Assembly: GCF_001636615.1 (NCBI RefSeq)
Contig: NZ_LGEK01000004.1
Location: 1 to 64,000 of the forward strand
Direction: 5' to 3'
DNA: 64,000 nt
DNA from: Mucilaginibacter sp. L294
GTDB taxonomy: Bacteria; Bacteroidota; Bacteroidia; Sphingobacteriales; Sphingobacteriaceae
The notes below the pieces were generated by a model that made no database searches, had not been told where the DNA came from, and worked only from the letters and a program-made list of their open reading frames with translations. Made by a program: the position numbers and the translations under genes. Positions 1-64,000 of the stretch are shown here, piece by piece (the stretch's first letter is position 1; every line of letters begins with the position of its first letter).

Positions 1-86
1 TTAGTTTCTGTTTGTTTTTTTATTAAGTACTGATAATTAACATGTTAAATCATATCTGGATGTTTAAACTTATTTTATGAGCTTAA

Positions 87-112
87 AAAACCACGTAGAA
101 ATACGTGGTTTT
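87..112. terminator. Bidirectional hairpin terminator
   Basis: An 11-bp perfect stem (AAAACCACGTA / TACGTGGTTTT) closes on a GAAA tetraloop and is flanked by A and T runs, so it can terminate in either direction. It probably ends a gene lying to the left of the window. The rest of 1-263 is AT-rich and shows no gene. Confidence 0.75.
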
Positions 113-263
113 CATTTTACATAAATAATTTAATAATTTTTTGTTTTAACCGTCCTTTAACCTCACTTTTAAATAAAATTACCAGCAAGCCGGTGTACAG
201 AAAATTGTAACATTCTGTTTTTCCATACACAGGCTGTATTATATTTTATACAAACCATAAAAA

Positions 264-2318
264 ATGACGATAAAAAAGAACACAGTACATGCAATTGCTA
301 CCTGTGCAGTAGGCGCTTTGTTACTTACCGCCTGTAAAGACAAAAATAAGATATACGCCGAGAACGATGTACTGATCAAAAATATTGATAAAAGTGTGAA
401 ACCCGGCGACGACTTTTTTATGTACGCCAACGGTGCCTGGCTTAAAAAGAACCCCATACCCGGTGCGTACTCATCCTGGGGTATTGGCAATGTGGTGCAG
501 GAAGACCTGCGCGATAAGCTGAAAAAAATAAATGAAGATGCCCTTAAGGCCACCGCGGCTAAAGGCAGCAACACGCAAAAAATTGGCGATTTTTACTTTA
601 GCGGGCTGGATACAGTTAATATAGAAAAGCAAGGCCTTACGCCATTAAAGGATGAACTGGCCCGGGTTGATAAAATAACCGATGTAAAAAGCCTGGTAGC
701 AGAGTTTGCCTATCTGGAAACCATCGGCGTACAAACGCCCTTTGGCGCCTACGCCGGGCAAGACGATCGCAACAGTGAAAAGATCATCATGCAGTTATAC
801 CAATCGGGTATTGGCTTGCCTAACCGCGATTATTATTTTAACACCGATGAGCACAGTGTAGCTATCCGTAACGATTATCAGCAGAAACACCTGCCTGCCC
901 TGTTTAAACTATTGGGCCTTAATGATGCCGCCGCCAAAACAGCTACAGAGAAAACATACGCGATAGAAAAATTCCTGGCGGATAGCTCACGCAAACTGGA
1001 AGACCTGCGCGACCCATACAAAAACTATCATAAAATGCCGCTTGCCGGCCTTAGCAAGCTTGCCCCGGTTGTAGACTGGAAAGCAACCTTTGAGCAAATG
1101 GATTACAAAAAGGTTGATACCGTTATTGTTGGCCAGCCCGAATATTACCGCGCGGTAAATAAGGCGCTTGCACTGTATAGCATTGATGATTGGAAAAATT
1201 ACATCCGCAAAAACATTGTGAATGATTACAGCCCGTACCTGAGCAAGGCCTTCGAGGACGAGAACTTCCGTTTTTACGGCAACATTGTGTCGGGCAAAAA
1301 GGAACAACTGCCGCGCTGGAAACGCGTGCTGGATACAGAAGGTAGCCTGATGGGCGAAGTGCTTGGGCAGATCTTTGTAAAGGAGTATTTCCCCGAGAAA
1401 ACAAAAAAACGATACGTTGACCTGGTTGAAGCCGTACGCACATCATTTGGTGAACACATTGATAAGCTGGACTGGATGAGCGCCGAAACCAAGAAAAAAG
1501 CCCATGATAAACTTAGCAAAGTATTCCCTAAGGTAGGTTTCCCGGATAAATGGAGGGATTTTTCTTCGCTGGATATCAGCCGGTCGTCATACGCGCAAAA
1601 CGTAATGCGCGGTAACAATTTTTGGCATAAAGTAAATGCCGATAAATTGGGCAAACCGGTTGACCGCACCGAGTGGGGTATGACACCACAAACCTATAAC
1701 GCTTACTATAACCCATCAAACAACGAAATTGTATTGCCTGCGGCTATCTTTATGATTCCCTGGGCAATGGACGAGAATATTGATGATGCTGTTGTTTACG
1801 GTTACGGCGCGGCATCAACCATCGGGCACGAAATTACCCACGGTTTTGACGACCAGGGCCGCCAGTATGATGAAAAAGGTAACTTAAAAGCCTGGTGGAC
1901 GCCGCAGGATTCGGTGAAATTTGCGGCGCGCGCCAAAATGCTGGCCGATCAGTTTAGCGGATACACCGTATATGGACTGCATGTTAACGGCAAAGCCACA
2001 CTTGGCGAAAACATTGCCGACCTGGGCGGTATCGTGATTGGCCTTGATGCCTTTAAAAAGACCGACCAATATAAAGAAGGTAAAACCATTAACGGTTTAA
2101 CCCCCATACAGCGCTACTTTTTAGGCTATGCTTTAGGCTGGCTTGGCCAGGACAGGAAAGAATCCCTGTCGAGCCAAATATTGACTAATGAACATTCACC
2201 AGGCTTTATGCGTGTGAATGGTCCGTTTACCGATGTGCCCGAGTTTTATGAAGCATTCGGCATTAAAAAAGGCGATAAAATGTGGCTGAACCCTGATAAA
2301 AGGGTGAAGATCTGGTAG
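264..2318 (+). CDS. M13 family zinc metallopeptidase, lipoprotein (neprilysin/PepO-like)
   Basis: A 684-residue member of the M13 endopeptidases, which cleave peptides with one catalytic zinc. The zinc motif HEITH is at about residues 522-526 and the third ligand lies in GENIADLGG at about 582. The substrate-binding NAYYNPSNN stretch precedes them, as the family requires. The N-terminus is a lipoprotein signal with lipobox LLTAC, cysteine at residue 24, so the enzyme should be anchored in the envelope facing the periplasm or outside. Length matches full-length M13 enzymes. It stands alone with its own upstream region. Natural substrates cannot be read from sequence; nutrient peptide digestion or envelope protein turnover is inference. 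Confidence 0.95.
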   Translation: MTIKKNTVHAIATCAVGALLLTACKDKNKIYAENDVLIKNIDKSVKPGDDFFMYANGAWLKKNPIPGAYSSWGIGNVVQEDLRDKLKKINEDALKATAAKGSNTQKIGDFYFSGLDTVNIEKQGLTPLKDELARVDKITDVKSLVAEFAYLETIGVQTPFGAYAGQDDRNSEKIIMQLYQSGIGLPNRDYYFNTDEHSVAIRNDYQQKHLPALFKLLGLNDAAAKTATEKTYAIEKFLADSSRKLEDLRDPYKNYHKMPLAGLSKLAPVVDWKATFEQMDYKKVDTVIVGQPEYYRAVNKALALYSIDDWKNYIRKNIVNDYSPYLSKAFEDENFRFYGNIVSGKKEQLPRWKRVLDTEGSLMGEVLGQIFVKEYFPEKTKKRYVDLVEAVRTSFGEHIDKLDWMSAETKKKAHDKLSKVFPKVGFPDKWRDFSSLDISRSSYAQNVMRGNNFWHKVNADKLGKPVDRTEWGMTPQTYNAYYNPSNNEIVLPAAIFMIPWAMDENIDDAVVYGYGAASTIGHEITHGFDDQGRQYDEKGNLKAWWTPQDSVKFAARAKMLADQFSGYTVYGLHVNGKATLGENIADLGGIVIGLDAFKKTDQYKEGKTINGLTPIQRYFLGYALGWLGQDRKESLSSQILTNEHSPGFMRVNGPFTDVPEFYEAFGIKKGDKMWLNPDKRVKIW

Positions 2319-2339
2319 GGGTGTTAGAAGTATAATTAA

Positions 2340-2425
2340 CCACAAAGTGCACAGAGAGAAAACGACAAAGACCACAGAGGCATGCTTCTTTGTGTCCTTT
2401 GTGAAAATCTCTGTGCACTTTGTGG
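2340..2425. repeat. Dispersed palindromic repeat, CCACAAAG family, copy 1
   Basis: Two 18-bp arms, CCACAAAGTGCACAGAGA at 2340-2357 and its exact complement at 2408-2425, enclose about 50 bases made of further CACAAAG/ACAGAG words. The same family recurs at 38291-38389 and 57011-57099. No coding function is seen. It follows the M13 peptidase stop codon by about 20 bases. Confidence 0.85.
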
Positions 2426-2488
2426 TAAATAAACCTTGTAGCTAAATAAAAGACATTTTAATAATAATTGCTTGTTTATATTTACCCC

Positions 2489-3112
2489 ATGCAAATCATC
2501 CAAACACTGCAGGATTGGTGGCAGCATCAAACCTGGCAAGAAATAACAGGAGTTATTACGGGGCTTGCATGTGTTTATCTGGCGGCAAAAAACAACATAC
2601 TTAACTGGCCGGTAGCAATAATAAGTACAGCATTATATATTTACATCTACCATAAAACAGGGTTCTATGCAGATATGCTTCAATACATTTACTTATGCCT
2701 TACCAGTATGTATGGCTGGTATAATTGGGGGCGGCACCCAAAAGTTGAGGTAAAAACGTCTATCGTATCCATCACCCAAAAACAAATGCTGTATGCCGTA
2801 TTGTTTATACTGATCTTAACCCCGGTGTTGGGCTACACGCTAATTACATTTACCCAAAAGCTTAACTACCGCCCACCGGCTTATCCTTACATCGATAGCT
2901 TTTGCACGGCTTGCAGTTTTGTGGCCCAGTTTTTTTTAACCCGTAAAATTTTACAAAACTGGCTCATATGGGTTTTTGTTGATATAATATATACCGTTAT
3001 TTACTTTAAAAAGGACCTGCAGATAACCGCCTTCATGTTTTTTGTGTTAATCATCATCGCCATTGTGGGCTATATCGATTGGAAAAAAGAGTATAAAAAG
3101 CAGGTTGCTTAA
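2489..3112 (+). CDS. pnuC: Nicotinamide riboside transporter, PnuC family
   Basis: A 207-residue integral membrane protein with about seven hydrophobic helices. It has the PnuC-type segments NWPVAIIS and YADMLQYIYL followed by SMYGWYNWG. PnuC proteins move vitamin precursors by facilitated diffusion, trapped by phosphorylation inside the cell. I chose the ATG at 2489, because the reading frame extends upstream only through a TTG at 2468 that lacks family sequence. A NadR-like kinase starts 9 bases after the stop, and this pairing points to nicotinamide riboside rather than thiamine as substrate. A TATATTTA box resembling the Bacteroidota -7 element lies just upstream. Confidence 0.92.
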   Translation: MQIIQTLQDWWQHQTWQEITGVITGLACVYLAAKNNILNWPVAIISTALYIYIYHKTGFYADMLQYIYLCLTSMYGWYNWGRHPKVEVKTSIVSITQKQMLYAVLFILILTPVLGYTLITFTQKLNYRPPAYPYIDSFCTACSFVAQFFLTRKILQNWLIWVFVDIIYTVIYFKKDLQITAFMFFVLIIIAIVGYIDWKKEYKKQVA

Positions 3113-3121
3113 CATCATACG

Positions 3122-3664
3122 ATGAACAAATCCAAAATCCTTAAAATAGCCGTTGTCGGGCCCGAGTCTACCGGCAAATCGCATATGTCGAAGTATCTGG
3201 CCGAGCATTACCAAACGGTTTGGGTGCCCGAGTATGCCCGCGAATATTGCGAAAAATTAATCGAACCGCCCACCTGGCAGGACGAGATCAACATGTTTTA
3301 TGGGCAGCTGGTGCTGGAGGCCGAAATGCTGCCAAAAGCAAACAAGCTGCTAATATGCGATACCACTTTTATCACCGTAAAGATCTGGAGCGATGAAATT
3401 TTTGGTAAAACCCCGCAGGAGGTAATAGACGAATTGCCCAAACACCCTTATGATCTTTACCTGCTGCTGGATATCGACCTACCCTGGCAGGATGACCCCC
3501 TGCGCGATTTCCCCCACATGCGCGAGCATTTTATGGATGTATGGCATCAGGAACTGCAAGCCCTCAATGCAAATTATGTAACCATATCAGGCACAGGCCA
3601 AAATAGGTACCAAAGCGCTGTAAATGCAGTGGATGCGTATATAAACCGCGATTTATCTGATTAA
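3122..3664 (+). CDS. NadR-like nicotinamide riboside kinase (AAA_28 ATPase)
   Basis: A 180-residue P-loop kinase with Walker A motif GPESTGKS at about residues 14-21, matching the ribosylnicotinamide kinase half of NadR. The DNA-binding and nucleotidyltransferase parts of enterobacterial NadR are absent. It would phosphorylate nicotinamide riboside to NMN, trapping the vitamin brought in by PnuC and feeding NAD synthesis. The gene is 9 bases downstream of pnuC and clearly in the same operon. Function is assigned from the P-loop, the length and the neighbour. Confidence 0.88.
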   Translation: MNKSKILKIAVVGPESTGKSHMSKYLAEHYQTVWVPEYAREYCEKLIEPPTWQDEINMFYGQLVLEAEMLPKANKLLICDTTFITVKIWSDEIFGKTPQEVIDELPKHPYDLYLLLDIDLPWQDDPLRDFPHMREHFMDVWHQELQALNANYVTISGTGQNRYQSAVNAVDAYINRDLSD

Positions 3665-3781
3665 GCAGATCCTTCAAAATCGTATCAGTCAAAAAAATCT
3701 GCTTCATCCTGTTTTTTTTATTGCCTCCCGTGCAACGTTGTTAAAACCCCTGCGTCATTTAACCTGAAACCTGTCAGTAAT

Positions 3782-4342
3782 TTGGAAGCCGTATACGTAG
3801 ATAAACATTATAACCTGGTGGTTGAGTGTAAGCAGGGTAGTAAAAAAGCCTGCTACGAGTTGTACCGATTGTATGCTAAAGCGATGTTGAACGTCGCCTT
3901 TAGGATAGTGGGCAATATTGGCGAGGCCGAAGATGTTTTGCAGGAGTCGTTTACGGATGCTTTTAACAAGCTGAAGGATTTTAGGCAGGAAACCACATTT
4001 GGTTTATGGCTAAAACAAATTGTGGTACACCGGTCTATAAACCTTTTGCGCAAACGCAAGTTAGAGTTTGTGGAAGTAGAAGATGGCCACCTGGAAAATG
4101 TACCTGATGAGGAACCGTGGGATGATGACGATGTACAATACCAGGTGGCGCAGATAAAAGAAGCCATGAAGGAGTTGCCCGAAGGCTACCGGGTGGTACT
4201 ATCGCTTTACTTACTGGAGGGATACGACCACGAAGAGATTGGGCAGGTACTAAATATTACAGAGAATACATCAAGAACGCAGTTTTTAAGAGCAAAAAGA
4301 AAACTGGGCGAGATATTAATAAGAAAGGGAATTAGAAAATGA
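3782..4342 (+). CDS. ECF-type RNA polymerase sigma factor
   Basis: A 186-residue sigma-70 family protein. Region 2 is recognisable at about residues 25-95 (AEDVLQESFTDAF, then LWLKQIVVHRSINLLRK). Region 4 is at about 125-180 (LPEGYRVVLSLYLLEGYDHEEIGQVL, ending in the SRTQFLRAKRKL helix). The acidic linker is rich in Glu and Asp. The start is a TTG, because no ATG occurs before the conserved region 2; this choice is moderately uncertain. Its stop overlaps the start of the next gene by 4 bases (ATGA), so the pair is translationally coupled, as is usual for a sigma factor and its anti-sigma partner. Confidence 0.9.
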   Translation: MEAVYVDKHYNLVVECKQGSKKACYELYRLYAKAMLNVAFRIVGNIGEAEDVLQESFTDAFNKLKDFRQETTFGLWLKQIVVHRSINLLRKRKLEFVEVEDGHLENVPDEEPWDDDDVQYQVAQIKEAMKELPEGYRVVLSLYLLEGYDHEEIGQVLNITENTSRTQFLRAKRKLGEILIRKGIRK

Positions 4343-4914
4343 GCAAGCGTTTAGAAGATTTTATGAGCAGCAACAGGGAGGAGTTTGACGAACTTGAACC
4401 ACGCGCCGATATCTGGAATAACATTGCCAAAGAGCTTGATGCCTGGCATGAAGGGCAACAATTGCCAAAAAAGCGCGAAGCAAAAACCTTTTCGCTGGCT
4501 TTTGTACTAAAAGTTGCCGCTTCGGTGATCGTAGTTATGGGTTTAGGGTTTGGCCTGTACCTAAAAAATCAAAAACCGGCAGGCGGCGTAGATTTGGCCG
4601 ATATTAACCCAACGTATGCTAAACAACAGGTGCATTATGCATCGGTTATTGAAACCCAGCGTACCCGCTTAAAGCTTGTTGCCAAGTTCGACCCGCAACT
4701 TTACAACGAGTTTAACGCCGACTTAGCCAAATTAGATGCCAACTATAAAAAACTAAATATAGATTTAGCAACCAGCCCCAACAAGGAAAGTGTTTTACGT
4801 GCAATGATCCGGAACTTGCAAATACAAACAGAGGTGCTTAATCAGCAACTGAGTGTAATTGAACAATTTAATCAAAGCAAAAAAGATCAGCAACATGAAA
4901 CCAAAGATATTTAA
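4339..4914 (+). CDS. Probable membrane-anchored anti-sigma factor
   Basis: A 191-residue protein with a short acidic N-terminal cytoplasmic part, one transmembrane helix at about residues 52-75, and a C-terminal part that would lie in the periplasm. The C-terminal part is predicted mostly helical. No zinc-binding HxxxCxxC motif is present, so it is not a ZAS-type anti-sigma. The call rests on its 4-base overlap with the ECF sigma gene and on its topology, both common in Bacteroidota. It also overlaps the start of the DUF4097 gene by 20 bases, giving a tight three-gene operon. Confidence 0.7.
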   Translation: MSKRLEDFMSSNREEFDELEPRADIWNNIAKELDAWHEGQQLPKKREAKTFSLAFVLKVAASVIVVMGLGFGLYLKNQKPAGGVDLADINPTYAKQQVHYASVIETQRTRLKLVAKFDPQLYNEFNADLAKLDANYKKLNIDLATSPNKESVLRAMIRNLQIQTEVLNQQLSVIEQFNQSKKDQQHETKDI

Positions 4915-6301
4915 ACACGCCCTGCTTGCCGCTATTGCGGCACTGGCAATCAATACCAGTGTTTCCGCACAGGATTCGCTTGGGGTGCCGCCTATGCCGC
5001 CCGTAAAGCTGAAAATGTATAAGTTTAAGCAAGATAAGGCATTTAAACAAAACATGACCGACCTAAAAGTTAAAATGAAACAGATGCAAAAGCGGATGGA
5101 TCAAAAAAACTTTAAGATGAAAATGGACATGGATATGAAGTTTGCCTTCAAAGACTTTGACAAGAACTTTAACATGACCTTTAAAGATTTTGACAAGGAC
5201 CTGGGCAAGAGCTTTAAAGACCTTGATAAAAATTTTAACGAAACCTTTAAAGATTTTGGTAAAAACTTTTCAGGCAGTTTCAGCGAAATGGCCCCCGATT
5301 TTTCGGGCAGTTTAAAAAACTTTAATGGCATAAGCTATAACAATAGTAACACCAGTAATAATCAGGAGTACAATCAGAAGGTAGCCAGCGGCGAAATGAT
5401 TGAGAAAGTGAAAAACTACAGCAAAAGTTACAGCGTTGATGCCAACGACGTTTTGCAGATCAGTAACAGCTTTGGTAAAGTAGTTGTAAACACCTGGGCA
5501 AAAAAAGAATTTAAGGTTGATGTGCAGATGAAGTTTGGTGCCGATGATGAAGATTATGTAAACAACATGATCAACGGCTCAAGCATCAGCGATAGTAAAG
5601 ATGGTTCAATCGTATCTTTTAAAACCATCTTGGCACGTAATAACAGCCGCCACGGCAATAACCATATTGAGGTGAACTATACCGTGTATATGCCTGCCGG
5701 CAATGCTTTAGACCTTACCAATAAATTTGGCAGCGTAACGTTACCCGACTTAAGCGGCAAGGTAACAGTAGTAGTGAACTTTGGCAGTTTAACAGCCCAA
5801 CAGCTTACCAACAGTGAAAACGATATACAACTTAAATTTACCCAGGATGGGTCTTCATCAATAGCATTACTTAATGGCGGTAAATTAAAACTGGGTTATG
5901 GAAAACTAAAGGCCGGCACATTTAATAATGTTGATGCGGATATTTCCTTTTCAGCTATAAGTATAGATAGGTTAAAAAATTCTGCAAGCTTCAGGATAAA
6001 ATATGGCGATGGGGTTAATATTGGAACCATCGATAAATCAGTTAGAAACATCAATTTTAACGCCTCGTTCTCCAAAATTAAGCTTGATTTTAAAGATTCG
6101 GAAAGTTTCAACTTTGATGTAACTACTAAATTTGGCGGCTTTAACTATAACGACGATAAAGCGAGAGTAACCGCCAAAACACCTGCGGATGGGGATCGCG
6201 GCTGGTCATCAACAAAAACATATAAAGGCTATATCGGTAAAGATAACAGCGATGGAAAAATCACCATCAACGCGAGTTATACCGATGTGAAATTCTACTA
6301 A
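4895..6301 (+). CDS. Exported DUF4097-like protein with 11-residue tandem repeat
   Basis: A 468-residue secreted protein. I start it at the ATG at 4895, which gives a signal peptide ending in SVSAQD; the upstream TTG would place the signal inside. After a Met/Lys-rich stretch, residues 85-139 form tandem 11-residue units of the type FKDFDKNFNMT. The remaining half is a repetitive beta-rich DUF4097-type domain with recurring N-FG/KFG turns, suggesting a beta-helix. The gene is the third in the sigma/anti-sigma operon, so it is probably a surface or periplasmic element of that signalling unit. Molecular function is unknown. Confidence 0.75.
   Translation: MKPKIFKHALLAAIAALAINTSVSAQDSLGVPPMPPVKLKMYKFKQDKAFKQNMTDLKVKMKQMQKRMDQKNFKMKMDMDMKFAFKDFDKNFNMTFKDFDKDLGKSFKDLDKNFNETFKDFGKNFSGSFSEMAPDFSGSLKNFNGISYNNSNTSNNQEYNQKVASGEMIEKVKNYSKSYSVDANDVLQISNSFGKVVVNTWAKKEFKVDVQMKFGADDEDYVNNMINGSSISDSKDGSIVSFKTILARNNSRHGNNHIEVNYTVYMPAGNALDLTNKFGSVTLPDLSGKVTVVVNFGSLTAQQLTNSENDIQLKFTQDGSSSIALLNGGKLKLGYGKLKAGTFNNVDADISFSAISIDRLKNSASFRIKYGDGVNIGTIDKSVRNINFNASFSKIKLDFKDSESFNFDVTTKFGGFNYNDDKARVTAKTPADGDRGWSSTKTYKGYIGKDNSDGKITINASYTDVKFY
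5147..5311 (+). repeat. 33-bp tandem coding repeat (11-residue units)
   Basis: Five consecutive 33-base units start at 5147, 5180, 5213, 5246 and 5279, with a further partial unit from 5312. The first four encode close variants of F-K-D-(F/L)-(D/G)-K-(N/D)-(F/L)-x-x-(T/S); the fifth is degenerate. Aromatic residues recur at positions 1, 4 and 8, which makes one face of a helix hydrophobic. Confidence 0.85.
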
Positions 6302-6326
6302 AACTATTGAACCCTCTATAAATAAT

Positions 6327-6356
6327 AAAACCCTTGCCATAAACGGCAGGGGTTTT
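6327..6356. terminator. Hairpin terminator after the DUF4097 gene
   Basis: A 12-bp stem with one G-U pair (AAAACCCTTGCC / GGCAGGGGTTTT), a 6-base loop, and T-rich sequence following at 6353-6366. It ends the sigma/anti-sigma operon before terC. Confidence 0.75.
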
Positions 6357-6385
6357 GCTATTTTTAGGGCGAACATTTACACTGC

Positions 6386-7171
6386 ATGGAAATATTAACC
6401 GACCCGGAAGCGTGGGTATCGCTGATAACCCTTACTGTATTAGAAATTGTTTTAGGGATTGATAATGTGATATTTATATCCATACTATCAGACAAGCTCC
6501 CTAAAAATCAGCAGGAAAAAGGCCGCAAACTGGGTTTGGCTATGGCTATGATCACCCGTATCCTGTTACTGCTTACCATTACCTGGGTAATGAAGCTTAC
6601 CGCGCCGCTGTTTAGCCTTGCAGGCCTGTTTAATGTTACCGACCCAGAATGGATGGAGAAACTGGCCATCTCCGGCCGCGACCTTATTCTCATCATTGGT
6701 GGTTTGTTCCTCATCTATAAAAGCACTGCCGAGATCCATCATAAAATTGAGGGCGAAGAAGATGGCGCCGAAAATGTTAAACCACATTCGTTCTGGGCAA
6801 CCATCTTCCAGATCATGCTGCTGGATATCGTATTCTCGCTGGATTCTGTTATTACCGCCGTAGGCATGGCCAAACATGTTGAAATTATGATAGCCGCCGT
6901 GGTGGTTGCCGTTGGTATTATGATGTGGGCATCAAGCGGTGTAGCTGGTTTTGTAAATAAGCATCCAACTGTGAAAATGCTGGCGCTTTCGTTCCTGTTG
7001 CTAATTGGCGTTTCGCTGCTGGCCGAAGCATTTGAGCAGCATATCCCCAAAGGGTACATCTACTTTGCCATGGCGTTCTCTATATTGGTAGAAATGCTGA
7101 ACCTTAAAATGCGATCAAAAAAGGCAGCTAGAAGTGAAGGTATAAAAGCAACACCGACCAGAAAAAAGTAA
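6386..7171 (+). CDS. TerC family integral membrane protein
   Basis: A 261-residue protein with about seven transmembrane helices. The N-terminal family signature VLEIVLGIDNVIFISILS carries the conserved acidic and Asn residues within the membrane, and a second copy, LLDIVFSLDSVITAVGMA, occurs at about residues 145-163. The hydrophilic loop IEGEEDGAENV separates the halves. TerC proteins are linked to tellurite resistance and to metal (manganese) export during protein secretion; which applies here cannot be told. It has no obvious operon partner. Confidence 0.93.
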   Translation: MEILTDPEAWVSLITLTVLEIVLGIDNVIFISILSDKLPKNQQEKGRKLGLAMAMITRILLLLTITWVMKLTAPLFSLAGLFNVTDPEWMEKLAISGRDLILIIGGLFLIYKSTAEIHHKIEGEEDGAENVKPHSFWATIFQIMLLDIVFSLDSVITAVGMAKHVEIMIAAVVVAVGIMMWASSGVAGFVNKHPTVKMLALSFLLLIGVSLLAEAFEQHIPKGYIYFAMAFSILVEMLNLKMRSKKAARSEGIKATPTRKK

Positions 7172-7201
7172 GCGTATTATTTTAAAGGATTCTTACTGAT
7201 A

Positions 7202-7945
7202 TTATTTTTTCATCGATTTTAAACGCTTATTTGCTTCGTTGTAATATTTGCTTTGTTTAACCTTCGCGCTTAACCCATTTAACGCTTTTTTATATAAGGC
7301 ATAATTTTCATATATATCAGATGTTTGGGCTATAAGGTAAGGGGTGATTATAGTATTTGGGTTTTGACTGACAAATTGATGTATAGCTGGTAAAGAAGCC
7401 TGGTTTATGGCACCTTCTGTTAGATTTATAGAATCGGCGTAAGTATTATACAATTTGTTTTGCCCCGCATTTAATGCCTCGTCGGCCTTATTGAGGTAAT
7501 ACTTCCTTTTAGCCCGTATAGTATCTATTTTTAAGTTAACAAGCCTTTTATACTCATTAAATTTTTTCTCGTCGACAGACGATGATCGCATATCGTAACG
7601 ATTGTATAAGATTTCTTCAGCGCCGGATGCTTTGAATTGATATATAGCTCCGTTTTCAGCAAAAAACTCACATGGATGCATCCAGCCAGAGGAGCCCTTG
7701 TGAGGTGTACGGCTGTTAAAGTCTAATTGATAAAACCCGTCTTCTGGTAAATCAATTACAAATTTAAACCGTTTGTTTTTTATCCGGGTCGAGTCGTAAG
7801 TGGTTTTAAAGCCTATGCTGGTTATTTTAACAACAGTGCCCTCGCAGCTATCTAATATGCCCGTAATGGTTATTTTAGCGCTTTGCTTGCAGGAAAGCAT
7901 CCCACTTAAAACTATAAGTAAGAACAGCTTATAAAGTGTTTTCAT
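7202..7945 (-). CDS. DUF4369-like lipoprotein of unknown function
   Basis: A 247-residue protein with a lipoprotein signal (LSGMLSC, Cys at residue 19). Residues about 25-110 resemble the DUF4369 beta-sandwich that usually precedes a thioredoxin-like domain in Bacteroidota, including the DSTRIKNKRFKFVIDLPEDGFYQLDF segment. Here the thioredoxin part with its CxxC motif is missing and the rest is a helical, Lys-rich region. It could be an orphan of a TlpA-like family. Convergent with terC; monocistronic. Confidence 0.65.
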   Translation of the reverse strand: MKTLYKLFLLIVLSGMLSCKQSAKITITGILDSCEGTVVKITSIGFKTTYDSTRIKNKRFKFVIDLPEDGFYQLDFNSRTPHKGSSGWMHPCEFFAENGAIYQFKASGAEEILYNRYDMRSSSVDEKKFNEYKRLVNLKIDTIRAKRKYYLNKADEALNAGQNKLYNTYADSINLTEGAINQASLPAIHQFVSQNPNTIITPYLIAQTSDIYENYALYKKALNGLSAKVKQSKYYNEANKRLKSMKK

Positions 7946-8101
7946 CGGTATGTAATTGTAATAGTAAAAATAGTGTTTTAAATTTTTAACTCCGAGTTGC
8001 TGATGGTATTTCTGTAATTATATCGAGCCAAAATATCCCTTGCTATGCATGAACGGGTGTAAATAAACATTTGGTTTGGTTTTAAAATTGTAATATTACG
8101 T

Positions 8102-9685
8102 ATGCGTAAAATTTTAAACCTGTCGCTTTTTGCATTATTATTTGCTGCTGCACCGGCCTTTGCCCAGCAACCCGGCGCAAGTGTTGATATACAACATTAC
8201 CGCTTTGCCATTACCCTAACCGATGCCGATAACATTATAAAAGGGGAGGCAACCGTTACGGCCAAATTCCTGAAACCGGCCACCAAACTGGAGCTTGACC
8301 TGTACAGAAAGAACGCAGAAGGCAAAGGCATGCTGGTAACCGCGTTAACCGAGAACAGCCGGCAGCTAAAATTTACACAGGATAGCGATAAACTGATCAT
8401 TAATACCAAAGCGACGCCGGGTTCGGTACATAACTATGTAATAACCTACCAGGGGATACCTACCGACGGGCTTATTATATCAACCAACCAATATCAACAC
8501 CGCACATTTTTTGGAGATAATTGGGCAACGCGCGCACATTATTGGCTGCCTTGCATAGATAACCCGGCCGATAAGGCTTCCGTAGAGTTTTTGGTGACCG
8601 CGCCGCTTAAATATAAGGTTGTAGGTAACGGCTTAAAGGTTTTAGAGAAAACCCTGCCCGGTAATAAAAAGTTAACCCACTGGAGCGAAACCGCCCAATT
8701 GCCAACCAAGGTGATGGTTATTGGTGTGGCCGATTTTGCGGTGGCAAATCCCGGCAACCCGGGCGGGACGCCGGTTTATACTTATGTTTTCCCCGAGGAT
8801 AAAGAAGTTGGCTTTAAAAGTTATGCCGTAGCTACTAAAATACTGCCCTGGTTTGTAAAACGGATAGGCGCGTTCCCGTATAAAAAGCTGGCCAATGTGC
8901 AGTCGAAAACCATATTTGGCGGTATGGAAAATGCCGGCGCGATATTTTATTATGAGAAATCGGTAAATGATAAAGCGATAGAACCGTTAATGGCGCATGA
9001 GATTGCCCATCAATGGTTTGGTGATGCCACAAGCGAAAAAAGCTGGTGGCACGTATGGTTGAGCGAAGGCTTTGCCACTTACATGACCAATTTGTATATG
9101 GAAGGGACTTACGGTACCGATACCCTGAAAAGCCGCCTGACTGCCGACAGGAAAATCATATTTGATTTCGAGAAAAAGTACCTGGCGCCCGTGGTCGATT
9201 CAACCTTTAAAGGGCCGATGATTGACATGCTGAATGATAACGCTTACCAAAAAGGGGGCTGGGTACTGCACATGTTACGCCGTAAAATTGGCGACGCTGC
9301 CTTTTGGAAAGGTATTGCCGCCTATTATAAACAGTATAATGGCAGTAACGCCAATACCGACGACCTGCGCATGGTGATGGAAAAGGCCTCAGGCGCTGAT
9401 CTGAAACAATTTTTTACCCAGTGGCTGCGCGAAACAGGCCACCCCCGTTTAAAAATAACCAGGGATTACAATGCTGCCGATAAAACCGTTGCTATCCACA
9501 TAGCCCAGTTGCAGGAAAAACCCTTCCAGTTTACCCTGGAGTGCATGGTTGATGGCAAGCTATACAAAACAGAAGTAAAAAGCAGTGCCGCTACCTTTAC
9601 CGTACCAGCTGCATCGGCAACCCCCGTTATTAAGGCAGACCCGAATGTTAACCTGCTGGCTACTTTTGATACGGGCAGTGATTAA
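8102..9685 (+). CDS. M1 family metallopeptidase (aminopeptidase), exported
   Basis: A 527-residue zinc aminopeptidase with a Sec signal peptide ending AFAQQ. The exopeptidase motif GGMENAG is at about residues 273-279. The zinc motif HEIAHQWFGD begins at about residue 299, and the third ligand Glu is at about 322 in WLSEGFATY, giving the exact HExxH-18-E spacing. The protein stops after a short helical and beta C-terminal part and lacks the long C-terminal domain of 850-residue M1 enzymes, as in many secreted Bacteroidota members. It should trim N-terminal residues from peptides in the periplasm. Monocistronic. Confidence 0.94.
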   Translation: MRKILNLSLFALLFAAAPAFAQQPGASVDIQHYRFAITLTDADNIIKGEATVTAKFLKPATKLELDLYRKNAEGKGMLVTALTENSRQLKFTQDSDKLIINTKATPGSVHNYVITYQGIPTDGLIISTNQYQHRTFFGDNWATRAHYWLPCIDNPADKASVEFLVTAPLKYKVVGNGLKVLEKTLPGNKKLTHWSETAQLPTKVMVIGVADFAVANPGNPGGTPVYTYVFPEDKEVGFKSYAVATKILPWFVKRIGAFPYKKLANVQSKTIFGGMENAGAIFYYEKSVNDKAIEPLMAHEIAHQWFGDATSEKSWWHVWLSEGFATYMTNLYMEGTYGTDTLKSRLTADRKIIFDFEKKYLAPVVDSTFKGPMIDMLNDNAYQKGGWVLHMLRRKIGDAAFWKGIAAYYKQYNGSNANTDDLRMVMEKASGADLKQFFTQWLRETGHPRLKITRDYNAADKTVAIHIAQLQEKPFQFTLECMVDGKLYKTEVKSSAATFTVPAASATPVIKADPNVNLLATFDTGSD

Positions 9686-9892
9686 ACCTTTGGCATAACT
9701 GGATGTCTAAATTGCAAGTTATGTTATAATTTAGTTCCGAAAAATTGATTTTTACCTATATTTAATTTCGATAATTAAAATAATGCAAAACAATATATCT
9801 TTTTAAAATGTTTTTCGTATAATTGAAGTATGCAACAGCCCGCATGGTTGTTGTGAGAATTAACCCGATCTGTTCACTTAATTATTAGCATC

Positions 9893-10270
9893 ATGACAAA
9901 AGCCTATCAATCCATTTATGTAATGTTTTACAGGTGGAGCTTCAAAAATTTTGGTCAGGGTACGTTACCCCAGTTTAAATCATTGTTTAATGTGAGTTTT
10001 TTGCTGGTTGTGGTGTTAACAAATGCCATGTTGTTTACCAAGCTTATGGTAAACGCAAACTGGCTGCAGGTGAACATGACAACCTACGTAGCCGTACTGT
10101 TTGGCGCTGTAGGTTTCCTGCTGATCAATCACTTTATATTGCTTAACAACCGGATGTTCAAAAAACTGAATGCCCGTTTGGCAACCATCAGTACGCACAA
10201 TAAAAACCTGTTTTCGGTTGTGTTGCTGGTAAACGTAATATTTGCCTGCAGCCTTTGCTTTATCAGGTAA
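9893..10270 (+). CDS. Small membrane protein of unknown function
   Basis: A 125-residue protein with three hydrophobic segments at about residues 32-52, 60-82 and 103-122, separated by a basic stretch (NNRMFKKLNARLATISTHNKN). I do not recognise a family. The ATG at 9893 has a good hydrophilic lead-in. Upstream 9686-9892 is AT-rich with no other gene, and a strong terminator follows at 10293-10332, so this is a single-gene unit. Confidence 0.6.
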   Translation: MTKAYQSIYVMFYRWSFKNFGQGTLPQFKSLFNVSFLLVVVLTNAMLFTKLMVNANWLQVNMTTYVAVLFGAVGFLLINHFILLNNRMFKKLNARLATISTHNKNLFSVVLLVNVIFACSLCFIR

Positions 10271-10292
10271 GGTATAAAACGATTAAGATAAA

Positions 10293-10332
10293 AAAGAGCA
10301 CAGCGCCTATTTATTAGGTTTCTGTGCTCTTT
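10293..10332. terminator. Hairpin terminator after the 125-residue membrane protein
   Basis: An 11-bp perfect outer stem, AAAGAGCACAG / CTGTGCTCTTT, encloses an inner CCTA/TAGG pairing. A-rich sequence precedes and T-rich sequence follows it. Confidence 0.75.
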
Positions 10333-10486
10333 CTGTTAAAACAAACCCTTGTTGCTGCCTTGTCAGAGGAGTTGCCGATGATAACTACTTAAACAAGATC
10401 TCACCTTTCGCGTCTTTGCGAGAAACAGAAATTCTCTTCACCCTCAAATAAATTCTATATCTTTCGCTTAACAAAAATCCTATCAC

Positions 10487-12028
10487 GTGTTAGTTAAGAC
10501 CTTTGGAAGTGCGGTTTATGGTATCGAGGCAATTACCATTACAGTTGAAGTGAATATAAGCGGGGGTAAGCTGGCTTATTTTATTGTTGGCCTGCCGGAT
10601 AATGCCGTGCGCGAATCTATGCAAAGAGTAGAAACAGCCCTGCAAACAAATGCTTACCGTATGCCAAGGCAACGCATTGTGGTGAACATGGCCCCTGCAG
10701 ATATCCGTAAAGAGGGTTCGGCATACGATTTAACCATTGCCGTTGCCATACTGTCCGCATCAGGGCAGATCCAATCAGAGGATCTGGAGAAATACCTTAT
10801 CATGGGCGAGCTTTCTTTAGATGGCGGACTGCAACCTATAAAAGGCGCATTGCCTATTGCCATACAAGCCCGTAAAGAGGGTTTTAAAGGGTTTATTTTA
10901 CCAAAGCAAAACGCCCGCGAGGCGGCCATTGTAGATAACCTGGAGGTTTACGGTGTTGAAAATATAAAACAGGTTGCCGATTTTTTTAATGGAGATACTA
11001 CCCTGCAACCCGAAGTAGTGAACACCCGCGATGAATTTTACAACAGCCTTACCGCCTACGACAGCGATTTTAGCGAAGTACGCGGGCAGGAAAACATAAA
11101 ACGTGCTTTAGAGATTGCTGCGGCAGGCGGCCATAATGTAATACTGATAGGCCCGCCGGGAGCAGGTAAAACCATGCTGGCGCGCAGGTTGCCATCTATA
11201 TTGCCGCCGCTAAGCCTGTACGAATCGTTAGAGACCACCAAGATCCATTCGGTAGCGGGCAAACTTGCGGCTGCCGATGCGCTGGTAACTACCAGGCCGT
11301 TCCGCTCGCCGCACCATACCATTAGCGATGTGGCTTTGGTTGGCGGGGGCAGTAACCCGCAACCGGGCGAGATTTCGCTGGCGCATAACGGTGTGTTGTT
11401 TTTGGATGAATTGCCAGAATTTAAGCGCAGTGCCCTTGAGGTGATGCGCCAGCCGCTGGAAGAGCGCCGCGTAACCATATCGCGCGCAAAATTTACAGTT
11501 GATTACCCGAGCAGCTTTATGCTGGTGGCCAGTATGAACCCCTGCCCCTGCGGATATTACAATCATCCCGAAAAGGAATGTATTTGCCCGCCGGGTACGG
11601 TACAGAAATACCTGAGTAAGATCTCGGGCCCATTGCTTGACAGGATTGACCTGCACGTAGAAGTTACGCCCGTAAATTTTAATGAACTATCATCAGAACG
11701 ATTGGCCGAGAAAAGCGAGTTGATACGCGATAGGGTGATCAAAGCCCGCGAGGTACAGATACAGCGTTTTGGCGAACGGCCCGATCTGCACGCCAACGCG
11801 CAGATGAGCCCGCAGATGGTAAGGGATATATGTAAGATAACCCCTGCCGGGCAAGCACTATTAAAAAAGGCTATGGAAAAACTGGGACTATCCGCCCGTG
11901 CTTACGACCGGATCCTGAAAGTTGCCCGCACCATTGCCGACCTGGCAGGCAGTGAGGAGATACTGTTAGAACACCTGGCCGAAGCTATCCATTTCAGGAG
12001 TTTGGACAGAGAAGGTTGGGCAGGGTAA
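10487..12028 (+). CDS. YifB family Mg chelatase-like AAA ATPase (ComM type)
   Basis: A 513-residue protein in the classic YifB order: an N-terminal ChlI/Lon-like domain beginning [14 protein letters not shown], a central AAA domain with Walker [16 protein letters not shown] at about residue 225 and Walker [11 protein letters not shown] at about residue 305, a Cys cluster ([20 protein letters not shown]), and a C-terminal Mg-chelatase domain ending in [18 protein letters not shown]. The start is GTG at 10487, supported by the family N-terminus. ComM relatives are hexameric branch-migration helicases aiding integration of transformed DNA. That role is known for the family and inferred here. Confidence 0.95.
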
Positions 12029-12172
12029 GTGTGATGCGCTATACCAACGCGTAATTGCGAGGTAGGTCCATTTGCTAACAGTAGCGTCATCGTTATCTCA
12101 CTCTTTATATCTCTAATTAAAAAATTTGCTTTTTTTAAAACTTATGTATAGCTTCACACCTCTACATTACCC

Positions 12173-12544
12173 ATGAGCGACAAAATAAAAAAGATCATCA
12201 TTTTTGACGATGATGAGGATATTCTATCTATTTGCAGTTATATTTTAGAAGAACAAGGATGGGAGGTTCACACCTTTACAGACTGTAATGATATTATTGA
12301 AAAAGTAGCAGGGATTTCTCCGGATGTAATACTGATGGATAACTGGATACCTGATGTAGGCGGTATTAACGCTACGCAAACCCTAAAAAAGAACGAAACA
12401 TTAAAGCAGATCCCTGTAGTGTATTTTTCGGCCAACAGCGATATCCAATTGCTTGCAGACCACGCGGGGGCCGAATCATACCTGGCCAAACCTTTTGACC
12501 TGGAAGACCTGGAAAGGGTTATCAACTCGGTACTGGTTCATTAA
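12173..12544 (+). CDS. Single-domain response regulator (CheY-like receiver)
   Basis: A 123-residue receiver domain with no output domain. The acidic pocket is FDDDED at residues 11-16, the phosphoacceptor is Asp56 in ILMDNWIPD, the switch position is Ser in YFSAN, and the conserved Lys is in LAKPFD. No histidine kinase gene is adjacent, so the partner is unknown. It follows yifB by about 145 bases and ends at a strong bidirectional terminator. Confidence 0.92.
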   Translation: MSDKIKKIIIFDDDEDILSICSYILEEQGWEVHTFTDCNDIIEKVAGISPDVILMDNWIPDVGGINATQTLKKNETLKQIPVVYFSANSDIQLLADHAGAESYLAKPFDLEDLERVINSVLVH

Positions 12545-12566
12545 TAACAAAACGCATTAAGCATAA

Positions 12567-12597
12567 AAAAGGCATCCGTTAACTATGGATGCCTTTT
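12567..12597. terminator. Bidirectional terminator between convergent genes
   Basis: An 11-bp perfect stem AAAAGGCATCC / GGATGCCTTTT with a 9-base loop, flanked by A and T runs, lies between the receiver gene (+) and the beta-barrel gene (-). Confidence 0.85.
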
Positions 12598-12612
12598 GTT
12601 TTATATAGCTTA

Positions 12613-15573
12613 TTACATTGGGCCACCACCCGGAGGAGGGCCGCCCATGCCACCGCCACCACCAGGAGGCCTGTTGCCACCACCGCCGCCATCTCTGAAG
12701 CCCCTATCCGGATTAGACGGGGTTTTGCCAGAGAATTTCTGCAAGCGGAAAGTAAAGGTTAACAGGCAATAACGGCCAAGTCTGTTTACATTTGTTTCTG
12801 TTTTTACACTGCCGTTTTGCACTACCGAAAAACCAGTATTTTCGTTAAATAAATCGTATGCTGCAAAACGCAGAGTACCGCGATGGTCTTTTAAGAACCT
12901 GCGCTCTACATATGCATTAAGAATGTTAGGGTTTTTAATATTGATACTGCTTGAGTAACCGTAGTTTAATGTTTTGGTATAATCGTAGCTTAAGGTCCAG
13001 TCTTTCCAAACATAGTTTTTACCGTTGATACCAAAGTCGAGCGAGCGGATATTGGTGTTCTGGTTTGTTATTGGTGTGTTTAAAGAGTTGCTTGTTTTGT
13101 TAAGCGAGAACCTTGAAAATAACTCCGCGTCAATTACGTCGGTAACATTCATCCTAAAACGCAATTGCGGGGCAACGGTTAAAGTTTTAGCAATGTTTTT
13201 CTCCATAGGTGTAATTACGTTCAATGAATCGACAGTTTGTGAGAAACCAATGTTATTGGTGTAATTTACCTGGCCACCAAATATCAAAGTGTACTTACGC
13301 TCGCTCCATGGTTTTGAGTACAGGAAGTTGGCACCGGCGGTATAGTACCCGTCGGAGTTTAAATATTTGATCAGCGTTGCATTTTGATAGTTCTTTAAAG
13401 ATGGGTTTGCCGCTAAAGTAGCTGCGTCAAATCTTTGTGGGTAGCTAACAATATTCTGCACTATTTTATGATCGGTTTGGGTGTAATTTAAACCAACCAA
13501 GAAGATATTGCCCGTTTGAAAGCTGAACGCGTTATAACGTAATGATATGTTGTTAGTGAACTCGGGGTTCAGGTTAGGGTTACCTTGTACCGGGTACAAG
13601 GCGTTTGAGAAATCGGTAACGGGTTGCAGTTGGTTAAAAGCAGGCTGGTTACTGCTGCCATTATAGTTAAAACGTAACGACTGGCTACGACTGAAATTGT
13701 AGTTAAAGCTTGCTGCCGGGATGATGTTAAACGTAGATACGCTTGTAGATACATTATTCATCAGGTTGATACCGTCAAGTTTTGATGGCTGGCCACCAAT
13801 ACCCAGGGTTAAATTATATTTCTTTTCAACTATACGGTAGTTAAGGCCAAAACGGTTTGTAGTAAAGGTATAGTTATAGTTGTTGCTCAACAGATCGTAC
13901 TTGTGGTACAGATCAGGAGTTGTGGTATATAGCGTATCTGTTTCTTTATCGCTTGATGTAAAGTTGTGGTTAAAGGCATAATTAAGCTCCAGGAACGATA
14001 CTTTACCAAGGGGCTCCTGGTATGATACGTTTACACCGTATGTGTTTGTACGGCTATCGGTATAAATAACCTGATTCTCAGGTGCGGTTGGGGCGCCTAC
14101 TGTGTAATCATTTATAGGGTTATCATACGCGTTGTTTTTGTTGGTGCTTGCGTTAAAACCTATGTTTAAATTACGCCTGCTGTTTTTAAAACGGCGATTG
14201 AAAAAGCCTGTTAAACCGTAGTTAGGTGCGGTTGAGGTACTAATCGTAGTTGATTTGTAAGCCAGGGTGGTAATATCTTTACGTATTAAGGATTGATCGT
14301 CAACACTGTTTACATCAGTACCTGTATAGTTAAATGTAGGTGTAACCTTTAAATAATTTAGGGTATCGGGCTTCCACTCCAGGTTAAAGTTAAAACGGTG
14401 GTTAGTTGGGGTACTTGTTTCCTGGCTTTTTTGGGTACTGGTACTTGGGTTATCTGAGGTGTTGGTTTGTAATGTGTTAGAGTTGGTAAAAGTAGTGTTA
14501 TTACTAAAGCTGTAGCTACCATATACGGATAGGTTTTTACCCCACTGATCCCTAAAGTTTAACCCGATAGAACGCGCGTTGGTTATACCATTAGCATTAG
14601 TGGTTGACCCTGTAGAGCCGCCACGTAATGCGTTACCACGGCCACCACCGCCACCGCCAAAACCACCACCACCTGCAGCACCGCCTGTTGCGCTACCGTA
14701 GCTAAAAGTGTTAACGTTAGTATTATTAAGATTGCCCAGTACAGAGATCTGCTGATCGCCCTTAAATTTAAAGAAGTTTAACAGGCCTATGTAACGGTTG
14801 TCATTGGTTACGCCCGGTTCTTTTGGTAGCAAGTCTGAACCATCACCGGCAGTTGCCTGGCCAAAATAACCGTAATTTTTATCCTTACGGATGGTGAAGT
14901 TCAGTATTTTGTTTGGCTCGCCGGTTTTTACACCTGTAAGGTTTGCCTGGTCGCCGTAATCATCTATGATCTGTACGCTTTCAATTACATCTGCCGGCAG
15001 GTTTTTGGTTGCGCTTTGTACATCACCCCCAAAAAAATCTTTACCATTTACACGTACCTTGGTAATTTGCTTGCCCTGTGATGATACTGTACCATCAGTG
15101 GCAACGTCTACACCGGGGATCTTTTTTAGTACATCTTCAATAGGTGCGTTCTCGCGTACTTTATAGGCTGCTACGGAGTATTGTACCGTATCTTCTTTAA
15201 ACACAACAGGGTTAACACCTATTATGGTAACTACACCCAGCTGTTTGGTTGCCGATTTTAGTATTATAGGGTCGAGCACAACGGGTTTACCATCGGCTTG
15301 CAAAGTATAGTGTTTAATAAGCCCTTCAAACCCGATAGAGCTAATGGTTAGTGTTAGCTTATTGCCTTTTACAGATGGGAAGGTAAATTTACCATCAGCA
15401 TCGGCAATGGTAATAGTACTGTCGCCAAGCTCGGTTCGTAACTTCACATTACTGCCCGGGAGGGTTAATTTGGTAGAATCGACAACAGTGCCACTCACCG
15501 ATCGGGGTGTTTGCGCCGCCGATCTGGAGATATTTAAGCAAACAAGCGCTAATATTAAATAAAGGTACTTCAT
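12613..15573 (-). CDS. Outer membrane beta-barrel protein (TonB-receptor-like, CarboxypepD_reg-like N-terminus)
   Basis: A 986-residue outer-membrane protein. After a signal peptide ending RSAAQ comes a carboxypeptidase-regulatory-like domain (about 22-110). A plug-like region follows (about 125-230, with EDVLKKIPGVDVATDGTVSS and VRVNGKDFFGGD). The rest is a long barrel rich in alternating aromatic and Asn/Ser residues, as in the OMP_b-brl_3 group. A Gly-rich loop sits at about residues 293-325. The last 30 residues are an unusual Gly/Pro tail (GGGGGMGGPPPGG). No SusD-like partner is next to it. The ligand is unknown; a role as an importer or a surface protein cannot be separated. Confidence 0.85.
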   Translation of the reverse strand: MKYLYLILALVCLNISRSAAQTPRSVSGTVVDSTKLTLPGSNVKLRTELGDSTITIADADGKFTFPSVKGNKLTLTISSIGFEGLIKHYTLQADGKPVVLDPIILKSATKQLGVVTIIGVNPVVFKEDTVQYSVAAYKVRENAPIEDVLKKIPGVDVATDGTVSSQGKQITKVRVNGKDFFGGDVQSATKNLPADVIESVQIIDDYGDQANLTGVKTGEPNKILNFTIRKDKNYGYFGQATAGDGSDLLPKEPGVTNDNRYIGLLNFFKFKGDQQISVLGNLNNTNVNTFSYGSATGGAAGGGGFGGGGGGRGNALRGGSTGSTTNANGITNARSIGLNFRDQWGKNLSVYGSYSFSNNTTFTNSNTLQTNTSDNPSTSTQKSQETSTPTNHRFNFNLEWKPDTLNYLKVTPTFNYTGTDVNSVDDQSLIRKDITTLAYKSTTISTSTAPNYGLTGFFNRRFKNSRRNLNIGFNASTNKNNAYDNPINDYTVGAPTAPENQVIYTDSRTNTYGVNVSYQEPLGKVSFLELNYAFNHNFTSSDKETDTLYTTTPDLYHKYDLLSNNYNYTFTTNRFGLNYRIVEKKYNLTLGIGGQPSKLDGINLMNNVSTSVSTFNIIPAASFNYNFSRSQSLRFNYNGSSNQPAFNQLQPVTDFSNALYPVQGNPNLNPEFTNNISLRYNAFSFQTGNIFLVGLNYTQTDHKIVQNIVSYPQRFDAATLAANPSLKNYQNATLIKYLNSDGYYTAGANFLYSKPWSERKYTLIFGGQVNYTNNIGFSQTVDSLNVITPMEKNIAKTLTVAPQLRFRMNVTDVIDAELFSRFSLNKTSNSLNTPITNQNTNIRSLDFGINGKNYVWKDWTLSYDYTKTLNYGYSSSINIKNPNILNAYVERRFLKDHRGTLRFAAYDLFNENTGFSVVQNGSVKTETNVNRLGRYCLLTFTFRLQKFSGKTPSNPDRGFRDGGGGGNRPPGGGGGMGGPPPGGGPM

Positions 15574-15725
15574 GATATTTTATGGCGTAAGGGTATATTA
15601 CAACATGCCTGTACAAGCATATATTGTGCAAATGTTCACTTTATTCGGTTTATATATTTAATAATCATAGCATTGTTACATATTTAAATATTTAAATAAT
15701 AGAATTGTTACACTGCTAAAATAAA

Positions 15726-15747
15726 AAGCCCCGCAGATGCAGGGCTT
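15726..15747 (-). terminator. Terminator of the collagen-like lipoprotein gene
   Basis: Read on the minus strand, a 9-bp stem AAGCCCTGC / GCGGGGCTT (one G-U pair) with a 4-base loop runs into TTTTTATTTT, as expected for an intrinsic terminator. Confidence 0.75.
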
Positions 15748-15801
15748 CCTATAACTTTTGTAAACATATCTGTATTAATTTACATACAAATACCCGGTAT
15801 A

Positions 15802-16542
15802 TTAGTTCAACCTAAAGGTAGATGCCACCTGGTTAAAGTTTCTTACGTTTAAACCGGGGTGCCTTACCGATAGCGTAGTAAGCGATGTTCCGGATATTAC
15901 AACAACTCTAAAATCTAAATCAGAGCCGGTAAAATTGGCCTTTATATCTACATAACCTACTCCGTAGTTAGATACGGTGAGGCTGCGGTCGGTTTCGTTG
16001 TAAGGCAACGCATAGTAGCCTGTATTTGTGCCGGTTACTTTAAAGTACACAAGTACTAAGCCCTGGTTAACAATATCTGCTGTTATAGCAGGTATGTTTA
16101 GCCTGGTTAAACCTGTTAGGGTAACGCTTTTATTTGTTAGCAAAAAGCTTTGTACGCTGGTGCCATTTGTGCCATCCTGGCCGGCAGGTCCTTGCGGCCC
16201 TTGTGGTCCAGCAGGTCCTTGCGGGCCAGTAGCGCCCGTACCACCTGTTGCCCCGGTAGCACCTGTTGCTCCGGTTGGCCCTGCAGGCCCTTGCGGTCCA
16301 GTAGCGCCGGTACCACCTGTTGCCCCGGTAGCGCCTGTTGCACCAGTAGCACCATTAGACCCATTAGTGCCATTAGCGCCTGTTGCCCCTTGCGGGCCGG
16401 CGGCACCCGTAACGCCAGTTGCGCCCGTTGCACCAATATCACCTTTTTGGCCTTGTGGGCCGGGCGTTGTAGATTTTTTACATGCACCTACGCTTAAAAG
16501 GCTTAATGCTATCGTAGCTATTAAAAGTCTGTTTTTCTTCAT
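15802..16542 (-). CDS. Collagen-like repeat lipoprotein
   Basis: A 246-residue lipoprotein (lipobox LSVGAC, Cys at residue 21). Residues 28-129 are 34 uninterrupted G-x-y triplets, mostly GAT, GPQ and GPA, so this part should form a collagen-like triple helix and trimerise. A C-terminal domain of about 115 residues follows, rich in beta structure, with no recognised family. The protein is probably surface-exposed in the manner of bacterial collagen-like stalk proteins. Within the repeat, a 72-base segment (8 triplets) is duplicated nearly exactly. Own terminator at 15726-15747; no operon partner. Confidence 0.85.
16226..16369. repeat. 72-bp tandem duplication inside collagen repeat
   Basis: The segment beginning CCAGTAGCGCC at 16226 recurs at 16298, an offset of 72 bases or 24 codons, with only scattered third-position differences. 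This is the footprint of a recent expansion of the triplet repeat. Confidence 0.7.
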
Positions 16543-16745
16543 GCTTAGTTTGTGAGTTTATAAGCTTGTACGAGCTAATATGTAATTAGTTTCAAAAATT
16601 AATTTGTGCGGAAATAATTTTCTTTGTTGTGAGTAACAGATATTTTAGATATCCACAAATGCTATCAACCTTTGTTTAAAACTCTAATAATCAGCACGAA
16701 ACTTTTGACATGGATTTTTCGTTAAAGGTTAAAAACATTTAACCT

Positions 16746-17018
16746 ATGGATAATTTAAAAGGGTCGCTGCATAATAAAGTGCATAAATGGATAGATGCTA
16801 TTGGCTTTAGGCTAAATACATCGCAAACGAGTGGGAAAAGTAAAATAACCACCAATCATTATTTTTTTGAAACGTTTAATTTTTTTGAGAAGTGGAAGGA
16901 TAATGATCACGCCAAGGCAAAGTTTTTATGCTTTGATACTTACGGCGAGAAAATAAGCGTTAGGACTTTGTTAGATCTGCAAACAGCTTTTTTTGAAAAT
17001 ATAAGCCAGTTGAAATAA
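16746..17018 (+). CDS. Small hypothetical protein
   Basis: A 90-residue basic, aromatic-rich soluble protein with no signal peptide, no membrane segment and no motif I recognise. Support comes from the open frame, the ATG start in an AT-rich upstream region, and the strong terminator placed 47 bases after its stop. It might be a small nucleic-acid-related or regulatory protein, but that is a guess. The upstream 16543-16745 shows no other gene. Confidence 0.5.
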   Translation: MDNLKGSLHNKVHKWIDAIGFRLNTSQTSGKSKITTNHYFFETFNFFEKWKDNDHAKAKFLCFDTYGEKISVRTLLDLQTAFFENISQLK

Positions 17019-17064
17019 TACGCTGCCCGCGACCAGCGATCTTTTTTAAATAATATTCCAAAAT

Positions 17065-17097
17065 AAAAACGCCTCCGCTATTAACGGAGGCGTTTTT
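17065..17097. terminator. Bidirectional terminator
   Basis: A 13-bp perfect stem AAAAACGCCTCCG / CGGAGGCGTTTTT with a 7-base loop. It is placed between the 90-residue gene (+) and the convergent zinc protease gene (-). Confidence 0.88.
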
Positions 17098-17120
17098 TAT
17101 GCCTTTATAAATTCAGCATA

Positions 17121-19742
17121 TTATTTTGTTTGCGGGAAACAGTCGGTATCTGCCTTCGGGGCGTCGTCGGTTAAACGGCCCGGGGTGCTGCCACCGGCGG
17201 CAATATTAATTACCGGGCGGGTTGGGTACAGGGCTTCTTTTATACGCAAGCGCAGATCAGTATAATGCGCTGTGGTTAAGGCATCGCCGCCTTTTGGCAG
17301 GGCTGCGCTTATTTTAGCAAGCTCGGCACGTACCATTGGCCTGATGTCTGACAGGGCTATGTTGATAGGTGTTAAGCCAAAGTTGGCCAATTGCGCTGAT
17401 GTAGCACCCGGGAAACTAAAGCTTGCATCTTCGTTAAGCAGGCTTTTCAACTTGTCAACATAACCGCGTTGCAGGTTGCGTTTAAATTCATCAGGTGTAC
17501 CTGCATTAAATATACCGGCACGCAGATCAGTAAACATATCAGCAACAGTATAAGCAGCGGCGCCATTTTTAGACTGGTTGTCAAACATACGTGCCATACG
17601 CGATGCATTCAACACGTTTGATACCGAGTTAACCTGTAATGCTTTAATACGGCCAATAACAACGCCATTATCAAATTTGCTTAACTCTTCGCTGTTGATA
17701 AGCCATCTTGGTGTAGTAAATACCTGCTGGTTTAAAAACAGAACCGCATCATGCTGCAGATTTTTATATACAAAATCATAAACAGGGCCCTTTTGGTCGT
17801 AAGTTTTAAAGTTTTCGTTCATACCGCCAATGTTCATGGTAACGTGGCCTATGTAGCGGTTGTACTGGCCAATAACCTCATTATACAGGGTTTGCACATC
17901 ATCGTAATCCTCCCCTTTCTGGAAAGTCCATTTTTCGATATTAGGCAATATCCTTTTTAAGTTTGCAATACCGTAGGTACTGGCTTTCATCGCATTATCG
18001 CCCAGGTCTTCGTTTTGTAAACGTGGGTCGATAGAGGTACCTTGCCTGCCGTAGTAGTATAGTGGGTTGCCGGCTTTTTCTTTTGTCCAAACATCCAGCA
18101 CCTCTTTTTCCTGTTTAGGTGTTTTTTTACCCGGGAAATAGCTGTATCCCCATTTAACAGCCCAAAGGTCATACTCGCCAATTTGAGGGTAAAGGTGAGT
18201 TACCCCATCACCAGGCTGGGCAATGTAGTTAAAGCGGGCATAGTCCATAATAGATGGCGCAGTGCCATGTTTATCAGTAAATGATTTTGAACGCAACGAA
18301 TCAACCGGGTAAGCATAGCTCGAACCAAAGTTATGAGGTAGCCCCAGGGTGTGGCCAATTTCATGCGATGATACAAAACGGATCAGTTCGCCCATTTGCG
18401 CATCGGTAAATTTAGCCATACGCACATTAGGGTTAACGGCAGCAGTTTGTATAAAGAACCAGTTACGCAGCAGGCTCATTACATTATGGTACCAGCCTAC
18501 ATGGCTCTCCAGGATCTCGCCGGTGCGAGGGTCTGATACGTGCGGGCCGTATGCGTTCTGCACATCAGATGCAAAGTACCTTAAAACGCTATAACGCGCA
18601 TCTTCGGTGCTAAATTCAGGGTCTTGCTGTGCGGTTGGGGCTTCTTTACCAACAATGGCGTTCTTAAAACCAGCTGCTTCAAAAGCCTTGTTCCAGTCGT
18701 TGATGCCGGCAATAAGGTATGGCACCCATTTTTTAGGTGTAGCAGGGTCTATGTAATAAACAATTTGTTTTTTGGGCTCAACCAGTTCGCCACGTGAATA
18801 GGCCGCTTCATCTTTAGGTTCCAGTTTCCAGCGGTGTATATATGCAGTAGCTTCCGCTTTTTGGGCATCGGTACCATAATCTGTTTGGCCCTGGCCAAAA
18901 AAGCCAACGCGGTTATCCATCAAACGCGCTTTCATTGGCGTTTTTGGCAGCAGCAACATGGAAGTATTTAGCTCAAAAGTTAAAGCAGCGTTGCTGTTAT
19001 CAGTAGGCGATTCTGCCGCCCGGTATGTTTTAAGGGTACGGGTTTCGACATTTATCGGAAAACTTTTTATAGTATCTATATAAGAGCGGGTATTATCAAG
19101 CCCTGATATTTTATACTGTTTCTTAATATTATCGGGCAGGCCAATAGCGGCAACATCGCCGTTGTACAGGTCTGTAACATCAATTAAAACCCCGGTAGTA
19201 TCTTTGTTGTAAGCTTTTATATCAAAAGCAGCCAGTATGGCATCAAGGTTTGAGTTTTTTACCGATTGATACATATCGCTGGTGCTATCGGCACGTACCG
19301 AGTAGCTTGGTACACGTACAAAAACCTGTTTATCGTGGCGCTCCCATTTCCAAACCTGGTCGTTAAGTTCTTCGCCGCCGTATTGCTGGCCAAAAGATTT
19401 TAAGCCTGTAGGGGTTTTTACAAAGCGGGTTACTACCAGCATTTCGCGGTTTATAAGGCTATCGGGTATTTCAAAGTAATACTTGCCGTCAATTTTATAG
19501 GTGTTGAAAAGGCCGGTATCTGCTTTGGTTTTGCCAACCAGGTCGCTAAATTTTTTGATGCCTTCTTTTTTACCCGCGCCGATAGTGGCTGTAGCGGTAG
19601 AGGAGCCGCCAGGTGTGGCTGTGGTTTTTAAGGTAACGGTGCGGTCTGCCGTCTGTTTTTTTGTGGCACAAGAGCTTGCAATGGTTGCTATAGCAAAAAC
19701 GGCCACCTGCAGGTATGTATTTACCCGTAAAGTTTTGTTCAT
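17121..19742 (-). CDS. Zinc-dependent metalloprotease with DUF5117/DUF5118-type regions
   Basis: An 873-residue exported protein with a probable lipoprotein-like signal (AIATIASSCATKK). Residues about 60-330 resemble the DUF5117/5118 pair found ahead of the catalytic domain in Bacteroidota proteases. The extended zinc motif HEIGHTLGLPHNF starts at about residue 460 and fits the HExxHxxGxxH metzincin pattern. The segment GEILESHVGWYHNVMSLLRNW lies upstream as in the family. The C-terminal 250 residues are mainly helical. It should act in the periplasm or at the surface; substrate unknown. Monocistronic. Confidence 0.9.
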   Translation of the reverse strand: MNKTLRVNTYLQVAVFAIATIASSCATKKQTADRTVTLKTTATPGGSSTATATIGAGKKEGIKKFSDLVGKTKADTGLFNTYKIDGKYYFEIPDSLINREMLVVTRFVKTPTGLKSFGQQYGGEELNDQVWKWERHDKQVFVRVPSYSVRADSTSDMYQSVKNSNLDAILAAFDIKAYNKDTTGVLIDVTDLYNGDVAAIGLPDNIKKQYKISGLDNTRSYIDTIKSFPINVETRTLKTYRAAESPTDNSNAALTFELNTSMLLLPKTPMKARLMDNRVGFFGQGQTDYGTDAQKAEATAYIHRWKLEPKDEAAYSRGELVEPKKQIVYYIDPATPKKWVPYLIAGINDWNKAFEAAGFKNAIVGKEAPTAQQDPEFSTEDARYSVLRYFASDVQNAYGPHVSDPRTGEILESHVGWYHNVMSLLRNWFFIQTAAVNPNVRMAKFTDAQMGELIRFVSSHEIGHTLGLPHNFGSSYAYPVDSLRSKSFTDKHGTAPSIMDYARFNYIAQPGDGVTHLYPQIGEYDLWAVKWGYSYFPGKKTPKQEKEVLDVWTKEKAGNPLYYYGRQGTSIDPRLQNEDLGDNAMKASTYGIANLKRILPNIEKWTFQKGEDYDDVQTLYNEVIGQYNRYIGHVTMNIGGMNENFKTYDQKGPVYDFVYKNLQHDAVLFLNQQVFTTPRWLINSEELSKFDNGVVIGRIKALQVNSVSNVLNASRMARMFDNQSKNGAAAYTVADMFTDLRAGIFNAGTPDEFKRNLQRGYVDKLKSLLNEDASFSFPGATSAQLANFGLTPINIALSDIRPMVRAELAKISAALPKGGDALTTAHYTDLRLRIKEALYPTRPVINIAAGGSTPGRLTDDAPKADTDCFPQTK

Positions 19743-19831
19743 TGTTAAATTAATTAGTTATCGATAAAATTATAGAATATATTGATGTGTGTTGCTTCGG
19801 CAACAAATTAGTTACGTTAACGTGAGGGGAG

Positions 19832-21070
19832 TTATATACGCCGTTTTAAAGAGATGATCACTCTGTCGTATTTTTTATCGTGGTAAATTTCCAGTAACAG
19901 GCTGCGTTCGGTTGTTTTAAAGTAAGCGTCTATCTCTTCGGCACTCATATTTGATACTGGTTTAAAGTTGATGGAAGTTATCTCATCATCCTTTATCAGG
20001 CCTATCTCGTCGGCCGGCGAACCGGGGGCTACACGGCCAATAATTAAATGTGCAAAATTCTCGCCGGTCATATAATATTCAATGCCACTCATATCGTGCT
20101 CAAAGGGTAGCTTAAACTTTTCGTTTGATTTTAGGTAAAGCAGGTTGTTGGAGTAGTCAAATATCAGGTTAAACCGCTTTAGTATTCCTATACCGATGTT
20201 ACCATCGCGCGGCACATTGAACGTTCTTTGCACATAATCTTTATCAGGGAATGAGGTGATCACGTCCTTTAATTTATAATTGCCAAAATCAACCTCCTTA
20301 AGCCGGCTTAGGTAACCGGTTATTGGCCCGTTAAGCGCCACCCCCAGGTTTGCCTGAATAGATTTTTTTGGCAGCCCGTGTTTTTGCAGCATATTCTCCA
20401 GTGAGATAGGATGCCCGGCGCCCAGGTCAATAATGAATTTATTTAGCGATTTGGTACCATCCGGGAAACTCACGTAGGTTTGAAGGTATGGTTTCCTGTC
20501 TTCAATGCTGATGGGTACTTTCTGGCCTTTTTTGAACGGTTTAAGGTCTTTTGGGTAGCAAACGTTAATCACGCTGTCTGAAAAGTTTATTTTAACCGCC
20601 AACGAACTGAAAAATTCGTAACCTAAAAGGCCGTGTATGGGCAGCCCAATATAGCCGGATAAATTAAAAACGTCGGTTTTTAGGATAGCCGCCGATACAT
20701 TATTACTGGTAAGGCCGGATATATCAATATTTAAAGGCGGAGTTACATATGCTTCATAAGCATCGCCCTCGCCCAGGCCCGAAAGCTTTATGGTGCGTTT
20801 ATGGGTTATGTTTATCGAGTCTACCAGTTTAGGCTCGGTGATGATCATTAACCCTACGCCGGTATCTAATATAAAATTGAAGGGCCCTTTGTTATTGATG
20901 TTAAGCTTGATCACCATCATGTTACGAACAAGCCTGAATGGGATATTCACACTTTTGCGACCGCTATCAAGTTCAAAAGATTGGGCACTTGCCGATAAAA
21001 AAAGGCAACTTAATATGGTAGTGAGCCATATATGTTTAAACGTGGGATATTTATATAGACCGGCTAACAC
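19832..21070 (-). CDS. Retropepsin-like aspartyl protease with C-terminal PDZ domain
   Basis: A 412-residue exported protein. Two aspartyl-protease motifs are visible, ILDTGVGLMII at about residue 67 and IIDLGAGHPISL at about residue 213; the second has Leu in place of the usual Thr/Ser. A PDZ domain fills about 330-405 (GRVAPGSPADEIGLIKDDEITSIN). The start appears to be GTG at 21070, because the signal peptide LTTILSCLFLSASAQS needs it and no ATG is available before it. Such proteins are common and uncharacterised in Bacteroidota. Peptidase activity with an altered second Asp-x-Gly site is uncertain. Confidence 0.82.
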   Translation of the reverse strand: MLAGLYKYPTFKHIWLTTILSCLFLSASAQSFELDSGRKSVNIPFRLVRNMMVIKLNINNKGPFNFILDTGVGLMIITEPKLVDSINITHKRTIKLSGLGEGDAYEAYVTPPLNIDISGLTSNNVSAAILKTDVFNLSGYIGLPIHGLLGYEFFSSLAVKINFSDSVINVCYPKDLKPFKKGQKVPISIEDRKPYLQTYVSFPDGTKSLNKFIIDLGAGHPISLENMLQKHGLPKKSIQANLGVALNGPITGYLSRLKEVDFGNYKLKDVITSFPDKDYVQRTFNVPRDGNIGIGILKRFNLIFDYSNNLLYLKSNEKFKLPFEHDMSGIEYYMTGENFAHLIIGRVAPGSPADEIGLIKDDEITSINFKPVSNMSAEEIDAYFKTTERSLLLEIYHDKKYDRVIISLKRRI

Positions 21071-21189
21071 CTGGTATGAATTGGAAGCTAAAGCTACATT
21101 ATTTTTTTATAAAATAACAGCAAGCAGGCCACCTCGTTCAAAAATTATAGGTATTTGATTTGCGCTACCCGGCCATTCGCCATATCCAT

Positions 21190-22221
21190 CTATTTACCAT
21201 CAGGTTTTTTGCCATCCTTATCTTTATCGGGTTTAAGGGTGCCTTCTAATTGGGGGTTTTGTAGTGGCATGCGTGTGGTTGTTCTTTCTACTTCGGTTTG
21301 TTGTATAACTACTGCATACTCGGCCGGCTCAATATGGCTGCCCCTGGCTTCGGCATATACCTGGGTAAACTCGGCCCCTATATATAAAATTGCCGCCGTA
21401 TAATATATCCATACCAAAATTACAATAAGCGAGCCCGCAGTCCCGTATACCGACCCCTGTGCTGTAAACTGAATATATAAACTGATGATATATTGGCCAA
21501 GAATGAACAATATGGCGGTAAATATGGCACCAGAGCGCACATCCTTCCATTTTATTTTTACATCGGGTAATACCTTAAATATAATACCGAATAGCACGCT
21601 TATAACAACCAGTGTTATCCCAAAATTAACCGTAAATAAGAATGTTTCGCCAACAACGCCGGCAAGGCCTTTGCCTAATAAATGTGGTAGGAACGCTACT
21701 ATCTTATCGCTGATAGCACTTATAATAATATTTACAAGTAAAGATGCCAGTAACAGGAAGCCAAGGCTTACGATCAACGAAAATGAAAGGAACCTGTTTT
21801 TTAACATCTTAACCCAGCCTTTTTTAGGTTTGGCTTTTACCCGCCATATAATGTTAAGCGAGTCTTGTATCTCAATAAAAATACTGCTGGCGCCAAGCAG
21901 TAATGTAACAATGCTTATCCCCAGGCCTATCCCGCTTTTACCCGTAATATCCTGCGAGTTCATGGTGCTTTGAATTTGAAGGGTTCCCTGTTTACCTAAA
22001 TAATGTTGTATCTGGTCGTAAAAATCTTTTCTATAGCTATCGTCCTTCAGAAATATACCGGCAAGGGATAGTATTAACAATAGCAGCGGGGCTAATGAAA
22101 AAACAGTATAGTAGGCCAGGGATGCGCTAAACTTTAAACCGTTATCGTTAGAAAACCCACTGAAGGTTGCCATCAGCACTTTCCATAGCTGTTTTAAATA
22201 TTCTTTGCTAAAAAAATTCAT
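21190..22221 (-). CDS. YihY/BrkB family inner membrane protein
   Basis: A 343-residue protein with six transmembrane helices between residues about 25 and 290. It carries family segments KFSASLAYYTVFSLAPLLLL and GSVYGTAGSLIVILVWIYYTAAILYIGAEFTQVYA. A charged tail with Lys/Asp-rich ending (KPDKDKDGKKPDGK) extends into the cytoplasm. Once annotated as ribonuclease BN, the family is now seen as membrane proteins of unclear function. Separate from neighbours by more than 100 bases on the left. Confidence 0.92.
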   Translation of the reverse strand: MNFFSKEYLKQLWKVLMATFSGFSNDNGLKFSASLAYYTVFSLAPLLLLILSLAGIFLKDDSYRKDFYDQIQHYLGKQGTLQIQSTMNSQDITGKSGIGLGISIVTLLLGASSIFIEIQDSLNIIWRVKAKPKKGWVKMLKNRFLSFSLIVSLGFLLLASLLVNIIISAISDKIVAFLPHLLGKGLAGVVGETFLFTVNFGITLVVISVLFGIIFKVLPDVKIKWKDVRSGAIFTAILFILGQYIISLYIQFTAQGSVYGTAGSLIVILVWIYYTAAILYIGAEFTQVYAEARGSHIEPAEYAVVIQQTEVERTTTRMPLQNPQLEGTLKPDKDKDGKKPDGK

Positions 22222-22277
22222 ATCAAAAATCGAATATATTTGTTAGTACCTTGCTATTAATGAAGTAACACCATTTT

Positions 22278-22892
22278 ATGAAAAATGTAATGCTGCCTGC
22301 TAACTTTTTTAAGTTATTATTTATTTGCCTGTTACTAAGCAATTTTAATGCCTTAGCTCAAAAAACCAATATATGGATTGTGCGCCATGCCGAAAAAGCG
22401 ACCACAATTGCCAAAGATGATGACCCTGTTTTAAGCGCCGCCGGCCAAAAACGCGCCGAAGCTTTAGCCAAAGAATTAAAGGGGCAGCATATAAAAGCCA
22501 TATACGTTACCAAGTATAAACGTACGGGTTTAACCGCGCGCCCACTGGCCTATAAAGCCAAAATATTACCAAGGGTGTATGATGCCGATACTGCTGTTGT
22601 AAAACAGTTTGCCAAAACTATTGTAAAGAATTTTAGGGGCAGTAATGTCTTAATTATCGGTCATTCAAATACTATTATGCCCCTGTTGAGTGCTTTTGGG
22701 GCAGAAATGCCTTTTGTGGGGCTTGATGAAGAAGATTACGATATGTTATTTAAAATAACTATTAAGGATAACGGAAAGGTTGAGCTGGCTATAGATTATT
22801 ATGGCGAGAAACATCATACCAACGAGATACCGGAAAAATATCAGCCCGAGATAAACCACCCCGAAAGCGTAAGGCCTTTTACCAACTATTAA
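22278..22892 (+). CDS. Exported histidine phosphatase family protein
   Basis: A 204-residue protein with signal peptide (ending NALAQ) and the phosphohistidine motif IVRHAEKA at about residues 34-41. The second catalytic His is in VLIIGHSNTI at about residue 130. A phosphatase acting in the periplasm is likely; the substrate is unknown. It converges with alanine dehydrogenase, the two stop codons overlapping by 4 bases at 22889-22892. Confidence 0.88.
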   Translation: MKNVMLPANFFKLLFICLLLSNFNALAQKTNIWIVRHAEKATTIAKDDDPVLSAAGQKRAEALAKELKGQHIKAIYVTKYKRTGLTARPLAYKAKILPRVYDADTAVVKQFAKTIVKNFRGSNVLIIGHSNTIMPLLSAFGAEMPFVGLDEEDYDMLFKITIKDNGKVELAIDYYGEKHHTNEIPEKYQPEINHPESVRPFTNY

Positions 22893-24115
22893 TGGTTTGA
22901 TACCACCAGCAGATCCAGATCTTTACTTGGGATAGAGAAGCGCTCGCCCATATGTTTATTAGTAAGATGCCCCTGGTAAATATATACCGCGTTGCGGATG
23001 CCTGCCTTTTGCCAGATAACGTTTTTAAGGCTGCCCTGTTCGCCAATATCCAATAATATGGGGGCAAAGATATTTGTTAATGCATAGGTAGCGGTACGTG
23101 CTACACGCGATGCGATATTGGGTACGCAATAATGGATCACATCATACTTGCGGAACACCGGGTGGGTATGGTTAGTAACCTCTGATGTTTCAAAACATCC
23201 GCCCTGGTCAATACTTACATCAATAATAACCGAGTTGGGTTTCATGCGGCTAACGGTAGTCTCAGACACAATCTGCGGGCTGCGGCCGTCATCGGCACGA
23301 ATGGCTCCTATGGCAACATCGCAGGTGGTAATGGCTTTTTCAAGCACAATAGGCTGCACTACCGATGTAAATACACGGGTACCTATGTTGTTTTGCAAAC
23401 GGCGTAGTTTATAAATAGATGGATCGAAAACCTTTACCTCGGCGCCTAATGATATGGCCGTACGTGCAGCATATTCGCCAACGGTGCCGGCGCCAATAAT
23501 TACAATCTCTGTTGGGGGCACACCCGTTATGCCGCCAAGCATCAGGCCTTTCCCTTCAAAAATATTGCTCAGGTATTCGGCAGCTATGAGTACAGATGTT
23601 GCGCCTACAATTTCGCTCATGGCGCGTACAACGGTAAGCGAACCACCTTCATCCTCCAGGTGCTCAAAGCACAGGGCGGTTATCTTTTTCTTCATTAAGG
23701 CGTGCAGGCAATCAGCTTTAAGGGTTGATAACTGCAGGGCCGAGATCAGCAACTGGCCGGGCTTCATCATTTCTATTTCCTCCTGGGTAGGTGGGGCAAT
23801 TTTGATGATGATATCGGCTTCGTAAACTTTTTTAGTATCGTAAACTATCTGGGCGCCTTGTTCGCTGTAGTTGGTGTCAGTAAAGTTGGCGGCCTGGCCG
23901 GCGTTGCTCTCCAGCATTACCTCGTGGCCGTTGTTGATGAGTAGCGCTACCGACAATGGGGTGAGCGGGATACGGTTCTCCTGGAAAGAAACCTCCTTGG
24001 GGATGCCAATGTAAAGTTTGTTTTTTTTGTTCTTAACTTCCAGCATCGACTCCTGTGGTTGCATCATTGCCTGTTTAGCAACATCTGAAAACCCGCTGTA
24101 TTTCCCTGTACTCAT
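22889..24115 (-). CDS. ald: Alanine dehydrogenase
   Basis: A 408-residue NAD-dependent alanine dehydrogenase/PNT family enzyme interconverting alanine with pyruvate and ammonia. The N-terminal domain has IGIPKEVSFQENRIPLTP. The Rossmann motif VIIGAGTVGEYAARTA is at about residues 207-222, and the PSVIIDVSIDQGGCFETS-type substrate loop appears as NSVIIDVSIDQGG at about 290. The N-terminus is about 30 residues longer than in classical Ald, as in other Bacteroidota. It lies downstream of tsaE and porX on the same strand with a 49-base gap. Confidence 0.93.
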   Translation of the reverse strand: MSTGKYSGFSDVAKQAMMQPQESMLEVKNKKNKLYIGIPKEVSFQENRIPLTPLSVALLINNGHEVMLESNAGQAANFTDTNYSEQGAQIVYDTKKVYEADIIIKIAPPTQEEIEMMKPGQLLISALQLSTLKADCLHALMKKKITALCFEHLEDEGGSLTVVRAMSEIVGATSVLIAAEYLSNIFEGKGLMLGGITGVPPTEIVIIGAGTVGEYAARTAISLGAEVKVFDPSIYKLRRLQNNIGTRVFTSVVQPIVLEKAITTCDVAIGAIRADDGRSPQIVSETTVSRMKPNSVIIDVSIDQGGCFETSEVTNHTHPVFRKYDVIHYCVPNIASRVARTATYALTNIFAPILLDIGEQGSLKNVIWQKAGIRNAVYIYQGHLTNKHMGERFSIPSKDLDLLVVSNH

Positions 24116-24164
24116 GATACGTTAATTTTCCGGCTGATGAAGATAATAAAAAAAACAGGTTTGA

Positions 24165-24584
24165 TTATGAAATGTTTTCAACTGTTATTTGCCTTGAGGT
24201 TGCATCTAAAACATGGATGCGCACGCCGGTGTAGCTATCCGGAATAAGGTTTGCTATTTTTTCCGGCCACTCTATAAAGCAGTAGTTGCCCGAATAAAAG
24301 TACTCTTCGTAGCCCATATCCAGCGCTTCGCTCTGGTCTTTTAACCTGTAAAAATCAAAGTGATAAACCGGGCCATCCTGTCCTTCGTATTCGTTTACGA
24401 TAGAAAACGTAGGGCTGGTAACCGAATCGCTAACGCCCAATTGTTCGCAAAGTGATTTAATGAGCGTGGTTTTCCCCGCGCCCATGTCGCCATAAAAAAG
24501 AAATATGCGCGTATCGCCGGCAAAGTTTAAGATCTCTGCCGCGGTTTTTGGCAGGTCGGTGGTGGATGTGGTGTGTAAGTCCAT
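24165..24584 (-). CDS. tsaE: tRNA threonylcarbamoyladenosine biosynthesis ATPase TsaE
   Basis: A 139-residue P-loop ATPase with Walker A GDMGAGKTTLIKSLCEQLG at about residues 32-50, followed by VTSPTFSIVNEYEG and HFDFYRLKDQSEALDMGYEEYF, the family hallmarks. It drives the TsaB/D/E step that places the t6A modification on ANN-decoding tRNAs. Length is normal. It stands between porX and ald on the same strand; a palindromic repeat separates it from porX. Confidence 0.95.
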   Translation of the reverse strand: MDLHTTSTTDLPKTAAEILNFAGDTRIFLFYGDMGAGKTTLIKSLCEQLGVSDSVTSPTFSIVNEYEGQDGPVYHFDFYRLKDQSEALDMGYEEYFYSGNYCFIEWPEKIANLIPDSYTGVRIHVLDATSRQITVENIS

Positions 24585-24600
24585 GATTAGATACCTTAAA

Positions 24601-24684
24601 CGTCATTGCGAGGAACGGAGCAATCTCAAGACTTTGCATAGCCGATATGCTTATCGGGAGATTGCTCCGTTCCTCGCAATGACG
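24601..24684. repeat. Dispersed palindromic repeat, CATTGCGAGGAAC type
   Basis: Perfect 26-bp inverted arms at 24601-24626 and 24659-24684 (CGTCATTGCGAGGAACGGAG and onward) enclose a 32-base centre that holds its own small hairpin CCGAT-atgctt-ATCGG. It lies between porX and tsaE, where it could form a strong mRNA structure. No gene is in it. Confidence 0.9.
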
Positions 24685-24707
24685 CGTTAGATTTTATTCA
24701 GATTTTT

Positions 24708-26261
24708 TTATTTCGGCCCGTAAGTTACTATCGGGATGATCATTTCTTCTAATGAGATACCGCCGTGCTGGAAGGTCTCATTATAAAAATTAACAAAGTG
24801 ATTGTAATTGTTAGGGTACACAAAGTAGCTATCGCCTTTGGCAAAAACAAAGCTGCTGCTTACGTGCAGTTTTGGCAGCATGGCATCGTGCGGGTTGCGT
24901 ATGTGGAATACCTCTTTGGCGTTATAGTTTAGGTTTTTACCTTGTTTATAACGCAGGTTGGTATTGGTGTTACGATCGCCGATGATCTTGCTCGGGTTTT
25001 TAACCCGGATAGTGCCATGGTCGGTAGTGATCACAACCCTTACCTGTTTCGAGGCCAGGAATTTCAACAGATCAAACAACGGCGAATGCTCAAACCACGA
25101 TAGGGTTAACGAACGGTAAGCAGCGTCATCACTTGCCAGCTCGCGGATCATCTGCATATCGGTACGGGCGTGGCTCAGCATATCAACAAAGTTGTAAACT
25201 ACCACGTTCAGCTCGTTGTTCATCAGGTTATTAACCGATTCGTTCAACGCGCGGCCCTCATCAATATTTAAAATTTTGTGATAAGAATGCTTAACATCAC
25301 GGCGTAAAACGCGTTTTAGCTGGTCGGCAACAAAATCGGCTTCGTAAAGGTTTTTACCACCCTCGTCCTCGTCGTTTTGCCACATTTGCGGGTAGCGCGT
25401 TTCCATCTCTAAAGGCATCAGGCCCGAGAAGATAGAGTTACGTGCGTATTGCGTAGCCGTTGGCAGGATGCTGTAATAAGTATCCTCTTCCTCCAGCCTG
25501 AAATATTCTGAAATGATAGGGTTAATGATCTTAAACTGATCGTACCGTAAATTATCTATCAGTATAAAGAAAACCGGCCCCTTGCCATCAAGCTTAGGGA
25601 ACACCTTCTTTTTAAACAACTGCGGCGATGATGTTGGCCCATTCTCAGGGTTTTTTATCCAGCCTAAATAGTTGCGCTCAACAAATTTGCAAAATTGCAC
25701 GTTGGCTTCAGCTTTTTGCAGCGTAAGTATCTCGTGCATGCCACTATCCTGCAGGGCTTCCAGCTCAAGCTCCCAATAGATGAGTTTTTTGTAAACATCC
25801 ACCCATTCCTGGTAGCTCAGGTTATCGTTAAGGCTCATGCCCAGGTTACGAAAATCCTGCTGATAGGCCATGGTTGTTTTTTCGGTAACCAGGCGCTTGT
25901 TTTCAGTTAGTTTTTTTATGGTAAGCAGTATTTGCTTGGGGTGTACCGGCTTTATCAGGTAGTCATCAATTTTCGACCCGATGGCATCTTCCATCAAGTA
26001 CTCTTCCTCATTTTTGGTGATGAGCACAATGGGCACATCATTATTAATGTTTTTTATTTGTTGTAAGGTTTCCAGGCCGGTAAGGCCGGGCATGTTCTCG
26101 TCCAGGAACACCAGGTCGAAGTATCCTTTTTTAAATTCGTCAACAGCATCGTTACCATTGGTAACCGTTGTTACCTTATAGCCTTTTTCGCTTAAGAAAA
26201 GTATGTGTGGTTTCAGCAGATCAATTTCGTCATCGGCCCATAATATTGTGGTATCCTGCAT
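24708..26261 (-). CDS. porX: PorX-type response regulator with PglZ domain
   Basis: A 517-residue protein. It has an N-terminal receiver domain (acidic residues in LWADDEID, phosphoacceptor Asp54 in VFLDENMPG, Lys in LIKPVHP), a helical linker, and a PglZ/alkaline-phosphatase-like domain from about residue 210 (FFILIDNLRYDQFK, VVITTDHGT). This matches PorX, which regulates the type IX secretion system in Bacteroidota and whose PglZ domain hydrolyses cyclic and linear oligonucleotides. The kinase PorY is not in this window. The gene is divergent from the HD hydrolase gene. Confidence 0.93.
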   Translation of the reverse strand: MQDTTILWADDEIDLLKPHILFLSEKGYKVTTVTNGNDAVDEFKKGYFDLVFLDENMPGLTGLETLQQIKNINNDVPIVLITKNEEEYLMEDAIGSKIDDYLIKPVHPKQILLTIKKLTENKRLVTEKTTMAYQQDFRNLGMSLNDNLSYQEWVDVYKKLIYWELELEALQDSGMHEILTLQKAEANVQFCKFVERNYLGWIKNPENGPTSSPQLFKKKVFPKLDGKGPVFFILIDNLRYDQFKIINPIISEYFRLEEEDTYYSILPTATQYARNSIFSGLMPLEMETRYPQMWQNDEDEGGKNLYEADFVADQLKRVLRRDVKHSYHKILNIDEGRALNESVNNLMNNELNVVVYNFVDMLSHARTDMQMIRELASDDAAYRSLTLSWFEHSPLFDLLKFLASKQVRVVITTDHGTIRVKNPSKIIGDRNTNTNLRYKQGKNLNYNAKEVFHIRNPHDAMLPKLHVSSSFVFAKGDSYFVYPNNYNHFVNFYNETFQHGGISLEEMIIPIVTYGPK

Positions 26262-26400
26262 AATATATTTAATTTTACCACCCTATAACCCTTCGGTGGT
26301 GTATTTTGTTGTAAAAATATGCAAAGGATTAACATTAATTAACAAATAGACGGTGCTTGTTTTGTCATAATTCAACACTTTTGCATTCTATAACTTTACT

Positions 26401-27636
26401 TTGAATAAAAAGAAGATAATAAACGACCCGGTTTACGGCTTTATCAGCATCCCCACCGAACTGGTGTACGACCTGATAGACCATCCATACTTTCAGCGCC
26501 TGCGTTATATTAAACAGCTGGGCATGACCCATTTGGTATACCCCGGTGCGTTGCATACCCGTTTCCATCATGCACTGGGTGCTATGCACCTGATGAGTTT
26601 GGCCATTGAAACACTTTGCAATAAAGGTATTGATATTACTCCCGAAGAAAAAGAGGGGTTGACCATTGCCATTTTACTGCATGATATTGGCCACGGCCCG
26701 TTCTCGCACGCTTTGGAGCATACTATTGTAGAGGAAATAAGCCACGAGGATATCTCTATACTGCTGATGAATAAGCTGAACGAGGAGTTTGGCGGTAAAC
26801 TATCTTTAGCCATCAGCATATTTAAAGGCGAGTACCACAAGCATTTTCTGCATCAGTTGGTATCAAGCCAATTAGATATGGACCGGATGGATTACCTGAA
26901 CCGTGATAGTTATTTTACAGGGGTGTCTGAAGGGGTGATCAGCTCTGACCGCATCATCAAAATGCTGAATGTAAAAGACGACAGCATTACGGTTGAAGAG
27001 AAGGGCATTTATTCGATAGAGAAATTCCTGATTGCCCGCAGGCTGATGTATTGGCAGGTTTACCTGCATAAAACGGTTATAGCGGCCGAGCAGTTACTTT
27101 GCAAAATATTTACCCGCAGCCGCGAACTGGCGCTTGCCGGCACGCATTTCCCATTGACGCCCGCCCTGAGTTACTTTTTAGAGAACGTTATTACCAAAGA
27201 TGCGTTCATGAACAGCGACGAGCATTTAAAAACTTTTGCCCTGCTCGATGATACCGATGTAATGGCCGCGGTAAAAATATGGGCCGATAGCGATGATTTT
27301 GTGTTGGCCACCCTTTGCCATAGGTTTATAAACCGCAGGCTTTACCATGTTGATATAACTGCCGAACAGCCCGACGAGGCTTTTGTTAAACAGCTGTTAG
27401 CCACAGCGGTAGAAAAATACAGCATTAGCGAACATGAAGCCTCCTACTTTGTATTTACGGATACCATCCGTAATAATGCTTATAATAAAGGCGATGGTAA
27501 CATTCATATATTGATGAAAGATGGCAGCATAAAGGATATTACACTGGCAAGCGATAACTCAAACCTGGAAGCATTATCAAAAACTGTAAAAAAATATATA
27601 CTTTGCTATAGTAAAGAATTGGTTGATAACGTTTGA
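26401..27636 (+). CDS. HD domain phosphohydrolase (dGTPase-like)
   Basis: A 411-residue protein with the HD motif: His in TRFHHALGAMHL, the HD pair in LLHDIGHGPFSHALEH at about residues 97-112, and Asp in LVSSQLDMDRMDYLNRD at about 156-172. This layout matches dGTP triphosphohydrolase/YdhJ-like proteins that act on nucleotides. The start is a TTG at 26401: the first internal Met comes after conserved sequence. It is divergent from porX and precedes the lipid A genes by about 75 bases. Confidence 0.9.
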   Translation: MNKKKIINDPVYGFISIPTELVYDLIDHPYFQRLRYIKQLGMTHLVYPGALHTRFHHALGAMHLMSLAIETLCNKGIDITPEEKEGLTIAILLHDIGHGPFSHALEHTIVEEISHEDISILLMNKLNEEFGGKLSLAISIFKGEYHKHFLHQLVSSQLDMDRMDYLNRDSYFTGVSEGVISSDRIIKMLNVKDDSITVEEKGIYSIEKFLIARRLMYWQVYLHKTVIAAEQLLCKIFTRSRELALAGTHFPLTPALSYFLENVITKDAFMNSDEHLKTFALLDDTDVMAAVKIWADSDDFVLATLCHRFINRRLYHVDITAEQPDEAFVKQLLATAVEKYSISEHEASYFVFTDTIRNNAYNKGDGNIHILMKDGSIKDITLASDNSNLEALSKTVKKYILCYSKELVDNV

Positions 27637-27678
27637 ATAAATGAATAAGAGCCTAAAACCGACCAGCAAATTAATAGC

Positions 27679-27708
27679 TTGTTCATTTAATATTAACATT
27701 TAAATTTG
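27679..27708 (+). promoter_or_regulatory. Bacteroidota-type promoter of the lpxD operon
   Basis: TTG at 27679-27681, a 19-base spacer, and TAAATTTG at 27701-27708 fit the Bacteroidota TTTG/TAnnTTTG consensus. Only four bases separate the -7 box from the lpxD ATG, so the transcript may start at or next to the start codon. Confidence 0.55.
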
Positions 27709-27712
27709 TACG

Positions 27713-28756
27713 ATGCAATTTACCGCAAAGGATATAGCCTTTATGCTAAACGGAACAGTTGAAGGCGATCCGCTTGCTGTGGTTAACCATTTGGCTAAAA
27801 TAGAAGAAGGCGCTACTGGCTCGTTATCATTTTTGGCTAACCCTAAGTATGAGCAGTATATTTATACTACAAATGCATCGGTTGTAATTGTAAACAATAG
27901 CCTGCAACTAACCGCCCCCGTAAAAACAACGCTGATAAGGGTAGAGAATGCCTATACATCCTTTTCGCTTTTGCTTGAGCAATACAATACCATTAAACTT
28001 AACAAAACAGGTGTAGAAGAACCAAACTTTATACACGAATCGGCCAAAATAGGGGCGCAACCTTATATCGGCGCATTTACTTACATCAGTCAGGATGCCG
28101 TTATTGGCGATAACTGCAAGATATATCCCGGATGTTATATTGCTGATAATGTAAAGCTGGGTAATAATGTAACTTTGTTCCCCGGAGTGAAAATTTATTT
28201 TGATTGCGTAATTGGCAATAATGTTGTTATCCACTCGGGTGCCATAATAGGCAGTGATGGGTTTGGCTTTGCGCCTAACGCCGATGGCAGCTATAAAAAA
28301 GTGGCGCAAATTGGTAACGTTATTATTGAAGATGATGTTGAAGTGGGTGCCAATACTACTATTGACAGGGCAACCATGGGTTCAACAGTTATCCGTAAAG
28401 GCGTAAAGCTGGATAACCTGATACAGATAGCCCACAATGTAGAGATAGGGCAAAATACAGTTATAGCCGCGCAAACGGGCATATCCGGCAGCACAAAAGT
28501 GGCCGAAAATGTGATACTTGGCGGCCAGGTTGGTATAGTGGGCCATATTACTATTGCAAAAGGCACCCAGGTGCAGGCGCAATCGGGCATTAGCCGTAGT
28601 ATTACCGAAGAAGATAAAAAATGGGGGGGCACACCAGCGTTACCATATAATAATAACATGCGGTCAAACATCGTTGTAAGCCGCCTGCCCGATCTGGAAA
28701 AAAGAGTTAACGAACTTGAAAAGATAATTAAGGAACTTAGAAAGAGTGTTGATTAA
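27713..28756 (+). CDS. lpxD: UDP-3-O-(3-hydroxymyristoyl)glucosamine N-acyltransferase
   Basis: A 347-residue lipid A enzyme adding the second acyl chain to UDP-acyl-glucosamine. The N-terminal uridine-binding domain is followed from about residue 105 by hexapeptide repeats of a left-handed beta-helix. The active-site region is [18 protein letters not shown] with His at about residue 242. A C-terminal helix ([17 protein letters not shown]) completes the trimer-forming part. First gene of the run lpxD, lpxC/fabZ, lpxA. Confidence 0.96.
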
Positions 28757-28842
28757 TTCACTTGTTAATTATTTTATTAGGCTTGCATAAAGCATTAATG
28801 AATTATTCACCAATGAGCTAATGAACCAATGAACATTACAAA

Positions 28843-30240
28843 ATGAATGTAAAACAAAGAACTATTAAAGCACCTGTTTCGGTATCAGGCACCGGTTTGC
28901 ACACCGGCGAACGCGTTACCATGACTTTTAACCCGGCACCAGAAAAGCACGGCTACAAATTTCGCAGGATCGATTTGCCCGGCCAGCCTATTATTGATGC
29001 CGATGTTGACAATGTTACCGATACATCAAGAGGTACAACCCTTACCCAAAACGGCGCAAGTGTAAGTACTGTTGAACATGTGCTTGCCGCTTTAGTTGGT
29101 TTAGAAATTGATAACGTACTCATTGATATGGACGGGCCCGAAACACCTATAATGGATGGTAGTTCGATACAGTTTATTGATGCGATAGAAGGGGCCGGTT
29201 TTCAGGAACAGGATGCCGACAGGGAATACTACCATATCCCATATAACATACACTACTCTGAGGCCGACCGTAAGGTTGATATGGTAGCTATGCCTTTAGA
29301 TGATGAGTACCGCTTTACCTGCATGGTTGATTATAACTCGCAGGTACTGGGCAGCCAGCACGCTACTATATCAAGCCTGGCCGAGTTTAAAAAGGAGATA
29401 GCATCAAGCCGTACCTTCTGCTTTTTACATGAGTTGGAGATGCTGGTTAAGCACGACCTGATAAAAGGCGGCGACCTTAACAATGCCATTGTGGTAGTTG
29501 ATAAAGATGTTGACGATGAAGAGCTCGCGCATCTGGCCAAGTTATTTAACCGTAAGGATATCAACGTAGCCCCGCAAGGTATTTTAAATAACATCGAGCT
29601 ACGCCACCAGAACGAGCCGGCGCGCCACAAACTGCTGGATATGATTGGCGACCTTGCTTTAGTGGGCGTACCGCTTAAAGGGCATATTATGGCTGCAAGG
29701 CCGGGCCACGCAGCAAACGTTGCATTCGCTAAAAAAATAAAAACATTGATAAAAAAAGAACGCAGCCGCAAGCATGTAAAGGTTTACGACCCTAACATGA
29801 CACCCGTGTACGATACTGTTCAGATCATGAACATATTGCCGCACCGCCCACCAATGCTGCTGATAGATAAGATTTTAGAACTTACCAAAACACACGTGGT
29901 AGGTTTAAAAGCCGTAACCATGAATGAGCCATTCTTTGTGGGCCATTTCCCGGGTGCGCCTGTTATGCCGGGTGTTTTACAGATAGAAGCTATGGCACAA
30001 ACGGGCGGTATATTGGTATTAAACACCGTACCCGACCCTGAAAACTGGTTAACGCTTTTCCTGAAAATAGAAAACGCGAGGTTTAAAGACAAGGTTTTGC
30101 CGGGCGATACGTTAATATTCCGTTGTGACCTGGTTGCGCCTATTCGCCGTGGTATTGCACAAATGAAAGGTATTGGCATGGTTGGCGAAAAAGTTGTAGT
30201 AGAGGCCGAGCTAATGGCACAAATAGTTAGATATAAATAA
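28843..30240 (+). CDS. lpxC/fabZ: Bifunctional UDP-3-O-acyl-GlcNAc deacetylase / 3-hydroxyacyl-ACP dehydratase
   Basis: A 465-residue fusion typical of Bacteroidota. Residues 1-305 are LpxC: zinc-binding His in STVEHVLAALVG, the catalytic loop ETPIMDGSS, and HKLLDMIGDLALVG with the second His and Asp ligands. Residues about 320-465 are FabZ: NILPHRPPMLLIDKILEL and the catalytic GHFPGAPVMPGVLQIEAMAQ. The first half commits lipid A synthesis; the second dehydrates 3-hydroxyacyl-ACP for fatty acids. Joining them may balance use of the shared hydroxyacyl-ACP pool. It is 3 bases from lpxA. Confidence 0.96.
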   Translation: MNVKQRTIKAPVSVSGTGLHTGERVTMTFNPAPEKHGYKFRRIDLPGQPIIDADVDNVTDTSRGTTLTQNGASVSTVEHVLAALVGLEIDNVLIDMDGPETPIMDGSSIQFIDAIEGAGFQEQDADREYYHIPYNIHYSEADRKVDMVAMPLDDEYRFTCMVDYNSQVLGSQHATISSLAEFKKEIASSRTFCFLHELEMLVKHDLIKGGDLNNAIVVVDKDVDDEELAHLAKLFNRKDINVAPQGILNNIELRHQNEPARHKLLDMIGDLALVGVPLKGHIMAARPGHAANVAFAKKIKTLIKKERSRKHVKVYDPNMTPVYDTVQIMNILPHRPPMLLIDKILELTKTHVVGLKAVTMNEPFFVGHFPGAPVMPGVLQIEAMAQTGGILVLNTVPDPENWLTLFLKIENARFKDKVLPGDTLIFRCDLVAPIRRGIAQMKGIGMVGEKVVVEAELMAQIVRYK

Positions 30241-30243
30241 GAT

Positions 30244-31029
30244 ATGATACAGCCCTTAGCATATATCCACCCACAGGCCAAAATTGCCGATAACGTTGTT
30301 ATTGAGCCGTTTGTAACTATCCACAAAGATGTTGAGATAGGTGAAGGCACCTGGGTAGGCTCAAACTCTGTTATTATGGATGGTGCCCGTATCGGTAAAA
30401 ACTGCCGCATTTTTCCGGGTGCTGTAGTTTCCGCACCACCGCAAGACCTTAAATATAAAGGAGAAGCAAGTACCGTTACGATTGGCGATAACACCGTTAT
30501 CCGCGAATGCGTAACCCTTAACCGTGGTACCGCGCTCGATAAAAATACAACCACAATTGGCAGCAATTGCCTGCTGATGGCTTATGTGCACGTAGCGCAC
30601 GATTGTGTTATTGGCGATAATGTTATCATAGCAAACGGTGTGCAGCTTGCAGGCCACATTAATGTGTACGATTATGCGTTTATAGGTGGTACGTCTGCCG
30701 TGCATCAGTTTGTTGAGATTGGCGCACACAGCATGATATCAGGCGGGTCATTGGTGCGTAAGGATGTGCCGCCGTTTACCAAAGCAGGCCGCGAACCGTT
30801 ATCATACATCGGTATCAACTCTGTAGGTTTGCGCCGCAGGGGATTCAGTGCCGAAACCATTAACGAGATCCAGGAGATATACCGCATCATCTTCCTTAAA
30901 AAATACAACATGACCAAGGCTTTGGATATTATCGAAGCCGAATTTAACCCAACTGTTGAGCGCGACGAGATCATCAACTTTGTGCAGAACTCGCAACGCG
31001 GTATCATGAAGGGATTTGGAAGCTCTTAA
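30244..31029 (+). CDS. lpxA: Acyl-ACP:UDP-N-acetylglucosamine O-acyltransferase
   Basis: A 261-residue left-handed beta-helix enzyme performing the first lipid A step. The segment LLMAYVHVAHDCVIGDNVIIAN carries the catalytic His at about residue 119, and the FIGGTSAVHQFVEIG region follows. A helical C-terminal domain begins at about residue 195 (GLRRRGFSAETINEIQEIYR). It starts 3 bases after the lpxC/fabZ stop, so the two are cotranscribed. Length matches the family. Confidence 0.96.
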   Translation: MIQPLAYIHPQAKIADNVVIEPFVTIHKDVEIGEGTWVGSNSVIMDGARIGKNCRIFPGAVVSAPPQDLKYKGEASTVTIGDNTVIRECVTLNRGTALDKNTTTIGSNCLLMAYVHVAHDCVIGDNVIIANGVQLAGHINVYDYAFIGGTSAVHQFVEIGAHSMISGGSLVRKDVPPFTKAGREPLSYIGINSVGLRRRGFSAETINEIQEIYRIIFLKKYNMTKALDIIEAEFNPTVERDEIINFVQNSQRGIMKGFGSS

Positions 31030-31038
31030 TCAAAGTTT

Positions 31039-31116
31039 GCAGTTATTAGTGGGTAGTTTGCAGTTAAAAGATAAATCAATCGCTACTACGCCTGCAAACT
31101 GCCCACTAATAACTGC
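31039..31116. repeat. 25-bp inverted repeat between lpxA and the ABC ATPase gene
   Basis: Arms at 31039-31063 and 31092-31116 (GCAGTTATTAGTGGG...) pair over 25 bases with one mismatch around a 28-base loop. The loop and flanks have no coding look. It could form an RNA hairpin separating the lpx operon from the next gene. Confidence 0.8.
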
Positions 31117-31125
31117 CTACTACTA

Positions 31126-31746
31126 ATGAACATCACCCTTCAAAACATTGGCCGCCGTTTTAACCGTGAATGGATCTTCCGGCGGATAGACTATACTTTT
31201 GAAAGTGCCGGCAATTACGCCATATTAGGTGCTAATGGTTCGGGCAAATCTACTTTGTTGCAGGTTTTAAATGGCAGTTTAGTGCCATCAGAAGGGACTA
31301 TCAATTACGTTGATGGTGATAAAGAGGTTGATGCCGGCGAGGTATTCAGCTATTTAAGCCTGGCAGCCCCATACCTGGAAGTTATTGAAGAGTTTTCGCT
31401 AAACGAGATGATCGACTTCCACTTTAAGTTTAAACAGTTTAGAGCCGGGATGGATAAAAGCGCGGTAGCCGATATTTTAAACCTGGAAGGCAGCCGTAAT
31501 AAACTGATCAAATACTTCTCATCGGGCATGAAACAACGGCTAAAACTGGCACTCGCTTTTTGTGCCGACACCCCTATGCTGATGCTGGACGAGCCCACCT
31601 CAAACCTGGATACACAAGGCATAGACTGGTACCTTGGCCTGGTAGAAAAATTCAGCGAGAACCGCCTCACTATCGTATGCTCAAACCAGGAGCACGAATA
31701 CAGTTTTTGTAAAAACAGGTTAAGCATCTCCGATTACAAATCGTAG
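31126..31746 (+). CDS. ABC transporter ATP-binding protein without membrane partner
   Basis: A 206-residue ATPase with Walker A GANGSGKST at about residues 34-42, signature FSSGMKQRLKLA at about 136-147 (a variant of LSGGQ), Walker B MLMLDEPTSNLD, and switch residues near VCSNQEHEYSF. It resembles the CcmA/short ABC group. No permease gene is adjacent, so its membrane partner is elsewhere or absent. Its location between lpxA and efp suggests, but does not show, a role in envelope lipid traffic. Confidence 0.88.
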   Translation: MNITLQNIGRRFNREWIFRRIDYTFESAGNYAILGANGSGKSTLLQVLNGSLVPSEGTINYVDGDKEVDAGEVFSYLSLAAPYLEVIEEFSLNEMIDFHFKFKQFRAGMDKSAVADILNLEGSRNKLIKYFSSGMKQRLKLALAFCADTPMLMLDEPTSNLDTQGIDWYLGLVEKFSENRLTIVCSNQEHEYSFCKNRLSISDYKS

Positions 31747-31766
31747 AGACGCGATACTTCGCGTCT
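31747..31766. repeat. Hairpin AGACGCGA/TCGCGTCT directly after stop codon
   Basis: An 8-bp perfect stem AGACGCGA / TCGCGTCT with a 4-base loop begins directly after the stop codon of the ABC ATPase gene. It may act as terminator or mRNA 3'-end stabiliser. Confidence 0.6.
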
Positions 31767-31771
31767 TGTTC

Positions 31772-31810
31772 TGTTCCACTAAAAATGGAACAAGCGGAAC
31801 AAATGGAACA
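31772..31810. repeat. GGAACA tandem-repeat element, copy 1
   Basis: A TGTTCCA / TGGAACA hairpin (31772-31778 with 31786-31792) is followed by three NGGAACA units at exact 9-base spacing (31786, 31795, 31804), then TATTGATA. A near-identical element is at 63877-63916. A looser relative lies at 31922-31959, and two inverted TGTTCC words are at 32109-32124. Confidence 0.8.
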
Positions 31811-31831
31811 TATTGATAATCAACTAATTAA

Positions 31832-31853
31832 TACTGACAAGATCTTGTCAGTA
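31832..31853. promoter_or_regulatory. 22-bp perfect palindrome, possible operator
   Basis: The half-site TACTGACAAGA is followed directly by its exact complement, giving a gapless 22-bp palindrome centred on AGATCT. It is too symmetric to be chance in a region without a gene. Binding by a dimeric regulator or recombinase is the natural reading, but no candidate protein is encoded next to it. Confidence 0.55.
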
Positions 31854-32248
31854 CCTCAACTAAAACTTCACGATTAACCCTTTGCCAACTCATATACAGC
31901 AGTTTATGAAAACGGCGATTTTGTTCCACTTTTGGGGAAATGGAACAAGAAACGGAACAAAACTAACCCGTCGAAACGAGATAAAAAGCCGCTTTTTTTC
32001 GCCTCCAGTTCGCCCTCACTCGCCTTTTTTATGGTTTCAAAAAGCAATAATTGCCATAAAGTTTTTTTTAATAAATATCTGATTTGTAACTACTTATAAA
32101 TTTACACTTGTTCCATTTTGTTCCGAAACAGGGATTTTTGGTAAATTATAGAGCTTTTGGGCTGGAGCAAGCTGTTATCAGCAGGTTCTTGATGCGTTTG
32201 TGTTGGCATTATCTCAGGTCTCATATCTAAAATCTCAAATCTATTCTA
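31854..32248. other. Long gene-free region before efp
   Basis: The whole interval 31747-32276 has no credible gene. Besides the hairpin, the GGAACA elements and the 22-bp palindrome, it holds AT-rich sequence and a T-rich run near 32060. A 66-codon open frame at 31882-32082 is made largely from repeat sequence, has no family look, and is not accepted. Confidence 0.5.
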
Positions 32249-32256
32249 TAATTTTG
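32249..32256 (+). promoter_or_regulatory. -7 box of the efp promoter
   Basis: TAATTTTG matches the Bacteroidota TAnnTTTG -7 element and lies 20 bases before the efp ATG. I see no good TTTG at the -33 position, so confidence is limited. Confidence 0.4.
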
Positions 32257-32276
32257 GCGGCTCAATTATAAAGTTT

Positions 32277-32840
32277 ATGGCAAAAGCATCTGATGTAAAA
32301 AATGGGAATGTGCTTCGCTTTAACGGCGAACTGGTACAGGTAGAGGAACTTTTACACCGCACACCGGGTAACCTGCGTGCGTTTTACCAGGCCCGAATGC
32401 GTAATGTAAAAACTGGCAAATTGGTTGAATACCGTTTCCGTACGGATGAAGAGGTGGATATTGCACGTGTAGAAACCAACAATTATCAATACCTGTATGA
32501 GGATGGCGAGTCATTAGTGATCATGGACAACACTACCTACGATCAGCATAATGTGCCCAAAAGGCTGTTTGGCCCCTCGGTTAAATTTTTGAAAGAGGGC
32601 ATGAACGTTATTGTTGCCTTTGAGAGCGAAGAACCTATAATGGCATCTATCCCGGGTTCGGCCGAGTTAGAGATAACCTATACCGAGCCTGCTGTAAAAG
32701 GCGATACCTCAACCGGTGCCATGAAAAATGCCACCGTTGAAACCGGCGCCGAAATAAAAGTGCCGCTATTCATCAACATTGGCGATAAAGTAAAAGTTGA
32801 TACCGCAACAGGCGCTTATGTAGAGCGTGTGAAAGGGTAA
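32277..32840 (+). CDS. efp: Elongation factor P, Asn-tip variant
   Basis: A 187-residue EF-P with all three beta-barrel domains; it relieves ribosome stalling at consecutive prolines. Domain I has the loop HRTPGNLRAFYQ at about residues 29-40. Where E. coli EF-P has PGKGQAF with the modified Lys34, this protein has PGNLRAF, so the tip is Asn and no Lys or rhamnosylated-type Arg sits at that exact position. Domains II and III (LFGPSVKFLKEGMNVIV, ATVETGAEIKVPLFINIGDKVKVDT) are intact. The stop codon is the first triplet of a C-rich repeat. Confidence 0.95.
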   Translation: MAKASDVKNGNVLRFNGELVQVEELLHRTPGNLRAFYQARMRNVKTGKLVEYRFRTDEEVDIARVETNNYQYLYEDGESLVIMDNTTYDQHNVPKRLFGPSVKFLKEGMNVIVAFESEEPIMASIPGSAELEITYTEPAVKGDTSTGAMKNATVETGAEIKVPLFINIGDKVKVDTATGAYVERVKG

Positions 32841-32865
32841 CCCCCCAGCCCCCTGAAGGGGGAGT
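32838..32865 (+). repeat. TAA-CCCCC palindromic repeat at the efp stop
   Basis: The efp stop codon TAA runs straight into CCCCCCAGCCCCCTGAAGGG and so on, with the hairpin CCCCCT-GA-AGGGGG. Same family as 33030-33057 and 42419-42447. Confidence 0.8.
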
Positions 32866-32877
32866 AGAATATAAACG

Positions 32878-32903
32878 AAGAAGGCCGCATTAGCGGCTTT
32901 CTT
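32878..32903 (+). terminator. Terminator of efp
   Basis: An 11-bp stem AAGAAGGCCGC / GCGGCTTTCTT with one G-U pair and an ATTA loop, about 40 bases after the efp stop. Confidence 0.65.
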
Positions 32904-32914
32904 GCTATATAAAC

Positions 32915-33011
32915 TTGTCATCCTGAGCGATAGCGAAGGATCTATTAGCGAACTTTGCTTATCGAACATGCCTATCGGCGAATAGATGCTTCACTGTCGT
33001 TCAGCATGACA
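32915..33011. repeat. Dispersed imperfect palindrome, TGTCATCCTGAGCG type
   Basis: TGTCATCCTGAGCGATAGCG on the left and its diverged complement ending TTCAGCATGACA on the right form a long imperfect inverted repeat of about 97 bases between the convergent efp and exonuclease genes. Words of this kind are common intergenic repeats in Bacteroidota. Confidence 0.6.
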
Positions 33012-33028
33012 AACGGTATTACTACTTC

Positions 33029-33057
33029 GGTTCCCCCTTCAGGGGGTTAGGGGGTTA
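33029..33057 (-). repeat. TAA-CCCCC palindromic repeat at the exonuclease stop
   Basis: Read on the minus strand, the stop codon TAA of the exonuclease III gene is followed at once by CCCCCTAACCCCCTGAAGGG and two more G and AAC. The 29-base block is identical to the one at 42419-42447 behind thrA. Confidence 0.85.
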
Positions 33058-33822
33058 AAACTCCAGTTCCAGCAGCACCGGGCAATGGTCCGAGTGCTTT
33101 GCTTCGGCTAATATGGCACAGCGTTTAATATTACCCTCCAGCTCTTTACTGGCCATGGCGTAATCAATGCGCCAGCCCAGGTTTTTAGCGCGCGAATTTG
33201 CTCGGAAACTCCACCAGGTATAATTATGCGGTTCTTTATTACAATGGCGGAAAGTATCCACAAAACCCGACTCGATAAAGTTCTCCATCCATTCGCGCTC
33301 TTCGGGCAAAAAGCCGGATGAGTTGGCGTTTGATTTTGGGTTATGGATATCGATAGGGCGATGGCAAATATTATAATCGCCGCCTATCACCAGGTTAGGG
33401 ATACTTGCTTTTAACAGCGTGAGGTATTTGCCAAACTCATCCAGGAAACGGTATTTAAAGATCTGTCTGTCATCACCGCTTGATCCGGATGGGAAATAAG
33501 CGCTCATTACCGATACCTCATCAAAATCCACCCGGATGCAACGGCCTTCACGGTCAAAATCGGGGATGCCGCAGCCGTATTCAATATGGTTGGGCAGGCG
33601 TTTGGTAAAAATGGCCGTCCCGCTATATCCTTTCTTTTCGGCCGGAAACCAAAAATGCTGATAGCCCATATCGTCAACCAGGCCCAGTTCTTTTATTACA
33701 TCAGGTGTGGCCTTAATCTCTTGCAGGCAAATTACATCGGCATCGGTAGCCTGTAACCAGGCCAGCCAGTCCTTACTTATTGCCGAGCGGATGCCGTTAA
33801 CGTTATAGGTAATTATTTTCAT
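33055..33822 (-). CDS. xth: Exodeoxyribonuclease III
   Basis: A 255-residue EEP-superfamily nuclease that cleaves DNA at abasic sites and removes 3' blocking groups. Diagnostic segments are YNVNGIRSA at the N-terminus, DVICLQEIKA with the metal-binding Glu, GGDYNICHRPIDIHNP, TWWSFRANSRAKNLGWRIDY and the terminal AKHSDHCPVLLEL. Length is usual. Its stop codon is supplied by a C-rich repeat. The gene upstream on the same strand (GNAT) is about 43 bases away. Confidence 0.95.
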   Translation of the reverse strand: MKIITYNVNGIRSAISKDWLAWLQATDADVICLQEIKATPDVIKELGLVDDMGYQHFWFPAEKKGYSGTAIFTKRLPNHIEYGCGIPDFDREGRCIRVDFDEVSVMSAYFPSGSSGDDRQIFKYRFLDEFGKYLTLLKASIPNLVIGGDYNICHRPIDIHNPKSNANSSGFLPEEREWMENFIESGFVDTFRHCNKEPHNYTWWSFRANSRAKNLGWRIDYAMASKELEGNIKRCAILAEAKHSDHCPVLLELEF

Positions 33823-33865
33823 ATCATATTATTTATCATGGTGAGCCTGTATAACCATTCATAGG

Positions 33866-34333
33866 TTATGCTTCGCGTAAAGACTTCGCCATTTTAAAAT
33901 TATTCAAATCAACCCCATCAACCGTTATGGTTTGCGGCGTAACCACGTTAAAACCAAAATGTTCAAACACGGGCCTGGCGGTTATGCTGGCGTCGGTAGT
34001 GATGATGCTGATTTTTTTATCCCTGGCCACCCGTTCAATTTCGGTTAGCAGTAGTTTAGCAATACCCTTGCCCTGGTGATAACGATGTACAAAAAGCATA
34101 TCTACATGGCCATTATTGGTTAGGGATGAAAACCCGGTTATTTCACCATTTTCCTCAACAACTAAAAAATGCTGGTTGGTGATCTTGTCCGTCCACCCGG
34201 GCGTGTTTGTCCAGCGGCCGGCCCATGCGGCAACCTGTTCCGCAGTATAATCTTTTAAATTAACGGTGCTAATGGTATCACGGTATAAGTGTGCTATCTC
34301 ATCAATATCGTTAAGGGTTGCAAGCCGTATCAT
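33866..34333 (-). CDS. GNAT family N-acetyltransferase
   Basis: A 155-residue acetyltransferase with core motif A visible as VDMLFVHRYHQGKGIAKLLLTEIER at about residues 88-112 and C-terminal ARPVFEHFGFNVV. The substrate is unknown. I chose the ATG at 34333 because it overlaps the stop of the cyclophilin gene by 4 bases in an ATGA arrangement; an ATG five codons upstream is possible. Confidence 0.85.
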   Translation of the reverse strand: MIRLATLNDIDEIAHLYRDTISTVNLKDYTAEQVAAWAGRWTNTPGWTDKITNQHFLVVEENGEITGFSSLTNNGHVDMLFVHRYHQGKGIAKLLLTEIERVARDKKISIITTDASITARPVFEHFGFNVVTPQTITVDGVDLNNFKMAKSLREA

Positions 34334-35040
34334 TTTACTTTGGGCCATAGTAATTCATCCAGCTGCTTACACTCTTTTTTACTGAGCAGTTCAATCGTCA
34401 TGGGTACATCTTTATCCGGGCGGTCGTTATGGTCTGTTTTTACAGCTGCAATGCGGTCAACCATATCAATGCCGGTTACCACCTCGCCGTATACGGTGTA
34501 GCTTTGATCAAGGTGCGGCACACCGCCAACGGTGGTATAAATATCACGCTGGTATGGCGGTATCTTGCGGCCTTTAAGGCGGGTGTTTTCTAAGGTATCC
34601 AGTTTGCCGGGGGTAAAGCGTTTACCTTCTACAATGTAAAACTGGCAGGAGCTTGATGCCTTGGTAGGGTTGTCATCCCGCGCGGCGGCAAGCACCCCGC
34701 GTTTATGGAACAGGCTGTCCCTGAATTCGGCAGGTACGGTATATTTCAGTTCGCCGTTGCCAAGTTCGGCGCCGGGCTTGTTTTTGGCCGTATCCCGCGA
34801 GTCGGGATCGCCACCCTGTATCATAAAATTTTGTATCACCCTGTGAAACAGCGTGCCGTTATAAAAACCCTCTTTGGTGAGTTTTATAAAGTTATCGCGG
34901 TGTTTGGGTGTTTGGTTATATAGGCGTATAATAACACTTCCGTAACTGGTTTTTATGCGTACGTATTGGTTTTTGGGTGGCTTGGCAAAGGCGGTGCTTA
35001 TGGTAAGCAGCAACAGGCAAAGGGTGAAAAATCTTTTCAT
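34330..35040 (-). CDS. Peptidyl-prolyl cis-trans isomerase, cyclophilin type, exported
   Basis: A 236-residue cyclophilin with signal peptide (FTLCLLLLTISTAFAK), so it acts in the periplasm. The fold is marked by FHRVIQNFMIQGGDPDSRD at about residues 65-83 and by SCQFYIVEG. Insertions (TLENTRLKGRKIPPYQRDIYTTVGG) are seen as in other Bacteroidota members. Start at ATG 35040 places the signal peptide at the N-terminus. It is translationally coupled to the GNAT gene. Confidence 0.93.
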   Translation of the reverse strand: MKRFFTLCLLLLTISTAFAKPPKNQYVRIKTSYGSVIIRLYNQTPKHRDNFIKLTKEGFYNGTLFHRVIQNFMIQGGDPDSRDTAKNKPGAELGNGELKYTVPAEFRDSLFHKRGVLAAARDDNPTKASSSCQFYIVEGKRFTPGKLDTLENTRLKGRKIPPYQRDIYTTVGGVPHLDQSYTVYGEVVTGIDMVDRIAAVKTDHNDRPDKDVPMTIELLSKKECKQLDELLWPKVK

Positions 35041-35056
35041 ATATAGTTGTTTAGCT

Positions 35057-35410
35057 TTAAAACTCCCACTCCATCTCTGCTTCAAAATAATCAATAATTA
35101 ACGATTTTAGCAGCATCTCTTGCTCCAGTATAGTGTAATTAGGCACCGTTTTTACCAGTTTCCAATGCGGCCAGCCGTCCTGGTCAAGCCCCTCCAATTC
35201 ATAAAAGCCCATTTTGCTAAATAGCTTGCAATTGGCAATGTGCATCAGTTCTTCCTTTTGCCTTTTGCTAAACTTGCGTGGCCCCTGGCCCAACTCCTGT
35301 ACGCCTATTAAAAACAAAATTACTTTAATATCGGGTTTTTCGTTATCAAACTCGGTAGCAATACGGTTTTGCAGGGCGGCCCATTTCAAATTTATTTCGG
35401 CAGGTTTCAT
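35057..35410 (-). CDS. Conserved hypothetical protein
   Basis: A 117-residue soluble, acidic protein without signal or membrane segment. Segments such as VILFLIGVQELGQGPRKFSK and DQDGWPHWKL look like conserved blocks of a small Bacteroidota family whose function I do not know. It lies 16 bases upstream of the cyclophilin gene on the same strand and is probably cotranscribed. Confidence 0.65.
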   Translation of the reverse strand: MKPAEINLKWAALQNRIATEFDNEKPDIKVILFLIGVQELGQGPRKFSKRQKEELMHIANCKLFSKMGFYELEGLDQDGWPHWKLVKTVPNYTILEQEMLLKSLIIDYFEAEMEWEF

Positions 35411-35510
35411 AAAGGCAAATATAGGGATGCGGGCGGGTTAAATACTTTTTTGATGACATACATTTAACAACATTGTTACGTTTTAAAAATATCTTTAGCA
35501 TTTTATTAGC

Positions 35511-35518
35511 TACTTTTG
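35511..35518 (+). promoter_or_regulatory. -7 box before the Cys/His-rich protein gene
   Basis: TACTTTTG fits TAnnTTTG and ends 7 bases before the GTG start at 35526. A clear -33 element is not seen. Confidence 0.4.
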
Positions 35519-35525
35519 CCCTGTT

Positions 35526-35855
35526 GTGAAAAAAAGCACTTATCATATCATTTGCGCCTGGGCGCTGCTATTCTGTTTTGTAACAGGGCAGGTTATGGTA
35601 TTTGCCCACCAGCACAACATCACCAAAAGCATCCACGCATCTAATTGCGACGATTGCCACAATACGGCGAAGCAAACCTTTAAAGAGAAATGCCAGCTGT
35701 GTGATAGTATGCACCATACCAATATGGAGCTGCTTAGCAATGTGTATTATACCCCGTTTACCAGTGTTGACCATGTTTTTATAACCTATCAATACGATTT
35801 TAAAAGCATAGCCCTTATACTCTCCCAGGGCCGCGCCCCCCCTGTAGTTTCATAA
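35526..35855 (+). CDS. Small exported Cys/His-rich protein
   Basis: A 109-residue protein starting at a GTG, with an N-terminal hydrophobic segment (IICAWALLFCFVTGQVMVFA) that could be a signal peptide or anchor. The following part is rich in possible metal ligands: HQH, CDDCH, CQLCDSMHH. No known domain is clear. It sits about 60 bases upstream of a TonB-dependent receptor on the same strand, so the two are likely one operon. Metal binding, and a joint role in metal uptake, are inferences from the residues and the neighbour. Confidence 0.65.
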   Translation: MKKSTYHIICAWALLFCFVTGQVMVFAHQHNITKSIHASNCDDCHNTAKQTFKEKCQLCDSMHHTNMELLSNVYYTPFTSVDHVFITYQYDFKSIALILSQGRAPPVVS

Positions 35856-35919
35856 TAATTACTTATTTGATCAAACGCCGCTTGATGTGGCATTTCCATG
35901 TATTTTTAATTTATTTATT

Positions 35920-38220
35920 ATGAAACTGAAGCTTATTAGTTGCTTTTTATTTTTGTTCGTTCAATTTGCTGCATTTGCAGACGCTATAGATTTTAAGGGT
36001 AAAGTTATTGATGCTAAAACCAATGAGGCCCTTATTGGTGCCACGGTTAGCATCCCCGATCTTCGTATCTCTATCATCACCAACGCCAATGGCGAGTTTA
36101 CCTTCCGGTCTATACCCGCTAAAGGCCGTTTTGTAGTACAGGTACAATATGTAGGTTATAAAAGCCAAACCCAAACTATTGATTTTTCATCAACCGCGCC
36201 AACTGTATTTGCCCTGCAGGCAAGCGTTATAGAAACGCACGAGGTGGTCATAACCGGTACGCCGGTAACATCGGGCAGCCGCAGTAACAGTACATCGGCA
36301 ACGGTGGTAACCAAAGAGCAGCTACAGGGTTCATCAACAAATTTAATTGATGCATTGGCCAGGCAGGTACCGGGTGTAAGCCAGATAACCACCAGCCAGG
36401 CTATATCAAAACCGGTTATACGTGGTTTAAGCTATAACCGAGTGGTAACGCTTAACGATGGCGTAAAACAGCAAGGCCAGCAATGGGGCGATGAGCACGG
36501 TATTGAGATGGACCAGTACGCGGCGGGCCGTGTTGAGGTTTTGCGTGGTGCCGCTTCTTTACAATATGGATCTGACGCGCTTGGTGGTGTTATCAACGTG
36601 ATAGACCCGCCAACCCCATCAGAAGGAAATATAGCGGGTGAAGTGTTAACCAACTACTCTACCAATAACGGCTTAAGCAACACCTCGGTAATGTTAAGCG
36701 GCAACGAGAACGGTTTCGTTTGGAGAGGCCGCGGTACTTACCAAAATGCCTATTCGTTTAACACCCCTGCGGGCAGGTACATTAACAGTGGTTTTAACCA
36801 AACTAATGCAAGCGGTATGCTGGGCTTTAACAAGGCGTGGGGATACTCGCACTTAAACTTCTCATACTTTAAAGATAATATAGGCTTTTATGATGCTGAG
36901 CCGGGCGATCCTTTATATAATGATAACACCAGCCGCACTTTAGATTACCCAAGGCAGGATATCCGCCATTATAAGGTGGCGTTGAACAATAACTTCCTGT
37001 TTGGCTCAAGCTCGTTAAAATTAGATCTGGGTTACCAGAAAAACCAACGCCGCGAGTTGGAGGACAACCCAACGCCAAACTTGTTTTTTGATATGAACAC
37101 CTACTCGCTGGATGCCAAATATTACCTGCCCGAAAAAAACGGATGGCATCCGGTAATTGGTTTAAGCAGCAGCCTGAGCCATAGTGTTAACCTGGGCGAA
37201 GAATTGCTGATACCTGCTTACGATGAATACAGCACCGGCGCGTTTGTGTACGCTAAAAAGGTATGGGGCCAAAATACTTTTAGCGCGGGCGCAAGATTTG
37301 ATTATATCAAAAACAAAGGCAAAGCGCAAAATGATGCTGAAGGCGCCCCGATATTTACAGGGTTTGATAACAAATTCTCAAACGTGAGCGGCGCTTTGGG
37401 CTACACCCACATATTTAATGACGACCTGAGCTTTAAAGCGAATGCCGGTACAGCATTCCGCGCGCCAAACCCTGCCGAACTGGGCAGCAACGGTGTGCAT
37501 GAAGGTACCAGCCGTTATGAAATAGGTGATGCTAACCTAAGCCCCGAAAGAAGCTACCAGGCTGATGCTACGCTGGAGTATGGCTCGGGCTTTGTAACCG
37601 GTAGTTTCGGCATCTATGAAAACTATATCCATAACTTTATCTACGCATCAAACACCAATAAAGAGCAAACAACCGTAATTGACGAAGGGACGGGCCTGCC
37701 AAGATCATATGATACTTACCGTTACGGCCAGGTAAACGCCAACCTTTATGGTTTTGAGGGTAACCTTACCCTGCACCCGGTAGCGTTTATTCACTTCGAG
37801 AATACATTTAGTTATACCCAGGCGCAGAACACAACATTCGACAGGCCGTTGCCGCTGATCCCGGCAGGTGTATTGCACAACACCCTGCGTTTTGAGCCAA
37901 AAGTAAAAGGCATAACCGACTTTTATTTTTATGCAGGGATAGATAACTATTTTGCGCAAAACCGCGTTGACCAAACTTTTGAGACCGGGACAAACGGTTA
38001 TACTTTGCTTAATGCCGGTATTGGCGCAACATTTAACATTGGTAAGCAGCCTTTAAAACTTTATGTATCGGGCACCAACCTTACCAATAAAGCATATTAC
38101 GATGCCCTGAGCCGTTTAAGGCCGGGCCGCTACAGCCAGGAAGACCCAACTTTTGGGGTTTACAACATGGGCCGTAACATAACCTTTGGGGTTTACATAC
38201 CCTTTGGAACCAATAAATAA
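35920..38220 (+). CDS. TonB-dependent receptor
   Basis: A 766-residue outer-membrane receptor. After the signal peptide (FVQFAAFADA) come a carboxypeptidase-regulatory-like domain (DFKGKVIDAKTNEALIGATV, about 20-105), a plug with RGLSYNRVVTLNDG and VEVLRGAASLQYGSDALGGVINV at about 125-230, and a 22-strand type barrel ending in an aromatic-rich GVYIPFG. The ATG at 35920 is chosen over one 11 codons upstream because it starts the signal peptide. No SusD partner follows. The upstream Cys/His protein hints at a metal or metallophore ligand. Confidence 0.92.
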   Translation: MKLKLISCFLFLFVQFAAFADAIDFKGKVIDAKTNEALIGATVSIPDLRISIITNANGEFTFRSIPAKGRFVVQVQYVGYKSQTQTIDFSSTAPTVFALQASVIETHEVVITGTPVTSGSRSNSTSATVVTKEQLQGSSTNLIDALARQVPGVSQITTSQAISKPVIRGLSYNRVVTLNDGVKQQGQQWGDEHGIEMDQYAAGRVEVLRGAASLQYGSDALGGVINVIDPPTPSEGNIAGEVLTNYSTNNGLSNTSVMLSGNENGFVWRGRGTYQNAYSFNTPAGRYINSGFNQTNASGMLGFNKAWGYSHLNFSYFKDNIGFYDAEPGDPLYNDNTSRTLDYPRQDIRHYKVALNNNFLFGSSSLKLDLGYQKNQRRELEDNPTPNLFFDMNTYSLDAKYYLPEKNGWHPVIGLSSSLSHSVNLGEELLIPAYDEYSTGAFVYAKKVWGQNTFSAGARFDYIKNKGKAQNDAEGAPIFTGFDNKFSNVSGALGYTHIFNDDLSFKANAGTAFRAPNPAELGSNGVHEGTSRYEIGDANLSPERSYQADATLEYGSGFVTGSFGIYENYIHNFIYASNTNKEQTTVIDEGTGLPRSYDTYRYGQVNANLYGFEGNLTLHPVAFIHFENTFSYTQAQNTTFDRPLPLIPAGVLHNTLRFEPKVKGITDFYFYAGIDNYFAQNRVDQTFETGTNGYTLLNAGIGATFNIGKQPLKLYVSGTNLTNKAYYDALSRLRPGRYSQEDPTFGVYNMGRNITFGVYIPFGTNK

Positions 38221-38243
38221 TAGTTAGTTAGTTTAGTTAGAAA

Positions 38244-38274
38244 GAAAGCCCCGGAGTAGTTTACCGGGGCTTTC
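38244..38274. terminator. Terminator after the TonB receptor
   Basis: An 11-bp perfect stem GAAAGCCCCGG / CCGGGGCTTTC with a 9-base loop, followed by a T-rich tail. Confidence 0.85.
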
Positions 38275-38290
38275 GCTTTTATATAGGCTT

Positions 38291-38389
38291 TAACCACAGA
38301 GGGCACAAAGGAAAAACCACAAAGGACACAGAGATTTACACGCTGCAACTTTGTGCACTCTGTGAAAACCTTTGTGTTCTTTGTGGTTA
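38291..38389. repeat. Dispersed palindromic repeat, CCACAAAG family, copy 2
   Basis: TAACCACAGAGGGCACAAAG at the left pairs with the right end CCTTTGTGTTCTTTGTGGTT plus A with 18 of 21 matches. The last triplet of the right arm, read on the minus strand, is the TAA stop codon of the HAD phosphatase gene. Confidence 0.8.
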
Positions 38390-38992
38390 AATTATTGACT
38401 TGCTTTCTAATTCAGCTTTTAGCTGTTCGGCAGATGAAAAGTGAATGGAATTGATGCCCAATTTTTGTGCGGCTAAAACATTACGCAGGTTATCGTCTAT
38501 AAATAAAGCCTCAGATGCTTTAGCATGGTACCTGTCTAATAGTAATTGATAAAAAGCAGGGTTTGGCTTACGCATTTTTTCGGTACCCGATACTACGATT
38601 CCATCAAACCAGTTCAGGAAATCATAACGGTTTAGCGCCACCGGGAAAGTCTCTGCCGACCAGTTAGTGAGGGCGTATATCTTGTATTTGCCGCTATTTT
38701 TTAGTTGCTTAAAAATTTCGACAGTACCTTCAATGGCATCGCCCAGCATTTCGTCCCAGCGGCCGTAAAAAGCGCGGATGTTTGCCTCATGGTGCGGGTG
38801 TTGTTGTACAAGCAGATCGGTGGCTTCCTGTAGGGAACGGCCGGCATCCTGCTCCTCGTTCCAATCCGGAGTGGTAATATTGGCTAAAAAATCTTTCATT
38901 TCCTGCTCGTCGGTAAACAGGTTACGATAAAGGTAATGCGGGTTCCAGTCGACCAAAACCGCGCCTAAATCAAATATAATGGTGTTGATCAT
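38387..38992 (-). CDS. HAD family phosphatase (YihX-like)
   Basis: A 201-residue HAD subfamily IA hydrolase. Motif I is IIFDLGAVLVDW, where the nucleophile Asp is followed by Leu-Gly as in YihX-type members. Motif II is YALTNWS, the conserved Lys is in KMRKPNPAFY, and motif IV is ALFIDDNLRNVLAA. It likely removes phosphate from small sugar phosphates; substrate not known. It starts at 38992, overlapping the stop of the upstream lipoprotein gene by one base (TAATG). Its stop is part of a dispersed repeat. Confidence 0.9.
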   Translation of the reverse strand: MINTIIFDLGAVLVDWNPHYLYRNLFTDEQEMKDFLANITTPDWNEEQDAGRSLQEATDLLVQQHPHHEANIRAFYGRWDEMLGDAIEGTVEIFKQLKNSGKYKIYALTNWSAETFPVALNRYDFLNWFDGIVVSGTEKMRKPNPAFYQLLLDRYHAKASEALFIDDNLRNVLAAQKLGINSIHFSSAEQLKAELESKSII

Positions 38993-39372
38993 TACTTCTT
39001 CTTTTCGTCGTTGTAATTACGTTCGGTAACCTTAACCGATGTGATGACAGAATCCTTCCCCATGGTAAAAACAAGGTTTTTAGTATACAGGGTATCAATA
39101 CCGCTCATTTTACGCGTTATCTCGTAATGGAAACTCAGGCGATCGTAGCTAAAACGGTCGGGGTAATGGAGCAAGCCAACCACGTTACTAAATTTCAGCC
39201 CAACCAGCTTATGGGTAGCAAGTAGGTCATCCACCATCATGTAGCGCTTCGGAAAAGTAAGTCCGTCGCCATCATTCCACCCAAAACGGTCAAATGGCTG
39301 TTTAGATGTGCAAGCCGACAATGTGACGGCAAATAGTATAAAAAGGATGAAGACTGAGCGTAATTTAAGCAT
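38992..39372 (-). CDS. Small lipoprotein of unknown function
   Basis: A 126-residue lipoprotein with signal LFAVTLSAC. The mature part has no recognised domain; it is mixed beta with Tyr/Arg-rich stretches (HYPDRFSYDRLSFHYEITRK). I start it at the ATG at 39372; the frame is open upstream but that part overlaps the toxin gene and would bury the signal. Coupled to the HAD gene by a TAATG overlap. Confidence 0.65.
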   Translation of the reverse strand: MLKLRSVFILFILFAVTLSACTSKQPFDRFGWNDGDGLTFPKRYMMVDDLLATHKLVGLKFSNVVGLLHYPDRFSYDRLSFHYEITRKMSGIDTLYTKNLVFTMGKDSVITSVKVTERNYNDEKKK

Positions 39373-39391
39373 TGTGATTTTTAGAAGGCTA

Positions 39392-39703
39392 TTAAGAAGA
39401 ATGTTTTTTACTTTTTTGCGGATTCTGACGATTATCAATAAATGATAATAATTCAATGGTTTTCTTGCGTGCTTCTACCCTATAGATTAAGGATACTTGT
39501 TTAATTATTAAGCCTTGATAAACATCCTTAAGCTTGCCAGGCTTTTTCCCAATAAATGGAGATTCGATAAGTGTATCTAAATAATTCCTTACTCTCTTTT
39601 TAAAGTTGCTGATTTCTTTTTCAGTCCAATGCTTTTTTAGATAAGCTATTCGGTCTTCAAAGGTCGAGAGGGCCTCTTCTGTCCATGCTAAATCAAAGCT
39701 CAT
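39392..39703 (-). CDS. RelE/ParE family toxin
   Basis: A 103-residue protein matching the RelE/ParE fold: N-terminal LAWTEEALSTFEDRIAYLKKHW, central SPFIGKKPGKLKDVYQGLI, and YRVEARKKTIELLSFIDNRQNP. Members either cleave mRNA at the ribosome or inhibit gyrase; which applies cannot be told. The start overlaps the end of the antitoxin gene by 4 bases (ATGA). No other mobile signs are present. Confidence 0.85.
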   Translation of the reverse strand: MSFDLAWTEEALSTFEDRIAYLKKHWTEKEISNFKKRVRNYLDTLIESPFIGKKPGKLKDVYQGLIIKQVSLIYRVEARKKTIELLSFIDNRQNPQKSKKHSS

Positions 39704-39921
39704 AAACCAAGTCGTGCAATTGCTTCATTATGCGAAATGGTTTCGCCCTTATTTGCTTGCTCTAATCCTCTTAAAACAGACTCTTTTTGATCTTCAGTAA
39801 GTTCTTCAAACCAATCGCGGGTGTGCGGCTTTAAAAGCCTTTTAACTTCTTTTAAAAGGCTTACATCCTGTATATCCAATACCGCCTGTACTAACTTTAG
39901 CTTTTCTGCATGTAAGTCCAT
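39700..39921 (-). CDS. Antitoxin partner of the RelE/ParE toxin
   Basis: A 73-residue protein placed directly upstream of the toxin and overlapping it by 4 bases. Its helical pattern, including LLKEVKRLLKP and DWFEELTEDQKESVLRGLEQANKGETISHNEA, matches small Bacteroidota antitoxins that wrap around RelE/ParE toxins. No clear DNA-binding fold is visible. It is 44 bases downstream of thrC on the same strand, so thr operon readthrough could reach it. Confidence 0.75.
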   Translation of the reverse strand: MDLHAEKLKLVQAVLDIQDVSLLKEVKRLLKPHTRDWFEELTEDQKESVLRGLEQANKGETISHNEAIARLGL

Positions 39922-39965
39922 AGTAATTTATATAATACTAATATACGTTAATATCTTCAGTTATA

Positions 39966-41276
39966 TTACGCGTTATTCAGCAAATATCCTTTAAATTCTT
40001 CAAAGCTTGTACCTAAACTTGTGGCATGGTGTGCTTTTTTCTCCAGCTCTTTTACCTGTTCAGGGATATTGATCTTACCGGCTATCTCAGGCGCGAACAC
40101 ATCCGGGAACTTGCATGGGTGCGCGGTTGATAAAAATACACCAGCCGTATCTTTTGCCGGGTGCTCCTGCTGATAAGCTTTCAGGGCTTTCCAGGCAATG
40201 GCCGTGTGCGGGCAGGCAACATAGTTGTACGTTTTAGAGATGGCTTCAATTGCTTGCAGCGTTTCTTCATCGTTATAAGTATAACCTGCTATCAGCTTTT
40301 TAAGTGCTTCGGGGTCTTCTTTAAATAAATCGGCAATGCGTACCCAGTTGCTTGGGTTGCCCACATCCATAGCGTTTGAAAGGGTGGCTACCGATGGTTT
40401 TGGCTGATAAACGCCGGTTTTTAAAAATGCAGGCACGGTATCGTTAGCGTTGGTTGCGGCAATGAATTGCTCAACGGGCAGGCCCATTTTCCAGGCTAAT
40501 AAACCTGCGCCGATGTTGCCAAAATTACCGCTTGGTACCGCAAACACTACCTTGCTGATCCCCTCACGCAGTAACTGCGCATAAGCATTAAAGTAATAAA
40601 AAGTTTGCGGGATAAGGCGTGCTATATTGATAGAGTTTGCCGATGTTAGTCGGAATTTCTCGTTCAGTTCTTTATCAGTAAAGGCTTGTTTAACCAGTGC
40701 CTGGCAATCATCAAAAGTGCCGTCAATCTCCAGCGCGCGGATATTTTGGCCGTTGGTGGTTAACTGCAACTCCTGGATCTGACTTACCTTGCCTTTTGGA
40801 TAAAGGATGGTTACCCGGGTATTTGGCACGCCTAAAAAGCCCAGGGCAACAGCACCGCCGGTATCGCCGGATGTGGCTACTAATACGTCCAGTTGTTTTT
40901 CGCCTTCTTCTAAAAAGTAGCTCATTACGCGGCTCATAAAGCGCGCACCAAAATCTTTAAATGCCAATGATGGGCCGTGGAAAAGCTCCAGCACATAAAC
41001 GTTCTCTTCCAGCTTTACTACAGGCGCGTAAAAGTTAATAGCATCATGAATAATGGCTTTCAGGTCATCCGCAGGGATATCATCACCCAGCAGGTTTTGC
41101 GCTACATGGTAAGCAATCTCGGGCAGGGAGTACTCGTCCAGATGGTTCAGGAATTTATCATCCAGGCGGGGTATCTCTACCGGCATGTATAAGCCTTTGT
41201 CCTGCGGCATGCTGTTAAAAACCGCCTCTTTAAAACCAACTCTTAGGTCTGTATTGTTAGTGCTGTAGAATTTCAT
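39966..41276 (-). CDS. thrC: Threonine synthase
   Basis: A 436-residue PLP enzyme converting O-phosphohomoserine to threonine. The N-terminal FYSTNNTDLRVGFKEAVFNSMPQDKGLYMP is typical. The PLP lysine is in HGPSLAFKDFGARF at about residue 111, and the phosphate-binding SGDTGGAVA-type loop appears as VATSGDTGGAVALGFLG at about 140. Length fits the bacterial class. Last gene of thrA-thrB-thrC, with a 26-bp inverted repeat in the thrB-thrC gap. Confidence 0.96.
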   Translation of the reverse strand: MKFYSTNNTDLRVGFKEAVFNSMPQDKGLYMPVEIPRLDDKFLNHLDEYSLPEIAYHVAQNLLGDDIPADDLKAIIHDAINFYAPVVKLEENVYVLELFHGPSLAFKDFGARFMSRVMSYFLEEGEKQLDVLVATSGDTGGAVALGFLGVPNTRVTILYPKGKVSQIQELQLTTNGQNIRALEIDGTFDDCQALVKQAFTDKELNEKFRLTSANSINIARLIPQTFYYFNAYAQLLREGISKVVFAVPSGNFGNIGAGLLAWKMGLPVEQFIAATNANDTVPAFLKTGVYQPKPSVATLSNAMDVGNPSNWVRIADLFKEDPEALKKLIAGYTYNDEETLQAIEAISKTYNYVACPHTAIAWKALKAYQQEHPAKDTAGVFLSTAHPCKFPDVFAPEIAGKINIPEQVKELEKKAHHATSLGTSFEEFKGYLLNNA

Positions 41277-41283
41277 TTTAATA

Positions 41284-41400
41284 TCGAATTTCGAATGTTC
41301 AATTTCGAATTTGGTTTGTTGTTAATTATAGCTGGGGACTGTTCTTCGCACCTCGCAATAGTGCGCGGTTTAATTTCGAAATTGAACATTCGAAATTCGA
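41284..41400. repeat. 26-bp perfect inverted repeat between thrB and thrC
   Basis: Arms at 41284-41309 and 41375-41400 (TCGAATTTCGAATGTTCAAT...) are exact complements over 26 bases, 65 bases apart. The region could form a stable mRNA stem in the thr transcript. No coding sequence lies inside. Confidence 0.88.
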
Positions 41401-41408
41401 ACACCTCC

Positions 41409-42401
41409 CTATCCCAAAACCCTTGGCCCTGCATCATTTATAGTTGATACGTAACCGTTAGATCCTATTTTAATACTTGTTAAATGCTTTTGCAGTTTAG
41501 ATGTGATGCGTTTTGCGGTTTCCTCATCGCGGGTAAAGGCGAATACGGACGGGCCCGAACCCGAGATACCGAAACTTACCGCGCCAAGTTCCATAGCCAT
41601 CTGGCGCATTTCGTAAAAATCGGGGATGAGCATGCTGCGTACCGGCTCAACTAAAACATCTTTCATACTGCGGCCAATCAGGTCAATATCCTGCATAAAC
41701 AGGCCACTTACCAGCCCTGCAATATTGCCCCATTGGGTTACGGCATCTTTCATCTGGATGTTTTTACGGATGATCTGCCTGGCTTCCCTTGTAGGTACAT
41801 CCACATCGGGGAATACAATGGCGCACCATAAATCTGCCGGATGCGGCAAGCGTATCACATCCAAAGGCTCATAACTGCGGATCAGAACAAAACCGCCTAA
41901 CAAAGCCGGTGCAACGTTATCGGCATGCCCGTGGCCACAAGCCATTTCCTCGCCTTTCATAGCGAAGGGAAGCAGGGTGGATGGGTCTGTATCATCGCCC
42001 AATAAAGTTTTAATGGCAAATAAACCAGCAACCGTACTGGCCGAACTTGAACCCAAGCCGCTGCCTATCGGCATTTTTTTGTGCAGCTCAATATCGAGGC
42101 CAATATCCAGCCTGTCAATACTGCGCAGGTAATGCTCTACGCTTACGCTTACGGTGTTTTTAGCCGGGTTAAGCGGCAGCCTGCCATCATCGCCGGTAAT
42201 TTTACTGATGGTGATGCCGGGTTTATCGGTTATGCGCATAATAACCTCGTCGCCGGGTTCGTTTACCGCGAAACCCAGCACATCAAACCCGCAAACCACG
42301 TTGGCAACAGTGGCAGGGGCGAAGACGGAAACCGACTCACCAACTCCCCCCCCCGCACGCTGAAGGGGGTGCTTAATATCTTGTATATCTATATTTTCCA
42401 T
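41409..42401 (-). CDS. thrB: Homoserine kinase
   Basis: A 330-residue GHMP kinase phosphorylating homoserine. The body begins VFAPATVANVVCGFDVLG at about residue 27, with the ATP loop PIGSGLGSSSASTVAG at about 110 and the C-terminal GAVSFGISGSGPSVFAF. The first 26 residues are extra relative to the usual start and are partly encoded by a G-rich copy of a dispersed repeat, including nine consecutive G on the coding strand (42346-42354). No ATG occurs downstream before the conserved domain, so the extension is apparently translated. Middle gene of the thr operon. Confidence 0.94.
   Translation of the reverse strand: MENIDIQDIKHPLQRAGGGVGESVSVFAPATVANVVCGFDVLGFAVNEPGDEVIMRITDKPGITISKITGDDGRLPLNPAKNTVSVSVEHYLRSIDRLDIGLDIELHKKMPIGSGLGSSSASTVAGLFAIKTLLGDDTDPSTLLPFAMKGEEMACGHGHADNVAPALLGGFVLIRSYEPLDVIRLPHPADLWCAIVFPDVDVPTREARQIIRKNIQMKDAVTQWGNIAGLVSGLFMQDIDLIGRSMKDVLVEPVRSMLIPDFYEMRQMAMELGAVSFGISGSGPSVFAFTRDEETAKRITSKLQKHLTSIKIGSNGYVSTINDAGPRVLG
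42346..42370. repeat. Diverged C-rich repeat with C9 tract in the thrB 5' coding region
   Basis: A run of nine C, then GCACGCTGAAGGGGGTG, resembles the TAA-CCCCC repeat but is diverged and lies in frame inside thrB codons about 11-19. Confidence 0.6.
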
Positions 42402-42418
42402 ATTGTATCTTAAAATTT

Positions 42419-42447
42419 TGTTCCCCCTTCAGGGGGTTAGGGGGTTA
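42419..42447 (-). repeat. TAA-CCCCC palindromic repeat at the thrA stop
   Basis: Read on the minus strand, the thrA stop codon TAA continues directly into CCCCCTAACCCCCTGAAGGG. The 29-base block is identical to that at 33029-33057. Confidence 0.85.
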
Positions 42448-44895
42448 ATTCGCGCCCACATTTATCAGATCAGCAAATACGCCTGCGGCGGTTACTTCGG
42501 CACCTGCACCGGGGCCTTTTACTACCAGCGGGCGTTCTTTATACCTGTCTGTTGTGAAAGATATAATGTTATCGCTGCCGCTAAGCATGTAAAAAGGGTG
42601 GTTCTCATCTACACTTTGCAGGGTGATGGATGCCTTGCCGTTTTCCAGTTTACCTATATAGCGTAATACTTTTTTATCTTTTTCGGCCTGTTGTTTCAGG
42701 TTGGTGAAGAAAGCGTCTTCGGCTTTTAGGGCCGCGTAAAAATCCTCTACGGTTTGTGCTTCTAAACAAGCTTTTGGCAATACGCTTTCTATATCAACAT
42801 CAGCTTCTTCCATTTCGTGGCCTGCATCGCGGGCAAGGATCAGTATCTTTCGCATAAAATCCTTACCGCTTAGGTCATCGCGCGGGTCTGGTTCGGTATA
42901 CCCTTTTTCCTGTGCCTCTTTTACCACATCGTGGAAATTGGCATCGCCCTTAAAGTGATTAAAGATAAAGGAGATAGTTCCTGAAAGGATAGCTTCGATG
43001 CGTTGTATGCGGTCACCGCTGCTCATCAGGTCTTTTAAAGTACGGATGATAGGTAAGCCTGCGCCCACATTGGTTTCGTAGAAGAAATCTACACCGTGCT
43101 TGCGCGCGGTATCCCTGAATGTTTTGTATTGGGCAAATGATGCCGAGTTGCCGATCTTATTACAGGTTACTACAGATACGTTAGCTTTAAAAATATCTTC
43201 GTAAAAGGCAATTGGTTGTGGGCTGGCGGTATTATCAATAAACACACAGTTGGGCAGGTTCATTTCCTTCATCCTTGCGATGAAGCCGGCTAAGTCGGCC
43301 GCGTGGTCTGACGCCTGCAGGTCGTCCTGCCAGGTATCAAGCGATAAACCATCGGCATTGAAAACCATTTTACGGGTATTGCTGATGCCCACTATTTTAA
43401 CCTGGATGCCATTATTTTTTTGCAGGAAATCTTTATGCGCGTTCAATTGGTTGAACAGGGTTTTACCGATGTTGCCGGTACCTAAACAGAAAGCATGCAA
43501 TGTTTTGGTTAGCTCGATAAAGAAGGCATCATGCACCGCGTTCAGGGCCTTGGCCAGGTCATTCGCCGAGATAATAACCGAGATATTATACTCTGACGAG
43601 CCCTGGGCGATAGCCCTTACGTTAACACCATTACGGCCCAGTGCATGGAACAGCTTGCCGCTCATGCCCGGGGTTTGCTTCATATTTTCGCCTACTACGG
43701 CTAATATGGCCTGGTTTTTTTCTACCACCAGTGGCTCCAGCTTATTGGCCAATAGTTCCAGTTCAAACTCCTGTTCTATCAGTTGCTTGGCTTTATCAAC
43801 CTCGTTTGGCTGTACGGCAAAAGTGATGCTATGTTCTGATGATGATTGGGTAATGAGGATGATGTTGATCTGTTCTCTCGCCAGTAGTGAAAACAACCTG
43901 CCGCTAAAGCCCGATTTGCCCACCATGCCGCTACCCTCTAAATTGAGGATGCTGATATTGTTGATAGACGAGATGCCTTTGATAGGCAAGGTAGACGCTT
44001 TGCAATCATGACGGATAACCGTACCCGCAAAAGCAGGCTCAAAAGTGTTTTTGATAACGATCGGGATTTTCTTTAAAAATGCCGGGATCATGGTTGGCGG
44101 ATAGATCACCTTGGCCCCGAAGTAAGAAAGCTCCATTGCTTCGGTGTAAGTCAGTTCTTCCAGCGGGAAGGCCTTTTGCACCATGCGGGGGTCGGCGGTC
44201 ATCATACCGTTAACGTCTGTCCAGATTTGTATTTCTTCAGCATTTAAAGCCGAACCGAATATAGCTGCGGTATAATCACTACCACCACGGCCAAGTGTTG
44301 TTATCTGCCCGGCATCGTTACCCGCAATAAAGCCGGTTACAATAAGCAGTTTGTCGCTGTTTTCCTGATAAAAGGTTTTGATGAGCAGTTCAGTTAACTC
44401 GCTATTTATTTTGGCATTGCCAAAGGCGCTGTCGGTTTTGATCAGTTCAGATGCATCTACAAAAAGCACATCTTTAAAATGCTGGGCGGAAATTTTGCTT
44501 ACCATTAAGGCCGAGCAGCGCTCGCCATAGCTCAGTATCTGATCGCGGGTTTTGGGAGTAAGCTCGCGCAAGGTAAGTACGCCCTGCAATAATTCTTCAA
44601 GCTGGTTAAAGTTTATTTTTAAACGGGTGTAGGCCGGGTTTTGGTTCTGCACATCAAGCAGGGCTTTAACGGCATCAAAATGGCGTTTTTCCAATTCTGC
44701 CAATTGCGCGGTAAACTCTTTGCCTTCGGCCGCGTTCTCGGCCATGGCTACCAGCAGGTTGGTTACGCCACCCATGGCAGATAGTACAACTACCGGGCGG
44801 TTGCCGGGTTTATCCTCGTCTTTTAAAATTTCCAGTAATGTTTTTATGCTATTTACTGAACCTACCGACGTGCCGCCGAATTTTAGAATCTTCAT
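42445..44895 (-). CDS. thrA: Bifunctional aspartate kinase / homoserine dehydrogenase I
   Basis: An 816-residue fusion. Residues 1-about 290 are aspartate kinase (KILKFGGTSVGSVNS, GRGGSDYTAAIFGSAL). About 300-455 form paired ACT regulatory domains (VGKSGFSGRLFSLLAREQINIILI). About 465-815 are homoserine dehydrogenase (CLGTGNIGKTLFNQL, and LSGTISFIFNHF). It controls entry to the threonine branch and is normally inhibited by threonine. I use the ATG at 44895; a longer open frame reaches 44946 but that ATG lies inside the attenuator terminator. Expression should be set by the leader at 44914-45042. Confidence 0.96.
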   Translation of the reverse strand: MKILKFGGTSVGSVNSIKTLLEILKDEDKPGNRPVVVLSAMGGVTNLLVAMAENAAEGKEFTAQLAELEKRHFDAVKALLDVQNQNPAYTRLKINFNQLEELLQGVLTLRELTPKTRDQILSYGERCSALMVSKISAQHFKDVLFVDASELIKTDSAFGNAKINSELTELLIKTFYQENSDKLLIVTGFIAGNDAGQITTLGRGGSDYTAAIFGSALNAEEIQIWTDVNGMMTADPRMVQKAFPLEELTYTEAMELSYFGAKVIYPPTMIPAFLKKIPIVIKNTFEPAFAGTVIRHDCKASTLPIKGISSINNISILNLEGSGMVGKSGFSGRLFSLLAREQINIILITQSSSEHSITFAVQPNEVDKAKQLIEQEFELELLANKLEPLVVEKNQAILAVVGENMKQTPGMSGKLFHALGRNGVNVRAIAQGSSEYNISVIISANDLAKALNAVHDAFFIELTKTLHAFCLGTGNIGKTLFNQLNAHKDFLQKNNGIQVKIVGISNTRKMVFNADGLSLDTWQDDLQASDHAADLAGFIARMKEMNLPNCVFIDNTASPQPIAFYEDIFKANVSVVTCNKIGNSASFAQYKTFRDTARKHGVDFFYETNVGAGLPIIRTLKDLMSSGDRIQRIEAILSGTISFIFNHFKGDANFHDVVKEAQEKGYTEPDPRDDLSGKDFMRKILILARDAGHEMEEADVDIESVLPKACLEAQTVEDFYAALKAEDAFFTNLKQQAEKDKKVLRYIGKLENGKASITLQSVDENHPFYMLSGSDNIISFTTDRYKERPLVVKGPGAGAEVTAAGVFADLINVGAN

Positions 44896-44913
44896 TTTTG
44901 CGATAAAATAAAA

Positions 44914-44943
44914 AAAGCCTTCCTCTTTGCGGAGGAAGGCTTT
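44914..44943 (-). terminator. Attenuator terminator of the thr operon
   Basis: On the minus strand, a 12-bp perfect stem AAAGCCTTCCTC / GAGGAAGGCTTT with a 6-base loop is followed by TTTTTTATTTTA and then the thrA start 19 bases later. The 5' arm plus loop (44930-44938) is also exactly complementary to the end of the leader reading frame (44981-44989), so an alternative antiterminator can form. Confidence 0.9.
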
Positions 44944-44976
44944 CATTTGGTTTTTTTATGTTTTTACACCATACGA

Positions 44977-45042
44977 TTATCTTCCTCCGATATTTATCCC
45001 GGTGGTAATAATGGTAATAATTGTGGTGTTGTTAATTGTCAT
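44977..45042 (-). CDS. thrL: Threonine operon leader peptide (attenuator)
   Basis: A 21-codon open frame beginning MTINNTTIITIITT, with 6 Thr and 7 Ile among 21 residues, then a TAA stop. It ends about 80 bases upstream of thrA and is followed by an intrinsic terminator. The composition matches the leader-peptide principle of the E. coli thr operon: shortage of charged Thr or Ile tRNA would stall the ribosome on these codons. The last codons contain CGGAGGAAG, able to pair with the terminator 5' arm. A completed ribosome sitting at the stop would cover this segment and permit termination. It is a peptide gene too short for standard gene finders. Confidence 0.88.
   Translation of the reverse strand: MTINNTTIITIITTGINIGGR
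44981..44989 (-). promoter_or_regulatory. Antiterminator strand of the thr attenuator
   Basis: CGGAGGAAG on the minus strand is the exact 9-base complement of CTTCCTCCG at 44930-44938, which is the terminator 5' arm and part of its loop. Pairing of the two excludes the terminator. Confidence 0.8.
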
Positions 45043-45084
45043 ATATATTATGTCGGTAAAGTAAGTAGATTTTATTTTAAATAC

Positions 45085-45112
45085 CAAATGTAAATTGGTT
45101 TTATTTTTTCAA
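45085..45112 (-). promoter_or_regulatory. Putative thr operon promoter
   Basis: On the minus strand, TTG (45112-45110), a 17-base spacer and TACATTTG (45092-45085) fit the Bacteroidota consensus. Transcription would start near 45078, leaving about 35 bases before the leader ATG at 45042. Confidence 0.5.
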
Positions 45113-45142
45113 TGCCTTTAAATCTTCCTAAATTGCGGCCGT

Positions 45143-46060
45143 ATGCAGGGACTTATAACAAAATCGACCGGGAGCTGGTACCAGGTAAGAAGCGGTGACG
45201 AAACCATCGATTGCCGGATCAAAGGGAAATTCCGGATAAAGGGTATCACAACAACCAACCCACTGGCGGTTGGCGATGTGGTTGATTTTGATATGGAACC
45301 GGAGCAGGGCACCGGTATTATCACCAATCTGCATCAGCGTAAGAACTATATCATCCGTAAATCTATTAACCTATCCAAACAGGCGCAGATCATCGCGTCA
45401 AACCTGGATAGGGCATTGCTGGTGGTTACCCTTGCCTCGCCACGCACCTCATTGGGTTTTATCGACCGCTTTTTAGTTACTGCCGAAGCTTACGATGTCC
45501 CCGCCTGTTTAATATTTAATAAGCTCGACCTTTTTAGCGATGAAGGATTAGAGATACTGGCCGATTACCAGGCCGTTTACGAAAACATTGGCTACCCATG
45601 TTATTCAGTATCGGCCTTAGAAGGAACCAATATAGATGAAGTACAAAACTTGCTGAAAGATAAGGTGACGCTTTTCTCCGGCCACTCGGGCGTGGGTAAA
45701 TCCAGCCTCATTAACCGTTTGCTGCCTGATCTTGACCTGCGCACGCACATGGTATCTGAATGGAGCGACAAGGGTATGCACACCACCACCTTTGCCGAAA
45801 TGTTTGAACTACCACAGGGCGGCTATATTATTGATACCCCCGGCATTCGTGAATTAGGTGTTATCGATATAGAAAAAGAAGTGCTGAGCCATTTCTTCCC
45901 TGAAATGCGCGAACGGATGAACCAATGCCGTTTCAACAACTGCCGCCACATCAACGAGCCGGGCTGTGCGGTGCTGGATGCGCTGGAAGAAGGCGAAATA
46001 TCACAATCGCGGTATGATAGCTATTTGAGTATTTATCATGGGAATGATACCAGGGCTTAA
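45143..46060 (+). CDS. rsgA: Small ribosomal subunit biogenesis GTPase RsgA
   Basis: A 305-residue circularly permuted GTPase. An N-terminal OB fold (LITKSTGSWYQV to GIITNLHQRKNYIIRK, 1-70) precedes the G domain, whose motifs occur in the order NKLD (about 133), FSGHSGVGKSSLINRL (about 178-193), DTPGIRE (about 230). A zinc-binding C-terminal part, CRFNNCRHINEPGCAV, follows. It matures the 30S subunit. It is divergent from the thr operon. Confidence 0.96.
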   Translation: MQGLITKSTGSWYQVRSGDETIDCRIKGKFRIKGITTTNPLAVGDVVDFDMEPEQGTGIITNLHQRKNYIIRKSINLSKQAQIIASNLDRALLVVTLASPRTSLGFIDRFLVTAEAYDVPACLIFNKLDLFSDEGLEILADYQAVYENIGYPCYSVSALEGTNIDEVQNLLKDKVTLFSGHSGVGKSSLINRLLPDLDLRTHMVSEWSDKGMHTTTFAEMFELPQGGYIIDTPGIRELGVIDIEKEVLSHFFPEMRERMNQCRFNNCRHINEPGCAVLDALEEGEISQSRYDSYLSIYHGNDTRA

Positions 46061-46162
46061 GAGAGGCAAGATGATGAGAAGCAAGAGCCAGGAAAGAAAG
46101 ATAAATATTAATAATAAGCGGTCTTGATTCTTGCGTCTTGACTTCTTGAATCTATTCAAAAT

Positions 46163-46615
46163 ATGCGTGCAGTAATACAACGGGTTTCGGAGGCATCATG
46201 CCGGGTTGATGGTAACATCACCGGGCAAATTGGCATTGGGTTTTTGGTTTTATTAGGTGTTGAGGATGCCGATACCGATGACGACCTGCAATGGCTGGCA
46301 CAAAAAATAACAGGACTGCGTGTTTTTGGCGATGAAAGCGGACTAATGAACAAAGCCCTTGCAGATATTGGAGGAGATATATTATTGATATCTCAGTTCA
46401 CTTTATTTGCGCAAACCAAAAAGGGTAACCGCCCGTCGTTCCTTCGCGCGGCAAGGCCGGATAAGGCTATCCCAATGTATGAGCAAATGATAAAAACGCT
46501 GGGAACCATCACCGGCAAAAAAATAGCCACGGGGATTTTTGGTGCCGATATGAAAGTGAGCCTGGTGAACGATGGCCCGGTGACGATTACCATTGATACG
46601 AAAGTTAGGGAATAG
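46163..46615 (+). CDS. dtd: D-aminoacyl-tRNA deacylase
   Basis: A 150-residue enzyme that removes D-amino acids wrongly attached to tRNA. The family motifs MRAVIQRVSEASCRVDG, LLISQFTLFAQTKKGNRPSF (SQFTL motif) and NDGPVTITIDT (GPVT motif) are all present in the right order. Length is normal. It follows rsgA by about 100 bases that contain loosely repeated CAAGA/CTTG words, so the two may be cotranscribed. Confidence 0.96.
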   Translation: MRAVIQRVSEASCRVDGNITGQIGIGFLVLLGVEDADTDDDLQWLAQKITGLRVFGDESGLMNKALADIGGDILLISQFTLFAQTKKGNRPSFLRAARPDKAIPMYEQMIKTLGTITGKKIATGIFGADMKVSLVNDGPVTITIDTKVRE

Positions 46616-46641
46616 AGCTTCGCTTCATTAATTTGTTGCCG

Positions 46642-46749
46642 TCACTCGGCTCCTGCCGAGTGACTATATTATTACACGGCGTCCCGCCGCAGTATGTTGG
46701 TGGCGACCAGAGGCCTTAAAATAGTTATCACTCGGCTGGAGCCGAGCGA
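46642..46749. repeat. Cluster of three small hairpins after dtd
   Basis: TCACTCGGC-tcct-GCCGAGTGA (46642-46663), CGGCG-tcc-CGCCG (46677-46689) and CTCGGCT-gg-AGCCGAG (46731-46746) stand in tandem between convergent dtd and the symporter gene. The first and third share the word CTCGGC, so this looks like a compound dispersed repeat. It may also terminate transcription. Confidence 0.65.
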
Positions 46750-46757
46750 TTGCGTGA

Positions 46758-48458
46758 TTATTTTATCACCACCGCTTTCTTATCCTTAATAAAGCTATTC
46801 AATACCGACGCGATAATAATAACCCCGATACAACCTATCGCATTTAGCCACAAGTAAGCCACGGTTTCGTAATAACCCATTACGCATATAATGGCTTCAG
46901 TAATAACCGCAGCTACAAATACTGCCGTTCCCTGGATCTTTTTAAGGTAAAAGGCCACAATGAACACCCCTAAAATGGTTCCATAAATGTAAGAGCCTAA
47001 TTGGTTCACAGCCTCCAGCAGGTTGCCTATTTTGCTGGCATAAAGTGCCATGCCTATACAAACCAGTCCCCAAAAAAAAGTTGCCAGGCGCGATGCGGTT
47101 ACATAGCTGTGGTCAGATTCGCCGGGTTTTAAGATGCGCTTGTAGATATCTATCACCGTGGTTGATCCCAGCGCGTTCAATCCGCTTGCGGTTGAACCCA
47201 TTGATGCCAGGAAGATAATGGCGATGAGTAAGCCTATCAATCCTTTTGGCAGGTATTGTGTTACAAAAGTGAGGAACACGTAATTGGTATCGTTCACACT
47301 ATCGTTACCGCTGCTTTTTTTGATGACGCTGATGGCCTGTTTGCGGATAGTATCCGTTTGTGCTTCAGCCGTTTTAAGGTCGGCCTTTGCGCCGGCTATT
47401 TGTTGCTGGTCTTTGCTATCCAGGGCTTTTACAAGGCCTTCTGTTTTTTGTTTCTTTTGATCAAAGGCGTCGGCATATTGCTTTTCCAGCTGATTGAATT
47501 GCGGGGCATACTGGCTTTTCTTTACCTGCTCTACCTCGTAGTTATTAAAGAAAACGGGCGGCTTGTTAAACTGATAAAAACTAAATACCAATACGCCTAA
47601 TAACAATATTAAAAACTGCATCGGTACTTTTATCAGGCCGTTCATGATCAACCCCAACCTGCTTTGGCCAACCGTGCTGCCGGTTAGGTAGCGCCCAACC
47701 TGGCTCTGGTCTGTACCGAAATAGGATAATTGCAAAAAGAACCCGCCGATGATACCGCTCCATATATTATAGCGGTTATTAGGGTCAAATTTCCAGTCGA
47801 TAACGTTCATGCGGCCCAGGTTGCCGGCCAGCTTAACAGCTTTGCCAAAGCCTACATTTTGCGGTAACAGCATCACCACAAAAACACCTGCCACAAACAT
47901 CCCGGTAAAAATGATGCTCATTTGCAGCAGCTGGGTGTATGATACCGCCTTTGCCCCGCCATAAACGGTATAAAACAAAACCAGGCCGCCTATAAAAAGC
48001 GTAGTATAAGTGGTGTTGATATGCAATATGCCTGACAGGATTATAGCCGGTGCATAAATAGTTATAGCGGTGGATAAACCGCGCTGGATCAGGAATAAAA
48101 TAGAAGTAAGCGCCCGGGTTTTCAGATCAAACCGCTGCTCTAAAAATTCGTATGCCGTATATACCTTAAGCTTGTGGAAAATGGGCACAAAGGTAATGCA
48201 CAGCACAATCATGGCCAGCGGCAAACCGAAGTAGAATTGCACAAAGCGCATCCCATCGCTGTAGGCCTGGCCCGGGGCCGATAAAAAGGTAATGGCGCTG
48301 GCCTGTGTGGCCATAACAGATAAACCGACGTGGTACCATGGCAGCGAGCGGTTGCCCAGGTATTGGTCGATGTTTTTACTGCTGCCGCTTTTCCATACGC
48401 CGTAGGCAACTATGGCAAGCAGGGTGCAGCCTAAAACTATCCAATCGGTTAAACTCAT
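46758..48458 (-). CDS. Sodium:solute symporter (SSS family)
   Basis: A 566-residue transporter with about 13 to 14 transmembrane helices. Family segments include SLPWYHVGLSVMATQASAITFLSAPGQAY at residues about 38-66 and FLASMGSTASGLNALGSTTVIDIYKR at about 420-445. A charged, Gln/Lys-rich loop of about 80 residues (about 305-385, QLEKQYADAFDQKKQKTEGL) interrupts the membrane part and looks like a coiled coil. The substrate cannot be told. The gene is coupled by ATGA overlap to a 42-codon membrane-protein gene and lies 116 bases behind another small membrane-protein gene. Confidence 0.9.
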   Translation of the reverse strand: MSLTDWIVLGCTLLAIVAYGVWKSGSSKNIDQYLGNRSLPWYHVGLSVMATQASAITFLSAPGQAYSDGMRFVQFYFGLPLAMIVLCITFVPIFHKLKVYTAYEFLEQRFDLKTRALTSILFLIQRGLSTAITIYAPAIILSGILHINTTYTTLFIGGLVLFYTVYGGAKAVSYTQLLQMSIIFTGMFVAGVFVVMLLPQNVGFGKAVKLAGNLGRMNVIDWKFDPNNRYNIWSGIIGGFFLQLSYFGTDQSQVGRYLTGSTVGQSRLGLIMNGLIKVPMQFLILLLGVLVFSFYQFNKPPVFFNNYEVEQVKKSQYAPQFNQLEKQYADAFDQKKQKTEGLVKALDSKDQQQIAGAKADLKTAEAQTDTIRKQAISVIKKSSGNDSVNDTNYVFLTFVTQYLPKGLIGLLIAIIFLASMGSTASGLNALGSTTVIDIYKRILKPGESDHSYVTASRLATFFWGLVCIGMALYASKIGNLLEAVNQLGSYIYGTILGVFIVAFYLKKIQGTAVFVAAVITEAIICVMGYYETVAYLWLNAIGCIGVIIIASVLNSFIKDKKAVVIK

Positions 48459-48583
48459 TCAAAAGATTTTGTAATGAGCCAAAATACTAAAATTAAAAAA
48501 ACCAGCCATACGATAACAATACCGTAAAACTGGTTCCAGTTTTTTATAAATGAGGGGAGATCGCTATCCTTAGACCTCCTCAC
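48455..48583 (-). CDS. Tiny single-helix membrane protein coupled to the symporter
   Basis: A 42-codon frame from GTG at 48583 to TGA at 48455. It encodes a charged N-terminus, then FIKNWNQFYGIVIVWLVFLI and a further LVFWLIT, a clear single transmembrane helix, and the tail KSFE. Its start lies inside the last codons of the 65-residue gene, 14 bases of overlap, and its stop overlaps the symporter ATG by 4 bases (ATGA). An in-frame stop just before the GTG limits the start choice. It may be a small accessory subunit of the transporter, which is inference from coupling. Confidence 0.65.
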   Translation of the reverse strand: MRRSKDSDLPSFIKNWNQFYGIVIVWLVFLILVFWLITKSFE

Positions 48584-48767
48584 GGCCCTTCACCAAAAAT
48601 TTGATGAATAGCGCTGCGGTCAATAAACCGAAAACACCACCTACAGGGATCCAGATAAAGCCTCTCTCAACAATAGCGCCTACAAACATGCCGCTAACTA
48701 AGGCAACAAGATAAAATATGTAATCGTAGTTTTTTTCTTCTTTGTGCGGGTGATGATGATGTGACAT
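48570..48767 (-). CDS. Small His-rich two-helix membrane protein
   Basis: A 65-residue protein with an N-terminal His cluster (MSHHHHPHKEEKNYDY) and two hydrophobic helices (IFYLVALVSGMFVGAIVERG and a second FGLLTAALFIKFLV). The end GREEV is shared in another frame with the start of the 42-codon gene. It opens a three-gene unit with that gene and the symporter. No family recognised; the His cluster could bind metal. Confidence 0.65.
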   Translation of the reverse strand: MSHHHHPHKEEKNYDYIFYLVALVSGMFVGAIVERGFIWIPVGGVFGLLTAALFIKFLVKGREEV

Positions 48768-48831
48768 AGTATTTTATTAAATAATGTGCTGCAAATTTAA
48801 GGTATAAAAGTATTGATGCCTAATTGAATTG

Positions 48832-51360
48832 TTAGTTTTTTGGTTTGCTCAATAAATTTATAAATAAGCGATAAGCGCCGGGCACACCTGCCGGTAGTTC
48901 CCTGAAGAAAACCAACGAGGTATAAACATACCGCCCTTTACCGTAGTTGGCCACAATCAGCGATCCGTTGCTTGCCGATTCATCAGGATCATTCATTTGC
49001 AGCGGAGCTTTGTATTGCGGATCAATTGATGATACCATATACACGCTGCGCTCCTGGATCCATCCTTTAAAATCATCCTGCGTAATCACGTTCGGGTAAT
49101 TTAATACTTCGCTGGTTTTATCTAAAATGGTTACCGGTGCATCCTCGTTGGTTACCCTTTCGTTAACTACTCGGAACGGGTAAGGCCCCAGGTTGCGGGT
49201 AACCAAGCCGTTGTTATTGTTGTATTGAATAACCAGGTTGCCACCATTTTTTACATACTCTAATAGTTTTGGCTGTTCATAAGCCAGGCGTTCGTTTACG
49301 TTGTAAGCACGCACGCCGGTTACAATAGCATCGTAAACAGAGAGGTCGCTGTTGATGATCTCGTTCTCGGTTAGCTGGTGTACATCATAGCCTACTTCGC
49401 GCAGGGCATCTGGTACCAAATCGCCGGCACCGGCTATATAGCCTATTTTTTTGCCTGCGGTTTTCAGATCGATGTTTACCAGTTTGGCCTGCGCCGGCGG
49501 GAAGATGGTAATAGCCGGAACGTGGTTGTATTTAATATTCAGCAAGCCCTGTGAAAAGGTTTTGCCGTTTGCTGTCGCGATAACTTCCAGGTTGCTGGTG
49601 TTTGGCTTATTATTGGTAGGGGTAACGTTAAAAGTTACCGTCCATTCGTCGCCTTTGTTCTTACCGGTAAAATCTATCTTTTCGGGACTGATCTTCCATC
49701 CGGCAACAGGTTTTATACTGATGCTACCACTAGCGTTGGTAAAACTTTTTAGTTTTACCTGTACGGTTTGCGGTTGGGTGTTGCTATATATATATACCTT
49801 TTCGGCAATGTTGGCGGTAACTGGTGGGGCTATTTCCAAAGGTTGGTAGATCTCACCACGGGCGGGATCAACGTATTTGAACATTACTTTTCTAAAATAG
49901 ATAAGCTTTTTATCATTTATGGTCAACGCAAATTTCACTGTAGGACCATCTGTATTCTCTGGATGGCCTGCAAGTGTGTCGTTTGCAAGTGTATAACTGC
50001 CTATGCCATGAGGAGCTTCAAGCCAGTAAGGTTGAGAAACTCTTTTAAGAACAATGGGAGACAGTTGTTTTGAAACAAGTTGATTAGGTTCTAATATATA
50101 TCCGTGGGGGTTAGAAGTAACATTAGTAATTTCTCCTCCCGGATTGATTTCTAATAAACTTATAGGTAGTTTGTTGGGGGTTAATAATTGCGCGGTAATA
50201 GTCAGTTTATCGCCAACTGCAAACGAAGGTTCGGTCGCATAAGCTTCAAACCACAAGCCCGCGCACTGCGCTATCAAATCTTTTAACTCCTTTGTTTTTT
50301 GCTTGTGCCAGTAATCATAACTTGAATTAGCCACTTCGGTTAACCTTACCGTTTGGAAGGCTTTATTAGTGGCTACGGTTTGGTCAACATCGCCCAGTAA
50401 TTTCACCAATGCCGGTACTGAAGCCTGCGGCTCGTCATCATTAAACGCTTTGGTAATGGTAGCCAGTTGTGCGGCTATCGGCGTACCGAACGGGACCCTG
50501 GTCCAGCTTACATCTACGCCGTCCATCAGGTCTGTTTTGGGAGCATCGCCCAGAATGGTCTTGAAAAACTCGAAAGCATCGCCACGCTGCTTGGCCGAGC
50601 CAAAGCCCTGTGTTTTATGGTTGCTGCGGCTCTCGGCAGCTATTTCGCCGTAGCTTTTACCTAATATAGGGTTGTAGCCGCCAACGTTTATCTTAAACTG
50701 ATCTGGCGAGGTGGTATTTGTGCTGCCAAAGTTAAAAGTATTCCACAACAGGCGTTTGGCTTGCCATACTCCAACATATTTTAATTGTTCGGGGTATCGT
50801 TTTGGGTCGGCTGCTGCGCTGAATGCCTCTTGCGCTAAAATGGCTGATGCGGTGTGGTTGCCGTGGCCGCCTTCGCCTGTTGTTGGGAAACGGCATATCA
50901 TCACATCGGGCCTAAACTTGCGAATCACCCAAACCATATCGCCTAACACCTTGTCCTTATCCCAAAATTTCAGGGTTTCTTCAGGGTTTTTTGAGAAGCC
51001 AAAATCGTTGGCCCTGCTAAAAAACTGCTCTGCGCCGTCTGTTCTGCGGGCAGCTAAAAGCTCTTGTGTGCGTATCAGGCCTAATAATTCGCCTTGCTCG
51101 GTACCTATCAGGTTTTGGCCGCCGTCGCCGCGGGTAAGCGACAGATAGCCGGTGCGATAATGCTTCTCCTGCGCCAGGTAGCCCAGTAAACGGGTATTCT
51201 CATCATCGGGGTGAGCGGCTATGTATAGCACGCTACCCAATACATTCAGCTTTTTGAGATTCTGGCGAATGGTTGCGATATCTGATGGTGGCGATGTTTG
51301 TGAAAAGGCTGTTTGGCAAACTAAAAACAGGGCAATGGTTACAGGCAATATGCGCTTCAT
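48832..51360 (-). CDS. PIG-L family deacetylase, large exported form
   Basis: An 842-residue protein with signal peptide ending AFSQT. The N-terminal about 35-290 is a LmbE/PIG-L zinc deacetylase (ULYIAAHPDDEN-type motif seen as YIAAHPDDENTRLLGYL; second ligand in GEGGHGNHTASA). The remaining 550 residues are beta-rich, with a C-terminal part resembling a glutamine-amidotransferase-like fold (VYDAIVTGVRAYNVNERL). These enzymes remove acetyl groups from N-acetyl sugars or related glycans; here the target is probably extracellular glycan. It is monocistronic and transcribed away from the tetR gene. Confidence 0.9.
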   Translation of the reverse strand: MKRILPVTIALFLVCQTAFSQTSPPSDIATIRQNLKKLNVLGSVLYIAAHPDDENTRLLGYLAQEKHYRTGYLSLTRGDGGQNLIGTEQGELLGLIRTQELLAARRTDGAEQFFSRANDFGFSKNPEETLKFWDKDKVLGDMVWVIRKFRPDVMICRFPTTGEGGHGNHTASAILAQEAFSAAADPKRYPEQLKYVGVWQAKRLLWNTFNFGSTNTTSPDQFKINVGGYNPILGKSYGEIAAESRSNHKTQGFGSAKQRGDAFEFFKTILGDAPKTDLMDGVDVSWTRVPFGTPIAAQLATITKAFNDDEPQASVPALVKLLGDVDQTVATNKAFQTVRLTEVANSSYDYWHKQKTKELKDLIAQCAGLWFEAYATEPSFAVGDKLTITAQLLTPNKLPISLLEINPGGEITNVTSNPHGYILEPNQLVSKQLSPIVLKRVSQPYWLEAPHGIGSYTLANDTLAGHPENTDGPTVKFALTINDKKLIYFRKVMFKYVDPARGEIYQPLEIAPPVTANIAEKVYIYSNTQPQTVQVKLKSFTNASGSISIKPVAGWKISPEKIDFTGKNKGDEWTVTFNVTPTNNKPNTSNLEVIATANGKTFSQGLLNIKYNHVPAITIFPPAQAKLVNIDLKTAGKKIGYIAGAGDLVPDALREVGYDVHQLTENEIINSDLSVYDAIVTGVRAYNVNERLAYEQPKLLEYVKNGGNLVIQYNNNNGLVTRNLGPYPFRVVNERVTNEDAPVTILDKTSEVLNYPNVITQDDFKGWIQERSVYMVSSIDPQYKAPLQMNDPDESASNGSLIVANYGKGRYVYTSLVFFRELPAGVPGAYRLFINLLSKPKN

Positions 51361-51445
51361 AACAACAAATATATCTGAAAGATGCCTTTTAGCAATATTT
51401 GGTATGATAATTATACCGTCATAATTACATTTTCTCCCCTGTTTT

Positions 51446-51460
51446 CAATCGATTGATTAA
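51446..51460. promoter_or_regulatory. Candidate operator 1 upstream of tetR
   Basis: CAATCGATTGATTAA contains the perfect 12-bp palindrome TCAATCGATTGA (51445-51456). The same 15-base word, with one base changed, recurs at 51520-51534, 74 bases downstream. Confidence 0.6.
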
Positions 51461-51515
51461 CTTTTTTGGTCTAAGAGTCAAACAATTACAATTACATGAT
51501 AAAATTAATTTACAC

Positions 51516-51539
51516 TAATCAATCGTTTGATTAATTTTG
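51516..51539. promoter_or_regulatory. Candidate operator 2 overlapping the tetR -7 box
   Basis: TAATCAA-tcgt-TTGATTA (51516-51533) is a 7-bp inverted repeat. The -7 box TAATTTTG (51532-51539) overlaps its right end and lies 17 bases before the tetR ATG. A repressor bound here would block its own promoter. Confidence 0.65.
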
Positions 51540-51556
51540 TGCGGGACAAAAAGAAA

Positions 51557-52186
51557 ATGGAAAAGGAAAAAACAGATAAAAAAGATCACATACTCGATGT
51601 TGCCGAGCGTGTTTTTGCCGAATTAGGATATGATGGCGCTTCAACGCGTATGATATCTGGCGAAGCAGGTGTCAATATGGCTATGCTTAATTATTACTTC
51701 GGTTCAAAAGAAGGGGTTTTCCTGGCAATTTTTGATCGTAGGATTTCTACTTTCCAAACCGTACTGCTTAGCATAGGGAATGATGAAAGTATGAACTCGT
51801 GGGAGAAACTGGACAAATATCTGGATAGCTATATAGACAAAGTGGTAACCAATAATTGTTTCCATATTATGCTGAACCGCGAGATCTCCAAATCAAAAAA
51901 GAATGAGCTTACCGATCAGATAACCGATATTATTATGAAAAACGTAACCGTTTTTCAAGACATTATAGCAGAAGGTATTAAAAAAGGTGATTTTAATAAA
52001 GATGCGGATCAACAGCTTTTGGTTGCTACCATATTTGGCACAAAAAATTACATCGTAAACACCCCGCATATCTCATCAAAAGTACTTGGCTATGATGTGC
52101 TGGATGCTGATGTTCAGAATAACCTGCTTAAACCCCGATTTAAAGCCTACATGAAAACACTGTTAAAAGCCTACTTACAGAATTAA
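51557..52186 (+). CDS. TetR/AcrR family transcriptional regulator
   Basis: A 209-residue regulator. Residues about 10-57 are the helix-turn-helix domain (HILDVAERVFAELGYDGASTRMISGEAGVNMAMLNYYFGSKEGVFLAIF). The C-terminal helical ligand domain is family-typical. The start at ATG 51557 is preferred to a GTG/ATT-region frame extension at 51527, which would run through the operator and promoter. It is the first gene of the efflux operon (2-base gap to tolC), so it probably represses the efflux genes and itself through the two operator-like sites upstream. Confidence 0.92.
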   Translation: MEKEKTDKKDHILDVAERVFAELGYDGASTRMISGEAGVNMAMLNYYFGSKEGVFLAIFDRRISTFQTVLLSIGNDESMNSWEKLDKYLDSYIDKVVTNNCFHIMLNREISKSKKNELTDQITDIIMKNVTVFQDIIAEGIKKGDFNKDADQQLLVATIFGTKNYIVNTPHISSKVLGYDVLDADVQNNLLKPRFKAYMKTLLKAYLQN

Positions 52187-52188
52187 AA

Positions 52189-53553
52189 ATGACAACAAAT
52201 AAATATATACCCTTGAAACCCTCACGCATAAACAAAGCCTTAAAGGCCGCGGGCAGTATGGCCATGTTACTATTGGCACTACTGGTTACAAACCCCGCCG
52301 CCGCACAGGACAGAACAATTACGCTTGACGAAGCCCTGAAGCTGGGCATTGAAAACAGCAAAACGCTTAAACTTTCGCAATCGCGCATTGACCAGGCCGT
52401 ATCGCAATACCAGCAGGCTAAAGATCGCTCGTTGCCAACCGCTAAAGCCAGTTTTGGTTATAACCGTGCGCAGATCCCTGCAAACAAACTTAACCTTGGC
52501 GAAGAAAGCTTAAGCCTGCCAACAAGCGCTAACGCTTATTTAGGTACCCTATCTGTTAACCAGGCAATATGGCAAGGTAATAAGTTAAAGTATGCACGCG
52601 AATCGACAACCTTGTTAACAGAGGTTGCCCGCCTGGATGCCGTTAACGATAAAGACCAGATAGCTTACAGTATTATTGACGCGTATTACAACCTGTACAA
52701 AGTGCTGCAAAGCAAAAAGGTGGTTGACCAAAACTTAACCACCATTGATGCGCAGATAAAACAGGCACAGCGCTTTTTTGACCAGGGCATTGTTACCAAA
52801 AATGATGTGCTGCGTTTCCAGCTACAGCGTTCAAACATTGAGTTGAACGGTATCGACCTGGAAAACAACCGCCGCATTATTAACTACAACATGGATATTT
52901 TATTGGGTTTACCAGAAGGGACCCAGTTAACCATTGCGCAGATAACCGAAACAGACCATTCGGCAGCGCCGTTAACTGCTTACCTGGATACAGCCATGAG
53001 CAACCGCCCCGAGTTTCAACAGTTTGACCTGCGTACCCGTGTTGCCGAAACCAATATTAAAAGTGTAAAGGCAAATACATCGCCTACACTATCGGCATCG
53101 GCCAGTGCTTACTATGTTGGTATAGCTGCTAACCCTATCCCCAAAAGCGGAAACTTCATTACCCCCATATCAGCAGGTTTAACCTTAGGATGGGATTTTG
53201 GTACCCTATGGACTAACAAAAACAAGGTGAACGAGGCCAAGCTGCAACGCGAAGAGGTGATCATTAATAAAGGTATCACCACAGATAATATCAAAAATGA
53301 GGTGAACCAAAGCTACCAGAACTATAAAGCGGCGCTTGATAAGATAACCTTACTGCAAACATCTATTAACCAGGCGCAGGAAAATAACCGCATACTGGAA
53401 AACAAATACCGTAGCAATATATCAACCGCTACAGACCGTGCAGATGCACAAACCTTGCTTTACCAGGCCGAAATAAACTTAGAATTGGCTAAAGCAGATG
53501 CAGGGCTTGCATACTATACATTATTAAAATCAACAGGAAAACTTAACAAATAA
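52189..53553 (+). CDS. TolC family outer membrane efflux protein
   Basis: A 454-residue outer-membrane channel with signal peptide ending PAAAQDR. Two OEP repeats, about 45-235 and 265-450, are rich in coiled-coil patterns (LKLSQSRIDQAVSQYQQAKD; YKAALDKITLLQTSINQAQEN). It forms the trimeric exit duct for the HlyD/DHA2 pump encoded next. It is 2 bases from tetR and 17 bases from the adaptor gene. Confidence 0.94.
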   Translation: MTTNKYIPLKPSRINKALKAAGSMAMLLLALLVTNPAAAQDRTITLDEALKLGIENSKTLKLSQSRIDQAVSQYQQAKDRSLPTAKASFGYNRAQIPANKLNLGEESLSLPTSANAYLGTLSVNQAIWQGNKLKYARESTTLLTEVARLDAVNDKDQIAYSIIDAYYNLYKVLQSKKVVDQNLTTIDAQIKQAQRFFDQGIVTKNDVLRFQLQRSNIELNGIDLENNRRIINYNMDILLGLPEGTQLTIAQITETDHSAAPLTAYLDTAMSNRPEFQQFDLRTRVAETNIKSVKANTSPTLSASASAYYVGIAANPIPKSGNFITPISAGLTLGWDFGTLWTNKNKVNEAKLQREEVIINKGITTDNIKNEVNQSYQNYKAALDKITLLQTSINQAQENNRILENKYRSNISTATDRADAQTLLYQAEINLELAKADAGLAYYTLLKSTGKLNK

Positions 53554-53570
53554 TTACAATACATAAAGCG

Positions 53571-54623
53571 ATGGCAAAAGAAACACAAGAAGCAGAACCT
53601 AAAAAGAAAAACAAAGTACTTCCTATTATATTGGGAGTGGTTCTTTTAGGGGGTATCATATTCGGTGTAAAAGAATATATATACTTCAGCAAACACGTTG
53701 ATACAGACGATGCGCAGATAGACGGCGACATAAGCCCGGTTGTGGCCCGCGTTGGCGGTTATGTTGACAGCATTATGTTTGAAGAAAACACACACGTTAA
53801 CAAAGGCCAGCTACTGGTTAAAATAGACGACCGCGACTACAAAGTAAAATTAGAGCAGGCGCAAGCTGCACAAGTTGGTGCAAGCGCAGGTATCAATGTA
53901 GGCGAATCGCAAATTTCTACTACTACTGCAAACTCATCAAGCGCTAAAGCGGATGTTGAATCGGCAAAAGCACGTTTAGACAAAACACGTAAGGATTACG
54001 ACCGTTACGCCAACCTGGTGCAGGATGGATCTGTAACCCGCCAGCAATTTGACCAGGCCAAAGCCGATCTGGCTGTTGCACAGGCTAATTACAATGCATC
54101 ACGCGATAAATACAAAGCCGCTGTTGAGCAGATTGCTACCAGCCGCAGCCAGTTAAAAGTTACCAATACCGGTGTAAGCCAAAAGCAGGTTGATATTGAT
54201 TATGCAAAACTGCAATTAACTTATACCAACGTTAAATCACCTTCGAGCGGTATCGTAGCTAAGAAGAATGTACAGGTGGGCCAGTTAGTACAGGCAGGCC
54301 AAACCTTGTTTTCGGTTGTAAACGATAACAGCGTTTACATTACAGCAAACTTCAAAGAAACCCAGTTAGATAAGATCGAGAATGGCCAAAAGGTTGACCT
54401 TGATGTTAACGCTTACCCTGGTTTAAAAATTGAAGGTACAGTTTATAACTTTTCGCCTGCTACAGGTGCAAAGTTCTCTTTACTGCCACCAGATAACGCT
54501 ACAGGTAACTTTGTAAAAGTTGTGCAGCGTATCCCTGTTAAAATTAAAATAACAGGCAGCAAGGAAGATATTGCGAAACTACGCCCGGGTATGAGCGTAG
54601 ATGTTTCGGTTAACATAAAATAA
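53571..54623 (+). CDS. HlyD/EmrA family membrane fusion protein
   Basis: A 350-residue adaptor: cytoplasmic Lys-rich start, one transmembrane helix at about residues 15-36, lipoyl-like halves around DTDDAQIDGDISPVVARVGG and SPSSGIVAKKNVQVGQLV, a long helical hairpin between them (residues about 90-205), and a beta-barrel part (VYITANFKETQLDKIENGQ). It bridges the inner-membrane pump to the TolC channel. Middle gene of the efflux operon. Confidence 0.94.
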   Translation: MAKETQEAEPKKKNKVLPIILGVVLLGGIIFGVKEYIYFSKHVDTDDAQIDGDISPVVARVGGYVDSIMFEENTHVNKGQLLVKIDDRDYKVKLEQAQAAQVGASAGINVGESQISTTTANSSSAKADVESAKARLDKTRKDYDRYANLVQDGSVTRQQFDQAKADLAVAQANYNASRDKYKAAVEQIATSRSQLKVTNTGVSQKQVDIDYAKLQLTYTNVKSPSSGIVAKKNVQVGQLVQAGQTLFSVVNDNSVYITANFKETQLDKIENGQKVDLDVNAYPGLKIEGTVYNFSPATGAKFSLLPPDNATGNFVKVVQRIPVKIKITGSKEDIAKLRPGMSVDVSVNIK

Positions 54624-54634
54624 AGACTAATAAA

Positions 54635-56176
54635 ATGGCTGAAACTGGCTTTAAAAAATGGATAATTACCATTACGGTGATCATGGCATCGCTCCTGGAG
54701 CTGATAGATACCACCATCGTAAACGTAGCTATTCCGCATATACAGGGTAACCTTGGCGCAACCCTTGAGGATGTTGCCTGGGTGGTTACCGGCTACGCCG
54801 TAGCAAACGTTATCATCCTGCCCATGTCGGGCTGGTTAGGCGGGCGCTTTGGCCGTAAAAATTACTTTCTTACCTCTATAGTTGTATTCACCATAGCATC
54901 GTTTTTATGTGGTAATGCCAACTCACTTGATGAGCTTGTTGTGTTCCGTATAATACAGGGTATTGCCGGTGGTGGTTTAATATCAACCGGGCAAACCATA
55001 TTACTGGAAACCTGGCCGCGCGAGCAAATTGGTACCGCTACTGCCTTGTTTGGTTTAGGCGCGGTTGTAGGCCCAACAGTAGGGCCAACAATTGGTGGCT
55101 GGATAACCGAAAACTACGCTTGGCCGTGGATCTTTTATGTAAACATCCCGGTTGGCGCGTTGGCTATATTTTTAACCTATACATTTGTTAGGGAAACACC
55201 CAAAGAGGAGAAGAAGCCCGTGGACTGGTGGGGTATTGGTTTATTGGCAGTTGCTGTAGGTAGCTTGCAAACCATCCTTGAAAAAGGCGAATCGGAAGAT
55301 TGGTTTGCAAAAAATTACATCATTGTATTAACCATAACAGCAATTCTGGGGATCATATTATTTATATGGCGGGAGCTAAGTACCGACCACCCTATCGTGA
55401 ACTTTTCAATTATGCGGCATCGAAGTTTTGCCGTGGGTATGTTTACCTCCTTTATATTGGGGTTTGGGTTGTACGGTTCCGTGTTCGTGTTCCCGGTATT
55501 TTGCCAGAATTTGCTTGGCTTTAACGCGCAGCAAACAGGCGAGCTACTATTCCCGGGTGGGGTATGTACTATTATAATGATGCCGTTTATAGGTAAAATG
55601 CTTAATAAAGGCATCCCGGCGCAGTTTATGGCTACCGCGGGTATGTTCCTGTTCTTTGTATTTACATGGATGCTGAGCAACTCTACCCTGGCAACAGGAG
55701 AGAAAGATGTATTGGTGCCTTTATTGATACGTGGTGTAGGTATGGCCTTATTGTTTGTACCTTTAACCACCTTAGCCATGGCCGACCTGAAAGGGCCGGA
55801 AATTGGCCAGGGATCGGGCTTGAACAACATGATGCGCCAGTTAGGCGGGTCGTTTGGTATCGCGGCTTTAACCACCATTATACACATTCGTCAGGGTTTT
55901 CACCGCAGCACGCTGATAGAGCATATTAACCCTTATAACCCATCTTTTACAGAGCGTTTAAACCAGTACATACATGGGTTTATGGCTCAGGGGAAATCGG
56001 TTATTGATGCCACACACATGGCTTACGCGGCTATTGAAGGCACGGTGATCAGGCAAACCATGTTGCTTACTTATGATGATGCTTACTGGATCTCGGGTTT
56101 GGTAATGCTATTCTCTATACCGTTGTTGTACCTGCAGCCGTTTAAAAAGCTAAAGGCCGTAACGGATTCCCACTAA
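54635..56176 (+). CDS. DHA2 family (EmrB/QacA) multidrug efflux MFS transporter
   Basis: A 513-residue transporter with 14 transmembrane helices. DHA2 features are MASLLELIDTTIVNVAIPHI at the N-terminus, the motif GWLGGRFGRKNYFL in the loop after helix 2, and the motif C GAVVGPTVGPTIGGWI in helix 5 typical of antiporters. It pumps hydrophobic compounds with proton exchange through the HlyD and TolC partners. Substrates unknown. Last gene of the operon, followed by a strong terminator. Confidence 0.95.
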   Translation: MAETGFKKWIITITVIMASLLELIDTTIVNVAIPHIQGNLGATLEDVAWVVTGYAVANVIILPMSGWLGGRFGRKNYFLTSIVVFTIASFLCGNANSLDELVVFRIIQGIAGGGLISTGQTILLETWPREQIGTATALFGLGAVVGPTVGPTIGGWITENYAWPWIFYVNIPVGALAIFLTYTFVRETPKEEKKPVDWWGIGLLAVAVGSLQTILEKGESEDWFAKNYIIVLTITAILGIILFIWRELSTDHPIVNFSIMRHRSFAVGMFTSFILGFGLYGSVFVFPVFCQNLLGFNAQQTGELLFPGGVCTIIMMPFIGKMLNKGIPAQFMATAGMFLFFVFTWMLSNSTLATGEKDVLVPLLIRGVGMALLFVPLTTLAMADLKGPEIGQGSGLNNMMRQLGGSFGIAALTTIIHIRQGFHRSTLIEHINPYNPSFTERLNQYIHGFMAQGKSVIDATHMAYAAIEGTVIRQTMLLTYDDAYWISGLVMLFSIPLLYLQPFKKLKAVTDSH

Positions 56177-56182
56177 AAAACA

Positions 56183-56214
56183 AAACCATTCTGCCTTTAA
56201 AAGCAGAATGGTTT
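56183..56214. terminator. Terminator of the efflux operon
   Basis: A 12-bp perfect stem AAACCATTCTGC / GCAGAATGGTTT with an 8-base loop, 7 bases after the DHA2 stop codon. Confidence 0.88.
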
Positions 56215-56395
56215 CTCCAAAAAATCAACAATTAAATTTGTAATCCCCCTTGGGGCCGGTAATGTTTTACAGCTATAAAATTATTACGACGACAAGGGTT
56301 AGTAATAATCTAAGCTTTAAAATTAAGGCTTTTAAATCAACAAACACAAATTTAATGCAGATTATTTTTGAACACAGCTAAACCGATCCGTTTAA

Positions 56396-56980
56396 TTAGA
56401 AAATAATTTTACCGGTTGCTGTAACCAATGATGCTATTCTTACGGCATCAAAAATGCGCTCTTCAGTAGTGCCTAATTTTATCAACGAATCTTCATGGGC
56501 ATTCACACACATTTCGCAACCGTTAACGGCCGATATGGCCAGGCTCATCAATTCAAAAAACTCTTTACCAGTTACCGGTTTCATCATTAACAGCATGCGG
56601 ATACGTGCAGGTATCTGTGTGTATTTTTCCTTTTGGGTAAAATGCCTGAAACGATAAAATATATTGTTTGATGCCAGTAACGATGCGCATCCTGCGGCCT
56701 CGGCAACGTCGGCGTCGGTAGCTTCGTTTTGTTTGGCTACACCGGTGTAGTAAGCAATAAGCGGCGCGTTTTGGTTATTAACGGCTGTGCTTAAGCCAAG
56801 CAGGGCGCATTCTTTAGCGCTCAGATGTTCTGACGTTAGGGTACTTGTAAAGTTCAGCTTCAGGTCGCGCAGGTAGCGCGATTCGCCAGCCTCTAATAAA
56901 TTAAGGGCCGGGGTGCGGTATGTTTTGTCAAGGCCTGTTGTTTCCAGCAGTTCCTGTACTATTTCGGTGCTTTCGCTCAT
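56396..56980 (-). CDS. Carboxymuconolactone decarboxylase / AhpD-like protein
   Basis: A 194-residue helical protein with the AhpD-type motif CEMCVNAHEDSL at about residues 157-168, providing two redox Cys and a His. AhpD-like proteins return electrons to peroxiredoxins or detoxify peroxides. The gene lies directly downstream of a peroxiredoxin gene on the same strand, supporting that role. The longer frame to 57046 runs into a dispersed repeat and is rejected; the ATG at 56980 starts a typical protein. Confidence 0.88.
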   Translation of the reverse strand: MSESTEIVQELLETTGLDKTYRTPALNLLEAGESRYLRDLKLNFTSTLTSEHLSAKECALLGLSTAVNNQNAPLIAYYTGVAKQNEATDADVAEAAGCASLLASNNIFYRFRHFTQKEKYTQIPARIRMLLMMKPVTGKEFFELMSLAISAVNGCEMCVNAHEDSLIKLGTTEERIFDAVRIASLVTATGKIIF

Positions 56981-57010
56981 GGTAGTATTTGATATTAAAT
57001 GGTAAAAAAA

Positions 57011-57099
57011 TAACCACAGAGGACACAGAGTTTTCACAGAGGGCACAAAGGTTAATCTCTGTGTACTTTGTGGTTTTCTCTCAGTGTACTCTGTGGTTA
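57011..57099. repeat. Dispersed palindromic repeat, CCACAAAG family, copy 3
   Basis: TAACCACAGAGGACACAGAG at 57011-57030 pairs with CTCAGTGTACTCTGTGGTTA at 57080-57099 with 18 of 20 matches; the centre contains further CACAGAG/CTTTGTGG words. It separates the peroxiredoxin gene from the AhpD-like gene. Confidence 0.8.
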
Positions 57100-57124
57100 A
57101 ATAAGGTTTAGTTAAACTGCTTAA

Positions 57125-57670
57125 TTATACAGTTAAAGTCTCCTGGCCTTTTTCCCAGTTGCAAGGGCAAAGCTCATCTGTTTGTAAGCCATCAAGCACA
57201 CGCAAAACTTCTTTAACGTTACGGCCTACGCTAAGGTCATTTACAGATACCCAACGGATGATACCGGTAGGGTCAATAATGAAAGTAGCACGGTAAGCAA
57301 TTTTTTCATTTGGCTCTAAAATACCAAGGTCTTCAGCTAATGATTTTGAAGTATCGGCAAGCATCGGGAATTTAAGGTCGCGCAGGTCGTCATGATGTGT
57401 TCTCCATGCAGCGTGTACAAATTCGCTATCAGTAGATGCGCCAATTAAACGGGTGTCGCGATCGCGGAACTCGCCAAAATTTTTGTTGAACTCAGCAATC
57501 TCTGTAGGGCATACAAAAGTAAAATCCTTTGGCCACCAGAACATTACAGTCCAAACGTTATCGTCATTAACCAGGTATTCAGAAGTTATGGTTTCAAACT
57601 CTTTGCCTTTTTCTAAAGAAACTACGGCAGTTTTACTAAAAGCGGGAAATTGTTGTCCTATCGTTAACAT
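57125..57670 (-). CDS. Peroxiredoxin (AhpC/TSA family, 2-Cys type)
   Basis: A 181-residue thiol peroxidase with peroxidatic Cys54 in DFTFVCPTEIAEF and a resolving Cys in LCPCNWEKGQE near the C-terminus. The STDSEFVHAAWRTHHDDL segment is typical of AhpC. It reduces hydrogen peroxide and alkyl peroxides, probably recycled by the AhpD-like protein encoded downstream. A TATATTTG -7-like box (57699-57706, minus strand) lies 29 bases upstream. Confidence 0.95.
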   Translation of the reverse strand: MLTIGQQFPAFSKTAVVSLEKGKEFETITSEYLVNDDNVWTVMFWWPKDFTFVCPTEIAEFNKNFGEFRDRDTRLIGASTDSEFVHAAWRTHHDDLRDLKFPMLADTSKSLAEDLGILEPNEKIAYRATFIIDPTGIIRWVSVNDLSVGRNVKEVLRVLDGLQTDELCPCNWEKGQETLTV

Positions 57671-57922
57671 AATGATTGTTTTATTAAAATTTATGCAACA
57701 AATATACGGATAAAACCAACTAGGACTTTATCTTTAATATCTATATTATATAGTTTTTATCTATTATTTAATGTGTTGATATTGAGTATTGCTATTTGTA
57801 TATGAATGCTTTTGATGGAGAATATAGCAGGAAACAGCAGGTAGATCAACCTATTGAGGGAGGTATTCATTGTGATTTTTTTGCATTTTTTTAAATTCAG
57901 CTAATTGCTTATAATTGATAGT

Positions 57923-58555
57923 ATGAAAACCAAACCTATTGTTATCACATTATCAATTATTGCCGTATTGATGTGTGGCTTTTTGTTTGCCCGGTCTAAA
58001 TACTTGAGCAAGCCCGAGAAAACAGAGATCATAACCTTTTTAAACCAGTTTAATGCCAACATACAGTTGGGAGAGATTAAACCTGCAGCCCAGTATTTTG
58101 ATGAAGGCATGAACAAGGCTATGGTAAATATGCTGGTAAATGTGTTAAGCAATAAAACAAGCATGGGCGGCAAAGGGAAGCCGCTGTTTAAGGTTACGTT
58201 AAATACCGATGATAGCAAAATTACCTTTATAAACCCGGAGTTAGCAACTGCTGATGTCCCGGCAACGTTTCATCGTGATAGTATACCCGATGTGTTTACT
58301 ACCATTACTTTCACTATTCACAAGGGAGGGCCAAACAATTATAATATCTACCGGGTAGATGCAACCTTATTCAATAAAGATTACACGGACTATCAAAACA
58401 CCGTAATAAACCGCACTGTAGCAGAAACGAAACTCTTTAGCCCGCAAACACTGGCGGCTTTTAAAACGGCCAATCAGCTTAAAGCGCGGTACGATAGTAT
58501 TTTATGGTTTCAGCATGTTGATAATAAGGCTTGGTTTTACGTAGTGAAGAGGTAA
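57923..58555 (+). CDS. Hypothetical exported protein, N-terminal part of a likely split gene
   Basis: A 210-residue frame starting at ATG 57923. It has a single hydrophobic N-terminal segment (IVITLSIIAVLMCGFLFA), probably a signal anchor. The rest is a mixed alpha/beta part resembling uncharacterised Bacteroidota secreted proteins. I do not recognise a family. It ends at TAA 58553-58555, but the +1 frame continues at once with sequence that reads like protein and leads into the next gene, so the stop may be the product of a frameshift. Confidence 0.6.
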   Translation: MKTKPIVITLSIIAVLMCGFLFARSKYLSKPEKTEIITFLNQFNANIQLGEIKPAAQYFDEGMNKAMVNMLVNVLSNKTSMGGKGKPLFKVTLNTDDSKITFINPELATADVPATFHRDSIPDVFTTITFTIHKGGPNNYNIYRVDATLFNKDYTDYQNTVINRTVAETKLFSPQTLAAFKTANQLKARYDSILWFQHVDNKAWFYVVKR

Positions 58556-59834
58556 GCTTCCGGATGACTTTTATTGGCATGGCGAAAGAGATAAAACCAA
58601 ACCGGTTGACTATAAAATGGGATTGGTTAATCCCGATCTGAAAGAAATTATCCCGGTAGAATATGATCTGATCCATAACATAGGTGGAACAATTGACGGT
58701 TTGATAGAGGTAGAAAAAGGAGAGAAAAAAGGCTTGTATGATATAACGGGTAAATTGGTTGTGCCCGTAAACTACGAGCAGATATTACCTTTAAATGATG
58801 GCGAGAACCTTGCCTTGCTAAAAAATGGCAACGATTATTCGTACTTTAAAAATGATATGACCATTGGCGAAACACTGGTTGATTTTAAAATTGCCGATGC
58901 ATTGCCAAAGGTTAAACACTATGCCGATTCGTATAAAGTAAACGGGGAAAGTTCTAAAAATATAATGGAGTATAATGATCGTAATCGTTTTACATCACTT
59001 GTTGTAGCTCCATCTTATTTGGTAGAGTGGCATATGCTCTCCGAGTTTTTAAACTTGCCCAATAAGTTGCGTACCCCTACCGAGGAAATGATTGGAGACG
59101 GTGACGGGAGTGGCTATGTTGAAGTAAAATTCAGCGGGGAGCAAAAAGATGAAGAAAATTGGTTTACAAGTGCATTTTATTCGGTTGTTAACGATTACCT
59201 GGGCGGCAGGGGCGGCTTGTATGAGAATAAAGCCCTGTTACTTGTTGATAAGAAACAAAACCGGATACTGGGCTTTGATGCCAGCAACTATTTTGGTGAA
59301 GGCGAAGGTGGCGGCCCTTTGATAGGCGATTGCCGCGAAAACTCGCTTAAGGCCATTAACGATTCGCTTTTTGAGTTTAAAACAACATCAACCTTTGATG
59401 CCGAACTACTTGAAAAGGATAGTTATATTGAAGAAGGCCCTTACTATCATTACCTGCAAATTAAAAACGGAAAACTGGTGGCGATGGAAAGCCAGAGGTT
59501 GTTCCCCACCCAATTTGTGAAACTGGATGATTCTTACCTGCAGGGCTGTTATACTTTGGCCAATGAGCTTTACTCTGATAAAACTAAACGGAAAACGGTT
59601 GACCATCTTACAAACGATATGCTGCAGTACATGAAGAACGAGATTTACGGCTCATACCATTATAAGTTTAAAAGCCCAAGGTGGGACGAGATATTTAAAA
59701 ACAGGTTTTATGTAGATGAAAAAGAACGTAACGTAACGGTCGACGATTCATTGACCGCCATAGATAAGTACAATATTAACTGGATCAACAGTAAGCTTAA
59801 TCCGCAGAAACCAACGGTACTTGCCGCCCAATGA
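58551..59834 (+). pseudogene. WG-repeat-like protein, C-terminal part of a likely split gene
   Basis: The first ATG is at 58617 (405 residues), but the frame is open from 58551 and reads KLPDDFYWHGERDKTKP before it, with no start codon available. That stretch and the following MGLVNPDLKEIIPVEYDLI and GLYDITGKLVVPVNYEQILPL look like WG-type beta repeats, which argues the true start is in the preceding gene. The rest, about residues 100-405, is a charged domain of unknown function. It overlaps the DUF2306 gene by 4 bases (ATGA). Either a frameshifted gene, a sequencing indel, or an independent gene starting at 58617. Confidence 0.6.
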
Positions 59835-60466
59835 AAATTGCTGTAAAAGTTTTATGGTACTTTGCCTTTTTTTGGGTGTTTATATTGTGTGCGGGTACGT
59901 TTGTACAATACCTAAGCTTTAAACACGATACGCAGTTCTTATACATTAAACGGCAGGCTGTTGCTACGGGCTGGTACCTGCCCGCGTTTTATTGTCATGT
60001 ATTAGGCAGCAGTGCGCTGCTCATCGCCGGTTACTTTCAATTCTCTCAAAAGGTTTACCGTAACAGGCCGCTGCATAAGGCATTGGGTAAACTATATGTG
60101 TTTGGCGTGTTGTTTTTTGCATCGCCGGGCGCCTATGTGATGACCCTTTTTGTAAACCGGGGCGCAGGCGTTTTTGCATCCTTCCTGATCCAAAATACCC
60201 TTTGGGTAATTTTTACCATAGCCGGCTGGTTGTACATACTTAAAGGTGATGTTAATAACCATATAAAAATGATGCGCTATAGCTACGCCCTGGCATTTGG
60301 CGCGGTAATGCTGCGTTTTTATATATGGTTATTTACGGTTGTAGGCTTCGGAATAAACTTTAATAATAACTACCTGATTATAGCTTTTTTAAGTTGGGTA
60401 CCCAATTTATTATTGGCCGGGATAATTAACAGATATAGTAAAAACCCTTTAGCTGTATCCGTTTAA
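59831..60466 (+). CDS. DUF2306-type membrane protein
   Basis: A 211-residue protein with six or seven hydrophobic helices. Segments HVLGSSALLIAGYFQFSQKVYRNRPLHKALGKLYVFGVL and NNHIKMMRYSYALAFGAVMLRFY fit the DUF2306 pattern, including His residues in the membrane loops suggestive of haem or quinone contact. Function is not known. It is coupled by a 4-base overlap to the preceding gene. Confidence 0.75.
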   Translation: MKIAVKVLWYFAFFWVFILCAGTFVQYLSFKHDTQFLYIKRQAVATGWYLPAFYCHVLGSSALLIAGYFQFSQKVYRNRPLHKALGKLYVFGVLFFASPGAYVMTLFVNRGAGVFASFLIQNTLWVIFTIAGWLYILKGDVNNHIKMMRYSYALAFGAVMLRFYIWLFTVVGFGINFNNNYLIIAFLSWVPNLLLAGIINRYSKNPLAVSV

Positions 60467-60483
60467 TTCAGGAGAATGTATTA

Positions 60484-60518
60484 AAACAAAAAGCCCCTTA
60501 AAAAGGGGCTTTTTGTTT
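60484..60518. terminator. Bidirectional terminator between DUF2306 and GH20 genes
   Basis: A 16-bp stem AAACAAAAAGCCCCTT / AAGGGGCTTTTTGTTT with a 3-base loop lies between the convergent stops. Confidence 0.9.
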
Positions 60519-60526
60519 TAATAAGG

Positions 60527-62842
60527 TTAGTTAAATAGCATACTGCTATCCAGTTCTTTTTTGCTTGCCCCAGGTGCAGCCATAAACACTTTTAATGGCG
60601 TCCTGCGCGGCCCCCAGCTTCCCGGGATGGTTACTGGTGTATTGTATATATATTTTACTTTAATAGTGTGATAGCCTTTTGCAAGTGGTAAGGCTGGTTC
60701 GGCTTCGGTTATTTTTTCGCCATCAATATATACCTGTGTATCATCGTATGTAGCCTGAGTGAAATTATATACACCATCAGCAGCTATATTAATGTAGCCC
60801 TTATATACTAAAGCAAAACTTTCATTGTCTTTTTTATATGGCTCGGCGTTTAATTCATTAATTATAGCCGAATCTTTAACAGTTACATAATCCACCTGGT
60901 CTGGAGATGCAAACTTCTTTTTAATGAGTTTATAACTTAATCCCGGTTTATTAGCTGTGTATTTTACTGCCGGTAGTGTAGTGCGGTTATACATTAATAC
61001 ACGCGTGGCAATACTGCGCCTGCCCGATGGGGTAATAACACGGGTTTTAAACTCGCGTTTCTCATTTGCCGGAATTTTAAAAGTTATAGGCGTTGTGTAC
61101 TCCCAATCGGTGTCTAAAGGGTCGCGGCCATTTAAGGTATAATATATTTTAGCGCCGGGCACAACAGATGCAGGGGCCCATGTAAATGTTTGGCCAATTA
61201 GCATGGTATCAATAACCGGCAATGCGGTAGGCACGCGGTAGTTGTAGTTTTTAGCATCCAAACGGGCAAAATGTTTAGCAAGGCGCACATTAACGAAATT
61301 GTTATAATCCTTATTAGCGGTTGGGCTCCAGGCCACTTCTGATAAAGCGAATAACCTTGGTAAGATCTGATATTGCAATTTGGCAACAGTAGGCACAAAC
61401 TCAGTCCATAAATTGCCTTGTACGCCAATAACATATTTTTGCTCGTCGGCGGTTAACTCTTTAGAAACCGGATCGTAATTATAAGTTTGATCAAGCGTGG
61501 CATACCTGCCAAAAGAAACAGGTTCTTGGGGGGAACCGCTTTGGTAATGATCGAAGTAGTTACCGGTTGTTTGCGGTGTCATAATAACATTATGATGCTG
61601 GCGCGCTGCTGCTATGCCCCCTTCTTCGCCGGTCCAGCTCATTACGGTAGCGTTTGGTGCAAGGCCACCTTCCAATATCTCGTCCCAGCCGATGATACTG
61701 CGGCCTTTGGAGTTGATGAATTTCTCCATCCGCTGAATGAAATAACTTTGTACCTCATCCTCGTTTTTCAGATTTTTCTCCTTCATCAGGTTCTGCACAA
61801 AAGCCGATTCTTTCCAGGGTTGTTTACCTGCCTCATCGCCCCCTATATGTATAAATTTGCTCGGGAACAGATCCATCACCTCGGTTAATACATTCTCCAA
61901 AAAAGTAAAGGTTTCTTCGGTAGGGCAGTAAAGGTTATTAAACCCGCGTGCCGGCGCTTTGCTATCGGCAGGCTGTATGCACCTTAATTCGGGGTATGCC
62001 CTTAATGCAGCCTCAGAGTGGGCGGGCATTTCAATTTCGGGCACTACATTTATAAACCGGTCTGCAGCAAATTTAACTACGTCGCGTATATCATTTTGTG
62101 TATAATAGCCGCCATATGCAAGGCTATCGGGCCAATCGCGGTTGGTATTAAACAGGGTAGCGTATCTAAAACCGCCAACCTCAGTAAGTTTAGGGTATTT
62201 TTTTATCTCAATACGCCAGCCTTGCCCGTCAACCAAATGCCAGTGAAAGTTATTTATTTTATAGGCGGCTAATAATTCAATTACCTGTTTAACCTGCGGC
62301 ACAGTAAAAAAGTGGCGGGATACATCCAGCATCATGCCCCTGTATCCAAAACGCGGTGCATCTTCAATAACCATACAAGGCAGTTTTTCGGATCCCGATG
62401 TTGCTACCGGGAACAGCTGCATAAAGGTTTGCATGCCATAGAACAGGCCGGCATCTTTACCGATGATGGTAATTCGGTTTGGAGTGATGGTGAGTTTATA
62501 GCCCTCTTTCGGTAATTTCTCAGCGCCTTTGGCAGTTAGTATTAAAGTAGTGCCTTTGGTTGATCTGAGCTTAGGGTTGTACTTACTTAGCCTGTTGTTA
62601 AAATGGCGGTTATTCAGTAAAAAATCGTGCAGAAAAACGGTTATCTTATCTTTTGGATTATCTGTTTTTACCTGGGTTAGCTGACTGAACACAAACACGC
62701 CATTGGTTTTTGTAAGCGATGCCGGGGCGGGGATGATACCCATGTGCGGGTCGTCGGCTGGGGTTTGTGCATGTGTTTTTAAGCCCAATGCAAGGATAAA
62801 GCTTAGCGCAAAAAATGTTTTAAAGAGCAATTTTGTATTCAT
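60527..62842 (-). CDS. Beta-N-acetylhexosaminidase (GH20), exported
   Basis: A 771-residue glycosidase with signal peptide ending LKTHAQ. The GH20b beta domain (about 28-145) precedes the catalytic barrel (about 150-500): GYRGMMLDVSRHFFT, KINNFHWHLVDGQGWRIEI, and the catalytic Asp-Glu pair in HIGGDEAGKQPW at about residue 333. Beyond it come a chitobiase-like beta domain (about 565-635) and a PA14-like or carbohydrate-binding end (YVDGEKITEAEP). It removes terminal GlcNAc or GalNAc from glycans or chitin fragments. I use the ATG at 62842; 20 upstream codons would put the signal inside. Confidence 0.93.
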   Translation of the reverse strand: MNTKLLFKTFFALSFILALGLKTHAQTPADDPHMGIIPAPASLTKTNGVFVFSQLTQVKTDNPKDKITVFLHDFLLNNRHFNNRLSKYNPKLRSTKGTTLILTAKGAEKLPKEGYKLTITPNRITIIGKDAGLFYGMQTFMQLFPVATSGSEKLPCMVIEDAPRFGYRGMMLDVSRHFFTVPQVKQVIELLAAYKINNFHWHLVDGQGWRIEIKKYPKLTEVGGFRYATLFNTNRDWPDSLAYGGYYTQNDIRDVVKFAADRFINVVPEIEMPAHSEAALRAYPELRCIQPADSKAPARGFNNLYCPTEETFTFLENVLTEVMDLFPSKFIHIGGDEAGKQPWKESAFVQNLMKEKNLKNEDEVQSYFIQRMEKFINSKGRSIIGWDEILEGGLAPNATVMSWTGEEGGIAAARQHHNVIMTPQTTGNYFDHYQSGSPQEPVSFGRYATLDQTYNYDPVSKELTADEQKYVIGVQGNLWTEFVPTVAKLQYQILPRLFALSEVAWSPTANKDYNNFVNVRLAKHFARLDAKNYNYRVPTALPVIDTMLIGQTFTWAPASVVPGAKIYYTLNGRDPLDTDWEYTTPITFKIPANEKREFKTRVITPSGRRSIATRVLMYNRTTLPAVKYTANKPGLSYKLIKKKFASPDQVDYVTVKDSAIINELNAEPYKKDNESFALVYKGYINIAADGVYNFTQATYDDTQVYIDGEKITEAEPALPLAKGYHTIKVKYIYNTPVTIPGSWGPRRTPLKVFMAAPGASKKELDSSMLFN

Positions 62843-62958
62843 AATAAGCAGGTAATTGGTAAGTAAATGTGAGATATACTTGTATGATTGGCTAAAATAC
62901 ATAATACCTTGTTGTTTACTATATTAACTAAGTAACAAATAATTGACACGCAGAATAT

Positions 62959-62966
62959 TACATTTG
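62959..62966 (+). promoter_or_regulatory. -7-like box before the PfkB kinase gene
   Basis: TACATTTG fits TAnnTTTG and lies 31 bases before the ATG at 62998. The upstream TTG at 62943 is only 13 bases away, a short spacer, so this is weak. Confidence 0.3.
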
Positions 62967-62997
62967 TAACCCCGCTAAACATAAATTGAATTTATAC

Positions 62998-63864
62998 ATG
63001 TACGATATTTGTTGCATAGGGCACATTACCTTAGATAAAATTGTTACCCCAAAAGCCATCAAACATATGGCCGGTGGTACGGCGTTCTATTTCTCGAACG
63101 CTATCCGCAATATGAATGTTAAGTACGGCCTGGTTACCGCCGTTGCCAAAACGGAAATGCCAAGCGTTACCGCCCTGCGGGATAAAGGCATCGAGGTAAA
63201 AGCTTTGCCCAGTGCGCATTCTGTTTATTTTGAAAACATTTATGGCGAAAACCAGGATAACCGCACCCAACGCGTGCTGCAAAAGGCCGATCCGTTTACG
63301 GTGGCTGATCTGAAAGATACCGAAGCCATCATTTTCCACCTGGGGGCTTTGCTGGCCGATGACATGTCGACCGAGTTGATCAAAGAATTATTTAGCCGGG
63401 GCAATGTTTCTGTTGATGCACAGGGTTACCTGCGCGAGGTGGTTGATCAAGGCGTAAAAGCGATTGATTGGGCTGATAAACAGGAAGCCCTGAAATATGT
63501 AGATATCCTGAAGGTGAATGAGCACGAAATGGAGGTACTAACCGGCCTAACTGATATTAAAGAAGGCGCCAAAGTACTGGCCGATTGGGGCGTTAAAGAG
63601 GTGGTAATAACCCTGGGCAGCATGGGATCTGTAATTTACGCGGATAGCATTTACTATACTATACCAGCCTATAAACCTATCGAAGTTGTGGATGCCACCG
63701 GTTGCGGCGACACCTATATGGCGGGCTACTTGTACAAGCGCGTTAAAGGTGCTGATATCCAAAAAGCAGGTGAATTTGCCGCCGCTATGGCAGGGTTAAA
63801 AATAGAAACATCGGGCCCGTTTGAGGGGACTGAGGAGGATGTTTTAGCAATGATGCAGCGATAG
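62998..63864 (+). CDS. PfkB family carbohydrate kinase
   Basis: A 288-residue sugar or nucleoside kinase of the ribokinase fold. N-terminal GHITLDKI and AGGTAFYFSNAIRNM carry the family's first glycine motif. The catalytic motif DATGCGDTYMAGYLY is at about residues 228-242. A TTG four codons upstream is an alternative start. The substrate is not evident. The stop codon is followed within 20 bases by a GGAACA repeat element. Confidence 0.9.
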   Translation: MYDICCIGHITLDKIVTPKAIKHMAGGTAFYFSNAIRNMNVKYGLVTAVAKTEMPSVTALRDKGIEVKALPSAHSVYFENIYGENQDNRTQRVLQKADPFTVADLKDTEAIIFHLGALLADDMSTELIKELFSRGNVSVDAQGYLREVVDQGVKAIDWADKQEALKYVDILKVNEHEMEVLTGLTDIKEGAKVLADWGVKEVVITLGSMGSVIYADSIYYTIPAYKPIEVVDATGCGDTYMAGYLYKRVKGADIQKAGEFAAAMAGLKIETSGPFEGTEEDVLAMMQR

Positions 63865-63876
63865 GCAACCCCGTTC

Positions 63877-63916
63877 TGTTCCACTGCAAAATGGAACAAG
63901 TGGAACAAACGGAACA
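63877..63916. repeat. GGAACA tandem-repeat element, copy 2
   Basis: TGTTCCA (63877-63883) pairs with TGGAACA (63892-63898), and NGGAACA units start at 63892, 63901 and 63910, a strict 9-base period, followed by TATTGATA. Nearly base-for-base the same as 31772-31810. The remaining 63917-64000 shows nothing else recognisable. Confidence 0.8.
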
Positions 63917-64000
63917 TATTGATAGTCAGTATTTTGGTGTTTTAATTTTGTCCTTCTATCTAAAGTTTTACTTCATTGTTTGGAAGTAATTGTCTATATG

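Follow-up and report, generated by a model that had tools for sequence, protein, structure and literature searches.

We analysed a window of 64,000 nucleotides from Mucilaginibacter sp. L294 (contig NZ_LGEK01000004.1, positions 1 to 64,000), the window being the whole stretch of DNA under analysis. Its minus strand carries thrA, bifunctional aspartate kinase/homoserine dehydrogenase I of 816 aa (42445..44895), thrB, homoserine kinase (41409..42401), and thrC, threonine synthase (39966..41276). These three genes were identified by NCBIfam equivalog models scoring over their cut-offs, namely NF006959 for thrA (1051.5 bits, cut-off 726), NF002288 and TIGR00191 for thrB (376.6 and 220.1 bits, both over cut-off) and TIGR00260 for thrC (304.5 bits, cut-off 167.1). 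The divergent neighbour on the plus strand is rsgA (45143..46060; TIGR00157, 233.3 bits, cut-off 100). The candidate attenuator lies between the genes rsgA and thrA, on the minus strand. Reading from 45042, a leader frame comes first, then 32 nt and a hairpin of 13 bp whose loop has six bases, with a T-rich tail after it. All positions given in the original prediction are correct; the strand, which was not stated there, is the minus strand.

The ThrA start lies 17 nt 3' of the hairpin. It was placed at 44895, with the conserved beginning MKILKFGG, as the relatives align from there. An in-frame ATG at 44946, within the terminator, yields a mechanical ORF of 833 aa, and automatic annotation may lengthen thrA by 17 codons across the attenuator. 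The nearest ThrA among named genomes, in the best 80 of 330 relatives, is that of Mucilaginibacter rigui (98%). By eye, a palindromic repeat, GGCCTCACCC..CTCTCC..GAGAGG..GTGAGGC, was seen between attenuator and thrA in several Mucilaginibacter (L032-L036, L038, L039, L050, L057, L067 and L110, in each between terminator and thrA). The repeat GGCCTCACCC..GTGAGGC is not present between terminator and thrA in the window.

The leader ORF (44977..45042, minus strand) has 21 codons and encodes MTINNTTIITIITTGINIGGR before its stop codon. It contains 6 Thr and 7 Ile, and the Thr/Ile run ends at codon 14; the 21-codon Thr/Ile frame first proposed is correctly placed. Conservation was followed in a genus sample, made of the best 80 of 330 relatives (most titled Mucilaginibacter, the rest Bacteroidetes or Sphingobacteriaceae bacterium), and in a family sample, in which 133 of 151 genomes have ThrA and the 113 outside the genus were used; G171, whose match is without the ThrA start, was left out. 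A leader was counted where a stretch of 10 codons with at least 7 Thr/Ile codons lay in a short ORF no more than 330 nt upstream of thrA. Such a leader is present in 79/80 genus loci and 108/113 other family loci, together 187/193, compared with 1/400 and 1/565 dinucleotide shuffles, respectively (2/965 in total), and with 0/193 reverse complements (0/80 in the genus). The single genus miss, L069, has its leader farther upstream, 269 nt before thrA, which brings the genus to 80/80. The comparison of relatives upstream of thrA that had been proposed as a check thus finds the Thr/Ile run kept in 187 of the 193 loci, plus L069. With the threshold at 6 or more of 10 codons, 189 of the 193 loci have a leader. 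In the wider class, 5 of 25 thr loci reach 7 Thr/Ile codons, with one of the 25 (L166) mis-cut; its start was not found, leaving 24 usable. Across 78 genus leaders both Thr and Ile are found at every position among the final eight of the run. The mixing is strong at positions -3 to -8 (at -4, for example, 19 Thr, 53 Ile and 6 other), and several synonymous Thr/Ile codons are in use.

Upstream of the leader a promoter is predicted at 45057..45087 (minus strand), with TTG at 45087-45085 and, after 20 nt, a -7-like box, TTACTTTA, at 45064-45057. Transcription would be expected to start near 45052, about 10 nt before the leader ATG, with the distance between -7 box and start as given in a passage of PMC9723704. 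The pattern used, TTG, 19-21 nt and then TT[AT]NTTT[AG] or T[AT]ANTTT[AG], was set after looking at the sequences, and this post hoc choice occurs in 75 of the 78 genus loci having 100 nt before the leader, vs 12/1560 shuffles; in 57 of these 75 the box ends 10-16 nt 5' of the leader. By its consensus, the genus pattern resembles the phylum's primary sigma site, described in passages of PMC7366714 and PMC9723704 as TAnnTTTG at -7 and TTTG near -33. In the same 78 loci a general promoter score, built on the textbook consensus, was no better than in shuffles, the score being mostly 7 in both. Another candidate for the -7 element, an exact TAnnTTTG box at 45092-45085, was dropped; the pair conserved in the genus is TTG-N20-TTACTTTA, just downstream. 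As regards translation initiation, a Kozak-like A at -3 is described for Flavobacterium johnsoniae in part of PMC6847099, and this A is absent in 50 of 75 genus leaders with an ATG start.

The intrinsic terminator was located by the detector at 44905..44944 (minus strand), with arms 44944-44932 and 44925-44913, the loop CGCAAA and the tail TTTATTTT. Its stem has 13 bp, with -20.2 kcal/mol, followed by TTTATTTT; the 12-bp stem and T tail noticed earlier before thrA are confirmed, the detector adding one bp. Among the 193 loci, 183 have a detector terminator, and in 175 a terminator below -10 kcal/mol lies between leader and thrA, as counted by a detector of perfect stems. In an alignment (A1) of 125 sequences, consisting of the window and 124 of these 175 loci with genus members thinned to every third, 95.8% of the cells of the stem are paired. 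Nine of 12 pairs changed on both sides, with 174 double-change cells vs a shuffled mean of 52.4, and the covariation score is 0.377 vs 0.163 in shuffles. The predicted terminator stem covaries strongly. The region 44890-45065 folds with z = -5.7, equalled by 0/200 shuffles, and much of this is contributed by the terminator.

An ordinary terminator, with a small frame that is incidental, would give constitutive partial termination without sensing. Terminator-like hairpins are common, as the Rfam Thr_leader model RF00506, with E no higher than 0.1, matches the own genome 17 times, and two family loci where it matched elsewhere (L273 and L274) are plain terminators. Against such a reading stand the Thr/Ile run, kept before thrA far beyond shuffles, the end of the frame, which tracks the terminator arm across genera (see below), and the position of the terminator between divergent genes: since rsgA is divergent, no minus-strand upstream gene adjoins the terminator that it could end. 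We consider simple termination very unlikely.

The alternative pairing was studied in a set of 175 loci, namely those not in g21 whose stem is below -10 kcal/mol. Dropped from the 193 were L069, with its leader further upstream, the loci whose stems are imperfect for the detector (seen by eye in most; L081, L104, L107, L202, L204, L207, L215, L221, L243 and L244), those of g21, which have another design (L263-L266), and those in which no leader was seen (L261, L262 and L267). In the window, segment 2 (TCGGAGGAAG..TCGTATGGT, 44968..44990, minus strand) comprises the last leader codons, the stop codon and 9 nt beyond, and segment 3 (ACCAAATGA..CTTCCTCCG, 44929..44951, minus strand) is the 3' half of the putative antiterminator and contains the 5' arm of the terminator. 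At the end of the leader frame, CGGAGGAAG (44989..44981) is the exact complement of CTTCCTCCG (44938..44930) in the terminator 5' arm region, so that the 9-nt complementarity of the original prediction is found where it had been placed. When the tail was shuffled by mononucleotides, 4 of 5000 shuffles gave a complement of at least 9 nt. Over the 175 loci the own 2:3 duplex has a median of -17.3 kcal/mol, and in 144 of the 175 loci no more than 5 of 100 tail shuffles do as well.

Compensatory replacement is clearest in genus g30. Fifteen of its loci have GTCCCGA, CTCCCGA or CCCCGA as terminator arm in place of CTTCCTC, and the same 15 have CGGGGC, CGGGAC, TGGGGAAA or TCGGGAG at the leader end in place of GGAGGAAG; in the remaining g30 loci CTTCC is retained, or CCCCC is found. 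When 40 sampled CTTCC-type loci served as foreign partners, the own pairing was stronger than the median of the swaps in both directions in 15/15 of these CCCGA-arm loci, all from g30. The compensatory changes anticipated by the original prediction are thus met with in relatives, which keep the alternative pairing, the arm being replaced compensatorily in part of the family. In a permutation over 109 loci of 18 genera, the mean of the own pairings was -16.41 vs -14.00 when permuted, i.e. better by a mean of 2.4 kcal/mol, and 0/2000 permutations came as low; when each genus was represented by one locus, 0.2% of draws did. In 85 of the 109 loci the own pairing is stronger than the median of swaps with other genera, a modest effect because 155 of the 175 loci have CTTCC in common. 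On the MAFFT alignment A1, the paired cells, the double-change cells and the score of 2:3 were all above shuffles (0/500 each); the pairs with double changes were 10 vs 9.1 shuffled (187/500 as high), and further pair types were not above shuffles (201/500). This alignment looks misaligned at segment 2 between genera, and the alignment-free swaps were used alongside it. Taken by its sequence, the putative antiterminator segment changes together with the terminator arm across genera.

The motif GGAGGA, present at 116 loci, is read in frame 0 in 85, in frame 1 in 23 and in frame 2 in 8, giving peptide ends such as GGR, RRK and EEG. Since its reading frame varies, it is the RNA and not the peptide that is conserved. 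A GGAGG is complementary to the anti-Shine-Dalgarno sequence, and GGAGGAAG might be an internal Shine-Dalgarno-like site at which the ribosome would pause, or after which it would restart at the short AUGGUGUAA frame beyond the stop, the control being translational; in the window an ATG does lie about 11 nt downstream of GGAGG. Where the terminator arm differs, however, the site differs too and is not Shine-Dalgarno-like (CGGGG, TCGGGAG or TGGGGGA), and Shine-Dalgarno sequences are described, in parts of PMC6847099 and PMC3155529, as generally absent in Bacteroidota. Such translational control appears even less probable than simple termination.

Segment 1 would protect segment 2 in a hairpin, 1:2, which has two parts. 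The outer part, ACACCA in codons 5-7 (45024..45029, minus strand), pairs with UGGUGU at 44971-44966, and the inner part, CC.A.CCGG in codons 13-15, pairs with UCGG.A.GG. The protector is present in the minimum-energy fold, with 67% of cells paired and further pair types not above shuffles, and covariation argues weakly for this predicted hairpin. In the naked nascent RNA, 2:3 (-22.5) is stronger than 1:2 (-16.9), and therefore the untranslated state is not clearly off.

The geometry of the segments was measured over the 175 loci. Segment 2 begins at a median of 10 nt past the last Thr/Ile codon, its start precedes the end of the stop codon in 166/175, and it extends no more than 12 nt past the stop in 164/175, whereas the terminator starts more than 12 nt past the leader stop in 175/175. 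With a ribosome footprint assumed to reach 9 nt beyond the A-site codon, it follows that a ribosome at the stop codon would mask segment 2 and not segment 3, and that one held early enough in the run would leave segments 2 and 3 largely free. When the nascent RNA up to the terminator loop was folded with the ribosome at Thr14, the antiterminator formed with -21.8 kcal/mol, while with the ribosome at the stop nothing stable was obtained (-0.5). The full-length equilibrium fold is the terminator at each ribosome position tried. Since the terminator wins in the complete RNA, the switch must be kinetic, and timing decides. The parts of a thr attenuator, their conservation, their geometry and their compensatory changes are observed at these loci.

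In the mechanism that we propose, polymerase would start near 45052 and make the leader RNA. With Thr-tRNA and Ile-tRNA ample, the ribosome would reach the stop codon at 44979-44977 and cover segment 2; segment 3 would then be free for segment 4, the terminator would form and transcription would end near 44905. Under a shortage of Thr or Ile, the ribosome would stall in the Thr/Ile run with segment 2 uncovered, and the free segment 2 would form with segment 3 a long antiterminator hairpin, allowing polymerase to continue into thrA-thrB-thrC. Transcription and translation of the leader, stalling of the ribosome and a response to amino acids are what we infer here, and it is highly probable, judged from the sequences compared, that a ribosome-mediated transcription attenuator controls thrABC.

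A riboswitch, a T-box or a protein-bound leader would instead sense threonine without translation. The leader is structured, as its fold z of -5.7 indicates, but no Rfam family reaches its cut-off in the region, the best being Thr_leader itself (RF00506) with 33.9 bits, below the gathering cut-off of 55, and the conserved features of the leader are codons and alternative pairings. Sensing without translation is the least probable of the alternatives considered, and ribosome-mediated attenuation is the reading that we retain. RF00506 is over its cut-off in 0/151 family genomes. Counting matches at E up to 0.1, it is found in 148/151 family genomes and in 129/149 class genomes (1 over cut-off); many of these weak matches come as a pair at one site, one on each strand, which is what terminators would give, and the best match of the own genome lies elsewhere, with 34.3 bits. 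Among the 20 best matches in the 151 family genomes, 12 are directly upstream of thrA on the same strand, all below cut-off, and this enrichment supports what appears to be a real likeness to Thr_leader. As a finder of thr leaders the model was rejected, none of five matched loci (L268, L269, L272, L273 and L274) being a thr leader before thrA. L268, the single match above its cut-off, is a long Thr-repeat frame followed by a terminator.

Other arrangements were seen around the family. Several thr leaders of g21, and of class relatives that do not belong to the family, finish in a short palindrome placed at or close to the stop codon (ACCCCTTAGGGGT, ACGGGGTAACCCGT, ACCCC..GGGGT and similar), mostly, by eye, without a clear terminator and about 70-190 nt before thrA (L149, L150, L153, L154, L156, L158, L159, L161, L164, L165, L167 and L263-L266). 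They are Thr-rich in most cases, weakly so in L165 and L167, and are possibly a second design of thr attenuation. At L144 (family f36, with a ThrA 61% identical) the leader contains Met besides Thr and Ile (..MTTIMSIM..) and is followed by a GAAGGCCTTCCTC terminator; judging from these codons, Met may be sensed too. No leader lies directly upstream of ilvB in the upstream regions of the own genome.

The own genome also has a his leader, encoding MNGLNTYHLHLHHHHHVVIR and a stop codon (L278; hisG at G000:C283:13937-14479, minus strand). A sequence TCTACGYGA is located 3' of the leader in this his leader and in the class thr leaders L164 and L165, hinting at a shared element. Of the 48 family genomes that have hisG, 31 hisG loci were examined, and 30 of these have a His leader. 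The family his leaders (L278, L281-L310) are without a separate intrinsic terminator and show two hairpins, one at the leader end (ATCGCC..GGCGAT, with the His codons as one arm in the own genome) and a second, GUUUC-UACGU-GAAAC or a variant, in 26/31 loci. The terminator detector found 1/31, L286 at -8.3 kcal/mol, which is the leader-end hairpin itself. In 26 aligned sequences 97% of the cells are paired, with 17 double-change cells vs 4.7 shuffled; the pairs with double changes, 4 vs 2.9, do not exceed shuffles, and for the first hairpin the support is one pair with double changes. Covariation supports the predicted his hairpins, the second better than the first. An Rfam scan of 8 his and 4 thr loci gave nothing at cut-off except a tRNA. 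In the rest of the class, 23 of 27 hisG loci have a His leader, 18 have a terminator and 5 match the hairpin search. The family his leader may be the more novel item of the two.

The thr leader of the Sphingobacteriaceae, as its sequence is best read, is a putative case of ribosome-mediated thr attenuation, of known kind. Vitreschak et al. (2004) reportedly predicted thr attenuators by comparative genomics, with an abstract said to mention some Bacteroidetes/Chlorobi cases. Bacteroid-trp RNA (RF01692) precedes trp genes, an operon other than thr. It is tabulated as a candidate cis-regulatory RNA of Bacteroidetes in PMC2864571, and RF01692 is not among the 24 Rfam matches up to E = 5 in the thr leader region. 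A paper on the Flavobacterium psychrophilum transcriptome (PMC9723704) reports strong indications that leader peptides attenuate amino acid operons, with pheA and hisG named among the conserved 5' elements. Those leaders have the phylum and the proposed mechanism in common with the Sphingobacteriaceae thr leader, but belong to another family, and the attenuation section of PMC9723704 gives no structure. The original prediction had singled out a leader of this kind in Bacteroidota as deserving study; that it is unusual for the phylum stands only in part, leader-peptide attenuation having already been suggested in the phylum (PMC9723704). Small ORFs reminiscent of attenuation leaders are also mentioned in the Bacteroides thetaiotaomicron map, in a passage of PMC7366714. 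A search by title and abstract, mostly without subscription journals, found no publication on a thr leader in Sphingobacteriaceae. The comparative evidence points to ribosome-coupled attenuation of thrABC as a family-wide trait in a Bacteroidota lineage, in contrast with a 2013 survey suggesting, in the parts concerned, that the Rfam amino acid attenuator motifs may stem from gammaproteobacteria with very few transfers, its Bacteroidetes sample being 11 Bacteroidaceae genomes (PMC3766115). The system lends itself to tests of how transcription and translation are coupled in a phylum whose primary sigma factor differs and whose initiation is non-Shine-Dalgarno, and it is a candidate for a threonine-responsive switch that Mucilaginibacter and its family possess natively.

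The closest known system is the thr operon of E. coli, whose thrL (L338, from NZ_CP030240.1) was measured with the same script. Common to both are the gene order thrA-thrB-thrC, a 21-codon Thr/Ile leader with ITTG, a terminator with a 13-bp stem and a 6-nt loop, and a segment 2 in the last leader codons and stop, which starts before the end of the stop by 13 nt in E. coli thrL and 14 nt here. The arm sequences and the peptide differ, the distance from leader stop to terminator is 32 nt here and 19 nt in E. coli thrL, and the promoter predicted here is of Bacteroidota type. ThrA shares 37% identity with the E. coli protein and 43-61% with those of the 24 class relatives, and in the ThrA tree it groups with its own family and L144 at 100/100, on the Bacteroidota side; identity and tree together rule out a recent transfer of the thr operon from enterobacteria. 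The layout in common with E. coli thrL may be convergent or very old. A joint reading, which we put forward tentatively and hold to be somewhat doubtful, is that the Sphingobacteriaceae attenuator arose independently of the enterobacterial one and converged on the 21-codon layout, that it works with non-Shine-Dalgarno ribosomes on an mRNA with a 5' end of only about 10 nt, and that within the class the designs traded places, the Sphingobacteriaceae using a terminator at thr and, at his, a two-hairpin leader that is terminator-less, and many other sampled families a terminator for his and a leader-end palindrome for thr. If this independent origin and exchange of designs were true, the terminator-less leaders would be an undescribed class of leader-peptide control.
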